From positions 558,001-622,000 of the forward strand of contig NZ_RKST01000001.1 of the NCBI RefSeq assembly GCF_003934165.1: a stretch of 64,000 nt of DNA, in the 5' to 3' direction. How positions within the stretch are numbered: position 1 is the first letter of the stretch; every line of letters starts with the position of its first letter. This stretch comes from Borborobacter arsenicus. GTDB lineage: Bacteria > Pseudomonadota > Alphaproteobacteria > Rhizobiales > Rhizobiaceae. Of this stretch, positions 1-64,000 are shown in pieces. Below the pieces are notes generated by a model. The model saw only the letters and a list, made by a program, of their open reading frames with translations, was not told the DNA's origin and ran no database searches. A program made the position numbers and the translations under genes.

Positions 1-205
1 CCACCAGAAGCCCCGCGCCGGCCTTGATGGCTGCGGTCGCAAAATCATGGCCATCCATGTTTTCGCCCTTGATGGCGAAGAAGGCCTCACCCGGCTCCAG
101 GCTGCGGCTGTCGATGGAAATGCCGGTGACGCCTGCCGGCATCTGGCCGACAGGACGGCCATCCATGGCGGCAACAAGCGCTTCGGCTGTCCACAGATGT
201 GTCAT
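1..205 (-). CDS. murF: UDP-N-acetylmuramoyl-tripeptide--D-alanyl-D-alanine ligase MurF, N-terminal part
   Basis: MurF adds D-Ala-D-Ala to the UDP-MurNAc-tripeptide in the cytoplasm, the last cytosolic ligation of the stem peptide. Only the first 68 codons are in the window; the rest runs off the left edge. The visible part begins [10 protein letters not shown] and contains [19 protein letters not shown], the Mur-ligase N-terminal domain signature (SRS..PG..F.A). The ATG overlaps the murE stop in an ATGA (202-205), which fixes the start and implies translational coupling. The call rests on the Mur-type N-terminus plus the position after murE in the dcw cluster; the ATP-binding core is not visible. 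Confidence 0.9.
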
Positions 206-1656
206 GCGGCATGCTCCTTAAGCGCCCGCCGCACCTCTTCATGATCAGAAAACGGGAAGGTCTGCGACCCGACCGTTTGCCCTTCCTCATGGCCCTTGCC
301 GGCCACGATCAGCGTGTCGCCTGCATGCAGCATGGCGATCGCCTCGGCAATCGCCATGCGCCTGTCGCCGATCTCGATGGCGCCGGGTGCGGCCGCAAGG
401 ATTTCCGAGCGGATTTCCTCGGGAACCTCCGAACGCGGGTTGTCGTCAGTGACGATGGCAACGTCGGCCAATCGTGTCGCGATCTCGCCCATGATCGGCC
501 GCTTGCCGCGATCCCTGTCGCCGCCGCAGCCGAACACCACGATCACCCTTCCGGTGGTGAACGGCCGTACCGAAGCGAGCACATTTTCCAGCGCATCCGG
601 CTTGTGGGCATAATCGACATAGACCGGCGCACCATTTCCAGTCGTCCCGACGAGTTCGAGCCGGCCCGGCGCACCGCCAAGCTTTTCAAGCGCGCCAAGC
701 GCCGCGGATGAAGGCGTGCCGGTGGCTATCGCCAGGCCGGCGGCAACGAGCGCATTGTAGATTTGGAAATCGCCTGCGAGCGGCAGGTCGATCTCATGGA
801 TGACGCCGTCGGCCTCGATCTCGGCCCGCTGACGGAAACGTTCATGCTCGACCCGCTTCAGGCGCAGGAAATCGCCCTGGCGGCCGACAGTCAACACCTT
901 GAGGCCAGCGGCGCGTGCCGCTGCAATCGTCGGCTCCGACCAGCGGTCGTCGGCAAAGATCACCGCCGGCGCGCCCTTGGGCAACAGCGTGTCGAACAGG
1001 CGCAGCTTGGCGCGGTGATAGTCCTCGACCGTCGGATGATAGTCCATGTGGTCGCGGCCGAGATTGGTGAAGCCACCGGCCACAAGCCGCACGCCGTCGA
1101 GCCGGCTCTGGTCGAGACCGTGGCTGGAAGCTTCCATCGCCGCATGGGTGACGCCGGCCTCGGCAAGTTCGGTGAGCAGGCGGTGAAGGGCAACCGGGTC
1201 CGGCGTCGTCAGCGAGCCATAGTCGTTGCGGCCCGGCGCCACGACACCGGTGGTGCCGATGCTGGCCGAGGCGAGCCCGGCATGCTCCCAGATCTGGCGG
1301 GTGAAGGCGGCAACCGAAGTCTTCCCGCTGGTGCCGGTGACGGCCACCATCGTCTCGGGCTGGCGACTGAAGAAACGTGCCGCAAGCAGGGCCAACGCGC
1401 GCCTTGGCTCGTCAGTGGCAATGACTGGAATGGAGAGCGCACCGAGCGCTGCTCCCCTGGCCGCGACGATGGCCGCAGCACCCCGTTTCTGCGCATCGGC
1501 GGCAAAACTCGCCCCATCCGCCTTGCTCCCCGCAACGGCGACGAACAGGTCGCCCGGCCTGACCTGGCGCGAATCCGAGGAGACGCCGCTCACCTCCATG
1601 TCGGCGGGAACAATTCCTTCGACAGGCAGGATACCGGCAAGGTCTTTGAGTTTCAT
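202..1656 (-). CDS. murE: UDP-N-acetylmuramoyl-L-alanyl-D-glutamate--2,6-diaminopimelate ligase MurE
   Basis: Cytoplasmic ATP-dependent ligase that adds meso-diaminopimelate to UDP-MurNAc-L-Ala-D-Glu. The protein is 484 aa from the ATG at 1656 ([10 protein letters not shown]), the normal family length. The P-loop TGTSGKTS is at residues 107-114 and the DNPR motif, which marks meso-DAP rather than lysine specificity, is at 405-408. The frame stays open upstream to 1713, but those 19 residues do not look like MurE and the inner ATG gives the canonical N-terminus; its Shine-Dalgarno is weak. It lies 53 bp downstream of ftsI and overlaps murF by 4 bp. Confidence 0.96.
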
Positions 1657-1709
1657 CAGGGTCCAGTCGTCACAAACAAATGGCGCGCTTTGCCGGCGCG
1701 CCCTGAGAA

Positions 1710-3422
1710 TCATTGGTAGGAAACCAGCTTTGCTTCATTTTCATGGCCGAAATCTGGCTTCACGCCAAGGAATGATGCGGAGCGGCGAATGATATTGGCA
1801 ACCACCGGGGCGGCATTGAGACCGGAGGTCGCACCCAGTCCCGGCTTCTCCGGCTTGGGCTCGTCCACGATGCTGAGCACGATATATTGCGGGTCATCCA
1901 TCGGAAAGGCGGCGAGGAAGGCGTTGAACCTGACACCGGGCGCATAGCGGCCATTGACCACTTTTTCGGCCGTGCCGGTCTTGCCGCCGACGCGGTAGCC
2001 GGGAACTTCCGCACGCTTGCCCGATCCCTTCTCTGCGTTCAGCCGATAGAGATAGCGCATATCGGCGCTGGTCTGCGGGCTGACGACTTGCGTGGAGCGG
2101 GCGATGGCTTCTTCCTCGGTTCGCGGCAGGAAGGTCGGGTTCATCAGCCTGCCGCCATTCATCAGCGCCGCCGCACCCACCGCCGTCTGCAGCGGCGTGG
2201 TGGACATGCCGTGGCCAAAGGCGATGGTGATCGAGTGGACCTTCTTCCATACCTTGGGCTCGGTCGGCCGCGCCACTTCCGGAAGCTCGGTCTGCAGGCG
2301 GTCGAGCAGACCGATGCGCTTCAGAAATTCCCGGTGGCCTTCGATGCCGACGACATCGGCCTCGCGCGCCGAGCCGATATTGGAGGAATAGATGAAGACC
2401 TCGGGCACGGTGAGCACCCTGCCCTTGCCATGGAAGTCGCGGATCGTCTGCCGTCCGATGGTGATCGGACGCCTAGCATCGAAGGTGCTGTCGAGCGTTA
2501 CCTTGCCGGAATCGAGCGCCATGGCGGTGGTGAAGCTCTTGATGGTCGAGCCCATTTCATAGACGCCGGCCGACATGCGGTTGAGGCGATCCTTGTCGAG
2601 CGCATTATAGGGGTTATTGGGGTCGAAATCCGGCACCGAGGCCATGGCCAGCACTTCGCCGGTCTTGGCGTTGAGCACAACCGCGCCGGCTGCGATGGCT
2701 TGGTATTTCTCAAGCGCGCGGGTGATCTCGTCATGGACGATGTGCTGCACGCGGTTGTCGATGGACAGTTTCACCGGCTTGAGATTGTCGGCCTCGACCA
2801 GGCCGCTGGCGCGAAGATCGGCCAGGCCCTGGTCGTCGATATATTTTTCCATACCGGCAATGCCCTGATTGTCGATATTGGTGAGGCCCAGAATATGCGC
2901 TGCGGTCGAGCCGCCCGGATAGAAGCGGCGCTTTTCGGTGCGAAAGCCAATGCCGGGAATGCCGAGCTGCATGATGTCGGCCTGCTGGCGCGGCGTAAGC
3001 TGGCGCTGCAGCCACACGAAACCGGTGCCGCTCTTGAGCTTGCGATAGGTCTGTTCGACCTCGATGTCAGGCAGGACGGTCTGGAGCTTCTCGATCACCT
3101 CGTCGGCATCGATGATGCGGCGCGGCTCGGCAAACAGCGAAGCGGTCTTGATGTCGGTCGCCAGCACTTCGCCATTGCGGTCGATGATATCGGGGCGCGA
3201 GGCGGTGATGCGCGCGACCGGCCCACTGGAAGCTTCCGGGTCCTGCAGGCCGAGATAAACGAGCCGACCGGCAATGGTCGCATAGATGCCGAAGAAAACC
3301 GCCATGGTCATGACGACCCGGTTTTTGGCGCGGCCGCCGATGGCCTTGCGGGCGCCGTCCACCACGATGGATGGAGTTGACGCTTCGGCGTTCGACTTGC
3401 GTTTGCGCCAAAGCTTCATCAT
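1710..3422 (-). CDS. ftsI: Peptidoglycan D,D-transpeptidase FtsI (PBP3)
   Basis: Septal class B penicillin-binding protein that cross-links peptidoglycan at the division site. It is 570 aa from 3422. There is a basic N-terminus, one membrane anchor at about residues 36-55, a dimerisation/pedestal region, then the transpeptidase domain with the three active-site motifs: STIK (S292-K295), SSN (346-348) and KTGT (481-484). The open frame continues upstream to 3632, but that part overlaps ftsL out of frame. The ATG at 3422 forms an ATGA overlap with the ftsL stop, so it is preferred; a second ATG follows at 3419. Confidence 0.96.
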
Positions 3423-3793
3423 TGCACCACCGCTCCCGTAACCACCTTGTCGGTTCCGTTGTCTGCCATGCCCCCAAGGGGCTCGTTCAAGATGTCCTGG
3501 ATCTCTATCGGCCGTGGCGGCAGGTCTTCCAGATCGACGATCTGTCGCGCCTCGACCGGCTCCAATTGAAGTTGAGACTGATAGATCTCGGTCAGCCTCT
3601 GCAAGCGCGAGGGCTGGGTAAGCAGGCTCCAATCGGCCTTCAGGAGATCGATCGAATCCGCCTCGAAACGAATCTGCTGCTCGATCCTGCGCAATTCGGC
3701 GAGCTGGTTTTCCGCCTCATGCTTCGTCTTGTAGGTGAAGGCGGCAGCCGAAACCATGACGGCAATGAGGACGATGTCGGTCGTGCGGAACAT
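3419..3793 (-). CDS. ftsL: Cell division protein FtsL-like
   Basis: Small bitopic division protein that in the family bridges FtsB/FtsQ with FtsW/FtsI at the septum. It has 124 aa: a short cytoplasmic start (MFRTTD), one transmembrane helix at about residues 6-20, then a charged, heptad-rich stretch (about 22-60) consistent with a coiled coil. FtsL sequences diverge strongly, so the call depends mainly on size, topology and its place between rsmH (6 bp away) and ftsI (4-bp overlap). Confidence 0.88.
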   Translation of the reverse strand: MFRTTDIVLIAVMVSAAAFTYKTKHEAENQLAELRRIEQQIRFEADSIDLLKADWSLLTQPSRLQRLTEIYQSQLQLEPVEARQIVDLEDLPPRPIEIQDILNEPLGGMADNGTDKVVTGAVVQ

Positions 3794-3799
3794 TTGACG

Positions 3800-4810
3800 T
3801 TACCTTTCCGACTGGATTTCGGGCAGTTTGGGCAGGCCGAAGATCGAAAAATCGGCGGCGCGTGCCGGCGCTTCAGTGCGGATCGCAGCGCGCAGCTTGG
3901 CCGAGCGCGCGCGCGGATTGGCCTCGATTTCGGCATCCGAAGCGGCAACCACCCCACCGGCCTTGCCGAATGTCGCCGGGTTCACCTGCGCTTCCGGCAG
4001 ATAGCGCGAACCGGCAGCGCTGCCGGAACGGTCGGCAATGAAGCGCTTGACGATCCGGTCCTCCAGCGAATGGAAAGTGACGACGACCAGCCGCCCGCCG
4101 GGTTTAAGCGCCCGCTCGGCCGCAAACAGCGCACGTGCCAACTCGCCCAACTCGTCATTGACGAAAATGCGCAGCGCCTGGAACACACGGGTTGCCGGAT
4201 GGATCTTGTCCTTGGGGTTGCGCCCGACATGATCGGCGATGGCTTCGGCCAGATCGCGCGTGCGCTCGAAGCCGCGAACGGCGCGGCGCTTCTCGATCAT
4301 CCGGGCGATGCGGCCGGCATGCCGCTCCTCGCCCAGAAAGCCAAAGATACGGGCAAGGTCGCCTGCCTTGAAGCGGTTGACGATATCGGCAGCACTTGGC
4401 CCCTTCTGCGCCATGCGCATATCGAGCGGCCCATCGGCACGAAAGGAAAAACCGCGCTCGGCCTGATCGAGCTGCATCGAGGAAACGCCGATGTCGAGAA
4501 CGACACCGTCGACATCCTGCGCATAATCATCGAGGCGGGAGAACGGGCCATGCACCAGAAGCAGGCGCCCGCCAGAGGCTGCCTCCAGTTCCCGCCCGGC
4601 AGCGATCGCATCAGGATCGCGGTCGACTGCCACCACCGACGCACCGGCGGCAAGCAGCGCCCTCGTATAGCCACCGGCGCCAAAGGTGCCGTCGACAATC
4701 ACTTCGCCTTGCTTCGGCTCCAACGCGGCGATCACTTCCTGGAGGAGAACCGGAATGTGACGGGCCGGTCCGCCAACGGCGCTATGGTCTTCGCCGTGAC
4801 CCGCCATCAT
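3800..4810 (-). CDS. rsmH: 16S rRNA (cytosine(1402)-N(4))-methyltransferase RsmH (MraW)
   Basis: SAM-dependent methyltransferase that makes m4C1402 in the 16S rRNA decoding site. It is 336 aa from the ATG at 4810, which overlaps the mraZ stop (ATGA). The SAM-binding motif [15 protein letters not shown] is at about residues 39-53, and a C-terminal [14 protein letters not shown] block is typical of RsmH. The frame is open much further upstream (to 5464) but that extension lies over mraZ on the same strand and has no recognisable domain. Confidence 0.95.
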
Positions 4811-5271
4811 TCCGCTTCCTCCACCCGCCCTTCGCCCGTCCCTCGACGAAGCTGCAAAAGCCGTGCGCGCACCTGTGCGCCATAAGCGCTCAAACGCTGC
4901 GGCTCCCATATCTGGAAGAAATTGCCGCGGCCGACAAAGGCAATTTCCGAGGAAATGCCGGTATGTTCGCGCATGAAGTCGGTGACCGTGATGCGCCCAT
5001 CCTGATCCAGCTTCAGGAACATTCCATCGCCATGGCAAAAGAACGACATATCGTCCGCCGTCTGCAAGAACGGATCCTCGAGCGCTATGCGCTGCTCGTA
5101 GCGGTCGAGCAGGTCGAGCCCGCCGACATCCAGCGCCGGCACGTCGAGTGCCCGCAGCGCATATAATTCGCCGTAGCCGCGCCTCTGCAGAACCGAGCGA
5201 AAATGCGCCGGAACGGAGACCCGCCCCTTGGCGTCGATCCTGTTTACCGCATTTGACAGGAACCGGTCCAT
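4807..5271 (-). CDS. mraZ: Transcriptional regulator MraZ
   Basis: First gene of the dcw operon. MraZ is an AbrB-fold (SpoVT-like) DNA-binding protein that in E. coli represses its own operon through TGGGN repeats. This one has 154 aa with the two family repeats: N-terminal [16 protein letters not shown] (about residues 10-25) and a C-terminal half with [19 protein letters not shown]. The start is the ATG at 5271 (MDRFLSN); a GTG immediately upstream at 5274 would add one residue. Its C-terminal tail is charged (GRVEEAE). Confidence 0.93.
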
Positions 5272-5649
5272 CACTCGATACAGCCGCCTCCGTCGCGCCC
5301 CTCATCACCGCATCCTCCAGCCTGCCGCGTTGCGTGACCGTGATGCTCTTTTCCCTGCTTTCGAACACAGCAAACCCGGCTGGCACCACCGCTGCGACTG
5401 CTCGCTTGGGGAACGCCTCACCCGGTACTGGAACGAAGACTGGAATGTATGAATGGGATATCATGGGACTGTATGGGCGTCAACGGGAACAGGCATTCAG
5501 GCGGCCACTACGAGGGCTCCTCGCGCGGCTTTGGCAGCATTCGGATATTTATCGTCCGTTAAGCTTAACAAGCCGTTAGGAGCGCGACTTTCGTCGTGGT
5601 TTTGCGCCCTTGCCCGCGCCTGAGGACAGGAATAGCGTTGAGGCAGTCC
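5272..5649. other. Divergent intergenic region between mraZ and the Cys/Met enzyme gene
   Basis: About 380 bp with no convincing gene. Frames open here on both strands are short or are upstream runs of neighbouring genes. It holds the TGGGN array (5454-5488) and must contain the dcw promoter on the minus strand and the promoter of the gene starting at 5650 on the plus strand. No tRNA or hairpin terminator was seen. Confidence 0.6.
5454..5488 (+). promoter_or_regulatory. Candidate MraZ-binding repeat array upstream of mraZ
   Basis: On the plus strand TGGGA, TGGGA, TGGGC and CGGGA start at 5454, 5464, 5474 and 5484, an exact 10-bp period with 5-bp spacers. This is the architecture described for MraZ targets in E. 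coli (TGGGN repeats, 5-nt spacers). The array lies about 180 bp upstream of the mraZ ATG. No -35/-10 pair was confidently placed, so the relation to the transcription start is unknown. Confidence 0.6.
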
Positions 5650-6792
5650 ATGTCCCCGCCGAAAGACCCTCTCGCCATGTCCGAAGCCCTTCAGTCCCGC
5701 GCCGCTACGCTTGTCCATCTTCGCGGCAAGACGCTAAAGCGCGGTGATTCCGTGCCGCTGCCGCTGACCATGGCATCGACCTTCCATGCGCCCGGCGATT
5801 CCACCGGATTTCACCAATATGGCCGCTTCTCCAACCCGACATGGGATGCGGTGGAAGAAATGCTGGCCCATCTGGAGAATGCGCCCTGCATCGGCTTTCC
5901 CTCCGGCATGGCGGCGATTGCGGCGGTCTATTTCACTCAGTTAAAGGCCGGCGACCGCATCCTGCTGCCGGCAGATGGCTACCCGACCGGACGCGGCCTT
6001 GCCGAACGCTATCTCGGCAAGCTCGGTGTCAGCTTCGACACTCGCCCGACCGCGACCTTCCTCGATGGCGGCTTTGCCGGCTATCGCCTCGTCTTCATCG
6101 AAAGCCCGTCAAATCCGGCTCTCGACATTTGCGACATCGCGGCGGTTGCAAAGGCTGCCCATGCCGAAGGCGCGATCGTCATGGCCGACAACACGACGAT
6201 GACACCCTTCGGCCAGCGGCCGCTCGATCTTGGCGTGGATATTCTGGTCGCCGCCGACACCAAGGCGCCCAATGGCCATTCAGATGCGCTGTTCGGCCAT
6301 GTCGCCAGCCGCGACCCCGACATCATCGCGGCCGTCAAGGATTGGCGCCAGACATCAGGCAGCATACCCGGCGCCATGGATGCATGGATGCTGCATCGCG
6401 GGTTGGAGACGCTGGAACTGCGCTTCGAGCGCATGTGCAATACAGCCGAAGTCCTCGCCAGGCGACTGAAGGAGCGGAAGATCCTCCAGTTGGTGCGCTA
6501 TCCCGGACTGGAAGACGATCCGTCGCACAATCTCGCGCGCGCCCAGATGGATCGGTTCGGCTTCCTGATCAGCCTAGTGCTCGCATCGGAGGAGCAGGCC
6601 GAGGACTTCATCAATGGCTGCAGCCTCATTCAGGCTGCGACATCCTTCGGCAGCGTGCACAGCTCGGCCGAGCGCCGCACAAGGCGGGGCGACGCCGTGC
6701 CGCCGGGCTTCGTGCGTCTGGCCGTGGGCTGCGAACCGGCCGAGGAGTTGTGGGCCGCGATCAAGGCGTCGCTGGATCGGCTGGGCTGAATC
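5650..6792 (+). CDS. Cystathionine gamma-lyase/beta-lyase family PLP enzyme
   Basis: Fold-type I PLP enzyme of the Cys/Met-metabolism family (trans-sulfuration: cleavage or synthesis of cystathionine or related thioethers). It is 380 aa. The Tyr/Arg phosphate-binding motif QYGRFSNPTW follows residue 55, GFPSGMAAIA is the substrate/PLP loop, ADNTTMTPF carries the PLP-binding Asp, and the Schiff-base lysine is K205 in TKAPNGHSD. The more usual text at the lysine is TKY.NGHSD; here Tyr is replaced by Ala-Pro. The ATG at 5650 has GAGG upstream; an alternative ATG is at 5677. Whether it acts as gamma-lyase or beta-lyase cannot be read from the sequence. Confidence 0.85.
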
Positions 6793-6839
6793 AAACTCGG
6801 AAGGTAATCGCTCAACCGGCTGAAACAGCGGTGAAAATG

Positions 6840-7240
6840 CCAGCCAGCCTATAAGCCGGGTTCTGTATGGCCCTCGCGCCCGAGGGCACGAAAACGTGGC
6901 GGCCATTCGTCTTGGACGCATGTTGCCATGCGCCTCACGCAACCTACCCGGATGGCGGGGCCGGAAACAGCCCTGAAGGTTTCCCTTCACACCATCCCTA
7001 TTCGGTCTTGCTCCCGGTGGGGTTTGCCCTGCCGCTCCTGTTGCCAGTCGCGCGGTGGGCTCTTACCCCACCCTTTCACCCTTGCCATGGCAAGCCATGG
7101 CGGTTTGCTTTCTGTGGCACTTTCCCTGGGGTCGCCCCCGCCGGTCATTATCCGGCACCGTGTTTCCATGGAGCCCGGACTTTCCTCACCCGCAGCCTTT
7201 CGGCTCCTGCTGGTGCGGCCGCCCGGCTGGCTGGCAAGTT
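6840..7240 (-). ncRNA. rnpB: RNase P RNA (type A, alphaproteobacterial)
   Basis: Catalytic RNA of RNase P, which matures tRNA 5' ends. Read on the minus strand, the 5' part holds the conserved GAGGAAAGTCCGGGCTCC block (about 7180-7197) and the 3' end is AGAACCCGGCTTATAGGCTGGC (about 6843-6864). The 5' GCCAGCC (7229-7235) pairs with the terminal GGCTGGC, forming helix P1. Length of about 400 nt fits the bacterial type A class. Exact ends are estimated from P1; no clear Rho-independent terminator follows. Confidence 0.95.
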
Positions 7241-7273
7241 CTATAAAGGGACTTGTAGGCCAAAACGCAAATG

Positions 7274-7299
7274 AAAAAGCCTGCACGACAGGCAGGCTT
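7274..7299 (-). terminator. Rho-independent terminator of the lytic transglycosylase gene
   Basis: On the minus strand, AAGCCTGC and GCAGGCTT form an 8-bp stem with a 6-7 nt loop, followed by a run of five T. It begins 28 bp after the stop of the gene ending at 7327 and separates it from rnpB. Confidence 0.85.
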
Positions 7300-7326
7300 G
7301 CTTCATTGTGCTCAGGAGGCTTGCGA

Positions 7327-8085
7327 TCAGTTGGCAGCGAGGTGCTGCAAAACCTTGCCGCAATAGGCCGAAGACACCGGATTCATCCGCTTGGCCGCAT
7401 GACCAGCATTGTATTTCAGGATAGTGCCGCAGGTCGTGCCGCCGCCCAGCGAATGGGCCTTGGCGAGGTATTTCATGCCGTATTTGATGTTGGTCTCGGG
7501 GTCGAACAGGCCTTTGCTGCCGCCGCTATAGCCCATCATGCGCGCCGTCGACGGCTTGATCTGCATCAGGCCGATCTCGCCGGCGCTGCCGCGCGCATCG
7601 GCGCGATAATTGCTTTCGACCCGAATGACGGCATGGGCAAGCGAAACGGGAACGCCGTAGGAGGCCGCATATTGCGCGACCAGCTTGCCATAGCGCGGGT
7701 CCTTGCTCGCGGCGGCCTTGGCGGCAACCTTGGCGCCCTTCTTTCCGATCGATGCGGTCTGCATCATGTCCAGCGCAAGCTTCTTACCCTTCTTGCGGCT
7801 CTTCATCACCACGCTCTTGGGGCTGGAAGCCTTCTTGGACTTCGCCTGGGCGGTCTTGGCCTTTGCCGCCGGCTTCTTCTTCGGTTGCGTTGAAGCGGCC
7901 CGCTTGCTCTCTTTCTTGGGAGTGACTTCCGCCTTCTCAACCTCCGGCTTGTCAGTCTTGACGGCCGGCGTCACCACCGAATTGTCCTTGAGGCGCCCGC
8001 TCATGCTGGGATGCGGCTGGGAATGCGCAGCAAAACTCGTCAAGCCGACAGCAAATGCCGCCGTCAACACAGTCCATCTCTTCAT
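7327..8085 (-). CDS. Secreted lytic transglycosylase, SLT domain
   Basis: Periplasmic muramidase-like enzyme that cleaves the MurNAc-GlcNAc bond with 1,6-anhydro formation. It has 252 aa: a signal peptide (MKRWTVLTAAFAVGLTSFAAHS), then a very Lys/Ala-rich low-complexity linker (about 45-128) and a C-terminal SLT domain (about 130-245). The catalytic glutamate is E157 in RVESNYRADARG, followed by GEIGLMQIKPSTA and the later KYNAG motif. The basic linker might bind anionic wall or membrane; that is inference. It is a single gene with its own terminator; 180 bp separate it from the amidase upstream. Confidence 0.92.
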   Translation of the reverse strand: MKRWTVLTAAFAVGLTSFAAHSQPHPSMSGRLKDNSVVTPAVKTDKPEVEKAEVTPKKESKRAASTQPKKKPAAKAKTAQAKSKKASSPKSVVMKSRKKGKKLALDMMQTASIGKKGAKVAAKAAASKDPRYGKLVAQYAASYGVPVSLAHAVIRVESNYRADARGSAGEIGLMQIKPSTARMMGYSGGSKGLFDPETNIKYGMKYLAKAHSLGGGTTCGTILKYNAGHAAKRMNPVSSAYCGKVLQHLAAN

Positions 8086-8264
8086 GTCTTCCTGTTCTTT
8101 TTCTTGGCCGCGCGAATATCTTCACGCAGCAACCCTTACTCAAAAGCCTGAACCATTCTTGTAGTCAGGCCTCACACAGGGCGGGATTTGACAAGGGAAT
8201 TGGCGGCAATGAAGGCCGGCGAAATCACTTTCGTTAACCGAATGTAACGCTATGGATTTCGTTG

Positions 8265-9035
8265 CTATACTTGAGCAAAACTGATGTGCAGGGATGAAAG
8301 AAGGCGACGCAAGGTTTCGACTGTGCTGGCATCGGCGACACCGTCAATCCTGGCGGGACGGAAATGGCGCTGGAAGGCGGCAACCACGATCTCCGTGGAG
8401 GCATCGAAAATCCCCGTGATCTCAACGCCGTAGCCATAGAGCTCAAGCATCGACTGAAGCTCTTCCACCAGCCGTCCACGGTCGCCGTTTTTGAGTGCCG
8501 GCCCGTCGCCGATCGGCACCGGCTCGACAAAATGGCCGACATTCGCCGTGGCCAGCCTCTTCCACGGGAACTTTTCGCCGGGATCCACCTTGCGACCAGG
8601 TGCCACATCAGAATGCGCTAAAATTCGCTCCGGCACGATGCCGTGGCGGCCACAAATACCCTGGCAAAGGGCGATTACGGCCTCAATCTGCCTGTCGGGA
8701 AACTCCGGATAGCCGAATTCATGGCCCGGATTGACGATCTCGATCCCCACCGACCAGGAGTTTATGTCGCTCACGCCGCGCCAGGAACTCTTGCCGGCAT
8801 GCCAGGCACGATCGCTTTCGCGCACCATCTGCACGATGGCGCCATCTTCATGCACCAGATAATGCGAGGACACTTCGCTGACAGGATCGCAGAGCCAGGA
8901 CTCGGCCGCCTTGGCGGTCGGCATGCCGGTATAATGGAGAATGATCGTGTCTGGCCGGTCGGTGCCACGCCGCGGATTGAAATTCGGCGATACACGGATT
9001 TCAACACCGGCATGGTCAGCCAGGAATCCGCTCAT
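8265..9035 (-). CDS. N-acetylmuramoyl-L-alanine amidase, AmpD-like, with PG-binding domain
   Basis: Zinc amidase (Amidase_2) that removes the stem peptide from MurNAc or anhydro-MurNAc. It has 256 aa: amidase domain at about 15-160 with zinc ligands H34 (ILHYTGM), H141 and D151 (AHSDVAPGRKVDPG), then a PG_binding_1 domain at about 180-250 (GRLVEELQSMLELYGY). No signal peptide is visible, which favours a cytoplasmic AmpD-type role in muropeptide recycling, although the PG-binding domain also fits wall contact. It overlaps the DjlA-like gene by 4 bp (9032-9035). Confidence 0.92.
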   Translation of the reverse strand: MSGFLADHAGVEIRVSPNFNPRRGTDRPDTIILHYTGMPTAKAAESWLCDPVSEVSSHYLVHEDGAIVQMVRESDRAWHAGKSSWRGVSDINSWSVGIEIVNPGHEFGYPEFPDRQIEAVIALCQGICGRHGIVPERILAHSDVAPGRKVDPGEKFPWKRLATANVGHFVEPVPIGDGPALKNGDRGRLVEELQSMLELYGYGVEITGIFDASTEIVVAAFQRHFRPARIDGVADASTVETLRRLLSSLHISFAQV

Positions 9036-9751
9036 GCAGCTCGCGCGCTCCGTTCGATCAGTTCATAGGCCGCGTTGATTGCGGCAATGCGTGTGGTTGC
9101 GATCTTGATGAATTCTTCCGGCACGCCACGGGCAATCAACCGATCCGGGTGGTTGTGGGCGACCAGCGTGCGATAGTGCTTGCGCACATCTTCGAACGGG
9201 CGGCCGCGCTCGATTCCCAGCACGACATAGGGGTCTGCATCGCCGAGGTCGAGATGCCGGGCCAGTATGCTCTGATAGTGCTGCTCCCCGATGCGGAAAA
9301 TTTCGGCCACGCGTTGCAGGAATCTGCCCTCGCGCTCATGCAGCATCCCGTCAGCCTTGGCGATGTGGAACAGCCCGTCCAGAATGTCTTCCAGCATGGC
9401 GCAGTTCTGGTGACCAGAGCCGCACAGACCTGCCATGCGCCTCGCGTAGGTTTCGAAGCCGGCAACATCCGCCTTGGCCAGGTCGTAAAGCCGCGCCACA
9501 TTGTGCGCCTCCTCAGGAGGAATGTCGAAAATCTCGCGAAAGGCACGTATCTCGTCTTGCGTGACCACGCCGTCGGCCTTGGCCATCTTTGCCGACAGCG
9601 CGATCATCGCCACCGAAAAGGCGACGCGGCGACGCAAATCCGCATCGCCCTCGAATACGGTGCGCACGGCTTCGACCATGCCGGCAACGCCGGACAGGGC
9701 GGAAGCGGATGCACGGGATATGAACTCGCCTATGCGGTCCCAGATCGACAT
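9032..9751 (-). CDS. DjlA-like J-domain protein (TerB + DnaJ)
   Basis: Co-chaperone-like protein of 239 aa. Its N-terminal two-thirds is a helical TerB/DjlA domain (LSAKMAKADGVVTQDEIRAF at about 52-71 and HIAKADGMLHEREGRF at about 128-143, two DG/E-rich acidic loops). A C-terminal J-domain carries HPD at 201-203. E. coli DjlA has an N-terminal membrane helix; here the N-terminus (MSIWDRIGEF) is amphipathic instead. It is the first gene of a two-gene unit with the amidase. Confidence 0.9.
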   Translation of the reverse strand: MSIWDRIGEFISRASASALSGVAGMVEAVRTVFEGDADLRRRVAFSVAMIALSAKMAKADGVVTQDEIRAFREIFDIPPEEAHNVARLYDLAKADVAGFETYARRMAGLCGSGHQNCAMLEDILDGLFHIAKADGMLHEREGRFLQRVAEIFRIGEQHYQSILARHLDLGDADPYVVLGIERGRPFEDVRKHYRTLVAHNHPDRLIARGVPEEFIKIATTRIAAINAAYELIERSARAA

Positions 9752-9867
9752 GGGCCGCTTATTAGGACGAAACGCGCCGATTGGCGAGGCGCAAATCCCA
9801 CCTTCTTTCAGGTGAGATCGGAAATTAACGGTTCGGGCGGTGGCAAAATCGGAAACGGAAATGCAAG

Positions 9868-9890
9868 AAAGGCCGGCGAGGCCGGCCTTT
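9868..9890 (-). terminator. Hairpin terminator after the small lipoprotein gene
   Basis: Perfect 10-bp inverted repeat AAAGGCCGGC/GCCGGCCTTT with a 3-nt loop. It lies 35 bp downstream of the lipoprotein stop on the minus strand and ends in TTTCTT. Confidence 0.75.
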
Positions 9891-9924
9891 CCAATGCTCT
9901 TACAAGCCTGACGACTGCACGGTT

Positions 9925-10137
9925 TTACTGCGCAGGAGCCGCCGGCTGGGTGGTGCCGCCAGTGCCGGTCTCGGGCGCAGGCGTTTCCGGAGCCGCTGCC
10001 GGCGGGGTGGTTTCAGGCGTGGTTTCGGTTGCCGGCGGCGTCGTGCTCTGAGTCGTGGTGCTGTCAGTGCTGTCGCTGCATGCGGCAATACCGAACAGGG
10101 CAACAGCGGAAACCGTGGCAAGAATGAGTTTCTTCAT
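9925..10137 (-). CDS. Small Thr/Pro/Glu-rich lipoprotein
   Basis: A 70-aa predicted lipoprotein of unknown function. It begins MKKLILATVSAVALFGIAAC, a lipoprotein signal peptide with the Cys of a lipobox at residue 20. The mature part is almost entirely Thr, Pro, Glu, Ala and Gly (TTPPATETTPETTPP), so it is probably unstructured. The ATG at 10137 has AGGAGAGAG upstream; the longer frame from 10161 is less likely. It has its own terminator and probably is an envelope spacer or surface protein; nothing in the sequence gives a specific role. Confidence 0.8.
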   Translation of the reverse strand: MKKLILATVSAVALFGIAACSDSTDSTTTQSTTPPATETTPETTPPAAAPETPAPETGTGGTTQPAAPAQ

Positions 10138-10230
10138 TATCTCTCTCCTAACGAACAACACCCAGTCTACCGGGCGGTCGTGTTAGGAATGTGCACAATG
10201 GCGCTTTGGTTTCGTCACTTACGCTGACTC

Positions 10231-10246
10231 GACGAAACATTTCGTC
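10231..10246. promoter_or_regulatory. Short palindrome in the lipoprotein/5-oxoprolinase gap
   Basis: GACGAAACATTTCGTC: 7-bp arms with a 2-bp centre, between divergent genes (10138-10348). It could be an operator for either gene or a short RNA hairpin; no regulator is linked to it. Confidence 0.3.
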
Positions 10247-10348
10247 AGGCACGGACTGTCGATTGACCTCACCGGATACTTGCAAACGTTGACTAATGGA
10301 TTTTGTTCAGCCTTAGAAACCGTTTCCGGCAACAAGGTATGACGCAAC

Positions 10349-13300
10349 ATGAAAGCAAAGCGCTGGGACTTCTGGATCGACCGCGGCGGCACATTCACCG
10401 ACATCATCGGTCGCGATCCGAACGGCGTCCTGCATCCGCACAAGCTGCTTTCTGAAAACCCGGAAGCCTATCGTGACGCCGCCATCCACGGCATTCGCGA
10501 CCTGCTCGGCATTCCGGTTGGCCGGCCGATCCCGCCCGGCCTGATCGGCGACATCAAGATGGGCACGACGGTGGCCACCAATGCGCTGCTGGAACGCAAA
10601 GGCGATCGCGTCCTGCTGCTGATCACCAAAGGGTTTCGCGACGCGCTGCGCATCGCCTACCAGGCGCGGCCCGATATCTTCGCCAAGCAGATCATCCTGC
10701 CCGAACAGCTTTATGAGCGGGTGGTGGAGGTGGAGGAACGGGTCCGCGCCGATGGCAGCGTGGAACAGGCGCTCGATCCGGACGCGACCCTGCCTTCGAT
10801 CGAACAGGCGCGCGCCGACGGCATCGATGCGGTGGCGATCGTCTTCATGCATGCGTGGAAGTTTCCCGAGCATGAGCAGAAGGTGGCCCAAGCCTGCCGC
10901 GACGCCGGTTTCGGCCAGGTCTCTGTCAGCCATGAGGTTTCGCCGCTGATCAAGCTTGTCGGCCGTGGCGACACTGCGGTGGTGGATGCCTATCTCTCGC
11001 CGATCCTGTCGCGCTACGTGCAAAGGGTGGCGACGGAGCTGGGGATCGAGGCCGGTCAACGGGCGAAGCCCGCAAGCGCGACCGCGCGTCGGCCGTTACC
11101 GGCCGCCCAAGCGGAGGCCAGCGAGCAAAGCGAGCGCTCGGCCGAGAGCCCAAGATTAATGTTCATGATGTCGTCGGGCGGCCTCACCGCTGCCGAGAAA
11201 TTCCAGGGCAAGGATGCGCTTCTGTCGGGTCCGGCCGGCGGCGTGGTCGGTATGGCAGAAACCGCCAGGCTTGCCGGCTTTGACAAGGTCATCGGTTTCG
11301 ACATGGGCGGCACCTCGACCGATGTCGCGCATTTCGACAGCGACTATGAGCGCGCCTTCGACACTGAGGTTGCCGGCGTGCGAGTGCGCGCGCCGATGAT
11401 GCGCATCCATACGGTAGCGGCAGGCGGTGGCTCGATCCTGCACTACACCTCCGGCCGCTTCCAGGCCGGGCCAGATTCGGCCGGCGCCAATCCCGGTCCG
11501 GCCTGCTATCGCCGGGGCGGGCCGCTTGCCGTCACCGACGCCAATGTCATGCTCGGCAAATTGCAGCCCGATTTCTTTCCCGCGATCTTCGGGCCCAATC
11601 AGGACGAGCCGCTGGACGCCGAGATCGTGCGGCGGAAATTCGAGGAACTGGCGGTCGAGATCGGCGACAGCCGCAGCCCGGAAACGGTGGCCGAAGGCTT
11701 CATCACCATCGCGGTGGAGAACATGGCCAACGCGATCAAGAAGATTTCGGTCCAGCGCGGCCATGACGTCACCGAATATCTGCTGAACTGCTTCGGCGGC
11801 GCCGGTGGCCAGCATGCCTGCCTCGTCGCCGACGCGCTTGGCATGGAATCCGTGCTTATCCATCCATTTTCCGGCCTGCTTTCGGCCTATGGCATCGGGC
11901 TTTCCTCGGTCTTCGCCTCGCGCCAGCAGGCACTGCTCCAGCCCTTGGCGGATGAATCGCTCCCGGACATAGGCGATTTGATTGCAGCACTCGGCAAGGA
12001 AGTGCTCGCCGAACTTGGCGATCAAGGCATTGCCGAGGCGGATGTCTCGTCGCGACCGCTGCTGCATGTGCGCTATGACGGCACCGACACCACCCTGCCC
12101 GTCTCGTTCGAAACCGGTTCGATTGAAGCCGCCATCAAAAGTTTCGAGGCGGCACACAAGGCGCAGTTCGGCTTTGTCTATGACGACAAGCCGATGATCG
12201 TCGAAGCTGTCAGCGTCGAAGGCACCGACATGGCAGGAAGCGGCGGTGACGAACCGCTGCAGGAGGTGGCCGAGCAATCGCCCGAGCCCGGCGAAAAGCG
12301 CAAGCTCCATAGCGACGGCGCATGGCACGATGCAGGCATCTTCCGCCGCGAGGCAATGTCTCCCGGCTGTAAGGTCGGTGGCCCCGCCCTTATCATCGAA
12401 AGCCACCAGACCATCGTGGTGGAACCGGGCTGGCAGGCCGAGATCACCGCGCGCAACCATATTCTGATGCGCCGCATAGCCAAGAAGCGGCGGATGGCAG
12501 CACTCGGCACCGAAGCCGATCCGGTGATGCTCGAGGTGTTCAATAATCTGTTCATGTCAATTGCCGAGCAGATGGGGCTGACGCTGCAAAACACCTCGCA
12601 TTCGGTCAATATCAAGGAGCGGCTCGACTTTTCCTGCGCCGTTTTCGAGAAGAACGGCGCCCTGGTGGCGAACGCGCCGCATATTCCGGTGCATCTGGGC
12701 TCGATGGACCGTTCGGTGGAAACCATCATCCGTCTCAATGAAGGCGATATTCACCCCGGCGACGTGTTCGCGCTCAACGCGCCCTATAATGGCGGCACGC
12801 ATCTGCCGGACATAACTGTGGTGACGCCGGTGTTTGAGGAAGCAGGCTCTTCTACCTCCCCCTTGTGGGGAGGTCGCGCCGAAGGCGCGGAGACCCCCAC
12901 CCCGGACCTGCGGTCCGACCCTCCCCACAAGGGGGAGGGTAAAGAACGCCGCATCCTCTTCTGGGTCGCCTCGCGCGGCCACCATGCAGATGTCGGCGGC
13001 ACCGCGCCCGGCTCGATGACCCCGATGGCAACCACGGTCGACGAAGAGGGCATTCTGTTCGACAATTTCCGCCTGGTGGAGCGTGGTCGCTTCCGCGAAA
13101 AGGCGCTGCACGACCTTTTGACCAACCACTCCTACCCCGCCCGCAACCCGAGCCAGAACATTGCCGACCTCAAGGCGCAGATCGCCGCCAATGAGAAGGG
13201 TGCGGCGGAATTGCGCAAGATGGTCGCGCATTTCGGGCTGGAGGTGGTGGAGGCCTATATGGGCCATGTGCAGGACAATGCCGCCGAAAGCGTGCGCCGC

Positions 13301-14158
13301 GTGCTCGAACGCCTGCCGGACAGTTCGCATTATGAATATCCGACCGATACCGGCCAGGTGATCAGGGTAAAGATCACCGTTGATCGCAAAAAGCGCGAGG
13401 CGACGGTGGATTTCACCGGCACTTCGAAAGTGGAGAAGAACAATTTCAACGCGCCGGAGCCGGTGGCGCGCGCCGCCGTGCTGTATGCGTTCCGGGTGAT
13501 GGTCGAGGGCAATATCCCGATGAATGCCGGCTGCCTGCGGCCGATCAACATCGTCATTCCGGAGGGCTGCATGCTCAAGCCGACCTATCCGGCAGCGGTG
13601 GTGGCCGGCAATGTCGAGACCTCCCAGCACGTCACCAACGCAATTTTCGGGGCGATGGGCGCATTGGCCAATGCGCAAGGCACGATGAACAACCTGACCT
13701 TCGGCAATGACCGCTACCAATATTACGAGACGATCTGCTCCGGTTCGCCGGCAGGCCGGATGAACAGCGGCCAGGGTTTCCACGGCACCCCGGGCGTCCA
13801 TACCCACATGACCAATTCGCGCCTGACCGACCCGGAGATATTGGAGCTGCGCTTCCCCGTGGTGCTGGAGGATTTCCATATCCGCGAAGGATCGGGCGGC
13901 GAGGGCAAATGGCATGCCGGCGACGGCACGCGCCGCACCATCCGCTTCCTGGAGCGGATGGAATGCGCGATCCTCTCCTCGCACCGCAACCGGCCGCCTA
14001 AAGGCATCGATGGCGGCGGCGATGGCGAGGCGGGCGCAACGCAGGTGCGCCGCAATGACGGCACGGTCGAGACGCTACGCGCCTGCGACCAGACTACGCT
14101 TGAAGCCGGCGAGGCGGTGATCGTGACCACACCGACTCCGGGCGGTTTCGGCAGGTAA
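10349..14158 (+). CDS. 5-oxoprolinase (ATP-hydrolysing), hydantoinase A/B fusion
   Basis: Cleaves 5-oxo-L-proline to glutamate with ATP, or a related hydantoinase reaction. It is 1269 aa: HyuA-type half (about 1-700, [10 protein letters not shown] at 8-17, [28 protein letters not shown]) and HyuB-type half (about 715-1265, [18 protein letters not shown]). A bacterial fusion is usually nearer 1200 aa; the excess matches two in-frame inserts at about residues 237-268 and 834-865 that are palindromic DNA elements. Fusion into one chain with both halves favours oxoprolinase over hydantoinase. A hairpin (14165-14200) follows the stop. Confidence 0.9.
11056..11152 (+). repeat. Palindrome-rich insert inside the 5-oxoprolinase frame (element 1)
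   Basis: About 97 bp, read in frame as Arg/Ala/Ser/Glu-rich residues 237-268 between ELGIEAG and [10 protein letters not shown], which are contiguous in my memory of the family. The DNA contains nested hairpins (CGGGCGAAGCCCG, GGCCGTTACCGGCC, GCGAGCAAAGCGAGCGC), the style of a REP element. Boundaries are approximate. Confidence 0.65.
12850..12941 (+). repeat. RIME-like palindromic insert inside the 5-oxoprolinase frame (element 2)
   Basis: Perfect 19-bp inverted repeat: arms at 12855-12873 and 12920-12938 (CCTCCCCCTTGTGGGGAGG and its complement), with an inner GGACC/GGTCC hairpin at 12904-12916. It is translated in frame as about 32 residues rich in Ser, Pro and Gly between [10 protein letters not shown] and [11 protein letters not shown]. 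Such arms are typical of dispersed intergenic repeats in Mesorhizobium-type genomes. Confidence 0.75.
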
Positions 14159-14164
14159 CGCTTG

Positions 14165-14200
14165 GAGCCGTTCTGGTTTAAACGGATCGAGAAACGGCTC
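14165..14200 (+). terminator. Hairpin after the 5-oxoprolinase gene
   Basis: GAGCCGTT at 14165-14172 pairs with AACGGCTC at 14193-14200 (8 bp, 20-nt loop), 6 bp after the stop. No T-run follows, so it may be a weak terminator or part of the dispersed repeat next to it. Confidence 0.4.
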
Positions 14201-14212
14201 TAAACTTTGGCC

Positions 14213-14257
14213 GCATTTCCGGACGCAAAACCGTTTCACACTTTTGCTGGAAAATGC
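14213..14257. repeat. Dispersed 45-bp imperfect palindrome
   Basis: Outer arms GCATTTCC (14213-14220) and GGAAAATGC (14249-14257), with a GCAAAACCG...TTTTGC interior. It ends exactly at the stop codon of the serine hydrolase on the other strand. The text resembles short repeats common between genes in Rhizobiales. Confidence 0.55.
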
Positions 14258-15649
14258 CTATTCCAGCGCGGCAACCAATGCTGCCACCAGCGCCTGCGGC
14301 TTGTAGCCGATCTTGGAAGGTGTCAGCCCGAGCCGCAGCACGACAAGCCGGTGCGAGGGGATGATGGCCGTCGACTGGCCGTCATGCCCGAGCATCCAAT
14401 AGGCATCGTTGGGCAGATCGATGCCGCCATCCGGATCGGCACCGACCGGTCCCGGCCCGGTCGGGCCATGCAGCCAGACCTGCCCTCGCCCATATTCGTC
14501 ATTCGAGGCGGGTGCTGCCTCATGCATCCAGGCGACGAAACCGGAGGGCAGCAGCTGCCTCCCGTTCCACGCCCCGTCATCGAGCAGGAACTGGCCGAAG
14601 CGCGCCCAGTCCCTCGCGGTTGCATAGAGATAGGACGAACCGGCAAAGGTGCCGCGGGCGTCGGTCTCGAATATGGCACTCGCCATGCCGAGAGGGTCGA
14701 ACAATGCGGCGCGCGGCCATGCCAGCGCCCGGTCAGGATCGCCGACCGCATCCTGCCACAGCTTCGACAGCAACGCAGCCGTGCCGCTGGAATAGCTCCA
14801 GACCTTGCCCGGCTCGCCTGACAGCGGCTTATCGGCGGCGAAAGAAGCCATGTCCGGCTCCAGATAGAGCATGCGCGTGACATCGGTCACGTCGCCATAA
14901 TCCTCGTTGAAGGCGAGCCCCGACGACATCGCCATCAGGTCGGCGAGGCTGATCTGTGCACGCCTATCCGCCTTCCAGCTCTCAAAAAGGCCCTTGGCTT
15001 CGAGGCTCATCTTGCCGTCGCGGATCAGCGTTCCGACCAGTGCGGCATTGACCGTCTTGGTCATCGACCAGCCAAGCAGCGGGGTCGAGGCTGAAAAGCC
15101 ATCGCCATAGCGCTCGCCGACAATGCGCCCATCCTTGACCACCACGACTGCGCGCATGCCCGGCCCGGTCAGGCCCGCATCGTCGAGTACTGCGGCAAGC
15201 GCTGGATCTTGCGAAGGCTGGACATGCTCGCCTTGCGGCCACAGGGCTTCGGGGTCGGCGACTACCTCCGCTGGCGGTTCCTGCGCGAAGGCTCTTGCCG
15301 CTTCCAAATCGCCATCCGGCACGGTGGCGCAGCCGCCATTGTCACGCGCGACGGCAAGCCCGCCGCCAAACAGGCCGAACAGCCCGGCTTTCACCGTTCC
15401 GGCTTCAGGATCGACGCTAACCGACATCAGCCGCAAGAGCGGATGGCCGGGTGCCTGCACATCGACCTTCAGCACTTCGGCAGCATTCCGCCCGGCGACG
15501 AAGACATTGGAACAGACGATCTTGGCTGCATAGTTCGAGCCCACCTGGATCAGAGCCGGCGGCGCGACATAAAGCCAGAGGCCGATGCCGGTAATGACAA
15601 GCAGAACCGCCGCTGCCAGCCATTTCGCACTTGTCCGCAGGACCCGCAT
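14258..15649 (-). CDS. Membrane-anchored serine hydrolase, beta-lactamase/class C PBP family
   Basis: Serine hydrolase of the beta-lactamase/D-aminopeptidase/esterase superfamily. It has 463 aa with one N-terminal transmembrane segment (about 8-28, WLAAAVLLVITGIGLWLYV) and an extracytoplasmic catalytic domain from about 150. The SxxK nucleophile is SMTK (S195-K198) in GWSMTKTVNA; YSSGTAALL later supplies the Tyr-x-Ser type motif. The ATG at 15649 is chosen because GGGAGGG lies at the right distance; another is 6 bp upstream. It is transcribed divergently from the GH25 gene. Substrate is unknown; beta-lactam hydrolysis is not implied. Confidence 0.85.
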   Translation of the reverse strand: MRVLRTSAKWLAAAVLLVITGIGLWLYVAPPALIQVGSNYAAKIVCSNVFVAGRNAAEVLKVDVQAPGHPLLRLMSVSVDPEAGTVKAGLFGLFGGGLAVARDNGGCATVPDGDLEAARAFAQEPPAEVVADPEALWPQGEHVQPSQDPALAAVLDDAGLTGPGMRAVVVVKDGRIVGERYGDGFSASTPLLGWSMTKTVNAALVGTLIRDGKMSLEAKGLFESWKADRRAQISLADLMAMSSGLAFNEDYGDVTDVTRMLYLEPDMASFAADKPLSGEPGKVWSYSSGTAALLSKLWQDAVGDPDRALAWPRAALFDPLGMASAIFETDARGTFAGSSYLYATARDWARFGQFLLDDGAWNGRQLLPSGFVAWMHEAAPASNDEYGRGQVWLHGPTGPGPVGADPDGGIDLPNDAYWMLGHDGQSTAIIPSHRLVVLRLGLTPSKIGYKPQALVAALVAALE

Positions 15650-15858
15650 ATTCATCCCTCCCGCTTCGCCGCAATAGCGGTCTTCACGCAATTGTCATGG
15701 CCTGTCATAACCATCAACGGAAAATCAACCATGTTGGCGCAAGACAGAACTGGCTGCCCGTAACCACGGACAGCGGCAGAATCGATGATAGGGGCGTGAC
15801 TCATCGGGCGCACCCCGGTTAAATGCCGACGCCGGAATTACGGTGCGAAGGAGAGGGT

Positions 15859-16674
15859 ATGCGCCGCATTGCGCCGCTGATACTGCTTGCAGCCGCGCTG
15901 GCCGCCTGCACCACTATGGACGACCTCGCTCCGGTCGGCTCCTCGACAACGACCACGACCTTCACCCATGGCGAGGTGATGGTGCGCTATCCGCGCTTCG
16001 ACGACAACGACCCGCACAAATGGACGGCGCGCGCGCCGTGGCAGCACCCCGTCCACGGCACCGACGTCTCCAAATATCAGATGTCGGTCGATTGGCAGAA
16101 GGCAAAGGCCAGCGGCATTTCCTTCGCCTTCGTCAAGGCCACCGAAGGCGGCGACCGCGTCGATGATTATTTCCGCGAGCACTGGCGCGAAACGAAGGCT
16201 GCCGGCATTCCCCGCAGCGCCTATCATTTCTACTATTTCTGCCGCACGGCAAAGGAGCAGGCCGAGTGGTTCATCCGCAACGTGCCGCGCGAGCGTTCCG
16301 CCCTGCCCCCGGTGCTGGACATGGAATGGAACCCGCAATCGCCGACCTGCAAGCTCAGGCCGCCGCCGGCGACCGTGCGCAGCGAGATGCGGACCTTCCT
16401 GGAGATCGTGGAAAAGCACTACGGCAAGAAGCCGATCATCTACACCTCGATCGACTTCTTCGACGATAACGGGCTTTCCGGCTTCCACGGCTACCCTTAC
16501 TGGCTGCGTTCGGTCGCCGGCCATCCGGGCGAACGCTATGGCAGCCACCCCTTCACCTTCTGGCAATATACCGGCACCGGCGTCGTGCCCGGCATCAGAG
16601 GCGATGCCGATATCAACGTCTTCAATGGCAGCGAGGCCGCCTGGAACAAATGGCTTAAGCAAAACACGCATTAA
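15859..16674 (+). CDS. GH25 (Cel-type) lysozyme-like lipoprotein
   Basis: Glycoside hydrolase family 25 muramidase. It has 271 aa: lipoprotein signal peptide with lipobox Cys at residue 17 (AALAAC), a short Thr-rich linker, then the GH25 barrel. GTDVSKYQ, FAFVKATEGG, AYHFYYFC and PVLDMEW contain the acidic catalytic residues of the family, and FWQYTGTG closes the barrel. The ATG at 15859 follows GAAGGAGAGG. It likely acts in the periplasm on peptidoglycan; it is followed 81 bp later by an MltB-type enzyme on the same strand. Confidence 0.92.
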   Translation: MRRIAPLILLAAALAACTTMDDLAPVGSSTTTTTFTHGEVMVRYPRFDDNDPHKWTARAPWQHPVHGTDVSKYQMSVDWQKAKASGISFAFVKATEGGDRVDDYFREHWRETKAAGIPRSAYHFYYFCRTAKEQAEWFIRNVPRERSALPPVLDMEWNPQSPTCKLRPPPATVRSEMRTFLEIVEKHYGKKPIIYTSIDFFDDNGLSGFHGYPYWLRSVAGHPGERYGSHPFTFWQYTGTGVVPGIRGDADINVFNGSEAAWNKWLKQNTH

Positions 16675-16755
16675 GCTTCATCTTGCCTGCTTTTCGCCAT
16701 GTCTTTTGGGCAGACGGTGATATTGAACTCACCAACAGGACTTGGAGCGGGAAAG

Positions 16756-17934
16756 ATGCTACGGCGCAGGCGGCTGGTTGCAATGTTTATGGTAGCCATG
16801 ACGGCGTCACCTGCCTTGGCGCAGGAATGCGGCGGTGACTTCACCGCCTGGAAGAATGCGCTTAAAGCTGAGGCCATCGCCGAGGGGATCAGGCCGACCG
16901 GACTTGCCGCGCTGGACAGCGCCGGCATCGACCAGAAGGTGCTGCAGCGCGACCGCGCGCAGGGCGTGTTCACCCAGACCTTCGCCGAATTTTCGGGCCG
17001 CATGATTTCCGACTACCGCCTGAAGCAGGGCGCGGCCAATCTGATGAAATATGCCGATGTTTTTGCCCGAGCAGAGCAGGAATTCGGCGTTCCAGGCCCT
17101 GTTATCGCGGCTTTTTGGGCGCTTGAGACGGATTTCGGCGCAGTTCAGGGCGATTTTCACACATTAAGTGCGCTGGTGACGCTGGCGCATGACTGCCGCC
17201 GGCCCCAGCTTTTCAGGCCGCAGATTATTCCGCTGCTGAAACTGATCGAGCAGGGAACCCTGCCCGCCGACGTCAAGGGCGCCTGGGCCGGCGAGATCGG
17301 CCAGACGCAGATGCTGCCCTCGGACTATCTGCTGCGCGGCGTCGACGGCGATGGCGACGGCATTGTCGACCTGCGCAACAGCGCGCCTGACGTCATCATG
17401 ACCACTGCCAAGAAAATCCAATCGCGCGGCTGGAAGCGCGGCGAGCCTTGGCTGCAGGAGGTGCGCGTGCCTGAGCATATGCCCTGGGAGGAAACCGGCC
17501 GCACCAACAAGCTGCCGATTTCGCAACTCGCCGACTGGGGCATCACTGACCGCGCGGGAAAGCCACTCGCCACCTCCGGCCTGAAGGCCGGTGTCATCCT
17601 GCCCATGGGCCACAAGGGCCCGGCCTTCCTGGGCTACGACAATTACGACGTCTATCTCGAATGGAACCAGTCGATCACCTACACGCTGACGGCAGCGCAT
17701 CTGGCCACCCGTCTTGCCGGCGAGCCGCCCTTCGAGCATGGCCAGCCCCAGCAGGGATTGACCGGCGAGGCGATGAAGACCTTGCAGCAGAAACTGCATG
17801 ACAAGGGCTACGACGTCGGCGGCATCGACGGCATTCTCGGCACCAATACGCGCGAGGCGATCCGCCAGGAGCAGATTCGCCTCGGCCTGCCCGTCGACGG
17901 CTGGCCGACGCCGGACCTGCTGGCAAATTTGTGA
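16756..17934 (+). CDS. Lytic murein transglycosylase, MltB type, with PG-binding domain
   Basis: Periplasmic lytic transglycosylase (SLT_2 family). It has 392 aa: signal peptide (MLRRRRLVAMFMVAMTASPALA), catalytic domain about 25-320 with E124 in FWALETDFGAVQGDFHTL, GEIGQTQMLPSDYL, and a C-terminal PG_binding_1 domain (about 332-392, LQQKLHDKGYDVGGIDGILG). The start at 16756 follows GGAGCGGGAAAG; the frame extends upstream to 16699 without a signal peptide. No lipobox, so soluble rather than the lipoprotein MltB of E. coli. Confidence 0.93.
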   Translation: MLRRRRLVAMFMVAMTASPALAQECGGDFTAWKNALKAEAIAEGIRPTGLAALDSAGIDQKVLQRDRAQGVFTQTFAEFSGRMISDYRLKQGAANLMKYADVFARAEQEFGVPGPVIAAFWALETDFGAVQGDFHTLSALVTLAHDCRRPQLFRPQIIPLLKLIEQGTLPADVKGAWAGEIGQTQMLPSDYLLRGVDGDGDGIVDLRNSAPDVIMTTAKKIQSRGWKRGEPWLQEVRVPEHMPWEETGRTNKLPISQLADWGITDRAGKPLATSGLKAGVILPMGHKGPAFLGYDNYDVYLEWNQSITYTLTAAHLATRLAGEPPFEHGQPQQGLTGEAMKTLQQKLHDKGYDVGGIDGILGTNTREAIRQEQIRLGLPVDGWPTPDLLANL

Positions 17935-17972
17935 GGTTAAGGGAATAGGGCAGTAGGGAAAGAAAGGACACC

Positions 17973-18028
17973 CTATTCCCCTATTCCCCTATTCCCCTAT
18001 TCCCCTATTCCCCTATTCCCCTATTCCT
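17973..18028. repeat. Tandem octamer repeat, 7 copies of CTATTCCC
   Basis: Seven head-to-tail copies of an 8-bp unit (the last CTATTCCT) ending at the base before the decarboxylase stop codon. An inverted copy, GGGAATAGGG, is at 17941-17950 just after the transglycosylase stop, so transcripts from either side could fold. It sits between two convergent genes and may act as a terminator; copy number is likely to vary between strains. Confidence 0.9.
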
Positions 18029-19249
18029 TCAATCCGCCATCGTCTCCAGACTGGCGAAGCCTTGCGGCGCGTCACCCTCTTCGAACGGCGTCGCTACCTC
18101 GACAAAGGTGTCGGGATAGAAGCCGTTGAAGCGCGTGCGCAGGGAAAGCGAATAGGCGCCGATGTGACCGATTTCGATCCAGTCGCCGGTGTCGATCGTC
18201 TCCGGCAGCCAGAAAGGCCGCGATAATATATCGACGGAATCGCAGGTTGCCCCGCAGACCTTGAACGGCACGATGGTTTCGGCCGCGCCGTTGCGCGAGC
18301 GGATCGCCGGATCGGGGATGAAGCGCGCCGGCAGCGTGATCTTGCCGGTCCAGGAATCCGATAGCGACGCCCAGATGCCATCATTGATGTAAAGCCGCCT
18401 GCCCTTGCGCAGCAGCACGCGCACGATCAGCGAGAAAGCGCGCGCCACGATCACCCGGCCCGGCTCGGCCACCAGCGGCGTGGTATCGAACTGATACTCG
18501 GCAATATCGCCGCGCAGCCGCGACATGATCTGCCCGAGCGAGGGCATCTCGACCTTCTTGCGGTTGGGATCGTGCCCATATTCAGCCGGAAAGCCGCCGC
18601 CCACATCAAGCCCCGCTATATCGAAACTTAGGCGGTTGCGCACCCAGTCGGCCGAGGCCAGCGCCCGCTCATAGGTATCAGGATCTTCGATCTGGCTGCC
18701 GACATGAAAGCAGATGCCGACCTTGTAGCCGCTCCTGTTGAGCCGCTCGGCCAATTCCACCGCATAGGCAGGGCCCGCACCGAATTTCTTCGACAGTTCG
18801 TAGGCCGCCTGCCCCTTGGTCTGGATGCGCACGAAAACCGTCATCGCGCCGGGGTCGATGTCGAGAGCGCGCACCACGCGGGTCAGCTTGGTGATCTCGT
18901 CCTCATGGTCGATCGCGATGGTGCGGATGCCATATTGCTCCAGCGCAAGCCTGATATCCGACTGCGCCTTGACCGGATGCATGTAGAGCATCTCGGCCTC
19001 TTTCGAGACCGCGCGCACGGCGGCGAATTCGCCCGGCGAGGCCACGTCGAAGGCCGTCACGCCGGCTTCGACCAGCGTTTTCAGGACCACGGGTTCCCCA
19101 TTGGTCTTGACGGCATAGGCCGTCTTGCCGGGGAACATCTCCATGAATTGCCTGGTGTCGGCCTTCAGCACCTCGGGCCGAAAGCAATAGACCGGATCGT
19201 CGGGGCGAAGGGTAAGGGCTGCTGCTTTCGCATTGTCGAATCGCTGCAT
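18029..19249 (-). CDS. Ornithine/lysine decarboxylase, alanine-racemase-fold (type III)
   Basis: PLP-dependent decarboxylase that makes putrescine (or cadaverine) for polyamine synthesis. It has 406 aa from the ATG at 19249, preceded by GAGGAGG. The Schiff-base lysine is K48 in AYAVKTN, GGGFP is the phosphate loop, and CDSVD (336-340) carries the catalytic Cys of eukaryotic-type ODCs. Length and motifs fit ODC better than DAP decarboxylase; lysine activity cannot be excluded. The start region extends divergently towards the EamA transporter gene. Confidence 0.9.
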   Translation of the reverse strand: MQRFDNAKAAALTLRPDDPVYCFRPEVLKADTRQFMEMFPGKTAYAVKTNGEPVVLKTLVEAGVTAFDVASPGEFAAVRAVSKEAEMLYMHPVKAQSDIRLALEQYGIRTIAIDHEDEITKLTRVVRALDIDPGAMTVFVRIQTKGQAAYELSKKFGAGPAYAVELAERLNRSGYKVGICFHVGSQIEDPDTYERALASADWVRNRLSFDIAGLDVGGGFPAEYGHDPNRKKVEMPSLGQIMSRLRGDIAEYQFDTTPLVAEPGRVIVARAFSLIVRVLLRKGRRLYINDGIWASLSDSWTGKITLPARFIPDPAIRSRNGAAETIVPFKVCGATCDSVDILSRPFWLPETIDTGDWIEIGHIGAYSLSLRTRFNGFYPDTFVEVATPFEEGDAPQGFASLETMAD

Positions 19250-19444
19250 GCATCCTCCTCGGACTGCGGGCCGCAACCTAGCGCACAAGCCGACGGATCG
19301 GAATCGATTTCTGGGCGGGATTGATGGGGTTGTCAGGAATACCCCAAGTCACGGCCGGCCACCTATCGGGCCAGGCTGGATTCGGGTGGCGGGGTTTCCG
19401 CGCGAAGCTTAGATATGGCTCGATGGATTCTGAAGGGACAAGCT

Positions 19445-20362
19445 GTGAGCGCAATCTCGGCGACGGCAACGCAAAACTCCATGGGGGCGAAACAGTGGGG
19501 CCAGCTCTTCCTGCTCGGCGCCATCTGGGGTGGCTCGTTTTTCTTTGCCCGCATCGCGGTCGCCGAGATCCATCCATTCGCGCTGGTGCTGTTCCGGGTT
19601 TCGATCGCGGCAATTGCGCTGCATGTCTATCTTGGCTGGCGCGGCCCCTCCTTCCGGCTGGCCCTGCCTCACATCGGCAGCTTCTTCGTCCTGGCGCTGC
19701 TCAACAACGTCATTCCATTTTCGCTTATCTTCCTCGGGCAGACCGAACTCGGCGCCGGGCTGGCTGCCGTGCTCAATGCCACAACACCCTTCTGGACGAT
19801 GCTGATCGCCAATGCCGCCACGAGCGATGAAAAACTGTCCGTCAACAAGATCACCGGGATCGTGCTTGGCATTGCCGGAACCGCGGTCATGATCGGCCCC
19901 GGATTGCTGGCCAATATAGGCGGCCCCGTATGGGCGAAATTCGCCCTGATCGGCGCCGCTCTCTCCTATGGCCTGGCCAGTGTCTTCGCCAAGCGCTTCC
20001 AAAAGATCCCGCCAGCGGTCGTCGCCACCGGGCAGATGACGGCCGCCACCATCATCATGGTCCCGGTCGTTCTGCTGCTGAATGTCCCGCTCGATATTTT
20101 CAATATCAGTGCCACGGTGCAGGCCTCCGTTCTGGCACTGGCGCTGCTCTCCACCGCCTTTGCCTATATCCTGTTTTTCAACCTGCTCGGCTCGGCCGGC
20201 GCGACCAACACCTCGCTCGTCACTTTGATCGTGCCGGCAAGCGCCATTCTGCTTGGCATAGTCTTTTTGGGTGAGCGCCTTGACCTGTTCGAACTATGCG
20301 GATTCGGACTGATCGCGCTTGGGCTGGTGACCGTCGACGGGCGCCTGTTTCGGCGTCGCTGA
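19445..20362 (+). CDS. EamA/DMT-family transporter
   Basis: Inner-membrane drug/metabolite exporter family protein with ten predicted hydrophobic helices in two EamA repeats (about 18-140 and 160-300; IWGGSFFFARIAVAEIHPFALVLFR is split across helix 1-2). About 305 aa from a GTG at 19445 with AAGGGA upstream; an ATG at 19415 would add 10 residues and an ATG at 19484 would remove 13. The substrate is unknown. Its position divergent to the decarboxylase suggests polyamine or amine export as a possibility only. Confidence 0.85.
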   Translation: MSAISATATQNSMGAKQWGQLFLLGAIWGGSFFFARIAVAEIHPFALVLFRVSIAAIALHVYLGWRGPSFRLALPHIGSFFVLALLNNVIPFSLIFLGQTELGAGLAAVLNATTPFWTMLIANAATSDEKLSVNKITGIVLGIAGTAVMIGPGLLANIGGPVWAKFALIGAALSYGLASVFAKRFQKIPPAVVATGQMTAATIIMVPVVLLLNVPLDIFNISATVQASVLALALLSTAFAYILFFNLLGSAGATNTSLVTLIVPASAILLGIVFLGERLDLFELCGFGLIALGLVTVDGRLFRRR

Positions 20363-20556
20363 CGCAGATTTGACGTGATTCAGCCACAATTTATTCACAG
20401 GCGGCCGGCGCGTTTTTGGTAAATAATTTCAAAAGCTAATGCCCGGCCGGAGATTAAATTTCCGGTTCCGCTATCGCGATGCAATATGTTTTCCGCTTGC
20501 GTGTTGCATAAAGTCCCCTAGAATCCGCTGTCTAGCTCAACTTTAGGAGGCTACGC

Positions 20557-20643
20557 ATGGGACTTACACGGCCAGTCAACGCTTTGATGATTTGTGCTGC
20601 GTTCGCTTTTATCGGCGCCCTCATCATGGGAGTTCTTCCATAA
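20557..20643 (+). CDS. 28-residue predicted membrane peptide
   Basis: Short frame starting MGLTRPVNALMICA and ending in MGVLP, then TAA. It has TTAGGAGG 6 bp before the ATG and a strong intrinsic terminator 50 bp after the stop, so it looks like a complete small transcription unit. Residues 8-27 form one hydrophobic segment with a single Cys. No function can be inferred; similar one-helix peptides are often membrane-complex accessories. Confidence 0.7.
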   Translation: MGLTRPVNALMICAAFAFIGALIMGVLP

Positions 20644-20693
20644 AGCCACCGCGAGCAGTGGAGGACCAGAGCAATCTGGTTGAAGACAAGAAG

Positions 20694-20726
20694 AAAGGCC
20701 GGGCCCACACCCCGGCCTTTCTTTTT
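20694..20726 (+). terminator. Rho-independent terminator after the small membrane peptide
   Basis: Perfect 10-bp stem AAAGGCCGGG/CCCGGCCTTT with a 7-nt loop, followed by CTTTTT. Confidence 0.92.
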
Positions 20727-20727
20727 G

Positions 20728-20777
20728 GAGCATCGGACCGAAAAATAGTCACTGGTTTTCGGGTCATTCCGATGCTC
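20728..20777. repeat. Dispersed 50-bp palindrome
   Basis: Arms GAGCATCGGA (20728-20737) and TCCGATGCTC (20768-20777), with CCGAAAA and TTTTCGG inside. This pattern recurs between genes in Rhizobiales. It lies at the 3' end of metF on the other strand and may serve as its terminator. Confidence 0.6.
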
Positions 20778-20791
20778 GGGTTTGAGCTGCT

Positions 20792-21718
20792 CTAAGCGGC
20801 AGCCGATCCGGCCAAAGCCTTTTCGACCGGCGGATTGGCGCGAACACCGATCATGTGGCAGATCGCGACCACCAGGTCCGAGCGGTTCATCGTATAGAAA
20901 TGGAAATCGCTGACGCCGCGATCGACAAGGTCGAGCACCTGCTCGGCCGCGACCGCCGAAGCCACCAGCGCGTGGGTCTGCGGATCGTCCTCCAGCCCCT
21001 CGAAGCGCTCGGCAAGCCATGCCGGCACATGCGCGCCGGCACGCGAGGCAAAGCGCGCCACCTGGCCGAAATTATGCACCGGCTGGATGCCCGGCACGAT
21101 GGGGATATAGATGCCGGCCCGGCGCGCCCTTTCGACATAGCGCTCATAAAGATCATTGTCGAAAAAGAACTGGGTGATGGCGCGGGTGGCACCATTGTCG
21201 ACCTTGCGCTTCAGCATCTCGATATCGGTGGCGAAATCCGGGCTTTCGGGATGCTTTTCCGGATAGGCGGCAACGGAAATATCGAAATCGCCATGCGCCT
21301 TCAGGCCGGCGACAAGATCGGCGCCGTTATGGTAGCCACCCGGATGCGGCCGGTAGACCTCGCCGACACCCGATGCAGGATCGCCACGCAGGGCCACGAA
21401 GCGCGTGATGCCGATCGAGGCGAACTCGGCAATGACCGCGTTGACCTCCTCCTTCGACGCCCCGACGCAGGTCAGATGTGCGGCCGCTGGGATGCTCGTC
21501 TCGTTCAGGATCCGCTTGATCGTGCGGCCGGTGCGCTCGCGCGTCGAGCCCCCGGCGCCATAGGTCACCGAGACGAAATTCGGCTGCAAGGGCTCCAGCC
21601 GGGTCACGGTGTCCCACAGCCTTGCCTCCATCTCGTCGGTCTTCGGCGGGAAGAACTCGAAGGATACGCGGATTTTTGCCCCGATATCGGAGCGGCGGGA
21701 AAAGCCTAAGCTACTCAT
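20792..21718 (-). CDS. metF: 5,10-methylenetetrahydrofolate reductase MetF
   Basis: FAD enzyme that reduces methylene-THF to 5-methyl-THF, the methyl donor for methionine synthase. It has 308 aa: SFEFFPPK at about 19-26 with the conserved FFPPK, VTYGAGGSTR, THL-type AHLTCVGASKEEV, ALRGDP and FFFDN. It is translationally coupled to the ArsR/methyltransferase regulator: the stop TGA and the ATG share one base at 21718. That linkage suggests control by the SAM/SAH cycle. Confidence 0.96.
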   Translation of the reverse strand: MSSLGFSRRSDIGAKIRVSFEFFPPKTDEMEARLWDTVTRLEPLQPNFVSVTYGAGGSTRERTGRTIKRILNETSIPAAAHLTCVGASKEEVNAVIAEFASIGITRFVALRGDPASGVGEVYRPHPGGYHNGADLVAGLKAHGDFDISVAAYPEKHPESPDFATDIEMLKRKVDNGATRAITQFFFDNDLYERYVERARRAGIYIPIVPGIQPVHNFGQVARFASRAGAHVPAWLAERFEGLEDDPQTHALVASAVAAEQVLDLVDRGVSDFHFYTMNRSDLVVAICHMIGVRANPPVEKALAGSAAA

Positions 21719-22734
21719 CAGACGGTTTCCCTCTGTGTTGCATTGTTCTGGGATGGGTCGGCAATCAGCAGGCGGCGATCACGGCCAAGCCATAGCTTGA
21801 CCGTCAGGCCGCCCTGCACGCCGCTGCGGGGCTCGAAGTCCTGCGTCTCTTCCAGATCGAGGCCAGCTTCGGAAAACCATTCCGAAATCTGCCGATCCGA
21901 AAAACCAAGCCGCATATGCGCATGTTCCTCGCGCAGGAATTCCAGCGCATGCGGGGCGAAATCGACGATCACCAGCCGCCCGGACGGGCGCAGCAGGCGC
22001 GCCGCCTCCCGTATCGCCAGCGCCGGCTCGTCCAAATAGTGCAGCACCTGGTGCATGGTCACCAGATCGTAGGCGTCGCGGTCGGCCGGCGGCGCGAAGA
22101 TGTCGCCCTGCCGCACCTGCGCATTGGAAATGCCCGCCTTGTCGAGATTGGCGCGCGCCACCGCCAGCATCTCGCGCGACATGTCGATGCCAAGGCCGCG
22201 CCGATAAAGCGGCGCGAAGATTTCGAGCAAGCGCCCGGTGCCTGTGCCGAGGTCGAGCATGGACTGGAACGGCCGCTTGCCGACAAGCTTCAGCAACGCC
22301 GTCTCGACGGCACGATCGGGCACATGCAGCGACCGTATCTCGTCCCAGCTTGCCGCGTTGCGGCTGAAATATTCGGCCGCCCGCTCCTGCCGCCTGCGCT
22401 TGACGCTGGCGAGCCGTTCAAGATCGCGTTCAATCATCGGGTCGCCGTCATTGATCCGCGACACCAGCCCCTCGACGAAATCGCGCGCGGCGTCAGAATC
22501 GGAAATGCGGAAATAGGCCCAGGAGCCTTCCTGATAGCGCTCGATCAGCCCTGCTTCGAGCAGCAGCTTCAAATGACGCGAGACGCGTGGCTGCGACTGG
22601 TTTAGAATCTCGGTCAGATCCGATACCGTCAGATCGCCCCGGAAAAGCAGGGCGAGGATGCGCAAGCGGCTGGATTCGGCAGCCGCCTTCAACGTATCAA
22701 CCAGAGAGTCCAGAGTTACCCGCATGGGCGCCAT
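21718..22734 (-). CDS. ArsR-type HTH regulator fused to a SAM-dependent methyltransferase domain (SahR-like)
   Basis: Two-domain protein of 338 aa. Residues about 1-85 are an ArsR winged helix (ALLFRGDLTVSDLTEIL, QPRVSRHLKLL). Residues about 130-320 are a class I methyltransferase fold with LDLGTGTGRLLEIF as the SAM site. The same architecture and metF linkage are known for proteobacterial regulators of methionine metabolism (SahR type), where the methyltransferase fold is thought to sense SAM or SAH; function here is inferred. A palindrome at 22747-22768 lies directly upstream. The start could be 22725 rather than 22734; neither has a clear ribosome-binding site. Confidence 0.85.
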   Translation of the reverse strand: MAPMRVTLDSLVDTLKAAAESSRLRILALLFRGDLTVSDLTEILNQSQPRVSRHLKLLLEAGLIERYQEGSWAYFRISDSDAARDFVEGLVSRINDGDPMIERDLERLASVKRRRQERAAEYFSRNAASWDEIRSLHVPDRAVETALLKLVGKRPFQSMLDLGTGTGRLLEIFAPLYRRGLGIDMSREMLAVARANLDKAGISNAQVRQGDIFAPPADRDAYDLVTMHQVLHYLDEPALAIREAARLLRPSGRLVIVDFAPHALEFLREEHAHMRLGFSDRQISEWFSEAGLDLEETQDFEPRSGVQGGLTVKLWLGRDRRLLIADPSQNNATQRETV

Positions 22735-22746
22735 CGATTGTAAAAA

Positions 22747-22768
22747 GACATAAACATATCTTTATATC
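22747..22768 (-). promoter_or_regulatory. Candidate operator of the SahR-like regulator
   Basis: Plus-strand arms GACATAAA (22747-22754) and TTTATATC (22761-22768) are inverted with one mismatch around CATATC. The AT-rich palindrome stands out from the GC-rich surroundings and ends 13 bp before the regulator's ATG, where it would overlap the promoter. Confidence 0.6.
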
Positions 22769-22840
22769 GTATAGCCGATCTTTGCAATGGCGAATGTCGC
22801 ACACGGACCAGAAGATGGCGCAACAGCCGGAGAAGACACT

Positions 22841-23338
22841 ATGTTCGAAAAACGTGAGGGCGAGCGCGCCCTGGCCGAAGACCCCGCAATCTCGCCGGCG
22901 GACGGGCAGGTCGTCTTTATCGGCCGCATCCGTTCCGCGTGGAAGAAGCGGGAGGACTGCCCGAAGAACATGCGGGCAGCGCGAGAGAGAGGCGAACAGG
23001 CGACGATAGAGATCGCCCTGCCCTACCGCCCCGGCATCGACGGCCTGACGCGAGCGAGCCACGTCATCGTGCTCACCTGGTTTCACCACGCGCCGCGGAA
23101 TCTGATTGTTCAAAAACCACGCCATGCCACGGAAGCGAAAGGGGTTTTCGCCATCCGCTCTCCGGTTCGGCCCAATCCGATCGGCCTTCACATCGCCCGG
23201 CTGCTCGCCGTCGATGAGGAGACCGGCGTGCTGACGCTCGATGCGATGGATGCGCTCGACGGCACGCCTGTCATCGACATCAAGCCTTATATCCCCACGG
23301 TCGACGTCTTCGCCGATGCGAGCTTTGGCAAGGACTGA
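22841..23338 (+). CDS. trmO: tRNA (N6-threonylcarbamoyladenosine(37)-N6)-methyltransferase TrmO
   Basis: SAM-dependent tRNA modification enzyme (TsaA/YaeB family) that methylates t6A37 in Thr-tRNA. It has 165 aa. Conserved FIGRIRSAW near residue 30, RSPVRPNPIGLH at about 105-116 and DALDGTPVIDIKPY at about 136-149 are the family signatures. The ATG at 22841 follows GGAGAAG; the frame runs further upstream. It is divergent from the SahR-like gene. Confidence 0.92.
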   Translation: MFEKREGERALAEDPAISPADGQVVFIGRIRSAWKKREDCPKNMRAARERGEQATIEIALPYRPGIDGLTRASHVIVLTWFHHAPRNLIVQKPRHATEAKGVFAIRSPVRPNPIGLHIARLLAVDEETGVLTLDAMDALDGTPVIDIKPYIPTVDVFADASFGKD

Positions 23339-23347
23339 TTGCAACAC

Positions 23348-23677
23348 ATGATGAGGGGTTCGACCGGCCGCAAGCGAGCGGTTGCCAAGGCGCTGACGGC
23401 GCTCTTGCCTGCAGCGCCCTATATCGACATCGAGCAGATCCGCACCGATGCCAGCGCGCCGCATCTCAAGCCGCTGCCGCCGGCAATCGCCATCTGGCTG
23501 GCGACCGTCGCGCATGTGCGCCACCAGCATACGGATTACGAAAAGCTGCTCGACGAAGGTTACGACCGCGATTCCGCGCGCTTCTTCGTCATCGACCAGA
23601 TCAACAAGGTGCTGACTTCCTGGCGGGCCACCCGGCTGCTCGATCCTGATCTCGACGAGGAGCTGGGCCAAGACTGA
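23348..23677 (+). CDS. DUF2293 domain protein
   Basis: Protein of 109 aa (ATG 23348; a TTG at 23339 and an ATG at 23351 are also possible). It resembles the DUF2293 family: ALTALLPAAPYIDIEQIRTDA, WLATVAHVRHQHTDYEKLLDEGYDRDSARFF split over two helices. Function unknown. It begins 9 bp after trmO, probably in the same operon. Confidence 0.7.
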   Translation: MMRGSTGRKRAVAKALTALLPAAPYIDIEQIRTDASAPHLKPLPPAIAIWLATVAHVRHQHTDYEKLLDEGYDRDSARFFVIDQINKVLTSWRATRLLDPDLDEELGQD

Positions 23678-23749
23678 AGGGCCGATGGCGCTTCAGTCTG
23701 CCGCCTTCGCGGCTAGCTTACGGGCAAGTGATTCCTTGGGAGGATAGGA

Positions 23750-24715
23750 ATGAACCGGACTGCCAATGACGCAGGCTTGCCCATGGTCGAAAGCCGACAC
23801 ATCGACCGGCAGGCCTATCCCAGCGGCGTCGCCTATATGGACGGGCAATATCTGCCCATGTCCGAAGCCAAGATTTCCATCCTCGACTGGGGCTTTCTAC
23901 ATTCCGACGCCACCTATGACACGGTGCATGTGTGGAACGGCCGCTTCTTCCGCCTCGACCTGCATCTCGACCGCTTCTTCGGCAGCGTGGAGAAACTGCG
24001 CATGACACTGCCCTTCGACCGCAACCAAGTGGCTGAAATTCTGCACAATTGCACGGTATTGTCCGGCCATCGCGCCGCCTATGTCGAGATGATCTGCACG
24101 CGCGGCGTCTCGCCAACCTTCAGCCGCGACCCGCGCGATGCGGTCAATCGCTTCATGGCGTTTGCCATTCCCTTCGGCTCGGTCGCCAACAAGGAGCAGA
24201 TGCAACGCGGGCTCAACATCGCCATCAGCGACAAGGTGCGCATCCCGCCTTCATCCGTCGATCCGGCGATCAAGAACTATCACTGGCTCGATCTCGTGCG
24301 TGGGCTTTTCGACGGCTATGATCGCAACGCCGAAACGGCACTACTTGTAGACATAAACGGCAATGTCGCCGAAGGGCCGGGCTTCAACGTCTTTGCAGTC
24401 AAAGAGGGGAGGCTGACGACGCCTGCCTCCGGTGTCCTGCCCGGCATCACCAGACGGACGGTATTCGACCTTTGCCAGCGCCTCGGCCTGTCGGTTGCCG
24501 CGACCGATGTCAGCACAGCCGCACTTCGCGAAGCCGACGAGGTTTTCATCACCTCGACCGCTGGCGGCATCATGCCGGTCACCACCATCGATGGTGGGAA
24601 GGTGGGCGATGGCCGCGTCGGCCCTGTCACAACGCAACTAACCGAGCTTTACTGGCAGATGCATGAAGACCCGGAATGGTCGACGCCGGTGCGCTATCCC
24701 GCCCGGGCCGGATAA
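23750..24715 (+). CDS. Class IV aminotransferase (branched-chain/D-amino acid type)
   Basis: Fold-type IV PLP enzyme of 321 aa. DWGFLHSDATYDT near 46-58 and the PLP lysine K175 in AIKNYHWLD are characteristic; GNVAEGPGFNVF and TSTAGGIMPV are the other conserved blocks. It has GGGAGGATAGGA as a strong ribosome-binding site. The family covers BCAA, D-amino acid and aminodeoxychorismate-lyase activities; the sequence does not decide among them. Convergent with the KAS III-like gene. Confidence 0.85.
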   Translation: MNRTANDAGLPMVESRHIDRQAYPSGVAYMDGQYLPMSEAKISILDWGFLHSDATYDTVHVWNGRFFRLDLHLDRFFGSVEKLRMTLPFDRNQVAEILHNCTVLSGHRAAYVEMICTRGVSPTFSRDPRDAVNRFMAFAIPFGSVANKEQMQRGLNIAISDKVRIPPSSVDPAIKNYHWLDLVRGLFDGYDRNAETALLVDINGNVAEGPGFNVFAVKEGRLTTPASGVLPGITRRTVFDLCQRLGLSVAATDVSTAALREADEVFITSTAGGIMPVTTIDGGKVGDGRVGPVTTQLTELYWQMHEDPEWSTPVRYPARAG

Positions 24716-24731
24716 TGGTTCGGCTGCGCGG

Positions 24732-25856
24732 CTACATCATCCTGAGCAGCGCGCCGCCGATCGAATAGCCGGCCCCGAAGGCACAAAGCAGGCCATACTC
24801 GCCCGCCTTCATGTCGGCGTGATTTTCCTGGAAGGCGATGACGGCGCCCGCGCCGGCGGTGTTGCCGAGCCGGTCGAGAACCATGGGCGCCCGGTCATGG
24901 CCAACCTCATGGCCGAAGGCGAGCTTGAGGATCATCGCATTCATGCGCGCATTGGCCTGGTGTAGCCAGAAGCGACGGATATCGTCCGGCGTCAGCCCGC
25001 CATGCTCGGCCAGGAAATCCACGATGAAGCGATGGCCGGCGACGGTAACTTCCTTGAACACCTTGTTGCCGACCTGCTTGATCAGGTTGCCCTCCATGTC
25101 GACATTGTAAGGGTCTTCCTGCGCGGTGCGGGTCATATAGCCGAGATTGGTGCGGATATTGCTCGAAAGCTGCGTCCACATGCGCGTGTCGCGCACCTCG
25201 AAGCGACCGGGCCGGGTCTCGTTTTCCCCGATGGCTTCCACCACCATCGAGGCAGAGGCGTCACCGAATATGAAATGCGTCTGCCGGTCGCGGAAATTGA
25301 GATGGCCGGTGATGATTTCCGGCGTCGCCACCAGCACCCGCTTGTGAGCGCCCGAGCGCACCATGTTGATGGCAACATGCAGCCCGGCCAGTGCCGACGA
25401 GCAGCCAAGCCCCATATCGAAGCCGATGCCCGAGGTGCCCATCGCCTGCTGCATCTCGATGGCGATGGCCGGATAGGGCCGCTGGTGATGCGAGGCCGAG
25501 CAGATGATCAGGTCTATGTCGTGGGGCTCCAGCCTGGCATGGTCGAGCGCGCGCCGCGCCGATGCGATGCCGAATTCGGCTTCCAGCGACAGCGCATCGT
25601 CGGGCCGGGCGGGAATGCGCGGGGCCATGCGGGTCGGGTCGAGGATGCCTTCGCGTTCGATCACATGGCGCTTCTTGACGCCAGAGGCATGCAGGATGAA
25701 GGCTGGATCGGATTTGCGCAGCAATTCCTCGCCGGCCTGTTCCCGGCGCGCATTCTCGCGATCGACCCAGATATTGAAGCTCTCCACCAGTTCTTCATTG
25801 CTGATGGAGGCCTCGGGAATTTTCACGCCGATGCCGCTGATGATGACGCGATGCAT
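24732..25856 (-). CDS. Beta-ketoacyl-ACP synthase III-like enzyme
   Basis: FabH/thiolase-fold condensing enzyme of 374 aa, longer than housekeeping FabH (about 320). Active-site triad: C152 (GLGCSSA), H299 (WLHQANARMN) and N332 (GNTAGAG). An N-terminal insertion (about 30-50, DRENARREQAGEELLRKSD) is not in FabH and suggests a specialised chain initiation, as in long-chain or secondary metabolite synthesis. It is a single gene; 117 bp separate it from tam. Confidence 0.82.
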   Translation of the reverse strand: MHRVIISGIGVKIPEASISNEELVESFNIWVDRENARREQAGEELLRKSDPAFILHASGVKKRHVIEREGILDPTRMAPRIPARPDDALSLEAEFGIASARRALDHARLEPHDIDLIICSASHHQRPYPAIAIEMQQAMGTSGIGFDMGLGCSSALAGLHVAINMVRSGAHKRVLVATPEIITGHLNFRDRQTHFIFGDASASMVVEAIGENETRPGRFEVRDTRMWTQLSSNIRTNLGYMTRTAQEDPYNVDMEGNLIKQVGNKVFKEVTVAGHRFIVDFLAEHGGLTPDDIRRFWLHQANARMNAMILKLAFGHEVGHDRAPMVLDRLGNTAGAGAVIAFQENHADMKAGEYGLLCAFGAGYSIGGALLRMM

Positions 25857-25973
25857 ATTTATCGTCCCGGGTACACTATGCGGTCTGCTTGCGCCCCCTA
25901 CAGAAACGCGACTCGCATCATCACTGTTGCAGTGCAGCAGTTTACGTCAGCTTAACCACATTGCAAACGTCGC

Positions 25974-26741
25974 CTATCCCCGCTGCGCGACGATGAACAG
26001 GCGCGGAAAGCGCAACAACACCTTGCCGTTCTGTGCCGGCGGATAGGCCGAAGCGATTTTTGCCGTGTAGGCCGCAAGGAACGTCCGGCGCTCCTCATCA
26101 TCCAGTGGATCGACAAAAGGCTTCAGGCCGGTTGCCCGGACCCACTCCACGATCGCGGCGGCATCCGCCAGTGGATGATTGTAGAGCGTGTGCCAGATAT
26201 CCAGCCGTGCCGCATCCGACGACAGCAGATCGTAATAGGAGGCGACCGGCGGCAGCTTCTGGCGCGCCGCATTGGCAATCCTGGCCGCGAATGGCATGGA
26301 AGATGCCGTCTCACTCATCAGCCTGTGCGACGGCTCGTGGAGATTGTCCGGCATCTGCACTGCAAGCACGCCACCCGGCGCGAGCAGGCCGAACAGCCGC
26401 CTGAGAACCGCCTGATGGTTCGGCAGCCACTGGAACACCGCATTGGCGAAAATCACGTCGACCGGCTCGTCCGGCGTCCAGTGCTCGGCATCGGCGAGGC
26501 TGAATTTTGCCGATGGCAGGCGGCGCCTCGCCTCCTCGATCATCGCCGGCGAAGTGTCGAATCCGCTGAGCCGCGCCTGCGGCCAGCGCGCGGCCAAGAG
26601 TTCGGTCGAGTTGCCCGGCCCGCAGCCGACATCCACTACATGGCGCGGGTCTTGCAGCGGGATTTGCGCCAGCAGGTCGCGCGCAGGCCTGGTCCGCTCA
26701 TCCTCGAATTTCAGATAGAGCGAAGCGGACCAGTCTTTCAT
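25974..26741 (-). CDS. tam: Trans-aconitate 2-methyltransferase
   Basis: SAM-dependent cytosolic enzyme that methylates trans-aconitate, a side product of the TCA cycle. It has 255 aa: [20 protein letters not shown] at about 35-54 is the SAM motif; [12 protein letters not shown] and [11 protein letters not shown] are characteristic of Tam. It lies downstream of ettA on the same strand, with a strong terminator between. Confidence 0.9.
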
Positions 26742-26767
26742 TGTCAGAACCCAGTCGGAAGGAGAAA

Positions 26768-26798
26768 CGAAAACGCCCCGCCTTGGTGGCGGGGCGTT
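26768..26798 (-). terminator. Rho-independent terminator of ettA
   Basis: AACGCCCCGCC (26772-26782) pairs with GGCGGGGCGTT (26788-26798), 11 bp with a 5-nt loop. On the minus strand it is followed by TTTTCG, 10 bp after the ettA stop. Confidence 0.9.
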
Positions 26799-26807
26799 GG
26801 TGAAGTC

Positions 26808-28457
26808 TTATCGCGTCAGCCGCTTGTAGGTCATGCGGTGCGGATTGGCCGCGTCGGGGCCGAGACGGCGGATCTTGTCCTTCTCGTAGTCCTCGAAATT
26901 GCCCTCGAACCACTCGACATGGCTGTCGCCCTCGAAGGCAAGGATATGGGTCGCCAGACGGTCGAGGAACATACGATCGTGGGAGATGATGACCGCGCAG
27001 CCGGCATAGCTTTCCAGCGCGTCCTCAAGTGCTGCCAGCGTTTCGGTGTCGAGGTCGTTGGTCGGTTCGTCGAGCAGCAGCACATTGCCGCCGGTCTTCA
27101 GCATCTTGGCAAGATGCACGCGGTTGCGCTGGCCGCCGGAGAGGTTGCCGACCTTCTGCTGCTGGTCGCCGCCCCGGAAGTTGAAGGACGAGCAATAGGC
27201 GCGCGTATTGGCGTCGTGCTTGCCGAGCTTGACCACTTCCGCGCCGCCGGAAATCTCTTCCCATACGGTCTTGTTGGGGTCGAGCGCATCGCGGCTCTGG
27301 TCGACATAGCCGAGCTTGACGGTCTCGCCGATGCGGATCGAGCCGCTATCGGGTTTTTCCTGCCCGGTAATCATCTTGAACAGCGTGGTCTTGCCGGCGC
27401 CGTTCGGGCCGATGACGCCGACGATGCCGCCGGGCGGCAGCTTGAAGGTCAGGTCCTCGATCAGCAACTGGTCGCCATAGCCCTTTGAGAGGCCTTCCAC
27501 CTCGATCACGACATTGCCCAGCCTCTCGCCATGCGGAATAACGATCTGGGTGTCGCTCGGGCGGCGCTTGTCGGCCTGCTCCAGCAGGTCCTCGAATGCC
27601 TTGATACGCGCCTTGGACTTGGTCTGGCGTGCCTTGGGGCTGGAGGCGATCCATTCGCGCTCGCGCGAAATCGCCCGCTGGCGCGCATCGTCCTCGCGGC
27701 CTTCCTGCTTGAGACGCTTGGCCTTGGCTTCCAGATAGGCGGTGTAGTTGCCTTCATAGGGAATGCCGCGGCCGCGGTCGAGTTCGAGGATCCAGCCGGT
27801 GACATTATCGAGGAAATAGCGGTCGTGGGTGATCAGTAGCACGGAGCCCTTATAGGCGCGCAGGTGCTTTTCCAGCCAGGCCGTGGTCTCGGCGTCGAGG
27901 TGGTTGGTCGGCTCGTCCAGCAGCAGCAGGTCGGGCTCTTCCAGCAGCAGGCGGCACAGCGCCACGCGGCGGCGCTCGCCACCCGACAGGTTGGTGACGT
28001 CGGCATCGCTCGGCGGACAGGCCAGCGCTTCCATCGCCATTTCGACCTGCTGTTCGAGGTCCCAAAGATTGAGCCGGTCCATCTCGTCCTGAAGATGGGC
28101 CGATTCGTCCGCCGTCTCGTCGGAGTAGTTCATCATCAGTTCGTTGTAGCGCTCGATGATGGCGGTCTTCTTCTTGACCCCGTCCATGACGTTTTCGAAG
28201 ACGGTCTTGGTCGGGTCGAGTTGCGGCTCCTGCGCCAGATAGCCGACGGTCGCGCCCTCGGCCAGCCAGGCTTCGCCGGAATATTCCTTATCGAGGCCGG
28301 CCATAATCTTGAGGATCGTCGACTTGCCGGCACCGTTGGGGCCCAGAATGCCGATCTTGGCGTCGGGATAGAAGGAAAGGTGGATGTTTTCCAGCACCTT
28401 CTTGGTGCCGTAGGCCTTGGTCAGGTCGGCCATATGATAAATGAACTGGCGTGCCAC
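26808..28457 (-). CDS. ettA: Energy-dependent translational throttle protein EttA (ABC-F)
   Basis: Soluble ABC-F ATPase that binds the ribosomal E site and gates translation with ATP/ADP ratio. It has 549 aa: two ABC domains, each with Walker A (GPNGAGKST at about 39-47; GPNGAGKTT at about 361-369) and signature LSGGERRR / LSGGQRNR. The interdomain linker (about 240-320, ISREREWIASSPKARQTKSKAR) is the P-site tRNA interaction motif. No transmembrane part. It is monocistronic with its own terminator. Confidence 0.95.
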   Translation of the reverse strand: MARQFIYHMADLTKAYGTKKVLENIHLSFYPDAKIGILGPNGAGKSTILKIMAGLDKEYSGEAWLAEGATVGYLAQEPQLDPTKTVFENVMDGVKKKTAIIERYNELMMNYSDETADESAHLQDEMDRLNLWDLEQQVEMAMEALACPPSDADVTNLSGGERRRVALCRLLLEEPDLLLLDEPTNHLDAETTAWLEKHLRAYKGSVLLITHDRYFLDNVTGWILELDRGRGIPYEGNYTAYLEAKAKRLKQEGREDDARQRAISREREWIASSPKARQTKSKARIKAFEDLLEQADKRRPSDTQIVIPHGERLGNVVIEVEGLSKGYGDQLLIEDLTFKLPPGGIVGVIGPNGAGKTTLFKMITGQEKPDSGSIRIGETVKLGYVDQSRDALDPNKTVWEEISGGAEVVKLGKHDANTRAYCSSFNFRGGDQQQKVGNLSGGQRNRVHLAKMLKTGGNVLLLDEPTNDLDTETLAALEDALESYAGCAVIISHDRMFLDRLATHILAFEGDSHVEWFEGNFEDYEKDKIRRLGPDAANPHRMTYKRLTR

Positions 28458-28587
28458 GCTTGGCTTTCCTATCGAAGTTTACGGAAGTTGCGGGCTATGT
28501 AGGCGATACGGGCGATAACGGCAACGTCTTTCGCAGGGACGACCCTGCATTGGCCGGTACGTTGAACGCGCCGGACAGGGGATCACT

Positions 28588-29520
28588 ATGGCGTTCCACA
28601 ATCAGCGTCTTCATACATCGCCAAGCGGCGCTCGGCTGAACCTATACGTCCAGCCCGCCGCCACGGCCCCTGTCGGCGTGCTGCAGATCAACCACGGGCT
28701 GGCCGAGCATGCGGCGCGCTATGCCCGCTTCGCCGAGTTCATGGCGGCTCATGGCTTTCACACCTATGCCCACGACCACCGCGGCCATGGCCACACCACC
28801 GCGACGGATGCACCGCTCGGCAGATTTGCAGCGCGTGACGGCAGCGCCAAGGTCATCGCCGATGTCGCGGCAATCCACCAACTCATCGCCAGCGAACATC
28901 CAGGTCTGCCGGTCGTCCTGTACGGTCACTCCATGGGCGGCATCATCGCGCTCAACTATCTGCTGTGCCATTCCGACACCGTGCAAGCGGCGACAATCTG
29001 GAACGCCAATTTTTCCGCCGGCCTGCCCGGACGATTGGCGCAGGCGCTGCTTGCCTATGAAAGGTTCCGGCTTGGCTCCGACATGCCGTCGCGCCTGCTG
29101 CCGAAGCTTACCTTTCAGGCCTGGGGCAAGGCGGTGCCCGGCCACCGCACGGATTTCGACTGGCTGTCGCGCGATGCGGCCGAGGTCGGTAAATATATTG
29201 CCGACCCCCTGTGCGGCTGGGATGCCTCGGTGTCGCTGTGGCAGGACCTGTTCGGGATGATCTTCCTTGGCGCCGACGACAGCAATTTCGCCGCGGTGCG
29301 CAAGGATCTGCCAATCAACCTTGTCGGGGGCGAGCAAGACCCGGCCACGGCCGGCGGCAAGGCCGTGACCACGCTCGCTTCCCGTATGCGCGCAATGGGT
29401 TTTTCGAATCTGGTTTCAAAGGTTTACGCGCAAACCCGCCATGAAAGCCTGAACGAGTTGAATCGCGATCTCATCATGGAAGACTTCGCCGCTTGGGCAA
29501 GGCAGGCCGTAGCACGGTGA
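28588..29520 (+). CDS. Alpha/beta hydrolase, lysophospholipase/monoacylglycerol lipase type
   Basis: Serine hydrolase of 310 aa. The nucleophile elbow is GHSMGG (S115); HDHRGHGHT after residue 61 is the PldB/MAGL-family signature, and a C-terminal His (TRHESLNE) completes the triad. No signal peptide, so cytoplasmic. Upstream of a CaiB/ThDP pair but 90 bp apart. Confidence 0.88.
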   Translation: MAFHNQRLHTSPSGARLNLYVQPAATAPVGVLQINHGLAEHAARYARFAEFMAAHGFHTYAHDHRGHGHTTATDAPLGRFAARDGSAKVIADVAAIHQLIASEHPGLPVVLYGHSMGGIIALNYLLCHSDTVQAATIWNANFSAGLPGRLAQALLAYERFRLGSDMPSRLLPKLTFQAWGKAVPGHRTDFDWLSRDAAEVGKYIADPLCGWDASVSLWQDLFGMIFLGADDSNFAAVRKDLPINLVGGEQDPATAGGKAVTTLASRMRAMGFSNLVSKVYAQTRHESLNELNRDLIMEDFAAWARQAVAR

Positions 29521-29610
29521 GCACTGCAATTCCTCTGGCCCATGCAACAACGGTGACATGATCACGAAAGATTTGTTACAGCCTTTCCAACACAAGCTTT
29601 CAGGGACTTC

Positions 29611-30783
29611 ATGACAAATCCTCCTTTGCACGGCATCCGCGTCATCGAACTTGCCCGCATCCTCGCCGGCCCCTGGGCAGGTCAGATGCTTGCCGATCTC
29701 GGCGCCGACGTCATCAAGGTGGAAAGCCCTGATGGCGACGATACCCGCAAATGGGGCCCTCCCTTCGTTACCGGCAGTGACGGCAAGAACCTGTCGGCGG
29801 CCTATTACCACTCCTGCAATCGCGGCAAGCGCTCCATCATCGTCGATTTCTCCACCTCGGAGGGGGCCGAGACGGTGAGGAAGCTCGTCGCCACCGCCGA
29901 TGTACTGATCGAGAATTTCAAGCTTGGCGGGTTGAAGAAATACGGGCTCGACTATGACAGCCTGAGGGCGATCAACCCGAAGCTTGTCTATTGCTCGATC
30001 ACCGGCTTCGGCCAGGACGGCCCTTATGCGCCGCGCGCCGGCTACGACTTCATCATCCAGGGCATGTCGGGCCTGATGTCGATCACCGGCCCGGCCGGCG
30101 GCGAACCGCAGAAGGTGGGCGTGGCGGTGACCGACCTGTTCACCGGGCTTTATTCGGTCATCGCCATCCAGGCCGCGCTGCGTCATGCCGAGGCGACCGG
30201 CGAGGGCCAGCAGATCGACATGGCGCTATTCGATTCCCAGATTTCTGTTCTGGCCAACCAGAACCTAAACTATCTGGTCTCTGGAAAATCACCGGCCCAG
30301 ATGGGCAATGCGCATCCCAATATCGCGCCCTATGAGGTGCTGCCGGTCAAGGACGGGCATTTCATTCTCGCGGTCGGCAATGACGGCCAGTTCCGCAAAT
30401 TCTGCATCGTCGTCGGTCTGGCCCCGTTGGCGGACGATGAAGCCTATGCCACCAATGCAGCGCGCGTCGCAAACCGCGTAACGCTGCGCGAGAAGATCGT
30501 AGCTGCCCTTGCCGCTTTCGAGCGCGTGCCGCTGCTAGACGCGCTCGAAAAAGCCCATGTGCCGGCAAGCCCGATCAATAATATCGGCGAAATGTTCGCC
30601 GACCCGCAGACGGCCGCACGCGGCATGCGGATCGATCTGGAGGATGCAGACGGCAATCTGCTGCCTTCGGTGCGCGCGCCGATGGTGATGTCCGGCACCC
30701 CGCTGACCTATGAGCGGCCCTCGCCGCGCCTTGGCGAGCATACGCAGGAAATCCTTGCCGAACTGGAGCACAGAAAATCATGA
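29611..30783 (+). CDS. CaiB/BaiF (family III) CoA-transferase
   Basis: CoA-transferase of 390 aa. Conserved GIRVIELARILAGPWAGQMLADLGADVIKVE is at the N-terminus (split into helix and strand), ENFKLGGLKKYGLDY at about 105-120, and GPYAPRAGYDF at about 138-148 with the catalytic Asp. It overlaps the next gene by 4 bp (30780-30783), implying joint translation. The acyl donor and acceptor are unknown. Confidence 0.9.
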   Translation: MTNPPLHGIRVIELARILAGPWAGQMLADLGADVIKVESPDGDDTRKWGPPFVTGSDGKNLSAAYYHSCNRGKRSIIVDFSTSEGAETVRKLVATADVLIENFKLGGLKKYGLDYDSLRAINPKLVYCSITGFGQDGPYAPRAGYDFIIQGMSGLMSITGPAGGEPQKVGVAVTDLFTGLYSVIAIQAALRHAEATGEGQQIDMALFDSQISVLANQNLNYLVSGKSPAQMGNAHPNIAPYEVLPVKDGHFILAVGNDGQFRKFCIVVGLAPLADDEAYATNAARVANRVTLREKIVAALAAFERVPLLDALEKAHVPASPINNIGEMFADPQTAARGMRIDLEDADGNLLPSVRAPMVMSGTPLTYERPSPRLGEHTQEILAELEHRKS

Positions 30784-32429
30784 GGACCGGCGGACAACTG
30801 ATCGTCGAATCGCTGGAAGCAAACGGCGTCGAGCGCATCTTCTGCGTGCCTGGCGAATCCTACCTGGCCGTTCTGGATGCGCTGCACGATTCCCCCATCA
30901 AGACCATCGTCTGCCGGCAGGAAGGCGGTGCCGCGATGATGGCCGATTGTCACGGCAGGCTGACCGGCAGGCCGGGCATCTGCTTCGTCACCCGTGGGCC
31001 GGGCGCCACCAATGCGTCGGCCGGCATCCATATTGCCCGCCAGGATTCCATCCCGCTGATCCTGTTCATCGGCCAGGTCGCCTCCCATGCCAAGGAGCGC
31101 GAGGCGTTCCAGGAGGTCGACTACCGCGCCTTCTATGGCCCCATCGCCAAATGGGTGACCGAGATCGACGATGCGGCGCGCATTCCCGAAATCGTCAGCC
31201 GGGCCTTCTCGGTTGCCACCTCCGGCCGGCCGGGCCCGGTCGTCATTTCGCTCCCCGAGGACATGCTGACCAGCCTGGCGGATGCACCGGCCGCCCTGCC
31301 GTTTACGCCAGTGGAAACGCGGCCGGGCGAGGCCGAACTGGCTGAACTTGAAAAGCTGCTCACCAAGGCCGAGCGCCCCTTCGCCATTCTCGGCGGCACA
31401 CGCTGGAGCACGAAGGCCGTGGCCGACTTCCAGTCGATCGCGGAAGCCTGGTCGCTACCGGTCGGCGTGCAGTTCCGCCGCCAGATGCTGTTCGACCACC
31501 TCCACCCGAACTATGCCGGCGATGTCGGCATCGGCATCAATCCCAAGCTTGCCGACTACATCAAGAAATCCGACCTCATCCTGCTTGTCGGTGGCCGCTT
31601 CGGCGAGATGCCGTCTTCCGACTACACGCTGCTCAAAAGCCCCTACCCCGACCAGAAACTGATTCATATCCACCCCGATAGCAGCGAGCTTGGCCGCGTC
31701 TACCGACCGACCCTGCCGGTCAATGCCTCGCCTTCAGCCTTTGCCGAAGCCTTCGCCGGCAGGAAACCGGCCAGGACGCCCGTTTGGGCCGACGAAACGG
31801 CGCGGCTGCATGCGCAATATCTTGACTGGTCGACGCCACCCCAGACCGGACCCGGCGAGGTGCAGATGGGCCCGATCATGACCTATCTGGAAAAGACGCT
31901 GCCGCAGGACGCGATCCTGACCAACGGCGCCGGCAACTATGCCACCTGGGTCCATCGTTTCCATCGCTTCCGTGAATTTGGCACGCAAGGCGCACCGGCC
32001 TCGGGCTCGATGGGCTACGGCACCCCGGCGGCGGTGGCGGCCAAGGCACTGCACCCAGACCGCATGGTGGTGGCCTTTGCCGGAGACGGCTGCTTCATGA
32101 TGAACGGCCAGGAATTTGCAACTGCGGTCCAATACGACCTGCCGATCATCGTCATCGTCGTCAATAACGGCATCTATGGCACGATCCGCATGCATCAGGA
32201 ACGCGAATATCCCGGCCGTGTCGAGGGCACCGACTTGCGCAACCCCGATTTCGCAGCCCTCGCCCGCGCCTATGGCGGCCATGGCGAGACCGTGGAGAGG
32301 ACTGGCGACTTTGCCGCCGCCTTTGAGCGCGCGCGCGACAGCGGCAGGCCGGCGATCATCGAGATCAGGCTCGACCCCGAGGCGATCACACCGACCCGAA
32401 CGCTGACCGATATCCGCGAAAAACGCTGA
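30780..32429 (+). CDS. Thiamine-diphosphate-dependent enzyme, acetolactate synthase-like
   Basis: ThDP enzyme of 549 aa with the three domains of the family: pyrimidine-binding (VPGESYLAVLDAL, the conserved Glu in CRQEGGAAMMAD at about 50), central domain, and PP domain (GDGCFMMNGQEF...VNNGIYG, about 435-470). It resembles acetolactate synthase large subunits and other 2-oxoacid decarboxylases. Its coupling with a CaiB CoA-transferase recalls frc/oxc, but the protein does not look like oxalyl-CoA decarboxylase. Reaction unknown. Confidence 0.85.
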   Translation: MRTGGQLIVESLEANGVERIFCVPGESYLAVLDALHDSPIKTIVCRQEGGAAMMADCHGRLTGRPGICFVTRGPGATNASAGIHIARQDSIPLILFIGQVASHAKEREAFQEVDYRAFYGPIAKWVTEIDDAARIPEIVSRAFSVATSGRPGPVVISLPEDMLTSLADAPAALPFTPVETRPGEAELAELEKLLTKAERPFAILGGTRWSTKAVADFQSIAEAWSLPVGVQFRRQMLFDHLHPNYAGDVGIGINPKLADYIKKSDLILLVGGRFGEMPSSDYTLLKSPYPDQKLIHIHPDSSELGRVYRPTLPVNASPSAFAEAFAGRKPARTPVWADETARLHAQYLDWSTPPQTGPGEVQMGPIMTYLEKTLPQDAILTNGAGNYATWVHRFHRFREFGTQGAPASGSMGYGTPAAVAAKALHPDRMVVAFAGDGCFMMNGQEFATAVQYDLPIIVIVVNNGIYGTIRMHQEREYPGRVEGTDLRNPDFAALARAYGGHGETVERTGDFAAAFERARDSGRPAIIEIRLDPEAITPTRTLTDIREKR

Positions 32430-32473
32430 ACTGAAGGGAGGGCGAGTCGCTTTCCCCCAGCCCGATTTGACAG

Positions 32474-32911
32474 CTACATGCCGGCTTTCTCGACCTGGCC
32501 GCGTATCTCGCCGTCCGGATTGGCTGCCGTGTGAATATTGACATAGTATTTTCCGGCCATGAGATCGGCAGCCTGCGCATCGGTCAGCGTCGCCGAGCCC
32601 TTCGCTCCACTCGCCGGGTCGGGGATAGGCACTGCTACATCCGCATTCTCGCCTGCAGCCGCCGGGCCATGGAAATGGGCAGCCGCGGCATCGCCGCTCA
32701 AGCCTGAATATTCCAAAGTCCATTCCAAGGTCTTGCTTTCGGTATCGAAACTGATGTCGGCGGTGCCCTTGCCGCCGCTGGAAGTCGGCGGAACCTCCTG
32801 TGCCGCATCCATCGTCGCGCTGAACTTGACCATCTCCGCCAGCGCGGGCGAAGCCAGCATGGTCGCGATGGCCACACCAGCCAGCAGCGAGGAAATGTCG
32901 GAGCGTGTCAT
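32474..32911 (-). CDS. Secreted CHRD-domain protein
   Basis: Protein of 145 aa with a signal peptide (about 1-25, SLLAGVAIATMLASPALA) and a single CHRD domain (AAQEVPPTSSGGKGTADI, AAAHFHGPA, YYVNIHTAANPDGEIRGQV). CHRD occurs in chordin and in secreted bacterial proteins; its role is unknown, possibly metal-related. Start at 32911 has GGGAGATTGAG. Confidence 0.88.
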   Translation of the reverse strand: MTRSDISSLLAGVAIATMLASPALAEMVKFSATMDAAQEVPPTSSGGKGTADISFDTESKTLEWTLEYSGLSGDAAAAHFHGPAAAGENADVAVPIPDPASGAKGSATLTDAQAADLMAGKYYVNIHTAANPDGEIRGQVEKAGM

Positions 32912-33014
32912 CTCAATCTCCCATTTATCCTGAAGCCTGTTCCCCAACCAAGGCGCGAACTGCCCGCGGAACACAAGCTAACGGACTGGACGCGGGTAAG
33001 TTGCCCGCGCCCAT

Positions 33015-33042
33015 GAAAAAAGGGGCGGTTGCCCGCCCCTTT
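33015..33042 (-). terminator. Rho-independent terminator of the ABC operon
   Basis: AAAGGGGCGG (33019-33028) and CCGCCCCTTT (33033-33042): 10-bp stem with a 4-nt loop, followed on the minus strand by TTTTTTC, 23 bp after the solute-binding protein stop. Confidence 0.92.
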
Positions 33043-33065
33043 CAATTCCATCGGTAGCCGACAGC

Positions 33066-34031
33066 CTATTTCAGCGCCTTGTCGGTGATTGCCGTGGTAT
33101 AGGCGCCCTCCGGCTCCTTGGTGACGATCTTCTGATCAAGCAGCGCCTTGGCCGTGCGCTCATAAAGCGCCGGGTCGAGCTTGCCGTCGCCGATCAGCTT
33201 GGCGACCTCTCCGACCATACGCTTCTGATGGTTCTCGTCCTGGCCGCCGGCATCAAGCACCATGCCGGCCGCTTCTTCCGGATTTTCCACCGCATAATGC
33301 CAGCCCTTCATCGACGCGCGCACGAAGCGCACCATCTTGTCTTCGAAGGCCGGGTCCTTGAGTTTGTCTTCAAGCACGTAGAGGCCGTCTTCCAGCAAGT
33401 CGTTGCCGAGTTCGGTATAGTTGAAGACGACCAGATCCTCCGGTTTGAAGCCGGCATCGATCGCCTGCCAATACTCATTATAGGTCATGACGGAGATGCA
33501 GTCGGCCTGCTTCTGGATCAGCGGCTGCACGTCGAAGCTCTGCTTGAGCACGGTCACGCCGTCCGGGCCACCTTCGGTTGGCAGGCCGAGCTTGTTCATC
33601 CAGGCATAGAACGGATATTCGTTGCCGAAGAACCAGACGCCGAGCGTATGGCCCTTGAAGTCAGCTTCCGTCTTCACCGGGCCGTCCTTCGGGCAGATCA
33701 GTTCAAGGCCGGACTTGGCGAAAGGCTGAGCAATATTGACCAGCGGAACGCCCTTGTCGCGCGCGGAAAGACCCGCCGCCATCCAGGTCACGATGACATC
33801 GGCGCCGCCGCCGGCGATCACCTGCTCGGGCGCGACGTCAGGACCGCCCGGCTTGATCTCGACGTCGAGCCCCTCTTCCTCGTAGAAGCCCTTGTCCTTG
33901 GCGACGAAATAACCGGCAAACTGACCCTGTGCCACCCATTTGAGCTGCAGCGTCACCTTGTCGGCCGCCCAGGCCTGCACGACCGCCAGCGACATGGCGC
34001 CGGCAAGCATGGAAACAATCAGTCTTTTCAT
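33066..34031 (-). CDS. ABC transporter substrate-binding protein, NMT1/THI5-like
   Basis: Periplasmic binding protein of 321 aa with a cleavable signal peptide ending AWAAD. LKWVAQGQFAGYFVAKDKGFYEEEG is the NMT1/SsuA-like hallmark. Relatives bind pyrimidines, thiamine precursors or sulfonates. Context (amidase, aminotransferase and RutR nearby) makes a pyrimidine or N-carbamoyl compound the most likely ligand. It closes an operon of two permeases and an ATPase. Confidence 0.88.
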   Translation of the reverse strand: MKRLIVSMLAGAMSLAVVQAWAADKVTLQLKWVAQGQFAGYFVAKDKGFYEEEGLDVEIKPGGPDVAPEQVIAGGGADVIVTWMAAGLSARDKGVPLVNIAQPFAKSGLELICPKDGPVKTEADFKGHTLGVWFFGNEYPFYAWMNKLGLPTEGGPDGVTVLKQSFDVQPLIQKQADCISVMTYNEYWQAIDAGFKPEDLVVFNYTELGNDLLEDGLYVLEDKLKDPAFEDKMVRFVRASMKGWHYAVENPEEAAGMVLDAGGQDENHQKRMVGEVAKLIGDGKLDPALYERTAKALLDQKIVTKEPEGAYTTAITDKALK

Positions 34032-34054
34032 TTTTTACACCCTCTGAAGAGCGT

Positions 34055-35173
34055 CTATCCACCACGGATAGACGGATGCCAAAACGTGACTGCCCTTTCT
34101 ACGAGGGCTACTGCCCCATAGAAGACCGAACCCGCCACCGCTGCAACCGCGATCTCGGCCCAGACCATGTCGATATTCATGCGCCCGACCTCGGTGGAGA
34201 TGCGGAAGCCCATGCCAACCACCGGCGTGCCGAAGAATTCAGCGACGATAGCGCCGATCAGCGCCAGCGTGGAATTGATCTTGAGCGCGTTGAAGATAAA
34301 GGGCATCGCCGCCGGCAGCCGAAGCTTGAACAGCGTCTGCCAATAGCCGGACGCATAGGTCCGCATCAGGTCGCGCTCCATATGGCCGGAGGCCGTCAGG
34401 CCGACCACCGTGTTCACCAGCATCGGAAAGAAGGTCATGATGACGACCACCGCGGCCTTGGACTGCCAGTCGAAGCCGAACCACATCACCATGATCGGCG
34501 CGACCCCGATGATCGGCAGGGCGGCGGCCATATTGCCGACGGGCAGCAGCCCGCGGCGCAGGAAGATGAAGCGGTCGGCCGCGATCGCGGCCGCAAAGCC
34601 CGTGCCGCAGCCAAGCACATAGCCGACAAGCACCGCCTTGAAGATGGTCTGGTTGACGTCCGCGGCCAGCACCGGCAGCGAATTTGCAATACGCACGGCG
34701 ATTGTGCTGGGCGGCGGCAGCAATACGAAAGGAATGCCGAAGCCGCGCACCAGCGCTTCCCACAACAAGAGAAGCCAGACGCCGAATATGGTCGGCACAA
34801 TAAGGCGAAGCATGGTATCGGCAGTGCGGTTCTTCGGTCTTATCGTCACCAGTTCGGTGACGCAGCGCCAGGCCAGCAGCCAAGCAGCGGCAACCAGCAG
34901 GAAGAAAGAGGCGCGCGCCGAACCTTCATGGCCGGCAATACCCGAGACGAGCAGCCACGCAGCGCCATGGGCGCCGACGAAAAGGATCGCTGCAGCGAAG
35001 GCAGTCGAGGCCACCGTCATCGAGGCGAGCGCGCAAAGCACGATCAGCGCAAAAATCAGCACGGTCGTGCCTGCACTGAATGCTGCATCGGCTGCCAGCG
35101 GCAACGCCACGGCCGCCATTGCGCACAGCACAAGCGCCAGCCCGGCCTGCCAGGAGATGCCAAACCGGCTCAT
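34055..35173 (-). CDS. ABC transporter permease (BPD type), long form
   Basis: Inner-membrane permease of 372 aa, with about 120 extra N-terminal residues in 4 hydrophobic segments before the usual six-helix SsuC-like core. The EAA loop-type region is MRTYASGYWQTLFKLRLPAAMPFIFNALK (residues about 275-300, split). It overlaps the next permease by 4 bp (35170-35173). The N-terminal extension is unusual for this permease family. Confidence 0.88.
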   Translation of the reverse strand: MSRFGISWQAGLALVLCAMAAVALPLAADAAFSAGTTVLIFALIVLCALASMTVASTAFAAAILFVGAHGAAWLLVSGIAGHEGSARASFFLLVAAAWLLAWRCVTELVTIRPKNRTADTMLRLIVPTIFGVWLLLLWEALVRGFGIPFVLLPPPSTIAVRIANSLPVLAADVNQTIFKAVLVGYVLGCGTGFAAAIAADRFIFLRRGLLPVGNMAAALPIIGVAPIMVMWFGFDWQSKAAVVVIMTFFPMLVNTVVGLTASGHMERDLMRTYASGYWQTLFKLRLPAAMPFIFNALKINSTLALIGAIVAEFFGTPVVGMGFRISTEVGRMNIDMVWAEIAVAAVAGSVFYGAVALVERAVTFWHPSIRGG

Positions 35174-36048
35174 GCCTCTCTCCCGCCCATGGCCCGTTCG
35201 GTGATGCGTCCAGCCACGCCGACGAGCGCCACCAGCAGCACCGCCACCAGCGAGCCGGCGACGAGGGCCGCCCAGATTTCGATGGTCTGGCTGTAATAGG
35301 AACCCGACAAGAGCTTGGCGCCGATGCCGGCAATGGCTCCGGTCGGCAATTCCGCGACAATTGCCCCAACGAGGCTTGCCGCCACCGCCACTTTCATCGA
35401 GGCGAACAGGTAAGGGATAGAGGCCGGCACCCTGAGCTTCCAGAAGGTCTGCGCTGCACTCGCATTATAGGTGTGCATCAGGTCGAGATGCATGACCTCG
35501 GGCGAACGCAAGCCCTTCACCATGCCGACCGCAACCGGGAAGAACGACAGATAGGTCGAGATCAGCGCCTTGGGAAACAGGCCGGTGATGCCGATGGCGG
35601 CAAAGACGACGATCACCATCGGAGCCAGCGCCAGAATCGGGATCGTCTGCGAGGTGATGATCCAGGGCATCAGGCTGCGGTCGAGTGCCACGAAATGCAC
35701 GATGCCCACCGCGATCACTATGCCGAGCACCGTGCCGAACAGGAAGCCGACCATGGTTGCTGACAGCGTCACCCAGGAATGGTAGACAAGGCTGCGTGCA
35801 CTCCACGGCTTCACCTGGAAGGTCGTCTTGAAGAAATTCTGCGCCACCTGATGCGGGGCCGGCAGGGTCGGCTTGGGCTGCGACCAGGTCTTGACCAGAA
35901 ATTCGGTATAGCTCGGCGTCTCGCCGGCCCGGCGGTCGAGATCGCGCTGGAACGGTCCGTTGAGTACCACTGCAAAGGCGTACCAGGCCACCACCAGCAG
36001 GGCCAAAAGCGTGGTGACGGGGATGATCTTGTCACGCAGCCGGTCCAT
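35170..36048 (-). CDS. ABC transporter permease (BPD type)
   Basis: Second permease, 292 aa, with six predicted helices and the EAA-type sequence MHTYNASAAQTFWKLRVPASIPYLFA. A periplasmic N-terminal segment (about 40-80) precedes the core. Partner of the neighbouring permease; 3 bp follow the ATPase stop. Two different permeases imply a heterodimeric channel. Confidence 0.9.
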   Translation of the reverse strand: MDRLRDKIIPVTTLLALLVVAWYAFAVVLNGPFQRDLDRRAGETPSYTEFLVKTWSQPKPTLPAPHQVAQNFFKTTFQVKPWSARSLVYHSWVTLSATMVGFLFGTVLGIVIAVGIVHFVALDRSLMPWIITSQTIPILALAPMVIVVFAAIGITGLFPKALISTYLSFFPVAVGMVKGLRSPEVMHLDLMHTYNASAAQTFWKLRVPASIPYLFASMKVAVAASLVGAIVAELPTGAIAGIGAKLLSGSYYSQTIEIWAALVAGSLVAVLLVALVGVAGRITERAMGGREA

Positions 36049-36051
36049 CCC

Positions 36052-36843
36052 TCAATCCTCGTAGGAATGGCCGGCGCGCAGGCCGTCGCGCACGCGCGCG
36101 GCGATGGCCAGGAATTCAGGCGTCTCGCGAATGTCGAGCGGGCGATCACGCGGCAAGGTCGACTCGATCACATCAGTTACCCGCCCTGGTCGCGGCGACA
36201 TGACGACGATGCGCGTTGACAGATAGACTGCCTCGGGGATGGAATGGGTGACGAAGCAGATCGTCTTGTTCGTCTGCTTCCATAGCTCTAGAAGCTGTTC
36301 ATTGAGATGGTCGCGCACGATTTCGTCCAGCGCACCGAAGGGTTCGTCCATCAGGAGCAGGTCGGCGTCGAAGGCGAGCGCGCGCGCGATCGAGGCGCGC
36401 TGCTGCATGCCGCCCGACAATTGCCAGGGATATTTCTTCTCGAAGCCGGAAAGATTGACCAGGTCGAGCGTGCGCTTGATCCGCGCCTTCTGCTCCTCGC
36501 GCGCAATGCCCATGATCTCCAGCGGCAGCGCCACATTGGCTTCGATGGTGCGCCAGGGGTAGAGTGCGGCGGCCTGGAACACATAGCCATAGGCGCGTGC
36601 CTGCCGTGCCTGCTCGGCGCTCATGCCATTGATCAGGATGGAGCCGGAGGTCGGCTTCTCGAGATCGGCAATGACCCGCAGGAAGGTGGTCTTGCCGCAG
36701 CCGGACGGCCCGATGAAGGAAACGAACTCGCCCTTGTTAATGGTGAGATCGACATCCGACAGCGCCTGCACCGGCCCATCGCCAGTGTGGAACGTCAGGC
36801 CCAGTTTCTTTGCTTCGACGACTGCTTGTGATGCTGGCTGCAA
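36052..36843 (-). CDS. ABC transporter ATP-binding protein (SsuB/TauB type)
   Basis: Cytoplasmic ATPase of about 263 aa: Walker A FIGPSGCGKTTFLRVIA, signature LSGGMQQRASIARALA, Walker B LLMDEPFGALDEIVR and the His switch THSIPEA. Start uncertain: a TTG at 36843 has GGAAGAG in front; an earlier TTG at 36915 and a GTG at 36897 are possible. It is the first gene of the importer operon; the amidase gene ends 288 bp further upstream. Confidence 0.9.
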   Translation of the reverse strand: MQPASQAVVEAKKLGLTFHTGDGPVQALSDVDLTINKGEFVSFIGPSGCGKTTFLRVIADLEKPTSGSILINGMSAEQARQARAYGYVFQAAALYPWRTIEANVALPLEIMGIAREEQKARIKRTLDLVNLSGFEKKYPWQLSGGMQQRASIARALAFDADLLLMDEPFGALDEIVRDHLNEQLLELWKQTNKTICFVTHSIPEAVYLSTRIVVMSPRPGRVTDVIESTLPRDRPLDIRETPEFLAIAARVRDGLRAGHSYED

Positions 36844-37130
36844 GCTTGCTCTTCCCAAATTTCCTGCCGCTCGATTAGAGCATTGTTGGCGCGGCACGGA
36901 CAATGATCCGCGCAAATGAAGAATCGGGAAAACAACAACATATCGCCTCCTCCTGATTCATCGCATGATGTGGCCGCCCACAGCCATGGCCGGCAAGGCG
37001 CTCAAGCCTTGCCCAACCGCAACTGCGGGCTCAACGCATCATGGCTTGAATGGTGCCGTTCAATCGAATTCCCCTTTTCTGCCGCGCGCTTCTTTCGAGC
37101 CCGTCGGCCTTTTCAATTTACCGCGAGCAT

Positions 37131-38381
37131 CTACTCCACGATCACGGCCGTTTCCACAACGGCATGAAACAGAACGTCGCAGCCGGCGGCCGCCCATTCC
37201 GGAAAGATCTCTTCGGCCTCGTTGTGGCTCAGCCCGTCCACGCAAGGGCACATTACCATCGCCGTCGGCGCGACCCGGTTGATCCAGCAGGCGTCATGGC
37301 CTGCGCCCGACACGATATTGCGATGGCTATAGCCAAGACGCTCGGCGGCGTCGCGGATCGCCTTCACGCATCCTTCGTCGAAGGTGACGGGGTCGAAATG
37401 CCCGACCTGCTCGATTTCAAAGGAAATGTCGAGCGCCTCGCAAATCGTCTTGATGCCGGCACGGATGCGCCCGTCCATCTCGTCCAGCACATCCTTGTTG
37501 GGCGAGCGGATATCGATGGTGAATACGGTGCGCCCGGCAATGATGTTGCGCGAATTCGGATAGGCTTCCATGTGGCCGATCGCGCCCACCGCATCCGGCT
37601 GGTAGTCCATGGCGATCTCATGCACCAGTTCGGTCACCCGCGCCATGCCGAGCCCGGCATTGCGGCGTTTGGGCATCGGCGTGGAGCCGGTGTGACTCTC
37701 CTTGCCCGTAAGGTGCACCTCAAGCCATTTGAGCCCTTGGCCGTGGGTGACGACGCCGATGTCGATGCCTTCATCCTCGAGGATCGGCCCCTGTTCGATA
37801 TGGAGCTCGAAAAAGGCCTTCATCTTGCGCGCGCCGACCTTTTCATCGCCCTTCCACCCAATGCGCGCCAGTTCGTCGCCGAAGCGCTTGCCTTCGGCAT
37901 CCTGGCGCGCATAGGCCCAGTCCTGCTCATGCACGCCGGCAAACACGCCGGACGCCAGCATGGCCGGCGCAAAGCGCGTGCCTTCCTCATTGGTCCAGTT
38001 GGTGACGACGATCGGGTGCTTGGTCTTGATGCCGAGATCATCGAGCGAGCGGATGATTTCGAGCCCGCCGAGCACGCCCAGAACGCCGTCGAACTTGCCG
38101 CCGGTGGGCTGGGTGTCGAGATGGCTACCGACATAGACCGGCAGTGCATCCGGGTCGGTGCCCTCGCGGCGCGCAAACATGGTGCCCATCTGGTCGACGC
38201 CGGTTTCAAGCCCGGCCGCATCGCACCAGCGCTTGAAGAGATGCCGACCCTCGCCGTCAAAATCGGTCAGGGTCTGGCGGTTGTTGCCGCCGGCAATTCC
38301 AGGGCCGATCTTGGCCATCTCCATCAACGAGTCCCACAGGCGTTCGGAGTTGATCCTGAGATTTTCGCCCGGAGCGGCCAT
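37131..38381 (-). CDS. Zn-dependent hydrolase, N-carbamoyl-beta-alanine/allantoate amidase type
   Basis: M20/M28-type amidohydrolase of 416 aa. Metal ligands are visible in GSHLDTQPTGGKFDG (about 87-101), NEEG (about 134-137) and the histidine of the C-terminal GAGHDA motif; HIEQGP is typical of HyuC/AllC. It would release CO2 and ammonia from N-carbamoyl-beta-alanine, the third step of reductive pyrimidine breakdown. The ATG at 38381 follows GGAAGGGG. It lies 115 bp downstream of the aminotransferase. Confidence 0.88.
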   Translation of the reverse strand: MAAPGENLRINSERLWDSLMEMAKIGPGIAGGNNRQTLTDFDGEGRHLFKRWCDAAGLETGVDQMGTMFARREGTDPDALPVYVGSHLDTQPTGGKFDGVLGVLGGLEIIRSLDDLGIKTKHPIVVTNWTNEEGTRFAPAMLASGVFAGVHEQDWAYARQDAEGKRFGDELARIGWKGDEKVGARKMKAFFELHIEQGPILEDEGIDIGVVTHGQGLKWLEVHLTGKESHTGSTPMPKRRNAGLGMARVTELVHEIAMDYQPDAVGAIGHMEAYPNSRNIIAGRTVFTIDIRSPNKDVLDEMDGRIRAGIKTICEALDISFEIEQVGHFDPVTFDEGCVKAIRDAAERLGYSHRNIVSGAGHDACWINRVAPTAMVMCPCVDGLSHNEAEEIFPEWAAAGCDVLFHAVVETAVIVE

Positions 38382-38496
38382 GTCTTCCCCTTCCATTTTG
38401 TTGTAGCCGCCGGGTCCCTGGAGGCACCCGGCAGCGCTTTTATCGTATTGCGTCGAAAGGCGGCTTCATTGCAATCCTTTCGATGCCGGTCGATCG

Positions 38497-39825
38497 TCAG
38501 TCGATCGTCCGCAACACTTCCCGCACGTGGTCGATAAGCTCGTTGATCTGGCCCTTGGTGATGATCAGCGGCGGAGACAGCGCGATGATGTCGCCAGTGG
38601 TGCGGATCAGCGCGCCGCGCTCGAACGCCTTCACGAAGGCAGAGAAGGCACGCTTGGACGGGCTGCCGGCGATCGACTCCAGTTCGATGGCGCCGACGAG
38701 GCCGATATTGCGGATATCGATGACATGCGGCTCGCCCTTGAGCGAATGCAGCGCATCCTCCCAATAGGGCGCAAGCTCCGCACCGCGCGTCAGCAAACCC
38801 TCTTCCTTGTAGGTATCGAGTGTCGCCAAGGCTGCCGCTGAGGCGATCGGGTTCCCGGAATAGGTGTAGCCATGGAAGAACTCGATCAGATGCTCCGGGC
38901 CGTTCATGAAGGCATCGTGGATTTCCTTGCGCACGAACACAGCGCCCATCGGGATGACGCCATTGGAGACGCCCTTGGCGGTGGTGATGATGTCCGGAAT
39001 GACGCCGAAATAATCGGCCGCAAACGGCGTGCCGAGGCGGCCGAAGCCGGTGATGACTTCATCGAAGATCAACAGGATGCCGTGCTTGGTGCAGATGTCG
39101 CGCAGCTTTTGCAGATAACCCTTCGGCGGCAGGATGACGCCGGTGGAACCGGCAACCGGCTCGACGATGACGGCTGCGATGGTCGAGGCATCGTGCAGCG
39201 CAACGATACGCTCCAATTCGCTGGCCACATCGCCGCCATGTTCCGGAACGCCGCGCGTGAACGAGTTCTTGTCGGGAAAATGCGTGTGCGGCATATGGTC
39301 GACGCCCGTCAGCAGCGTGCCGAACATCTTGCGGTTGGAAACGATGCCGCCCACCGAGATGCCGCCGAAATTGACTCCGTGATAGCCGCGCTCGCGGCCG
39401 ATCAGCCTGGTGCGCGCGCCCTCGCCTTTCACGCGATGATAGGCCAGCGCCATCTTCAGCGCCGTATCCACCGATTCGGAGCCCGAATTGGTGAAGAACA
39501 CATGGTCCATGCCCTCGGGCGCGATATCGACGAGGCGGTTGGCCAGTTCGAATACGATCGGATGGCCCATCTGGAAGGCCGGCGCATAGTCGAGTTCGGC
39601 AGCCTGGCTCTGGATGGCCTCGGTGATCTTGGGGCGGCAATGGCCTGCATTCACGCACCACAGGCCGGCGGTGCCGTCAAGAATCTTGCGCCCGTCGCTT
39701 GCCGTGTAGTGCATGTCCTTGGCGGCGACCAGCATGCGCGGCGCCTGCTTGAACTGTCGGTTGGCGGTAAACGGCATCCAGAATGCGCTGAGGTCGTTCG
39801 GCGCTATGTTTTTTCGGTTGGACAT
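38497..39825 (-). CDS. Class III aminotransferase, beta-alanine (omega-amino acid):pyruvate type
   Basis: PLP enzyme of 442 aa. FFTNSGSESVDTALK (PLP phosphate), DEVITGFGR (PLP Asp), TTAKGVSNG with the Schiff-base Lys and YSGNPIASAAA are diagnostic. Its N-terminus (LSAFWMPFTANRQFKQAPRM split) is like omega-amino acid:pyruvate aminotransferases, which turn beta-alanine into malonate semialdehyde. The ATG at 39825 has AGGAGAGG; an upstream frame to 40245 has no domain. Neighbour of the amidase and of rutR. Confidence 0.9.
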   Translation of the reverse strand: MSNRKNIAPNDLSAFWMPFTANRQFKQAPRMLVAAKDMHYTASDGRKILDGTAGLWCVNAGHCRPKITEAIQSQAAELDYAPAFQMGHPIVFELANRLVDIAPEGMDHVFFTNSGSESVDTALKMALAYHRVKGEGARTRLIGRERGYHGVNFGGISVGGIVSNRKMFGTLLTGVDHMPHTHFPDKNSFTRGVPEHGGDVASELERIVALHDASTIAAVIVEPVAGSTGVILPPKGYLQKLRDICTKHGILLIFDEVITGFGRLGTPFAADYFGVIPDIITTAKGVSNGVIPMGAVFVRKEIHDAFMNGPEHLIEFFHGYTYSGNPIASAAALATLDTYKEEGLLTRGAELAPYWEDALHSLKGEPHVIDIRNIGLVGAIELESIAGSPSKRAFSAFVKAFERGALIRTTGDIIALSPPLIITKGQINELIDHVREVLRTID

Positions 39826-39903
39826 GACCAAGCCTCTCCTTTCGGTCCAGAGTTTCGATACGCCAACGCTTGGTCCTCGCCGAGCTTCTGTGCTACGCAA
39901 ATT

Positions 39904-39919
39904 TTGACCGATTGGACAA
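39904..39919. promoter_or_regulatory. Candidate RutR operator between rutR and the aminotransferase gene
   Basis: TTGACCGATTGGACAA compared with the E. coli RutR consensus TTGACCANNTGGTCAA: 12 of 14 defined positions agree (differences at 7 and 13). It lies in the 225-bp divergent gap, 79 bp from the aminotransferase ATG and 132 bp from the rutR ATG. Confidence 0.7.
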
Positions 39920-40050
39920 ACGTTAGCACCGCCAAACAGGCGGTCAAGGGGGATACTAGCCCATATGCGAGGACGAATTCGCGCTCCACGGCACAAGAGG
40001 AACTGGTCCAGCGGATTGGGCCACAGAACACATCGCGCCATGAGGCGGCA

Positions 40051-40692
40051 ATGAGCATGCAAACCGAAGCGCCCGCGCGCCGGACACGCATCCAGCGCGA
40101 GAAACGCGAACTGATCCTGGAAGCCGCGCTCGACGTATTCTCCACCCACGGCTTCCGCGGTTCGACCATCGACCAGATCGCCGAGGCGGCCGGAATGTCG
40201 AAGCCGAACGTGCTTTATTACTTCCGGGGCAAGGAAGACATCCACAAGACGCTGATGCAGCGCCTGCTCGACACCTGGCTGGCCCCTCTACGCGAATTCG
40301 ACGACAGCGGCGACCCGATAGACGAGATCCGCAGCTATATCCGCCGCAAGCTGGAGATGGCGCGCGACTATCCGCGCGAAAGCCGGCTTTTTGCCAATGA
40401 GATCCTGCAGGGTGCTCCCCGCATCATGCCGCTGCTGGAAGGCGAGTTGAAGGCTCTATGCGACGAGAAGGCCGAAGTCATCAGGGGCTGGATGCGGGAT
40501 GGCAAGATCGCTCACGCCGACCCATGGCACCTGATATTTTCGATTTGGGCAACCACCCAGCATTACGCCGATTTCGACGTCCAGGTCCGCGCCGTTCTCG
40601 GCCCGACGCGCGGCGGCGAGGACCGCTTCGAGGATGCCGCGCTGTTTCTGGAAAATCTGTTCACCCAAGGGTTGAAGCCGCCCCGGCCTTAA
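40051..40692 (+). CDS. rutR: TetR-family regulator RutR
   Basis: TetR regulator of 213 aa. HTH at about 20-65 (ALDVFSTHGFRGSTIDQIAE, MSKPNVLYYF) and a C-terminal half that reads like E. coli RutR (LDTWLAPL, YIRRKLEMARDYPRESRLF, LIFSIWATTQHYADF). RutR binds uracil/thymine and controls pyrimidine catabolism. The operator-like site at 39904-39919 lies in the divergent promoter region. The ATG at 40051 has GAGG upstream; 40057 is an alternative. Confidence 0.92.
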   Translation: MSMQTEAPARRTRIQREKRELILEAALDVFSTHGFRGSTIDQIAEAAGMSKPNVLYYFRGKEDIHKTLMQRLLDTWLAPLREFDDSGDPIDEIRSYIRRKLEMARDYPRESRLFANEILQGAPRIMPLLEGELKALCDEKAEVIRGWMRDGKIAHADPWHLIFSIWATTQHYADFDVQVRAVLGPTRGGEDRFEDAALFLENLFTQGLKPPRP

Positions 40693-40719
40693 GACCGGAG
40701 CGGCGTAAGCTGCAAACAC

Positions 40720-41178
40720 TCAGGCAGCCTTGGCGGTTTCCACCGGATGGATGGCGTGGAAGCTGACGCAGAGCCTGTTCCACACATTGATCATGCCGGC
40801 GGCAACGGTCAGCTTGGTCAGTTCCTGTTCGGAGAAGTGCTCGAGCGTCTTGCCGTAGAGTTCGTCGGAGACGCCACCGTTGGAAATCAGCGTCACCGCC
40901 TCGGTCCAGGCGAACGCGGCGCGTTCGCGCTCGGAAAAGAGCGGCGATTCCTTCCAGGCCGCGACGAGATAGAGCCGTTGCTCGGTTTCTCCGTCTTCGC
41001 GCGCCTCCCGGCTGTGCATATCCACGCAGAATGAGCAGCCATTGATCTGCGAAGCGCGCAGCTTGATCAGATGGAGCAAGCTGCGCTCCAGCCCGCTGTC
41101 CTCGACCGCCTTGTTGAGCGCCACCACGGCCTTCATGATTTCAGGAGCCGTGGCAAAAAACTGCAATCTCTGCTTCAT
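40720..41178 (-). CDS. Carboxymuconolactone decarboxylase/AhpD-family protein
   Basis: AhpD-like protein of 152 aa. It has the redox CxxC in ASQINGCSFCVDMHSREAR (about 47-65) with the downstream His, as in alkylhydroperoxidase-type CMD proteins. The start 41178 has AAAGGAAAG; a GTG at 41193 is the other option. Directly downstream of an Rrf2 gene, which probably controls it in response to redox or nitrosative stress. Confidence 0.88.
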   Translation of the reverse strand: MKQRLQFFATAPEIMKAVVALNKAVEDSGLERSLLHLIKLRASQINGCSFCVDMHSREAREDGETEQRLYLVAAWKESPLFSERERAAFAWTEAVTLISNGGVSDELYGKTLEHFSEQELTKLTVAAGMINVWNRLCVSFHAIHPVETAKAA

Positions 41179-41193
41179 CGTCTTTCCTTTCAC

Positions 41194-41709
41194 TTACTGC
41201 TTGGGGGATCCGGATTTCTGCGGCCGCTGATGACGTGCGACGAAGGCGCAACTGGCAGCGACCGAGCGGGGATCGGCCTCGTCCATGAACGCGGCCACGA
41301 TGTCGGAAAGCTTCTCGCCGGCGAGCGCGGCGCGATAGGCTCTTTCGGCCCGCAGCATCGCCGCATTGATGCCGCACGGCTTGGCATAGGCCGAAGCCGG
41401 CAGCTTGACGGGTCCACGCTGGCGGATCTCGCCGCAGCGGAACGCCGGCTGCGGCCCTTCCACCGCCAGCACGATATCGAGCAGCGATATGTCCTCGGCC
41501 GGGCGCGCAAGCCTGTAGCCGCCGGACGGGCCGGGCAGCGATTCCAGCACGCCCGCCGCCGTCAGTGCATTGAGATGCTTGAGCAGGTAGCTGGACGACA
41601 GGCCGAAAGCCTCGGCCATGGCCGCACCCGACACGGTCGCATTGCCCTCCACGCCTGCCAGCATGGCCGCGCAGTGGATAGAAGCCTCAACGCCTTCACT
41701 CAGTTTCAT
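41194..41709 (-). CDS. Rrf2-family transcriptional regulator
   Basis: Winged-helix regulator of 171 aa: MKLSEGVEASIHCAAML, SSSYLLKHLNALTAAGVLES, GPSGGYRLARPAEDISLLDIV. Cysteines at about 91 (FRCGE) and 111 (KPCGI), plus a third near 153, could hold a cluster or act as redox sensors. Family members include IscR, NsrR and RirA. An inverted repeat at 41731-41743 is a candidate autoregulatory site. Confidence 0.9.
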   Translation of the reverse strand: MKLSEGVEASIHCAAMLAGVEGNATVSGAAMAEAFGLSSSYLLKHLNALTAAGVLESLPGPSGGYRLARPAEDISLLDIVLAVEGPQPAFRCGEIRQRGPVKLPASAYAKPCGINAAMLRAERAYRAALAGEKLSDIVAAFMDEADPRSVAASCAFVARHQRPQKSGSPKQ

Positions 41710-41730
41710 CAGACTTTCCGATCATTCATC

Positions 41731-41743
41731 GATAATTCTTATC
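41731..41743. promoter_or_regulatory. Inverted repeat upstream of the Rrf2 gene
   Basis: GATAATTCTTATC: arms GATAA and TTATC around TTC, 22 bp before the Rrf2 ATG in a very AT-rich stretch (41720-41780). Position and symmetry suit an autoregulatory operator. Confidence 0.4.
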
Positions 41744-41947
41744 ATGGATAATTTATATCGACAATTCACATGATATTGAATGCTGACAACCCCTGACTGG
41801 AGCCGGAATATGCGCGTCCGGCCACACCGGTACGGCAGATCGATATCACGTTACGTCAACGAGTGAGCGTTGTGGAGGAGGCTCTGCCACGGTTGACAAC
41901 CTGGCAACCTCCTGCCCATCTTTAGCGACCTTTGGGAGACTTTGGGC

Positions 41948-42931
41948 ATGAGCTTTTCAATTTCACGTCGTACCTTCACCGCCGGCGCCGCGCTGATGAT
42001 CGCAGGCGCACGGTCCGCCTTCGCACAGGGCCAGAAGTTCTTCAGGATCGGAACCGGCGGCACCTCAGGCACCTATTATCCAATCGGCGGCCTGATCGCC
42101 AATTCGATCTCGTCCACCGGGCCGAACGGTGTCGAAGGCCTCGTTTCGACGGCCGTTTCCTCGAACGGATCGGTCGCCAACATCAACGCCATCTCCGGCG
42201 GGTCGAGCGAATCCGGCTTCACGCAATCCGACGTCGCCTACTGGGCGCATTCCGGAACCGGCCTCTACGACGGCAAGGGCAAGGTCGAGGATTTGCGGCT
42301 CATCGCAACGCTCTATCCTGAAACCCTCCATATCGTCGCCCGCGCCGATGCCGGCATCAAGTCGGTCGCCGACCTCAAGGGCAAGCGTGTCTCGATCGAC
42401 GAGCCGGGCTCCGGCACCATCGTCGATGCGCGTCTGGTGCTTGCCGCTTATGGGCTGACGGAGAAGGATATCCATCCCGAATATCTCAAGCCCGGCCCAT
42501 CCGGTGAAAAGATGCGCGACAACTCGCTCGACGCCTTCTTCTTCGTCGGCGGCTTCCCGGCCGGCGCGATCGTGGAACTGGCGGCGACGAGCGGCATCAC
42601 GCTGGTGCCGGTCTCCGGCCCCGAAGCGGACAAACTGCTTGAGGAACAGAAGTTCTTTTCCAAAAATACCGTTCCCGCCGACACCTACAAGGGCGTTGGC
42701 GAAACCGAGACGATCGCGGTTGCCGCACAATGGGTCACCAGCGCCAAGCAGGACGACGAACTCGTCTATGAGATCACCAAGTCGCTGTGGAGCGAAGGGA
42801 CACGCAACGCGCTGGACGCCGGCCACGCCAAGGGCAAGTCGATCGTCCTGGAAAACGCGATCACGAGCCTGGGCATTCCCCTCCACCCGGGAGCCGAACG
42901 CTTCTACAAGGAGAGCGGAACCCTGAAATAG
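41948..42931 (+). CDS. TAXI-family TRAP transporter solute-binding protein
   Basis: Periplasmic binding protein of 327 aa. It starts with a twin-arginine-like signal (SISRRTFTAGAALMIAGARS, cleavage near AFA-Q), then FRIGTGGTSGTYYPIGG, the TAXI-protein hallmark. The start at 41948 follows TTGGGAG. It would pair with the fused TRAP permease 113 bp downstream. The ligand is unknown; TAXI proteins bind e.g. glutamate or 2-oxoglutarate. Confidence 0.9.
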   Translation: MSFSISRRTFTAGAALMIAGARSAFAQGQKFFRIGTGGTSGTYYPIGGLIANSISSTGPNGVEGLVSTAVSSNGSVANINAISGGSSESGFTQSDVAYWAHSGTGLYDGKGKVEDLRLIATLYPETLHIVARADAGIKSVADLKGKRVSIDEPGSGTIVDARLVLAAYGLTEKDIHPEYLKPGPSGEKMRDNSLDAFFFVGGFPAGAIVELAATSGITLVPVSGPEADKLLEEQKFFSKNTVPADTYKGVGETETIAVAAQWVTSAKQDDELVYEITKSLWSEGTRNALDAGHAKGKSIVLENAITSLGIPLHPGAERFYKESGTLK

Positions 42932-42995
42932 CTTGCCGAGGCAAGCTGCTTTTACACATTTCATTAGCCCGGTCGGCTCGGAGCCTACCGGGCTA
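42930..42995 (+). terminator. Two hairpins between the TAXI protein and the TRAP permease
   Basis: AGCTTGCC/GGCAAGCT (42930-42947, then CTTTT) and TAGCCCGGT/ACCGGGCTA (42965-42995) are both perfect. They probably end or attenuate part of transcription, giving more binding protein than permease. Confidence 0.7.
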
Positions 42996-43044
42996 TTCGT
43001 AATGCGATCGAGATTCAGTTCCAGTCCCTGAGCAGGAATCCCTT

Positions 43045-45111
43045 ATGGCTGCCCCGCGCGACGACAAGATCCGCCTGACCTCCGACGGTTACGACGAGGA
43101 AAAGGCGCGCGAACTCGAGGAAAAATTCGATAGCGAGATCCGTTTCCGCAGCCTCGGAAAGGCCGCGGGCTGGATAGTCGGCTCGATGCTGATCGTGCTC
43201 TCCATTTTCCATTACTACACGGCAGGCTTCGGCCTGCTGCAGGAGATGGTGCATCGCGGCATCCACCTGTCTTTCGTGCTCGCGCTGGTCTTCCTGGTCT
43301 TTCCCTTCACCAAGAAGGGTTACGACGCGCCGTTGAAGAGTTCGCTGCTGCGCCCCATGGGCATCCCCATCTACGACTGGATCCTGGCGATCGGCGCAAT
43401 CGTTGCCGTGGCGCATGTTCCTCTCATTCCGCTCGACGATCTCGCCTTCCGCATCGGCAATCCCACGACGACGGATGTGGTCCTGGGAGGTTTCCTGATC
43501 GTGGCACTGCTGGAAGCCACGCGCCGCTCGATCGGCTGGCCGCTGCCGATCATCTCGCTGCTGTTCATGGCCTATGCGCTGTTCGGACCCTGGATGCCGG
43601 GCATATTGGTGCATCCGGGCAACACCGCCTCGCAGCTCATCGACCATCTCTACATGACGACACAGGGCATCTACGGCATCGCCCTTGGCGTCGTCGCCAC
43701 CTATGTCTTCCACTTCGTGCTGTTCGGCGTCTTCGCCACCCGCATCGGACTCGGCCAATTGTTCCTCGATTGCGCGGCATGGGTGGCCGGGCGCTATGCC
43801 GGCGGCCCGGCAAAGGTTTCGATCTTCGGGTCGGCGCTGTTCGGCATGATTTCCGGCTCCTCGGTCGCCAATGCGGTGACCGTCGGTTCCCTCACCATTC
43901 CGGCCATGATCAAGCTCGGCTACAGGCGCGAATTCGCGGCAGCCGTCGAGGCGGCGTCTTCGACCGGCGGCCAGGTCACGCCGCCCATCATGGGCGCGGC
44001 CGCCTTCCTGATGATCGAGTTCCTCGAACTTCCCTACACGACGATCATCCTTGCCGCGATCGTACCGGCCTTCATGCATTTCTTCGGCGTGCTCATGCAG
44101 GTGCATTTCGAGGCCAAGCGGACCGGCCTGCGCGGCCTGCGCCCCGACGAGATGCCCGACATCAAGGCCGCCCTCAAGCGGGACTGGCCGACCATTATCC
44201 CGCTTGTCGTGCTGCTGTGGGTGCTGCTGTCGGGCTATACGCCCTATCTGGCGGCTTTCTGGGGCATCACCGCCTGCGTCGCGGTCGGACTGCTCAATCC
44301 GCGCCGGCGCATGACCGTCGGCGAAGTGTTCCTCGGCCTGCGCGACGGCGCCAAATACGCATTGGCGATCGGCGCGGCGGCGGCAACTGTGGGCATCGTC
44401 ATCGGCGTCGTCACGCTGACCGGCGTCGGCTTCAAGGTCTCCTTCATCGTCACCTCGACGGCGGCGCAACTGGCGGACTTCGCCGGCTATATCCTGCCGA
44501 CCAGCATCGTTGCCGCCTCGACCCTGTCCCTGCTGTTCACGCTCATCATGACCGGCGTGGTCTGCATCCTCATGGGCTGCGGAATCCCCACCACCGCCAA
44601 CTATATCATCATGGTGACGATTGCCGCGCCGGCGCTGGTCATGCTCAATGTCGAGCCGATCGTCGCCCATTTTTTCGTCTTCTATTACGGGCTTCTGGCC
44701 GACATCACGCCACCTGTCGCGCTTGCCGCCTATGCGGCTGCGGGCATGGCGGCGGCCGATCCGTTCAAGACCGGCAACACCGCCTTCAGGCTCGGACTGG
44801 GCAAGGCGCTCGTCCCCTTCGTATTCGTCTTCTCGCCATCACTGTTGCTGGTGACGAAGGATTTCACCTGGGCGAATTTCACGCTCGCCTTCTTTGGCTG
44901 CTCGCTCGGCATCGTCTGCCTTGGCGCGGCATTATCGCGCTATATGCTGGTGCGCACCAGGGGATGGGAGAATGTGGTGCTGGTGGTGGCCGCCTTCCTG
45001 TTGGTGGCGCCGGAACTCTATTCCACCATCATCGGCGCGCTGATGATCGTGCCCATCGTCTTGCGGCATGTTTCGGCAGCGACGGCCGAACGGCGCGCAA
45101 GCCTCGCGTAA
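43045..45111 (+). CDS. TRAP transporter permease, fused small and large subunits
   Basis: Inner-membrane TRAP transporter of 688 aa. The N-terminal part (about 40-180) contains the DctQ-like helices, and the C-terminal part the DctM-like transporter (SGSSVANAVTVGSLTIPAMI, GQVTPPIMGAAAFLM, GCGIPTTANYIIM). The 4TM/12TM fusion is the usual partner of TAXI proteins. It uses a sodium gradient in known cases. Followed by a bidirectional hairpin. Confidence 0.93.
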   Translation: MAAPRDDKIRLTSDGYDEEKARELEEKFDSEIRFRSLGKAAGWIVGSMLIVLSIFHYYTAGFGLLQEMVHRGIHLSFVLALVFLVFPFTKKGYDAPLKSSLLRPMGIPIYDWILAIGAIVAVAHVPLIPLDDLAFRIGNPTTTDVVLGGFLIVALLEATRRSIGWPLPIISLLFMAYALFGPWMPGILVHPGNTASQLIDHLYMTTQGIYGIALGVVATYVFHFVLFGVFATRIGLGQLFLDCAAWVAGRYAGGPAKVSIFGSALFGMISGSSVANAVTVGSLTIPAMIKLGYRREFAAAVEAASSTGGQVTPPIMGAAAFLMIEFLELPYTTIILAAIVPAFMHFFGVLMQVHFEAKRTGLRGLRPDEMPDIKAALKRDWPTIIPLVVLLWVLLSGYTPYLAAFWGITACVAVGLLNPRRRMTVGEVFLGLRDGAKYALAIGAAAATVGIVIGVVTLTGVGFKVSFIVTSTAAQLADFAGYILPTSIVAASTLSLLFTLIMTGVVCILMGCGIPTTANYIIMVTIAAPALVMLNVEPIVAHFFVFYYGLLADITPPVALAAYAAAGMAAADPFKTGNTAFRLGLGKALVPFVFVFSPSLLLVTKDFTWANFTLAFFGCSLGIVCLGAALSRYMLVRTRGWENVVLVVAAFLLVAPELYSTIIGALMIVPIVLRHVSAATAERRASLA

Positions 45112-45153
45112 AATGAACAAGCCCGGCAGGACATCCTGCCGGGCTCGTTCATT
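45112..45153. terminator. Bidirectional terminator between TRAP permease and preA
   Basis: 42-bp symmetric hairpin: AATGAAC...GTTCATT outside, GCCCGGCAGGA/TCCTGCCGGGC inside, centred at 45132. It serves convergent genes ending at 45111 and 45172. Confidence 0.85.
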
Positions 45154-45171
45154 GCAAAACCGGGGTTCGGC

Positions 45172-46491
45172 TTATTCGGCGGCGACCTTGGCCATCGGAT
45201 TGTTAGGATGCTGCGTCCAGTTGGCATAGACCGGCGACACCGGCTCGCCGGTGCGCTTGTCGAGCGTTCCCGCCGCCAGCGGCTGCATGGTGATGCAGTT
45301 TTCGACCGGGCAGACATTGACGCACAGATTGCAGCCGACGCACTCTTCTTCCATCACCTCGAAATGACGCACGCCATCGACCATCGAGGTGATGGCCTGA
45401 TGCGACGTGTCCTCGCAGGCGATATGGCAGCGGCCACATTTGATGCAGGCATCCTGGTCGATATGCGCCTTGGCGACATAATTGAGGTTGAGATACCGCC
45501 AATCAGTAACGTTGGGCGTGGCGCGACCAACGACATCGTCCAGTGTCGCATGGCCCTTGCGGTCCATCCAGTCCTTCAGGCCCTCGATCATCTCCTGCAC
45601 GACCTTGAAGCCATAGGTCATCGCCGCGGTGCAGACCTGCACATTGCCGGCACCCAGCGCCAGGAACTCAGCCGCATCGCGCCAGGTGGTGATGCCGCCA
45701 ATGCCTGAGATCGGCAGGCCCTGCGTTTCGGGATCGCGTGCAATATCTGCCACCATATGGAGCGCGATCGGCTTGACCGCCGGGCCGCAATAGCCGCCAT
45801 GGCTGCCCTTGCCGTCGATCGTGGGTTCCGGCGAGAATGTGTCGAGATTGACCGAGGTGATCGAATTGATCGTGTTGATCAAGCTCACCGCATCGGCCCC
45901 GCCCCTCTTTGCCGCGCGGGCGGCATGACGGATATCGGTGATGTTGGGCGTCAGCTTTATGATCACCGGCATGCGGGTATATTGCTTGCACCAGCGTGAC
46001 AGCATCTCGATATATTCCGGCACCTGGCCGACCGCTGAGCCCATGCCGCGCTCGCTCATGCCATGCGGGCATCCCAGATTGAGCTCGATGCCATCCGCCC
46101 CGGTTTCTTCCACCAGCGGCAGGATCGCCTTCCAGCTCTCCTCCTCGCAAGGCACCATCAGCGAGACGACAACTGCCCGGTCGGGCCAGTTCATCTTGAC
46201 CTGCTTGATCTCGCGCAGGTTGAGGTAAAGGTCGCGATCGGTGATGAGCTCGATATTGTTGAAGCCGAGCAGGCGGCGATCAGCACCCCAGATGGCGCCA
46301 TAGCGCGGACCGTTGACATTGACGACCGGCGGCCCCTCCTCGCCCAGCGTCTTCCACACCACACCGCCCCAGCCGGCCTTGAAGGCGCGCTCGACATTAT
46401 AGGCCTTGTCGGTGGGCGGCGCAGAGGCCAGCCAGAACGGGTTGGGCGACTTGATACCGACGAATGTGTTGCGAATGTCTGCCATGCTCAT
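45172..46491 (-). CDS. preA: NAD-dependent dihydropyrimidine dehydrogenase, PreA subunit
   Basis: Catalytic subunit that reduces uracil or thymine to the dihydro form. It has 439 aa: FMN barrel (about 1-310, LNLGCPHGMSERGMGSAVGQ with the active-site Cys), then two [4Fe-4S] ferredoxin motifs, CIKCGRCHIAC (349-359) and CVGCNLCVNVCP (384-395). It overlaps preT by 4 bp (46488-46491). The gene pair resembles E. coli preTA. Confidence 0.94.
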   Translation of the reverse strand: MSMADIRNTFVGIKSPNPFWLASAPPTDKAYNVERAFKAGWGGVVWKTLGEEGPPVVNVNGPRYGAIWGADRRLLGFNNIELITDRDLYLNLREIKQVKMNWPDRAVVVSLMVPCEEESWKAILPLVEETGADGIELNLGCPHGMSERGMGSAVGQVPEYIEMLSRWCKQYTRMPVIIKLTPNITDIRHAARAAKRGGADAVSLINTINSITSVNLDTFSPEPTIDGKGSHGGYCGPAVKPIALHMVADIARDPETQGLPISGIGGITTWRDAAEFLALGAGNVQVCTAAMTYGFKVVQEMIEGLKDWMDRKGHATLDDVVGRATPNVTDWRYLNLNYVAKAHIDQDACIKCGRCHIACEDTSHQAITSMVDGVRHFEVMEEECVGCNLCVNVCPVENCITMQPLAAGTLDKRTGEPVSPVYANWTQHPNNPMAKVAAE

Positions 46492-47864
46492 GCCCTCCCA
46501 TTAGAGGTGAGTGTGCGATGAATGCTCTCGGCGGCGTCGCGCCCCTGTGCAACCGAAGTGACGGTCAAATCCTCGCCGCCGCGGATGCAGTCGCCCCCCG
46601 CCCACACTTTCGCCATGGAAGTGCGGCCCTCGGTATCGACGATGATCCTGCCGCCTTCCATGGCAATCGACGCACCGCTGCCATTGAGGGCTGCCGGCTC
46701 GAAGAGCTGGCCGATCGCCTTGAACACCTGGTCGGCAGCAAGGCTGAGCGTCTCGCCGGTGCCGACCAGCTTGCCGCCTTTCATTATGGTGTATTCGAGC
46801 TCAATGCCGGTGACCTTGCCGCCATCCGCGACCACCCGCTTTGGCTGCAGCCAGTGGCGGATGTTGACGCCATTCGCCGCGGCCAGATCCTGCTCGAAAT
46901 CGGAGGCGTTCATATCCTCCTGGCCGCGCCGATAGCAGATGGTGACTTCCTCCGCGCCGAGCAGCTTCGACTGCACGGCCGCGTCGATCGCCGTCATGCC
47001 GCCGCCGATGACGACGACGCGGCGCCCGATCGGCAGGCTCGACAGATCGCTTGCCTGGCGCAGTTCGGCGATGAATTCCACGGCATTTTCCACGCCCTCG
47101 GCATCTTCGCCTTCGGCGCGCAGCGCATTGATGCCGCCAAGGCCCAAGCCCAGGAACACGGCATCATATTTCGCCGTCAACTCGGACAGCGAAAAGTCGC
47201 GACCGAGCGCCTTGTCGTTTTCGATGGCGATGCCGCCAATGGCGGTGACATAGTCGACCTCGGCCTGGGCAAAATCGTCGGTCGTCTTGTAGGCGGCGAT
47301 GCCATATTCGTTGAGGCCGCCGGATTTAGGCTTGGCCTCCAGCACCGTTACCTCATGGCCGTAGCGGGCAAGCCGATGCGCGCATGCAAGGCCGGCCGGC
47401 CCCGCGCCGACCACGGCGATCTTGCGGCCCGTGGGTTCCGCGCGGTCATAGAACTGCTTGTTCTGCTCCATCGCGACGTCGGTGGCATAGCGCTGCAACC
47501 GCCCGATCTGCACCGGCTTGCCTTCGGCAGCCTCGCGCACGCAGGCCTCCTCGCACAGCGTCTCGGTCGGGCAGACGCGGGCGCACATGCCGCCCAGAAT
47601 GTTCTGGTCGAAAATGGTCTTGGCCGAACCGAGCGCATTGCCGGTCGCGATCTGGCGGATGAACATCGGAATGTCGATTGATGTCGGACAGGCATGCATG
47701 CAGGGCGCATCGTAGCAGAAATAGCAGCGATCGGCCTCCACCAGCGCCTCATGCGGGTCGAGCGGCGGATGCAGGTCTGAAAAATTCTCGGCATATTGCT
47801 GCGGCGCCAGCCTCCCGCCGGCTACGCCTTGCTTGAACTGACCTTCGGCCATTTCATTCCCCAT
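46488..47864 (-). CDS. preT: NAD-dependent dihydropyrimidine dehydrogenase, PreT subunit
   Basis: Flavin and iron-sulfur subunit, 458 aa, which transfers electrons from NAD(P)H to PreA. N-terminal cysteines (CYFCYDAPCMHACPTSID, CARVCPTETLCEEAC) hold two [4Fe-4S] clusters; VVGAGPAGLACAH near 150 binds FAD and VVIGGGMTAIDAA near 285 binds NAD(P). A site similar to the RutR operator is 39 bp upstream of its ATG (47864; 47852 is an alternative start). Confidence 0.94.
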   Translation of the reverse strand: MGNEMAEGQFKQGVAGGRLAPQQYAENFSDLHPPLDPHEALVEADRCYFCYDAPCMHACPTSIDIPMFIRQIATGNALGSAKTIFDQNILGGMCARVCPTETLCEEACVREAAEGKPVQIGRLQRYATDVAMEQNKQFYDRAEPTGRKIAVVGAGPAGLACAHRLARYGHEVTVLEAKPKSGGLNEYGIAAYKTTDDFAQAEVDYVTAIGGIAIENDKALGRDFSLSELTAKYDAVFLGLGLGGINALRAEGEDAEGVENAVEFIAELRQASDLSSLPIGRRVVVIGGGMTAIDAAVQSKLLGAEEVTICYRRGQEDMNASDFEQDLAAANGVNIRHWLQPKRVVADGGKVTGIELEYTIMKGGKLVGTGETLSLAADQVFKAIGQLFEPAALNGSGASIAMEGGRIIVDTEGRTSMAKVWAGGDCIRGGEDLTVTSVAQGRDAAESIHRTLTSNGRA

Positions 47865-47902
47865 TATTGTGGTTTTGCGAAAAGGCTAGCACAGTTTATT
47901 TT

Positions 47903-47918
47903 TTTATCAATTGGTCAA
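47903..47918. promoter_or_regulatory. Candidate RutR operator upstream of preT
   Basis: TTTATCAATTGGTCAA agrees with TTGACCANNTGGTCAA at 12 of 14 defined positions; the TGGTCAA half is exact. It lies 39-54 bp before the preT start, where it could block the promoter. Confidence 0.65.
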
Positions 47919-47948
47919 TTTTCAAGGTAAGAGCTTGAAATAACGAGC

Positions 47949-47977
47949 TAAAACATGATTGATACTATCATGTTTTA
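47949..47977. repeat. 11-bp-arm palindrome upstream of preT
   Basis: TAAAACATGAT and ATCATGTTTTA are perfect inverted arms around a 7-bp loop. It lies 31 bp beyond the candidate RutR site, between preT and a small secreted protein gene, both on the minus strand. It may be a terminator-like hairpin, an operator or a dispersed repeat. Confidence 0.6.
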
Positions 47978-48083
47978 AGGATGGAGGGCGATTGAAGGGT
48001 TGGGCCGCTGCAGGATAAAGGTTCCTCGCCCGCCAAGTGAGAAAGAACCCAAATTCTGACGAACCGCAGGCCGGAAAGGTCGG

Positions 48084-48347
48084 TTACCGCCTTACGCCGC
48101 CGGGCTGCATGATCGGCACTTCCAGCCGTGGCGGCTGGGTAATCGGGCGGTCCAGTTCCCGGTAAATCTGCTGCTGCTGTTGATATTCGCGCCGCTTCTG
48201 CATGGCTTCCAGAGCCTGCAAATCCTCCGGCCGCGCACGGTTCTTGATCTGGCGCTCGGTAGGAGGGTCGTTGTCGGCGGCAGAAGCAGGCGCGGCAAGA
48301 ACCAGCATCGCCATCGCAGCCATTGTCAGAAAAGCCAGTCGCATCAT
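48084..48347 (-). CDS. Small secreted protein of unknown function
   Basis: An 87-aa protein with a signal peptide (MMRLAFLTMAAMAMLVLAAPASAAD) and a Gln/Arg/Pro-rich mature part (REYQQQQQIYREL). I do not recognise a family. ATG 48347 has ACAGGAC upstream; a second ATG follows at 48344. It lies 91 bp downstream of the flavoprotein gene and could be the last gene of that transcription unit. Confidence 0.6.
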   Translation of the reverse strand: MMRLAFLTMAAMAMLVLAAPASAADNDPPTERQIKNRARPEDLQALEAMQKRREYQQQQQIYRELDRPITQPPRLEVPIMQPGGVRR

Positions 48348-48437
48348 CGTCCTGTCCAGGCACGGCAAATTCGCCCATACCGCCTGTCGAAATAGATAGT
48401 GCGTCTTTGGCCCTGCACCAACATGGAGTGGACGATT

Positions 48438-50864
48438 TCACCCTCGCAAGCGCCGCTGGTCGGCGTCGAACAGCGGCACCTTCTGCAGGCGCGCCTTGTA
48501 TTTCCTGCCGATAAGCTCGATCTCGAAGGCTCCAGCCACGTCGGCAACCTCCTTCGGCACATAGCCGATGGCAACCGAACAGCCGGAATGATGGGCGTAG
48601 CCGCCCGAGGTCACCCAACCCCGGACCTCGCTTTCGAACCAGATCGGCTCGTCGCCGATCACATCGGCATCGTCCGTATCGACGACGAAGGCACATAGCC
48701 TGAGCTTGCCGTCCTGCTCCCGTTCGGCCAGCGCCGCTTGCTTTCCGATGAAATCGGCCTGCTTGCCATAGGCGACGAAGCGGTCGAGCCCGGCTTCGAG
48801 CGGCCCGTAGATCGGCCGGTATTCGCGCGCCCAGGAACCGTAGTTCTTCTCCAGCCGCAGCGAATTCAGCGCGCGGCTGCCGAACAGGCCGATGCCGAAC
48901 TCCTCACCGGCTTCAAGCAGCGTCTGGAACACATGGCGCTGATATTCCGGCGCCACCCAGATCTCGTAGCCAAGATCGCCGGTGTAGCTGACACGACCGA
49001 CGAGGCAGGAGGCCATGCCGATATCGAAACGCTTGATATCCATGAATTTGAAGGCTTCGCTCGATACATCGGCGCGGGTCACCTTCTGCAGGAGCCTTCG
49101 CGCATCCGGCCCGGCAATCGACAGACCGGTGAGTTTGAGGCCGAGCGCCTCGACCATGACCGAGCCGTCCTTCGGCAAATGCTGCTCGAACCAGCGCATG
49201 TGATAATGCTCGGCAATGCCGGAACCGGCAATGAACCAGCTGCCATCGCCGGGATTGGCGAGCGAGAAATCGCCTATCAGCCTGCCATCCTCCTTCAGCA
49301 TCGGCGCAAGCGTCATGCGGCCGGGCTTGGGCAGCTTGCAGGCAAGGATACGGTCGAGCCAGGCTTGCGCGCCCTCGCCCCTCACGCGGTATTTGGCAAA
49401 GCTCGAAATCTCCATCAGGCCGACGCGCTCGCGCACGGTGCGGACCTCCTCTGCGACATGGGGAAAATCGGTCGAGCGCCGCCAGGAAAACTCGTCCTTC
49501 ACGCCTTCAGGCGCAAACCACAGCGGCACTTCCAGCCCGTAGGCTGCGCCCCATTGCGCGCCCCTGGCCGAGAGCAAATCGTAGATCGGCGTGGTCTTGA
49601 GCGGCCGCCCGGCTGAAAGTTCCTCATTGGGGAAGCGGATGGAAAAGCGGCGCGAATAATTCTCGCGCACCCTGGCATTGGTATAGGCCATGGAGGCCCA
49701 ATCGCCATAGCGCGACACGTCCATGGCCCAGACGTCGGCGCCCGGATCGCCGTGAATCATCCAGTTGGCAAGCGCCAGCCCGACACCGCCGCCCTGGCTG
49801 AAGCCGGCCATGACGCCGCAGGCCGACCAGAAGCCCGGCAGGCCGCGCACCGGCCCGACCAACGGGTTGCCGTCCGGCGCGAAGGTGAAGGGGCCGTTGA
49901 TGATCTGCTTGATGCCGACATTCTGGAAGGCCGGGAAATGGCGGAAGCCGACCTCCAGCGAAGGCGCGATGCGGTCGATGTCGGGTTCCAGCAATTCGTG
50001 GCCGAAGCTCCAGGGCGTGGAAAATTCCGACCACGGCTTGCAGGCCTTCTCATAGGTACCCATCAGCATGCCGCCGCGCTCCTGGCGCAGATAGAGCTCG
50101 CCGTCGAAATCGATGGCATGGATGATCTCGGTGCCGGTCTTTTTGTTCCATTCGGCGACTTCCGGCATGTCCTCGGTGATCAGATACATGTGTTCCATGG
50201 CCAGAACCGGCAGTTCGAGCCCGACCATGCGGCCGACCTCGCGCGCCCACAAGCCACCGGCATTGACCACATGCTCGGCGACGATCTCGCCCTTGTTGGT
50301 GATGACCCGCCACAGCCCGTCCTCGCGCCGCACGATGTCCTCGACCTTCGTGAAACGCTCGACCTCGGCGCCCAGCACCCGCGCGGCCTTGGCATAGGCA
50401 TGGGTGACGCCGGAGGGGTCGAGATGGCCGTCGACCACAGTGCGTACGGCACCGACGAACTCATTGGGATCGATGAGCGGCATCAATTCGCCGGCCTCGC
50501 GCGGCGAGATTTCCTCAAGCTCGATGCCGAGATAGCGGCCCTTGGCGACCATGCCGCGCAGCCAGTCGAGACGCGCCTGCGTCGCCGCCAGCATGACGCC
50601 GCCGGTAAGGTGCACGCCTGTCGCCTGGCCGGACAGTTCCTCGATCTCCTTGTAGAGGCTGATCGTGTATTTCTGCAGCTTGGCGACATTGGGGTCGCCA
50701 TTGACGGTGTGCATGCCGCCGGCCGCATGCCAGGTGGAGCCGGAAGTGAGCTCATCGCGCTCGACCAGCACGACATCGGTCCAGCCATGCCTGGCCAGGT
50801 GGAACAGTACCGAACAGCCGACGACACCACCACCGATGATCACGACCCTTGCATGCGACTTCAT
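48438..50864 (-). CDS. Dimethylglycine/sarcosine dehydrogenase-like flavoprotein with folate-binding half
   Basis: An 808-aa two-part enzyme. Residues about 1-400 are a DAO-type FAD oxidoreductase (VVIIGGGVVGCSVLFHLA at 8-25; SGSTWHAAGGMH with the flavin-attachment-region His). About 425-805 are the aminomethyltransferase (GcvT-like) folate domain and its C-terminal barrel. Relatives oxidise N-methyl groups of dimethylglycine or sarcosine and pass the methylene to THF. Here it lies downstream of an MttB-family gene, so it probably completes demethylation of an N-methylated substrate. Substrate unknown. Confidence 0.9.
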   Translation of the reverse strand: MKSHARVVIIGGGVVGCSVLFHLARHGWTDVVLVERDELTSGSTWHAAGGMHTVNGDPNVAKLQKYTISLYKEIEELSGQATGVHLTGGVMLAATQARLDWLRGMVAKGRYLGIELEEISPREAGELMPLIDPNEFVGAVRTVVDGHLDPSGVTHAYAKAARVLGAEVERFTKVEDIVRREDGLWRVITNKGEIVAEHVVNAGGLWAREVGRMVGLELPVLAMEHMYLITEDMPEVAEWNKKTGTEIIHAIDFDGELYLRQERGGMLMGTYEKACKPWSEFSTPWSFGHELLEPDIDRIAPSLEVGFRHFPAFQNVGIKQIINGPFTFAPDGNPLVGPVRGLPGFWSACGVMAGFSQGGGVGLALANWMIHGDPGADVWAMDVSRYGDWASMAYTNARVRENYSRRFSIRFPNEELSAGRPLKTTPIYDLLSARGAQWGAAYGLEVPLWFAPEGVKDEFSWRRSTDFPHVAEEVRTVRERVGLMEISSFAKYRVRGEGAQAWLDRILACKLPKPGRMTLAPMLKEDGRLIGDFSLANPGDGSWFIAGSGIAEHYHMRWFEQHLPKDGSVMVEALGLKLTGLSIAGPDARRLLQKVTRADVSSEAFKFMDIKRFDIGMASCLVGRVSYTGDLGYEIWVAPEYQRHVFQTLLEAGEEFGIGLFGSRALNSLRLEKNYGSWAREYRPIYGPLEAGLDRFVAYGKQADFIGKQAALAEREQDGKLRLCAFVVDTDDADVIGDEPIWFESEVRGWVTSGGYAHHSGCSVAIGYVPKEVADVAGAFEIELIGRKYKARLQKVPLFDADQRRLRG

Positions 50865-50948
50865 GGGATTTCCCGTTGTTTCAATGGGTTGGATGGATTT
50901 ACGGAATCAGGATGGGAGGAAGGTGAATCGAATTCGGAGGTTGGCGCC

Positions 50949-51060
50949 GCCCCTCATCCGCCTGCCGGCACCTTCTCCCCGCAAGCGGGGAGAAGAAACA
51001 AGCGACACCCGCAGCGCCCCCTCTCCCCGTTTACGGGGAGAGGGTAAGGGTGAGGGGCAG
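50949..51060. repeat. RIME-like intergenic palindromic element
   Basis: About 112 bp with outer inverted arms (GCCCCTCATC.../...GGTGAGGGGC) and two strong inner palindromes: TTCTCCCCGC/GCGGGGAGAA (50973-50994) and CCCTCTCCCCGT/ACGGGGAGAGGG (51018-51044). This mosaic of two palindromes is the structure of rhizobial RIME elements. It ends 10 bp from the MttB-family stop, in the gap before the flavoprotein gene. Confidence 0.8.
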
Positions 51061-51070
51061 CACTGCCCTC

Positions 51071-52606
51071 TCATGGCTCCTCCACTCCGATTTCTTCTTT
51101 CCGCTTCGCCATATAGGCTTCGAGTTCCTCGCGGATCGCCGGGTCCATCGCCGGCTCGACATATTCCTCCAGCGCCCTCTTCCACAAAAGCGTGGCGCGC
51201 GCGGTGGCATCGAGGCCCCCGGCTTCCTGCCACGCCTCGTAATTCTGCCAGTTGGAGACCATCGGCTGGTAGAAGGCGCTTGCATAGCGCTCCAGCGTAT
51301 GCGGTTCGCCGAAGAAATGGCCGCCGGTCGGCACGCGCCCCAATGCATCGAGCGCCAATTCGCCGTCATCCACCTCGATCGGGCGCAGGAACTCCATCAT
51401 GTGCTGGATCATCTCCACGTCGAGGATGAGCTTTTCGTAAGAAGCGGTGAGCCCGCCCTCCTGCCAGCCGGCGGCGTGATAGACGAGATTGCCATGGCCC
51501 AGCACCGCGCCCCACAGCGCCATCATCGTCTCATAGGTGCCTTGCGCATCGGCAGCGTTGGAGGCACTGCCGGGGGTGGTGCGGTAGGGCAGATTGTAGC
51601 GGCGCGCGAGCTGGCCCGAGGCGATATTGGCCTTGGCGTTTTCCGGCGTGCCGAAGGCGGGCGCGCCCGAGCGCATATCCACATTGGAGGTGAAGGCGCC
51701 ATACATGACCGGCGCGCCGGGGTGCACCAGCTGGGTGAGCACGATGCCGAACAGCGCCTCGGCGTTCTGCTGCGCCAGCGCGCCGGCAAGCGTCACCGGG
51801 CTCATCGCTCCCATTAGCGTGAACGGCGTGACGGCGACGGACTGGCCATATTCGGCCATGGTCATCAGCCCTTCGGCCATCGCCTCGTCGAAGCGGCGCG
51901 GCGAGTTGACCGAGATGATGGTGGTGACGGCGGGATCGTCGCGCATCTGGTCGAGTGTTAGCCCCCGGCTGATCGCCATCATGGCGATGCCGTCCAGCGC
52001 CCTGCCCCGGCCGATGGCCGACAAATGGAAGCTCTTGTCGGTGAGCGTCAGATTGGCGAAATAAGTGTCGAGATGGCGCGAATTGGCCGGCATCTCGATC
52101 GGCGCACAGACCTGATTACCGATCATGTGGATGCAGTTGAAGTGCTGCGCCAGCCGCACCAGGTCGCAATAGTCGCGATAATTGCCGGCCCGCCTGCCGC
52201 GCTCCATGTCATGGACATTGGGCGGCCCGGCGACCAGCGTGAAATTGATCGTGTCGCCGCCCAGATGGATCGTGCGCTCCGGATTGCGCGGGGTCAGCCT
52301 GTAGGTGGATTGCGTGCTCTTCAGCGCCTCGGCGACGAGACCGCGATCGAGCCACACCGTCTGGCTGGCATGATCGACCTTGGCCCCGGCCTTTTCGAGC
52401 AGGGAAAGCCCGCGCACATTCATCAGTTCGATGCCGAAATTTTCCAGAATATGCATCGAGGCCTCATGGATGGCCTCGATCTGGTCTTCCGACAAAAGCG
52501 CCATCGGCGGATAGGGATTACGCACGCGCCGCAAAGGCAGTTGCGGAATGGCGGCAGCCTTGCTGCCAGCCCTGTCGGCACTGCGGCGGCGTCTCGGTTC
52601 GCTCAT
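51071..52606 (-). CDS. MttB-superfamily corrinoid methyltransferase (non-pyrrolysine)
   Basis: Trimethylamine-methyltransferase-superfamily protein of 511 aa. The frame has no internal TAG codon, so it is not the pyrrolysine enzyme; non-Pyl members act on quaternary amines such as glycine betaine, carnitine or proline betaine. The first 18 residues are basic and poorly conserved. MALLSEDQIEAIHEASMHIL and NYRDYCDLVRLAQHF are recognisable. No corrinoid protein or reactivator is in the window, so partners must be elsewhere. It ends 17 bp before the PrpD-like gene's strand neighbour start. Confidence 0.88.
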   Translation of the reverse strand: MSEPRRRRSADRAGSKAAAIPQLPLRRVRNPYPPMALLSEDQIEAIHEASMHILENFGIELMNVRGLSLLEKAGAKVDHASQTVWLDRGLVAEALKSTQSTYRLTPRNPERTIHLGGDTINFTLVAGPPNVHDMERGRRAGNYRDYCDLVRLAQHFNCIHMIGNQVCAPIEMPANSRHLDTYFANLTLTDKSFHLSAIGRGRALDGIAMMAISRGLTLDQMRDDPAVTTIISVNSPRRFDEAMAEGLMTMAEYGQSVAVTPFTLMGAMSPVTLAGALAQQNAEALFGIVLTQLVHPGAPVMYGAFTSNVDMRSGAPAFGTPENAKANIASGQLARRYNLPYRTTPGSASNAADAQGTYETMMALWGAVLGHGNLVYHAAGWQEGGLTASYEKLILDVEMIQHMMEFLRPIEVDDGELALDALGRVPTGGHFFGEPHTLERYASAFYQPMVSNWQNYEAWQEAGGLDATARATLLWKRALEEYVEPAMDPAIREELEAYMAKRKEEIGVEEP

Positions 52607-52622
52607 GGTCTTGCCCGTCCCT

Positions 52623-53942
52623 TCATGCGGCTGTCGTCAGTGCCTCGACCAGCGGCGCGAAGGACGGCGCGCGGTCGAGCTTCATCACCAGATCCTCGAT
52701 CTGCCGCGCCCTTGCCGTCACGCCACCGCTTTCCATCAGCGCATGGAATTTCGCGCTGATCTCGGCGTCGCTCAGTGGATTCTCCGCACTGCCGCGCGCG
52801 ACGGCGGGCTGCGAGCGGATGATCCGCCCGCCGGCAAGCCTGATCTCCACCTCGGCCCAGCGCTCGGCCGGAAACAGGGCGGAGTAGCGTTGGTCGTCGA
52901 TCAGCACCGTTGCATCTGCGATGCGCCTGATGTCGGGATCGCGCAACGCCGGCCCATCGATTTCTTCCGGGCCGACCCGGCCGCGTACTAGCAGGGCGGC
53001 GACGGGGAAAGGCAGGCTGTATTGGGCGGCATCGGTGGTTGACGGCGTAGCCGTCGCCAGCCGGCTCGCCTCCAGGAAAGTGCGCACGGTGACCGCCTCG
53101 ACCTCGCCATGGACGAACCCGTGGTCGCGTCGCAACTGGGCGGCCGCCTCCATGGCTGGCTGCGCCCAGCGGCAGACCGGATAGGCCTTGAAATATTGCT
53201 CCTCGATGCGCCATCTGGCGCCGAGATCAGACCAGTAATGGCCAACCGCTTCGCCTTCGACGGTGACGGCCGGCGCGCCGGTAAAGCCTTCGCGCGCCAG
53301 CATGACGGCCATCACGCCGACCATGGCGCCCCAACCGGAACCGTCCTTGATCATGGTCGGATGATCGATGCAGCGCATCATCTGGCTGCGCGGCCCGTTG
53401 AATTCGGCAATGCCCAGCGCCTCGCGCACAATCTTGTCCTCAAGGCCCAATATGCGCGCGCCGATGGCCGCGATGCCGAGCGCCACCCAGGCGCCTGAAG
53501 TGTGATATTCCGCAGCCGTGGCGTGAAGCGCGATGCCGGCGCGGATGGCTATCTCGTAGCCGAGGATCAGATGCGCCAGCGCCTCGCTGCCGCTGATGCC
53601 CTCGCCATCCCCGGCAAAGGCGATGAGCCCGGCAAAGGAGCCGCAGCCGGCATGCCCCTTGGTGAGCGGATGGCCGTCATGGGCGTCGAAACCGTCGATC
53701 GTGGTGGAATTGGCGAGCGCCGATCCGGCCGGGCTGGCGCGGCGTCCATCGAACAGGAACCGGCCGTCGGCACCGCCGAACTGGGCATGAGCGACAGACC
53801 TCGCGATGCGGCTTGAGGGCAGTTGCGAGCCGGCGGCGGCAACGCCGATCAGGTCGAGCAGGCAGCTTTTCGCCTGCTGCGCCACCTGCAGCGGGGCGGC
53901 GTCAAGCCGAAAATCCCGGATGAAGGAAAGCGCGTCGGACAT
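52623..53942 (-). CDS. MmgE/PrpD family protein
   Basis: Relative of 2-methylcitrate dehydratase and cis-aconitate decarboxylase, 439 aa from the ATG at 53942 (GAGGGAG in front; longer starts exist). Conserved DGFDAHDGHPLTKGHAGC, GYEIAIRAG and KAYPVCRWAQPAMEAA are typical. The family is broad (dehydratase, decarboxylase, isomerase) and no specific reaction can be assigned. Its neighbours on both sides suggest a role in breaking down the carbon skeleton after demethylation. Confidence 0.87.
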   Translation of the reverse strand: MSDALSFIRDFRLDAAPLQVAQQAKSCLLDLIGVAAAGSQLPSSRIARSVAHAQFGGADGRFLFDGRRASPAGSALANSTTIDGFDAHDGHPLTKGHAGCGSFAGLIAFAGDGEGISGSEALAHLILGYEIAIRAGIALHATAAEYHTSGAWVALGIAAIGARILGLEDKIVREALGIAEFNGPRSQMMRCIDHPTMIKDGSGWGAMVGVMAVMLAREGFTGAPAVTVEGEAVGHYWSDLGARWRIEEQYFKAYPVCRWAQPAMEAAAQLRRDHGFVHGEVEAVTVRTFLEASRLATATPSTTDAAQYSLPFPVAALLVRGRVGPEEIDGPALRDPDIRRIADATVLIDDQRYSALFPAERWAEVEIRLAGGRIIRSQPAVARGSAENPLSDAEISAKFHALMESGGVTARARQIEDLVMKLDRAPSFAPLVEALTTAA

Positions 53943-54137
53943 GATGACCATCTCCCTCGACACGTTGGGGGTTTAACCCGCACGTCGTCGCTGGTTGCAT
54001 CATTCCGGCAGGATGCGCGTCCGGCTGTCAGAAAACCGTCATCTGCGGACGGGATTTTAGTTCCAACGTCAGCACTTTCCGGCCAATACAGAAATCGCGA
54101 CATGATCTGCCGCTATTCCTAAAGTGAATATCAAAGC

Positions 54138-56705
54138 CTACCGCGGCTTCTTGCCAAACACCTTGATGTATTCGGCCTCGCCACCCTTGGCTAGCGCCTT
54201 GGCCTGGCGCACCCAGTCGTCACGCTCGATGCGGCCGCCGAAATTGAGATAGCCTTCGACCCAGGCGCGCTCCACCTTCTTCCAGCCGGCAATCTGGGCA
54301 TAGGTATAGATACCTAGCCCGTTGAGCAGCCGCTCGATCTTGGGGCCGACACCGGAAATGAGCTTGAGGTCATCCGGCTTGGCAGGACGTTCGATTGCAA
54401 TCGGACGGCCTTTCTCGGATGGCGGCACGACCGCGAGTGCGGATGTTGCCGATGCGGCAGTCTTCATCCGCCCCTTTGCGCCGATTGCAGCACGTACGGC
54501 TTCAGGCGATGGCGCCCTCTGCACCTTGCGCGGCGGCTTCACCGCACGAGCAGCCTTGGTCGCCTTGCGCGGCGCATCATCGGCCGGTGGCGCGGAGGCC
54601 GGATCGACCTCGTCCTTTTCTTCGAAGCTGATCACCGGCTCCATCTTTGCCAGCACGTCGTTGGCAAGCCAGCACAGGCTCTTGTGGCCGCCGCCGAGTT
54701 CCTTCAAAGGCGGCAATTTGGTCTCGCACAGATTGTCGGGAACCAGATGCTTGTAGCGGCAGCGCGTCTGGAACGGGCAGCCGCTCGGCGGGTTCATCGC
54801 CGAAGGAATGTCGCCCTCCAGCACGATGTGCTTCTTGACCACGCTGGTATCGGCAATCGGGATCGCCGATAGCAACGCCTCCGTATAGGGATGATAGGGC
54901 GGCGCGAAAATCTGGTCGGTCGTGCCCTGCTCGACGATATGGCCGAGATACATCACCACCACGCGGTCGGCGATGTAGCGCACCACCGACAGATCGTGGC
55001 TGATGAACAGCATCGTCGTCTTGTTCTTGCGCTGGATGTCCATCAAGAGTTCGGTGACCGCCGCCTGCACCGACACGTCGAGCGCCGAGACCGGCTCGTC
55101 GGCCACCACCACCCTGGCATTGCCGGCAAAGGCGCGCGCCACGCCGATGCGCTGCTTCTGGCCGCCGGACAATTGGCGTGGCATGCGCTCGGCAAAAGCG
55201 CGCGGCAGCTTCACCAGATCCAGCAATTCCAGCATGCGTTGCTTGCGCTCTGCCGCATTGTTGCCGACCTTGAACTTCTCCAGCGTGCGGATGATCTGCG
55301 AGCCTACGGAATGGCTCGGATTGAGCGTGTCGAACGGGTTCTGGAACACCATCTGGATCGAGGAGACGGTCTCCACGTCGCGATCCTCGACCGGGGTCGA
55401 CTCGATCTCGTGATTGGCGAGCGAAATCTTGCCCGCACTTGCCGTCTCCAGCCCGAGCAGCACCTTGGCGAGCGTGGACTTGCCGCAGCCGCTCTCACCG
55501 ACAATGGCCACCGTCTCGGATTCACGAGCCTCGAAGCTGATGCTCTCATTGGCCTTGACGACTCGCCCCTCGCCGCCGCCGAACACCTCATTGGCCGAGA
55601 CGCGGTAATATTTGCGCAAATCGTCGATCTTCAGCACCGGCTTGCCGGGAACGACCTGTTCCTTTCCGGTCTTGCTTCCTTCCGGCAAAGCGGCCCAATC
55701 GATCTCATCGAAGCGCACGCAGCGGCTATGATGGTTCTCATGCCCTTCAACCGCGATCATCGGAATTTCGGCGGCGTTGCACACGCCATCGACGAAATGG
55801 TGGCAGCGCGGACCGAAATTACAGCCGCGCGGGCGCTCATGCGGCAGCGGCAACTGGCCGGGAATGGCGATTAGCGGCCGCGAATTCTTGTCGGCACCCG
55901 GCAGCGGAATGGAGCGGAACAGCCCCTGCGTATAGGGGTGGCGCATGCGGTCGAACACATCCTTGACGCTGCCGGTCTCCACAGCCTCGCCCGAATACAT
56001 GACGGTGATGCGGTCGCAGGTCTCCAGGATCAGGCCGAGATTGTGCGACACGAAGATCATCGAGGTGCCGAATTCCTTGCCGAGCCCCTTGACCAGTTCC
56101 ACGATGCCGGCCTCGACCGTGACGTCGAGCGCCGTGGTCGGCTCGTCGAGCAGAAGCAGCGACGGCTTCGACAAAAGCGCCATGGCGATGACGATGCGCT
56201 GCTGCTGGCCGCCCGAAAGCTGGTGCGGATAGGATTTCATCATCCGCTCGGGGTCGGGCAGGCGCACGGCCTTCAGCATTTCCAGCGAGCGGTTGTAGGC
56301 CTCCTGCTTGGACACCTTGTCGTGGATGAGCGGCACTTCCATCAGCTGGCGACCGACCTTCATGGCCGGGTTGAGGCTAGCCATCGGCTCCTGGTAGATC
56401 ATGGCGATCTTGTTGCCGCGGATGGAGCGCAGTTCCTCCTCCGACATGTCGCCCATGTCCTTGCCCTGGAACTTGATACGGCCGCCGACAATCTTTCCGA
56501 CATTGGACAGGTCGCGCATGATGCCGAGCGAGACGGTGGACTTGCCGCAACCACTCTCGCCGACGATACCCATCGCCTCGCCGGGCATGACGGTGCAGGA
56601 AAAATCCATCACCGCCGGTATCTCGCCACGCCTGGTGAAGAAGGAGATGGAGAGGTTCTCGATCTCGATGATGGGATCGGCTGGTTTGCGAACGGTTTCG
56701 TTCAT
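54138..56705 (-). CDS. Fused dual oligopeptide-type ABC ATPase with C-terminal helix-hairpin-helix domain
   Basis: An 855-aa fusion of DppD- and DppF-type ATPases. Walker A GESGCGKST occurs at about 50-58 and again at about 401-409; each half has LSGGQ and an oligopeptide-type C-terminal Cys cluster (GCNFGPRCHHFVDGVC; GCPFQTRCRYK). An Ala/Pro/Lys-rich linker (about 690-770) leads to residues 776-855 (LKLISGVGPKIERLLNGLG, FGGRIERDDWVRQAKALA), a helix-hairpin-helix domain of the kind seen at the ends of rhizobial NuoE and L21. That tail is unexpected on a transporter ATPase. Confidence 0.88.
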   Translation of the reverse strand: MNETVRKPADPIIEIENLSISFFTRRGEIPAVMDFSCTVMPGEAMGIVGESGCGKSTVSLGIMRDLSNVGKIVGGRIKFQGKDMGDMSEEELRSIRGNKIAMIYQEPMASLNPAMKVGRQLMEVPLIHDKVSKQEAYNRSLEMLKAVRLPDPERMMKSYPHQLSGGQQQRIVIAMALLSKPSLLLLDEPTTALDVTVEAGIVELVKGLGKEFGTSMIFVSHNLGLILETCDRITVMYSGEAVETGSVKDVFDRMRHPYTQGLFRSIPLPGADKNSRPLIAIPGQLPLPHERPRGCNFGPRCHHFVDGVCNAAEIPMIAVEGHENHHSRCVRFDEIDWAALPEGSKTGKEQVVPGKPVLKIDDLRKYYRVSANEVFGGGEGRVVKANESISFEARESETVAIVGESGCGKSTLAKVLLGLETASAGKISLANHEIESTPVEDRDVETVSSIQMVFQNPFDTLNPSHSVGSQIIRTLEKFKVGNNAAERKQRMLELLDLVKLPRAFAERMPRQLSGGQKQRIGVARAFAGNARVVVADEPVSALDVSVQAAVTELLMDIQRKNKTTMLFISHDLSVVRYIADRVVVMYLGHIVEQGTTDQIFAPPYHPYTEALLSAIPIADTSVVKKHIVLEGDIPSAMNPPSGCPFQTRCRYKHLVPDNLCETKLPPLKELGGGHKSLCWLANDVLAKMEPVISFEEKDEVDPASAPPADDAPRKATKAARAVKPPRKVQRAPSPEAVRAAIGAKGRMKTAASATSALAVVPPSEKGRPIAIERPAKPDDLKLISGVGPKIERLLNGLGIYTYAQIAGWKKVERAWVEGYLNFGGRIERDDWVRQAKALAKGGEAEYIKVFGKKPR

Positions 56706-56720
56706 GGCTGGCTCCTCATC

Positions 56721-57881
56721 TCAATCCTTCATCGATTGCTCGCGCAGCGCGTCGGCAAGCAGGTTGAGGCCGAGCACGAAGGACATCAGCGCGATCGTCG
56801 GCGGCAGCGCGGGATGGATGAAGGAGCGCAAGAGCCGGCTGGCATCCTTGATCGCCGTGCCCCAGTCGGGACTTTCGGGCGCAAGCCCCAGCCCGAAATA
56901 GCCGAGCGTGCCGAGCAGGATGGTGGTGTAGCCGATGCGCAGGCAGGCATCGACGATGAGCGGGCCCCGCGCATTGGGCAATATCTCCCACAGCATGATG
57001 TACCATGGGCTTTCACCGCGGGTCTGTGCCGCCGCCACGTAATCGCGTGTCTTGATGTCCATGGTGAGCCCGCGCACGATGCGGAACACACCGGGGCTCG
57101 AGGCAAACACCACCGCAACGAAGATATTGAGTTCGTTGGGGTCCATGCTGACGATGCCGAAGGGATCAGCGTCGAAAACCAGGCCGATATAGATCCAGCC
57201 GCCGATGAGGATGGTTGTGCCCAGCAATATATAGAGCCGCTCCGGCCGGTTCTTGAAGCGCGTGTAGAACAGCACGCAAAAGAAGATGATCGGAAAGATG
57301 AAGAACAGGCCCGCCATGCCGTAGGGGATGGGCGTCTCCATGATGCCGGGCGTCACCAGCAGGTAGAACAGCAGGATGACCGGGAAGGCCAGCACCAGAT
57401 TGGCCAGGAACGACAGGATCGAATCCACCTTGCCGCCATAATAGCCGGCCGGCAGGCCGAGCGTGATGCCGACCATCAGCGCAAAGGCGGTGGCCAGAGG
57501 TGCTATCGCCAGCACGATCTGGCTGCCATAGACCATGCGGCTGAAAACGTCGCGTGCAAGCTTGTCGCCGCCGAACAGATAGACCCCACCGCTGTCTGGC
57601 ACGATGGCACCCGGCAGCGCATCCTTCATGATCGGGATCTGCGCCAACGGATTGAAGGGCGAAATCTGGCTGGCGAGGATCGAGGTGAACAGCCAAAACA
57701 GGCAGATGGCGACGCCGGCGACGCCGACGCCGCTGTCGAACAGCTGGCCATAAAGGCCGAGCCGCTTTTTGAAAACGATGCTGATGCCAAGCACGATGGC
57801 GAGCGCCAGCCAGACCGTCCAGAAACGCGCAAGCACGCCGAGCACGATTTGGAACCCCGAGACATATTCGATCGCGCCCAT
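56721..57881 (-). CDS. Dipeptide/oligopeptide ABC transporter permease (DppC type)
   Basis: Inner-membrane permease of 386 aa. It is longer than DppC (about 300) with extra hydrophobic segments between residues 140 and 230. FSRMVYGSQIVLAIAPLATA and the EAA-type LTMDIKTRDYVAAAQTRGESPWYIM are diagnostic. The ATG at 57881 follows the upstream permease stop by 1 bp. Confidence 0.9.
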   Translation of the reverse strand: MGAIEYVSGFQIVLGVLARFWTVWLALAIVLGISIVFKKRLGLYGQLFDSGVGVAGVAICLFWLFTSILASQISPFNPLAQIPIMKDALPGAIVPDSGGVYLFGGDKLARDVFSRMVYGSQIVLAIAPLATAFALMVGITLGLPAGYYGGKVDSILSFLANLVLAFPVILLFYLLVTPGIMETPIPYGMAGLFFIFPIIFFCVLFYTRFKNRPERLYILLGTTILIGGWIYIGLVFDADPFGIVSMDPNELNIFVAVVFASSPGVFRIVRGLTMDIKTRDYVAAAQTRGESPWYIMLWEILPNARGPLIVDACLRIGYTTILLGTLGYFGLGLAPESPDWGTAIKDASRLLRSFIHPALPPTIALMSFVLGLNLLADALREQSMKD

Positions 57882-57882
57882 C

Positions 57883-58917
57883 CTATTGCACCCTGATGCG
57901 TGGATTGAGATAGGCGTAGCCGACATCCGAAATGAGCTGGGTGACCAGCACCACGAAGACGGAAATCAGCGAACAGCCAAGCAGGAGGTCGATATCGTTA
58001 TTACCGGCAGCTTCCACCAACACATAGCCGAAGCCCTGGTAGCGGAACATAACCTCGACCACGACGACGCCAGTGAGCAGCCACGGAAATTGCAGCATGA
58101 TGACGGTGAACGGCGCAATCAGCGCGTTGCGTAGCGCATGCTTGATGACGACGGTGGAAAAGCTCAGGCCCTTGAGCCTCGCCGTGCGGATATATTGCTG
58201 TGTCATCACCTCGACCATCGAGGCCCGCGTCATGCGCGCGATGTAGCCGGTACCGTAGATGGCCATGGTCATCACCGGCAGGGTGAAATTGTAGAAGGTG
58301 ATGCCCTGGCCGGTGGCGCTGGCGGCCGAGCCGTTGAGCCAGCCCAGCCACGAGGCGAAGATGACGGTGAAGATGACGCCCGAAACATATTCCGGTGTCG
58401 CCGTGGTGGAGATGGAAGCGACGGATAGAGCCCGATCTGTGCGCGTGCCCTCACGCATGCCGGCCAATATGCCGATCAGAAGCGAGATCGGTACCATCAC
58501 CGCCATCACCCAGAACATCAATATGCCGGTGGCACCGAGCGCGGGGAACAGCTTGTTGGCCACCGTGGTGCGGAACTTGGTGGAACAGCCGAAATCGCCC
58601 TGGAAAACACCGGAGAAGGTCGGCACGTCGGGCTCGTCGCAATAGCGGAAGCGCGGCACCGGCTTGCCATTGGCATCCATGACCGGCTGCTTGGGCCAGA
58701 CGCCAAGCCATTGCCCGTAGCGGACGAAGAAATTTTGCCGATAGCCGTTCTTGACCAGCCAGCTCTCCAGCTGCTCGGCCGATGCACGCTGCTCGGTCTG
58801 GCTAATCGCCAGCTTCTTCAAGTTGGGCTCGAGATTGACGAGGAAGAAGACCACCAGCGTCAGGCACAGCATGGTGAGCAGCATGACACCGAGGCGGCGT
58901 AGGACGAATGCGAGCAT
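57883..58917 (-). CDS. Dipeptide/oligopeptide ABC transporter permease (DppB type)
   Basis: Permease of 344 aa. N-terminal FVLRRLGVMLLTMLCLTLVVFFLV is typical of DppB; EAA loop: MVEVMTQQYIRTARLKGLSFSTVVIKHALRNAL, split over about 235-267. A long periplasmic loop (about 40-130) with two Cys (CDEPD, FGCS) is present. The binding protein gene lies upstream, across a hairpin. Confidence 0.9.
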   Translation of the reverse strand: MLAFVLRRLGVMLLTMLCLTLVVFFLVNLEPNLKKLAISQTEQRASAEQLESWLVKNGYRQNFFVRYGQWLGVWPKQPVMDANGKPVPRFRYCDEPDVPTFSGVFQGDFGCSTKFRTTVANKLFPALGATGILMFWVMAVMVPISLLIGILAGMREGTRTDRALSVASISTTATPEYVSGVIFTVIFASWLGWLNGSAASATGQGITFYNFTLPVMTMAIYGTGYIARMTRASMVEVMTQQYIRTARLKGLSFSTVVIKHALRNALIAPFTVIMLQFPWLLTGVVVVEVMFRYQGFGYVLVEAAGNNDIDLLLGCSLISVFVVLVTQLISDVGYAYLNPRIRVQ

Positions 58918-59077
58918 GAAACTCCCCTGCCAATTTGGTTGGGGTCAGTGCATGGCCCGGGAAATCATGGTCGATTTCCACAAAGGCTCATACGCCGGTT
59001 CGAAAGGATGCCCCGTAGGCGCCGCGCACGCAATGGCGTATGCGGCGATGACCGCCGGGTGATTTTCGAAAACGAGA

Positions 59078-59102
59078 GGAAGGGGCGCGATGCGCCCCTT
59101 CC
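59078..59102 (-). terminator. Strong hairpin between binding protein and permease genes
   Basis: Perfect 11-bp stem GGAAGGGGCGC/GCGCCCCTTCC with a 3-nt loop, 18 bp after the binding protein stop, followed on the minus strand by TCTCGTTTTC. Likely a partial terminator or mRNA-stabilising element that raises binding protein over permease. Confidence 0.75.
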
Positions 59103-59119
59103 GTTCAGTGCGGCGCGCG

Positions 59120-60772
59120 TCACGCCTCGTCGAGCCAAACCTTACCGAGATCGATCTCGAAGGTCGGATGCATGCCGTGGTTCTTCACCGCAGGCACCGA
59201 GTGGTTGTAGAGCTTGCGCCAATAGGGCTGGATGATGATGCCGGACTCCTGGAGGAGCTTTTCGATATCCTCCATCAGCGCCTTGCGCTTCTCGGCATCG
59301 GCGACGGCCAGCGCCTCGCCGAGCTTCTTGTCGAACTCGGGATTGGACCAGGCGGTTTCGTTCCACGCCTCGCCGGTGCGGTAGCCCAGCGCCAGCACCT
59401 GGACGCCAAGCGGACGCATATTCCAGTTGGTCATGGAGTAGGGATATTTCGTCCAGTCGTTCCAGAAGGTCGAGCCGGGCAGGACGGTGCGCTTGACCTT
59501 GATGCCGGCCTCGCGCAGCTGCGCGGCGATGGCATCGCCGGTGTTCTTGTGCCAGTCCTCGTCCACAGTGATGAGCTCGTGTTCGAAATCGGCCTGGCCG
59601 GCCTCCGCCATCAGTGCCTTGGCCTTTTCCATGTCGCGCTTGATCGGCGGCAATTCGAAATATTCCGGATGGATCTGGCAGACATGGTGGTTTTCGGCGA
59701 CCGTACCGGCGCCGCCATAGCCAAGCTGCAGGATGGTGGCGTTGTCGACGGCAAGCTGAAGCGCCTGACGCACCTTCTGGTCGTCATAGGGCTTGTTGGC
59801 GACGTTGGTGCGCGCTACCAGCGTCGTTGCCGTCACCACTTCCGACTTCACCAGGTCGAGCCCGTCGAGGATCGTCACATAGTCGGCCGAGGTCTCGTAA
59901 TTGCTATGGATTTCGCCCGCCTCGAAGGCACTGACGGTCGCCGCCGGATCGGTGCCGTAGTCGATGAATTCGATCCCGTCGAGATAGGCTTCGCCGCCCC
60001 ACCATTTGCCGTCTTCGCGGCGCTTGTAGACGACGCGGCTGCCGACATCGAAGGAAACCAGTTCGAACGGACCGGTGCCGATCGGGTTCTTGGTGAAGTC
60101 CGCGCCGGTTTCATCGAAGGTATGATGCACGACAAGGCCCGGATAGTCGGCCAGGTTGGGCACGAAGGAGATATCCGATTCCGTCAGCGTGATCTTGACG
60201 GTGTGGTCATCGACCTTGGTGATGCCGCCTTCGCGCGCCTTGCCGGTTTCCTTGTCGACCAGCGTGCCCATGCGGGCTGCCATGGAATTGCCTTCCGCCT
60301 TGCTGTCGCACCAGCGGTTGAGATTGTAGATCACATCGTCGGCATTGAACGCATCGCCATTGGTCCAGGTCACGTTGTTGCGCAACTTCAGGACATATTC
60401 GGTGGCGTCGTCATTTACTTCCCAGCCTTCCAGAAGATAGGGCTCGAAGGTGTATTCGCGCGTATATTTGACCAGCGGCTCCAACGACTGGCGCTGCGAA
60501 TTGGCAATCTCGGACCAGTCCGCCATGCGCGGGTCCTTGGGCGCCTTGATGAACATGGCGATCTTGATGACGCCGCCCTTCTTGGGCTCCTGCGCCAGTG
60601 CCTGCGTGGGCGCGGCAAGCCCGATCATGCCATAGGCCATGACAGTTGAAGCGCCGAATGCGCTTGCCAGGGCAAGAAATTCACGGCGGTCCATCTTGCC
60701 CGCCTTGGTGCTCTCCGCAAGTTCACGGATATGATCAGGGACGACGTCCCCGTTACTTTTGTAAAAAGTCAT
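59120..60772 (-). CDS. Peptide/amine ABC transporter substrate-binding protein (SBP_bac_5)
   Basis: Periplasmic binding protein of the DppA/OppA class, 550 aa. A 30-residue cytoplasmic-like lead ([18 protein letters not shown]) precedes a twin-arginine signal ([16 protein letters not shown], cleavage near ALA-Q). [20 protein letters not shown] is the class signature. The ATG at 60772 follows GGGAGAG; the longer frame to 60898 is not needed. The Tat signal suggests folding before export. Ligand unknown; neighbours suggest an N-methylated compound. Confidence 0.88.
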
Positions 60773-61123
60773 TGATCTCTCCCATTTGCTCGGCTTTCCG
60801 CCTGTTAACATTTCGCATCCCGCCCTCCTTGTCAAAGAGAGCGGAATGCAAAACTTGCAACGGAATGTGCAACTTTGAACGGCAGGCAGTTTGCGCAATT
60901 ACGACAGTCATGACGCAAACCCGCTAATTACCGCAAGATTCGAGCGAATTCTTTCGGGCGATCAAACAGCGGCAATTCCCTGTGGACACTCAGGAGGCCG
61001 CGATACCTTACGTAGGGTCCACGTAACCGTTTCGCGTTGCCGCGCTACCCCCTCAACCTCTTGATCATGTTGACAAGCAGCGGTGAAGCTTGAAACTGCG
61101 GATGGCGACTTCTGGAGGGAACC
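60773..61123. other. Divergent intergenic region with operator-like inverted repeats
   Basis: About 350 bp with no gene. It holds TTGCA-N8-TGCAA at 60855-60872 (near the binding-protein promoter) and TTACGT-N7-ACGTAA at 61008-61026 (nearer the alpha-2-macroglobulin gene), both candidate operators. Both promoters must lie here; none could be placed with confidence. Confidence 0.5.
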
Positions 61124-64000
61124 ATGATCACCCTGGCTAATCGCAATTTCTCGATTCCAGCCCTCCTGCTGCTATCGCTGTTCTGGCTGGGGCTGCCGGC
61201 GCAGGCGCAGGACGCCAAAACCATCGTCACCACCGACAATAGCGACTATTTCGGCTTCGACCTGAGGTCGGAACAGAATGTCTCGCTCGACCAGTGCAAG
61301 AGCACCTGCCTCGGCGATTCCTCCTGCCGCGCCTTCACCTACAACACCAAGGCCAAGTGGTGCTTCCTGAAATCGGATTTCAGCGTGCTGAAACCGTTCG
61401 CAGGCGCGGTCGCCGGCAAGGTCGTCACCTATAATAGCGATCCCGATATCGGCGCTCCGCCGGAACTTGCATTCTTCGGCGCCGGCATGATCGACGAGGC
61501 ACGCCAGTTCCGGGCAAGCCTGACCGACGGCTCGGTGGCGGTGGGCGAGGAAGGTATGGCCGCCCTCTCGGATGAGGCCGAACACGCCCTGCGCAACGGC
61601 GATCCGCGCACCGCCATGCAGAAACTGACCACGGCCGCCGCGACCATGCCGGATGACGGCGCAGCGTGGATCGGGCTTGCCCGCGCCATTCTCGGGGCCC
61701 AGCCTGCCAATGGCGAGGAGACGGCCAAGCTGCAGCGCGACGCGACCTCGGCAGCCTGGAATGGCTATCAACTGCTGCGCACGGTGGCCACGCGCGCCGA
61801 CGCGCTGGCGGTGATGGCGGTGGCGCTTGACCGGCGCGAACTGTTCCGCCCTGCCCTACAGGCCTATGAGGCAAGCCTGACGCTGGTCAACTCGCCTTCG
61901 GTACGCGCCGAATATGAGGACCTGAAGGCTCGCAAGGGCTTCCGCATCATCGATCACACCGTCGACAATGACAGCGCAGCGCCGCGCATCTGCGCGCAGT
62001 TTTCCGAAGAACTGGTCAAGACCGGCATCGATTATTCGCCCTTCGTGCGCGTCGACAATGCAGCCCCCAGGGCGATCGAGGCCAAGGGACAGCAGATTTG
62101 TGTCGAGGGCCTCGAACATGGCCGCCATTACAGCGTCTCGTTCCGCGCCGGCCTGCCCTCCGCCATCGGCGAAGTGCTGAGCGCACCGGTTGCCCTTTCC
62201 ATCTATGTACAGGATCGCGCCGCCTCCGCACGCTTCACCGGCGACAGTTTCGTGCTGCCGGCGACGGCACGGCGCGGCATCCCGCTCGTCACCGTCAACA
62301 CCTCCTCCGCCGACGTGAAACTCTACCGCATCGGCGACCGGGCGCTTGCCCAGCTTCTGACCGGCTACCAGTTCCTGCGCCAGCTCGACGGCTATGACAT
62401 TTCCAGCATTTCCGACCAGATGGGCGAACCGGTCTGGGAAGGCCAGATCGAGATCGCCAATGAGCTCAACAAGGAGGTAACGACCTCATTTCCGGTCGAT
62501 GAAGCTCTGCCCGAGCGCAAACCCGGCGTCTATGTGCTCACCGCCCAGCCGCAGAACGACCGCAGCGAAACCTATGAATCGCGCGCTACCCAATGGTTCG
62601 TCGTCTCCGATATCGGGCTTTCCACCTATACCGGCGAGGATGGGCTGAACGTCTTTGCCCGCTCGCTGGGTACCGCCAAGCCCATTGCCGATGCGGAATT
62701 GACGCTGCTTGCCCGCAACAACGAGGTGCTGGGCACGGCGAGAACCGACACGCAAGGCCGCGCCACCTTCACGCCCGGTCTGACGCGCGGCTCGGGCGGC
62801 ATGGTGCCGGCCGTGCTGATGGCAAGCAGCGGTGACGAGGATTTCGTTTTCCTCGACATGACGCGGGCCGGCTTCGACCTCTCCGACCGGGGCGTGACCG
62901 GACGCGCCGCACCCGGCGCGCTCGACGTCTATGCCTGGACAGAACGCGGCATCTACCGCGCCAGCGAGGAGGTGCATGTCGCCGCCCTTGCCCGCAACGA
63001 GGCGGCCGAGGCGCTGGAGAACCTGCCGCTGACCTTCATCTTCACCCGGCCGGATGGGGTGGAAGACCGGCGTATCGTCTCCGAAGGGGTAGCCGCCGGC
63101 GGCCATGCTGTCGACCTGACGCTTTCGCCCAACGCCATGCGCGGCACCTGGAGTGTCGCCATCCACACCGATCCGAAACAGGCCGCAGTAGCCAGCCAGA
63201 TGTTCCTGGTCGAGGATTTCGTGCCCGACCGCATCGAGTTTGACCTGACCAGCGACCGCGAGGAGATCGCGGCCGGCGAAGCGGCCGAGCTTACGGTCGA
63301 TGGGCGTTTCCTCTATGGCGCGCCGGGCGCCGGGCTGGCGCTGGAGGGCGAAGTCACCATTGCGACCAAGCGCGAATGGCAGCGCTTCAAGGGCTATTTC
63401 TTCGGCCTGGCCGACGAAGAGGAAGGCGATGCCACCCGCATTCCGCTCGCCGACCTGCCGGTCGTGGGCGATGACGGCAAGGCCGTCTTCCCCGTGGCAG
63501 TGGACCAGCTCCCCTCAACGACAAGGCTGCTCAACGCGGCGGTTTCGGTACGCATGCGCGAAAGCGGCGGCCGCGCCGTGGAGCGCTCGCTCGACATCGC
63601 CATAAGCCCGCAAGGCCGGATGATCGGCATCAGGCCAGATTTTTCCGGCGGTGAGGTACCGCAAGGCTCGACCGCCAAATTCAGCGTCATCGCCGCCGAG
63701 GCCGACGGCACACGCACCGCCCTCGACGGTGCCGAGTGGTCCCTGGTGAAGGTGGAGCGCAATTATCAATGGTATCGCAGCGGCAATAGCTGGAACTACG
63801 AGCCGGTGACCTTCACCAAAGTGGTCGCCAGTGGAAAGGTCGATATTGAAGCCGGCAGCGAAACGGCGATCTCAGCGCCAGTCGATTGGGGCCGCTATCG
63901 GCTGGAAATCGCCACCGCCGACCCGACCGGGCCGGAAACGAGCGTGGAGTTCGATGCCGGCTGGTATGTCGAGGCGACTTCGACCGAAACGCCAGACGGG
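61124..64000 (+). CDS. Alpha-2-macroglobulin family protein with PAN domain, 3'-truncated by window
   Basis: First 959 codons of a large secreted protein; the frame is open to the window end. Signal peptide (about 1-29, ending PAQA-Q), then a PAN/apple domain (about 35-85, Cys at 58, 62, 68, 80), a helical region, and MG/A2M-like beta domains with AWTERGIYRASEEVHVAALA (MG2-type) near residue 605. Bacterial relatives (YfhM) are envelope protease inhibitors, often beside pbpC. The thioester site, if any, lies beyond the window. ATG 61124 follows GGAGGGAACC. Confidence 0.9.
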   Translation, partial: MITLANRNFSIPALLLLSLFWLGLPAQAQDAKTIVTTDNSDYFGFDLRSEQNVSLDQCKSTCLGDSSCRAFTYNTKAKWCFLKSDFSVLKPFAGAVAGKVVTYNSDPDIGAPPELAFFGAGMIDEARQFRASLTDGSVAVGEEGMAALSDEAEHALRNGDPRTAMQKLTTAAATMPDDGAAWIGLARAILGAQPANGEETAKLQRDATSAAWNGYQLLRTVATRADALAVMAVALDRRELFRPALQAYEASLTLVNSPSVRAEYEDLKARKGFRIIDHTVDNDSAAPRICAQFSEELVKTGIDYSPFVRVDNAAPRAIEAKGQQICVEGLEHGRHYSVSFRAGLPSAIGEVLSAPVALSIYVQDRAASARFTGDSFVLPATARRGIPLVTVNTSSADVKLYRIGDRALAQLLTGYQFLRQLDGYDISSISDQMGEPVWEGQIEIANELNKEVTTSFPVDEALPERKPGVYVLTAQPQNDRSETYESRATQWFVVSDIGLSTYTGEDGLNVFARSLGTAKPIADAELTLLARNNEVLGTARTDTQGRATFTPGLTRGSGGMVPAVLMASSGDEDFVFLDMTRAGFDLSDRGVTGRAAPGALDVYAWTERGIYRASEEVHVAALARNEAAEALENLPLTFIFTRPDGVEDRRIVSEGVAAGGHAVDLTLSPNAMRGTWSVAIHTDPKQAAVASQMFLVEDFVPDRIEFDLTSDREEIAAGEAAELTVDGRFLYGAPGAGLALEGEVTIATKREWQRFKGYFFGLADEEEGDATRIPLADLPVVGDDGKAVFPVAVDQLPSTTRLLNAAVSVRMRESGGRAVERSLDIAISPQGRMIGIRPDFSGGEVPQGSTAKFSVIAAEADGTRTALDGAEWSLVKVERNYQWYRSGNSWNYEPVTFTKVVASGKVDIEAGSETAISAPVDWGRYRLEIATADPTGPETSVEFDAGWYVEATSTETPDG

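Follow-up and report, generated by a model that had tools for sequence, protein, structure and literature searches.

Results and Discussion

Computational analysis of a 64,000-nucleotide stretch of the Borborobacter arsenicus genome (the window) suggested that its genes for an MmgE/PrpD protein, an MttB-superfamily methyltransferase and a DMGDH-like protein constitute a betaine demethylation branch plugged into the shared corrinoid machinery of the cell, a reading to which we assign a probability of about 0.6. In the order of reactions that we infer, a quaternary ammonium, betaine-like compound would enter the cell, probably via the adjacent family-5 importer, and MttB would pass a single methyl group to the cob(I)alamin carried by an MtgC-like protein, whose gene lies about 195 kb from the cluster. 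This gene is co-located with those for methyltetrahydrofolate:corrinoid methyltransferase-, MetF- and activase-like proteins, and the methyl group would end up on tetrahydrofolate. The DMGDH-like enzyme would then strip further N-methyl groups oxidatively as methylene-THF, and MmgE, where present, may act on the carbon skeleton or on a stereocentre, perhaps as an epimerase.

Gene Content of the Cluster

All seven genes named in a preliminary description of this DNA were found in their places on the minus strand (Table 1). The make-up of an Opp/Dpp importer is complete, with a SBP_bac_5 binding protein whose twin-arginine leader includes R30, two permeases, and two ATPase halves with oligo_HPY domains in a fused protein with two copies each of the Walker A and LSGGQ motifs. 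A scan for sigma-70 promoters gave one site versus 3.7 in shuffled sequences, i.e., fewer than expected by chance. The genes for PreT and PreA, overlooked in the preliminary description, lie downstream on the same strand; PreA was the sole match over the NF006183 cut-off in the genome.

Table 1. Features of the cluster and its surroundings in the window.
Feature	Position	Strand	Basis or remark
SBP_bac_5 (family-5) binding protein, 550 aa, Tat-exported	59120..60772	-	PF00496, E 5.8e-72; Tat motif
ABC permease 1, OppB/DppB type	57883..58917	-	PF00528 (BPD_transp_1)
ABC permease 2, OppC/DppC type	56721..57926	-	PF00528 (BPD_transp_1); 44-nt overlap with permease 1
Fused double ABC ATPase, C-terminal tail of ~170 aa	54138..56705	-	Two ABC_tran and two oligo_HPY
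MmgE/PrpD family protein	52623..53963	-	PF03972 and PF19305
Non-pyrrolysine MttB-superfamily methyltransferase	51071..52606	-	PF06253, E 3.6e-199; begins 16 nt after MmgE
DMGDH-like FAD/folate protein	48438..50864	-	DAO, FAO_M, GCV_T, GCV_T_C; STWHAAG motif (His46)
PreT-like dihydropyrimidine dehydrogenase subunit, neighbouring unit	46488..47864	-	Outside demethylation set
PreA dihydropyrimidine dehydrogenase subunit, neighbouring unit	45172..46491	-	NF006183, 733 bits (cut-off 335)
RutR-like site upstream of PreT	47903..47918		Coding-strand sequence TTGACCAATTGATAAA
Second RutR-like site	39904..39919	.	Near AptA-type aminotransferase and TetR_C_3 regulator
RutR-like site upstream of SBP	61061-61076

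MttB, Its DMGDH-Like Partner and MmgE

The MTTB domain spans the window MttB over its full length (positions 2-500 of 500 in the PF06253 profile), the gene contains no in-frame TAG, and Ala348 is aligned with the pyrrolysine (X) of 7xcl. As judged from its sequence, the protein is a non-pyrrolysine member of the MttB superfamily, which is predicted to take a methyl group off a quaternary amine and hand it to a corrinoid protein. The glycine betaine methyltransferase structures 2qne and 9yce, from D. hafniense, belong to the same non-pyrrolysine family (E about 8e-93; about one third of the residues identical, by eye from the alignment). For the DMGDH-like protein the nearest solved structure was the dimethylglycine dehydrogenase 4pab (E 1.4e-175), presumably from rat, with the DMGDH/SARDH domain order DAO, FAO_M, GCV_T, GCV_T_C kept over residues 2-805; activity on dimethylglycine or sarcosine is a prediction.

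The MttB and DMGDH-like genes are a true, conserved pair, which was found in 55 of the 58 loci with enough downstream DNA and also on two gammaproteobacterial MAG contigs (L112 and L113, which do not extend far enough to show whether the importer is there); a paralogous pair is located at C1:400-405k of G000. Up to seven MttB paralogs per genome were counted in members of the family, where at most seven candidates were scored. An additional frame, c24, called upstream of MttB in some MAGs, is probably a wrong one.

Among the relatives MmgE was present at the cluster in one of 59. Its clade occurred in 22 of 199 genomes, and at nine of its 25 places there MttB was found in the stretch examined, which counts against the proposed branch. 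The nearest solved MmgE/PrpD relative of the window protein is the IDS-epimerase 2hp3, a remote one (E 2.5e-18), and the AlphaFold model (mean pLDDT 51.7) is too poor for claims on pocket or fold.

In the passages of PMC4302635 concerned, salt induced an mttB of M. alhagi, the paralog being unnamed, and its knockout showed no salt phenotype. This induction could reflect an osmolyte role as an alternative, and counts against the demethylation reading.

A Candidate Corrinoid Partner Encoded in Trans

The preliminary description was right that no corrinoid protein lies nearby, since a profile search located PF02310 (B12-binding) at three places genome-wide and at none in the window. A candidate partner is encoded in trans, in an mtg-like locus on the same chromosome. 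The B12-binding protein at C1:414321 scored above the PF02310 cut-off, with MtgC as its best model (211.5, below the curated cut-off of 370). The MttB of this locus, at C1:412192, matched 4yyc (E 9.6e-290), presumably an S. meliloti protein, and beside it are the genes for the MtgC-like protein, a corrinoid methyltransferase, a MetF-like protein, an AcsV/RamA-like protein (AcsV score 380.5, below its own cut-off of 800) and BHMT. The whole resembles the MtgBCDE scheme described for Sinorhizobium in passages of PMC12478193. The MtgC-like protein would also serve the window MttB, although the scores of the MtgC and AcsV models, below their cut-offs, count against this reading.

The window locus could alternatively be an ordinary additional route of glycine betaine and dimethylglycine demethylation, functionally redundant with the mtg-like locus. 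The DMGDH-like partner fits such a route, as do the glycine betaine methyltransferases that rank with the closest solved structures of MttB, and OpuAC proteins (betaine-importer type) found within 6-7 kb of members of the same MttB clade in Labrys and Alsobacter. These OpuAC neighbours equally favour the proposed branch. However, identity between the window MttB and its counterpart in the mtg-like locus is only 39%, and the two are not orthologues, the window protein belonging to a clade (30 rows) split from the other with a support of 100/100 in the tree; moreover, glycine betaine needs neither a peptide-type importer nor MmgE. We consider redundancy rather doubtful.

The Importer as a Separate Unit

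Of 56 relatives, 54 carry an opposite-strand transglycosylase gene that parts the importer from MttB, and the importer adjoins PreA at 46 of 113 places of the binding protein (SBP), 23 of which are without MttB. Both observations count against the proposed branch. The importer is, therefore, a separate unit and not part of a single operon as a rule, and relatives without MttB rule it out as an inseparable member of the set. On the other hand, Ruegeria and two genomes from a second genus combine MttB, MmgE/PrpD and DMGDH with a distant family-5 importer, so that chance does not account for the combination. The catabolic set proposed in the preliminary description is thus supported in part, by the conserved MttB-DMGDH pair and the recurrence of the combination; a single operon is not the rule. 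The gene set itself is real and recurring and its enzymes are of known kinds, whereas the association of betaine demethylation genes with a peptide-type importer is putative and seems to be new.

The importer might instead serve the pyrimidine pathway next door, represented by PreTA, a carbamoylase-family amidase and an AptA-type aminotransferase, with the MttB-DMGDH pair having merely landed between. The adjacency to PreA described above, including that in the 23 genomes without MttB, speaks for this, as do the closeness of PreT-PreA, amidase and aminotransferase genes and the location of another family-5 importer of the genome with the same Arg motif in a ureide cluster. Operator-like sites speak against it. 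A scan for the RutR consensus with up to three mismatches, for which shuffled sequences give about one hit, revealed a site in 77 of 78 PreT upstream regions but in three of 70 for SBP (one being that of the window), which is near chance. The corresponding values were 4/79 for MttB, 0/73 for DMGDH and 12/71 for permB; for PreA they were 29/72, all 29 of these sites being within the PreT coding sequence. RutR-like sites, as expected of a RutR-regulated pyrimidine operon, thus mark PreT and not SBP, MttB or DMGDH. PreT having an operator-like site of its own and SBP being near chance, PreTA is a separate pyrimidine unit next door, and the scan ruled it out as a step of the pathway.

Gene distribution also disfavours a pyrimidine importer. 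PreA is absent from six of the 75 genomes with SBP, and its presence is linked to SBP (69/75 versus 92/124 genomes without SBP, p 0.0016) more weakly than that of MttB (74/75 versus 70/124), all these counts ignoring kinship. Of 21 hand-picked loci with orphan SBP copies, 15 combine the copy with other MttB-family genes in one stretch, and none does so with PreA. The link to MttB and these orphan copies also favour an importer that works with the proposed branch. Taken together, we regard a pyrimidine-serving importer as unlikely. The window holds nine RutR-like sites versus 1.41 expected, and the six not listed in Table 1 were given no meaning.

Ligand Class of the Binding Protein

A W450-x-x-R453 motif is invariant in SBP (115 of 115 homologues), and in the alignment positions 448-467, the segment that would hold the amine of a peptide, lack acidic residues altogether. 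The amine-binding Asp of peptide binders is D408 in DppA and D419 in OppA. Since the invariant motif stands where peptide binders hold the amine, a peptide ligand is unlikely on the evidence of the alignment. Import and degradation of N-methylated peptides, which the preliminary description had considered and which the dipeptide/oligopeptide class of the importer would favour, is highly improbable in view of this segment and of the absence of any peptidase family among the ten proteins searched. The AlphaFold model of SBP (mean pLDDT 61.8) is too poor for claims on pocket or fold.

Relation to Known Systems

In passages of PMC12478193 many pfam06253 paralogs of aerobic bacteria with mtgC and mtgD are already suggested to serve diverse methylated compounds, and to speak of a new system, as in the preliminary description, is too strong. 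Like MtgBCD(E) of Ruegeria pomeroyi and Sinorhizobium meliloti described there, the proposed branch belongs to an aerobic alphaproteobacterium and would combine a pfam06253 methyltransferase and one shared corrinoid protein with subsequent demethylation of dimethylglycine and sarcosine. In contrast to MtgBCD(E), the window MttB falls into a clade apart from the mtg-locus MttB of the same genome, has no local mtgC, and is paired with a DMGDH-like gene beside a family-5 importer and MmgE. Eubacterium MtpB, MtcB, MtyB and others (PMC12478193, PMC8604678) likewise form a large set of paralogs that act on different betaines and share a corrinoid protein, but operate in anaerobic acetogens, and the passages on them contain no DMGDH partner. 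Literature searches on MttB with MmgE/PrpD, on Mesorhizobium trimethylamine methyltransferase and on oligopeptide transport with betaine or rhizobia gave no description of the gene set, nor did the matches listed for homarine and for carnitine/peptide transporters. The cluster looks like a variant of the published Mtg scheme, with the pairing to a peptide-type importer as its new part.

Plants exude many betaines, and the host is a soil bacterium, kin of the root-nodule bacteria. A tentative extension, possible although we would not expect it to hold, is that the clade of Tat-exported family-5 binding proteins with the W-x-x-R-P motif represents a hitherto overlooked class of importers that take up zwitterionic onium compounds (betaines, perhaps DMSP). 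Orphan copies in separate MttB clusters would then feed one shared permease, each with a betaine of its own, and each MttB would hand the methyl group to one shared MtgC. If SBP, MttB and the DMGDH-like enzyme do form matched sets around one MtgC, the substrate of each cluster would be testable, and a class of importers at present labelled peptide-type would have to be given another name.

Gene Cluster and Its Conservation among MttB Relatives

All seven genes of the preliminary description, coding for a Tat-exported family-5 binding protein (SBP), two permeases, a fused ATPase, an MmgE/PrpD protein (MmgE), a non-pyrrolysine methyltransferase (MttB) and a DMGDH-like FAD/folate protein (DMG), were confirmed in the window (C1:558001-622000 of the 5.45-Mb B. 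arsenicus genome, G000), and the genes for the dihydropyrimidine dehydrogenase subunits PreT and PreA (PreTA) continue on the same strand beyond them. The intergenic gaps were 174 nt (ATPase to MmgE), 16 nt (MmgE to MttB), 206 nt (MttB to DMG) and 573 nt (DMG to PreT). Terminator-like hairpins were found 3′ of two genes (Table), but this evidence is weak because the scan gave 15 hairpins versus 11.8 in shuffled sequences. The ATPase carries a tail of about 170 aa, without a Pfam match, whose end looks helix-hairpin-helix-like by eye.

The 80 best named relatives of the window MttB (clade MttB, 60% or more identical) belonged mostly to Mesorhizobium, the rest including Aquamicrobium, Aliihoeflea and MAGs; identity was 75% or higher in 66 and below this in 14. 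Where at least 9.9 kb of upstream sequence was available (59 of the 66 loci), all four importer genes were present in 56, an SLT_4 transglycosylase gene in 55 and MmgE in one; where the downstream flank reached that length (58 loci), DMG was found in 55 and PreT plus PreA in 56. An opposite-strand SLT gene separates the importer from MttB in 54 of the 56 importer loci and was not found in the other two (L093 and L095). At a threshold of 60% identity, neither importer nor PreT was seen in the 14 lower loci, full flanks being available for just nine; MmgE was present in four and DMG in two. In a 45-row tree, for which the program warns of long branches, the window MttB fell inside a 30-row clade with support 100/100, neighboured by a second DMG-linked clade, and the MttB of the mtgBCDE-like (mtg) locus outside the window lay apart.

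M. alhagi CCNWXJ12-2 is the strain of locus L036. According to passages of PMC4302635, one mttB paralog of this strain, unnamed there, was up-regulated (log2 3.77) in 0.4 M NaCl, and the mttB knockout had no salt phenotype. In two further loci, L101 and L102, clade MttB lies near aldehyde-dehydrogenase-like and amidase-like genes (Pfam names from L101), with an AA_synth protein additionally in L102, which perhaps indicates another substrate.

Co-Occurrence in 199 Genomes

In raw counts over 199 genomes of the same family, ignoring kinship, SBP (E at most 1e-120) was present in 75, the MttB family in 144, PreA in 161 and the MmgE clade in 22. With the overlap taken by hand from the listings and kinship ignored, MttB was found in 74 of the 75 SBP genomes (the exception being G167) versus 70 of the 124 genomes without SBP (Fisher p 1.2e-12); counted by genus, the figures were 42/42 versus 36/67. 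PreA was present in 69/75 and 92/124, respectively, kinship again ignored. Of 37 clade-MttB places, contig ends ignored, DMG (at least 79%) lay within 5 kb in 25 and SBP within 20 kb in 27.

PreA lay within 20 kb of 46 of the 113 SBP places; for 23 of these 46, including both other genomes of the same genus (G108 and G179), clade MttB was not found within that distance. Each of the 23 stretches was inspected; the four importer genes were complete in every one, and none gave an MttB-family match. In three of the 23 genomes (G030, G129 and G195) clade MttB occurs at another place, which in two cases is on the contig of the SBP at a distance of about 32 kb.

In a scan with the RutR consensus, 77 of 78 loci carried a RutR-like site 5′ of PreT. 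The same scan gave 3/70 for SBP, 4/79 for MttB and 0/73 for DMG, about one being expected from shuffles, and 12/71 for the permease gene permB and 29/72 for PreA, the PreA sites lying inside PreT. Thus, PreTA is most simply regarded as a neighbouring pyrimidine unit.

Coordinates and profile matches of features in and outside the window
Feature	Position	Location	Remark
Fused ATPase	54138-56705 (-)	window	
Hairpin	59102-59078	window	3′ of SBP; weak
Hairpin	54113-54097	window	3′ of ATPase; weak
RutR-like site	47903-47918	window	upstream of PreT
RutR-like site	39904-39919	window	near AptA-type aminotransferase, hydantoinase/carbamoylase-family amidase, TetR_C_3 regulator
MttB	C1:412192	outside window	
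B12-binding match	C1:414321	outside window	adjoins preceding MttB
MtgC-like match		L134/L135, mtg locus	211.5 bits, below cut-off 370
Methyltetrahydrofolate:corrinoid methyltransferase		L134/L135, mtg locus	398 bits, cut-off 259
MetF-like protein		L134/L135, mtg locus	below cut-offs
AcsV/RamA-like activase		L134/L135, mtg locus	below cut-offs
Betaine-homocysteine methyltransferase		L134/L135, mtg locus	561 bits, cut-off 338

Proposed Corrinoid Partner

The genome holds five MTTB and three B12-binding matches, none of the latter in the window, which bears out the earlier remark that no corrinoid protein is nearby. One B12-binding match, roughly 195 kb away from the window MttB, adjoins the MttB gene of the mtg locus; the MttB of that locus matched structure 4yyc (S. 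meliloti) with E 9.6e-290. The mtg locus resembles in layout the S. meliloti one of PMC12478193, according to the discussion of which bacteria with mtgC and mtgD have up to seven pfam06253 ORFs, for which diverse methylated substrates are suggested, and Eubacterium paralogs are cited with a single MtgC in common. Given this scheme and an mtg locus in trans, the lack of a corrinoid gene close by does not tell against the proposed set.

Binding Proteins and Their Motif

W450 and R453-P454 were present in all 115 SBP homologues collected, many of them from close relatives, and L200 and L219, whose SBPs are distant, show the W-x-x-R-P motif too. At the motif column of the 16 family-5 proteins of the genome (window copy included), read by hand from the printed alignment, five had Arg, five Asp, one Glu and five other residues; an aromatic residue stands three places earlier in four of the five Arg proteins. 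One of these Arg proteins belongs to a family-5 importer in a ureide cluster (L239, G000:C8:12000-31000), alongside ureidoglycolate lyase and OHCU decarboxylase, so the motif speaks against the peptides once considered as substrate, and not specifically for betaines.

Twenty SBP places, hand-picked from the 113 and mostly second copies, were taken together with L136 as a sample of orphan binding proteins. An MttB-family gene was found in 15 of the 21 stretches, which measure up to 19 kb, its commonest companion being one or two OYE-like oxidoreductase genes; window-type permeases were found in none of the 15, and an MtgC homologue (93-94%) in two (L165 and L168). Of the six without MttB, L159 is cut by a contig end, L161, L177 and L178 have permeases, and L166 and L170 have none. 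L136 (G000:C2:306000-324000), where an MttB and an OYE-like gene are followed by the genome's second Tat-type SBP (72%), which has no permeases beside it, is a candidate second cluster in the genome. Thirty-four plasmid records matched SBP, and four named homologues were examined: the one (52%) of a Leisingera plasmid (L202) has a DMSP-lyase gene (PF16867) about 3 kb away, those of L205 and L203 lie near a mandelate-racemase-family gene and a creatininase-family cluster, respectively, and that of L204 has no telling neighbour.

Related Enzymes with Other Importers

In Ruegeria SCSIO 43209 (L200), clade MttB and MmgE occur with a DMGDH-type protein, an annotated sarcosine oxidase delta gene, hydantoinase genes and a family-5 importer, the SBP of which shows 27% identity. 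At L219 and L220, from two genomes of a different genus, an MttB from the second DMG-linked clade stands together with MmgE, a 73% identical DMG and an importer of 26-40% identity, and in Labrys and Alsobacter clade MttB lies near OpuAC proteins. Against a firm link within this enzyme set, the 199 genomes contain 25 MmgE places, and in 9 of these an MttB lay in the stretch considered, stretches being available for all but G121 and G186. In the Roseobacter MttB-MmgE clusters L200 and L201, some genes are annotated as hydantoinase/oxoprolinase and as racemase, with Pfam giving hydantoinase in L200 and the arylmalonate-decarboxylase family in L201; these annotations hint at a ring-containing or chiral substrate.
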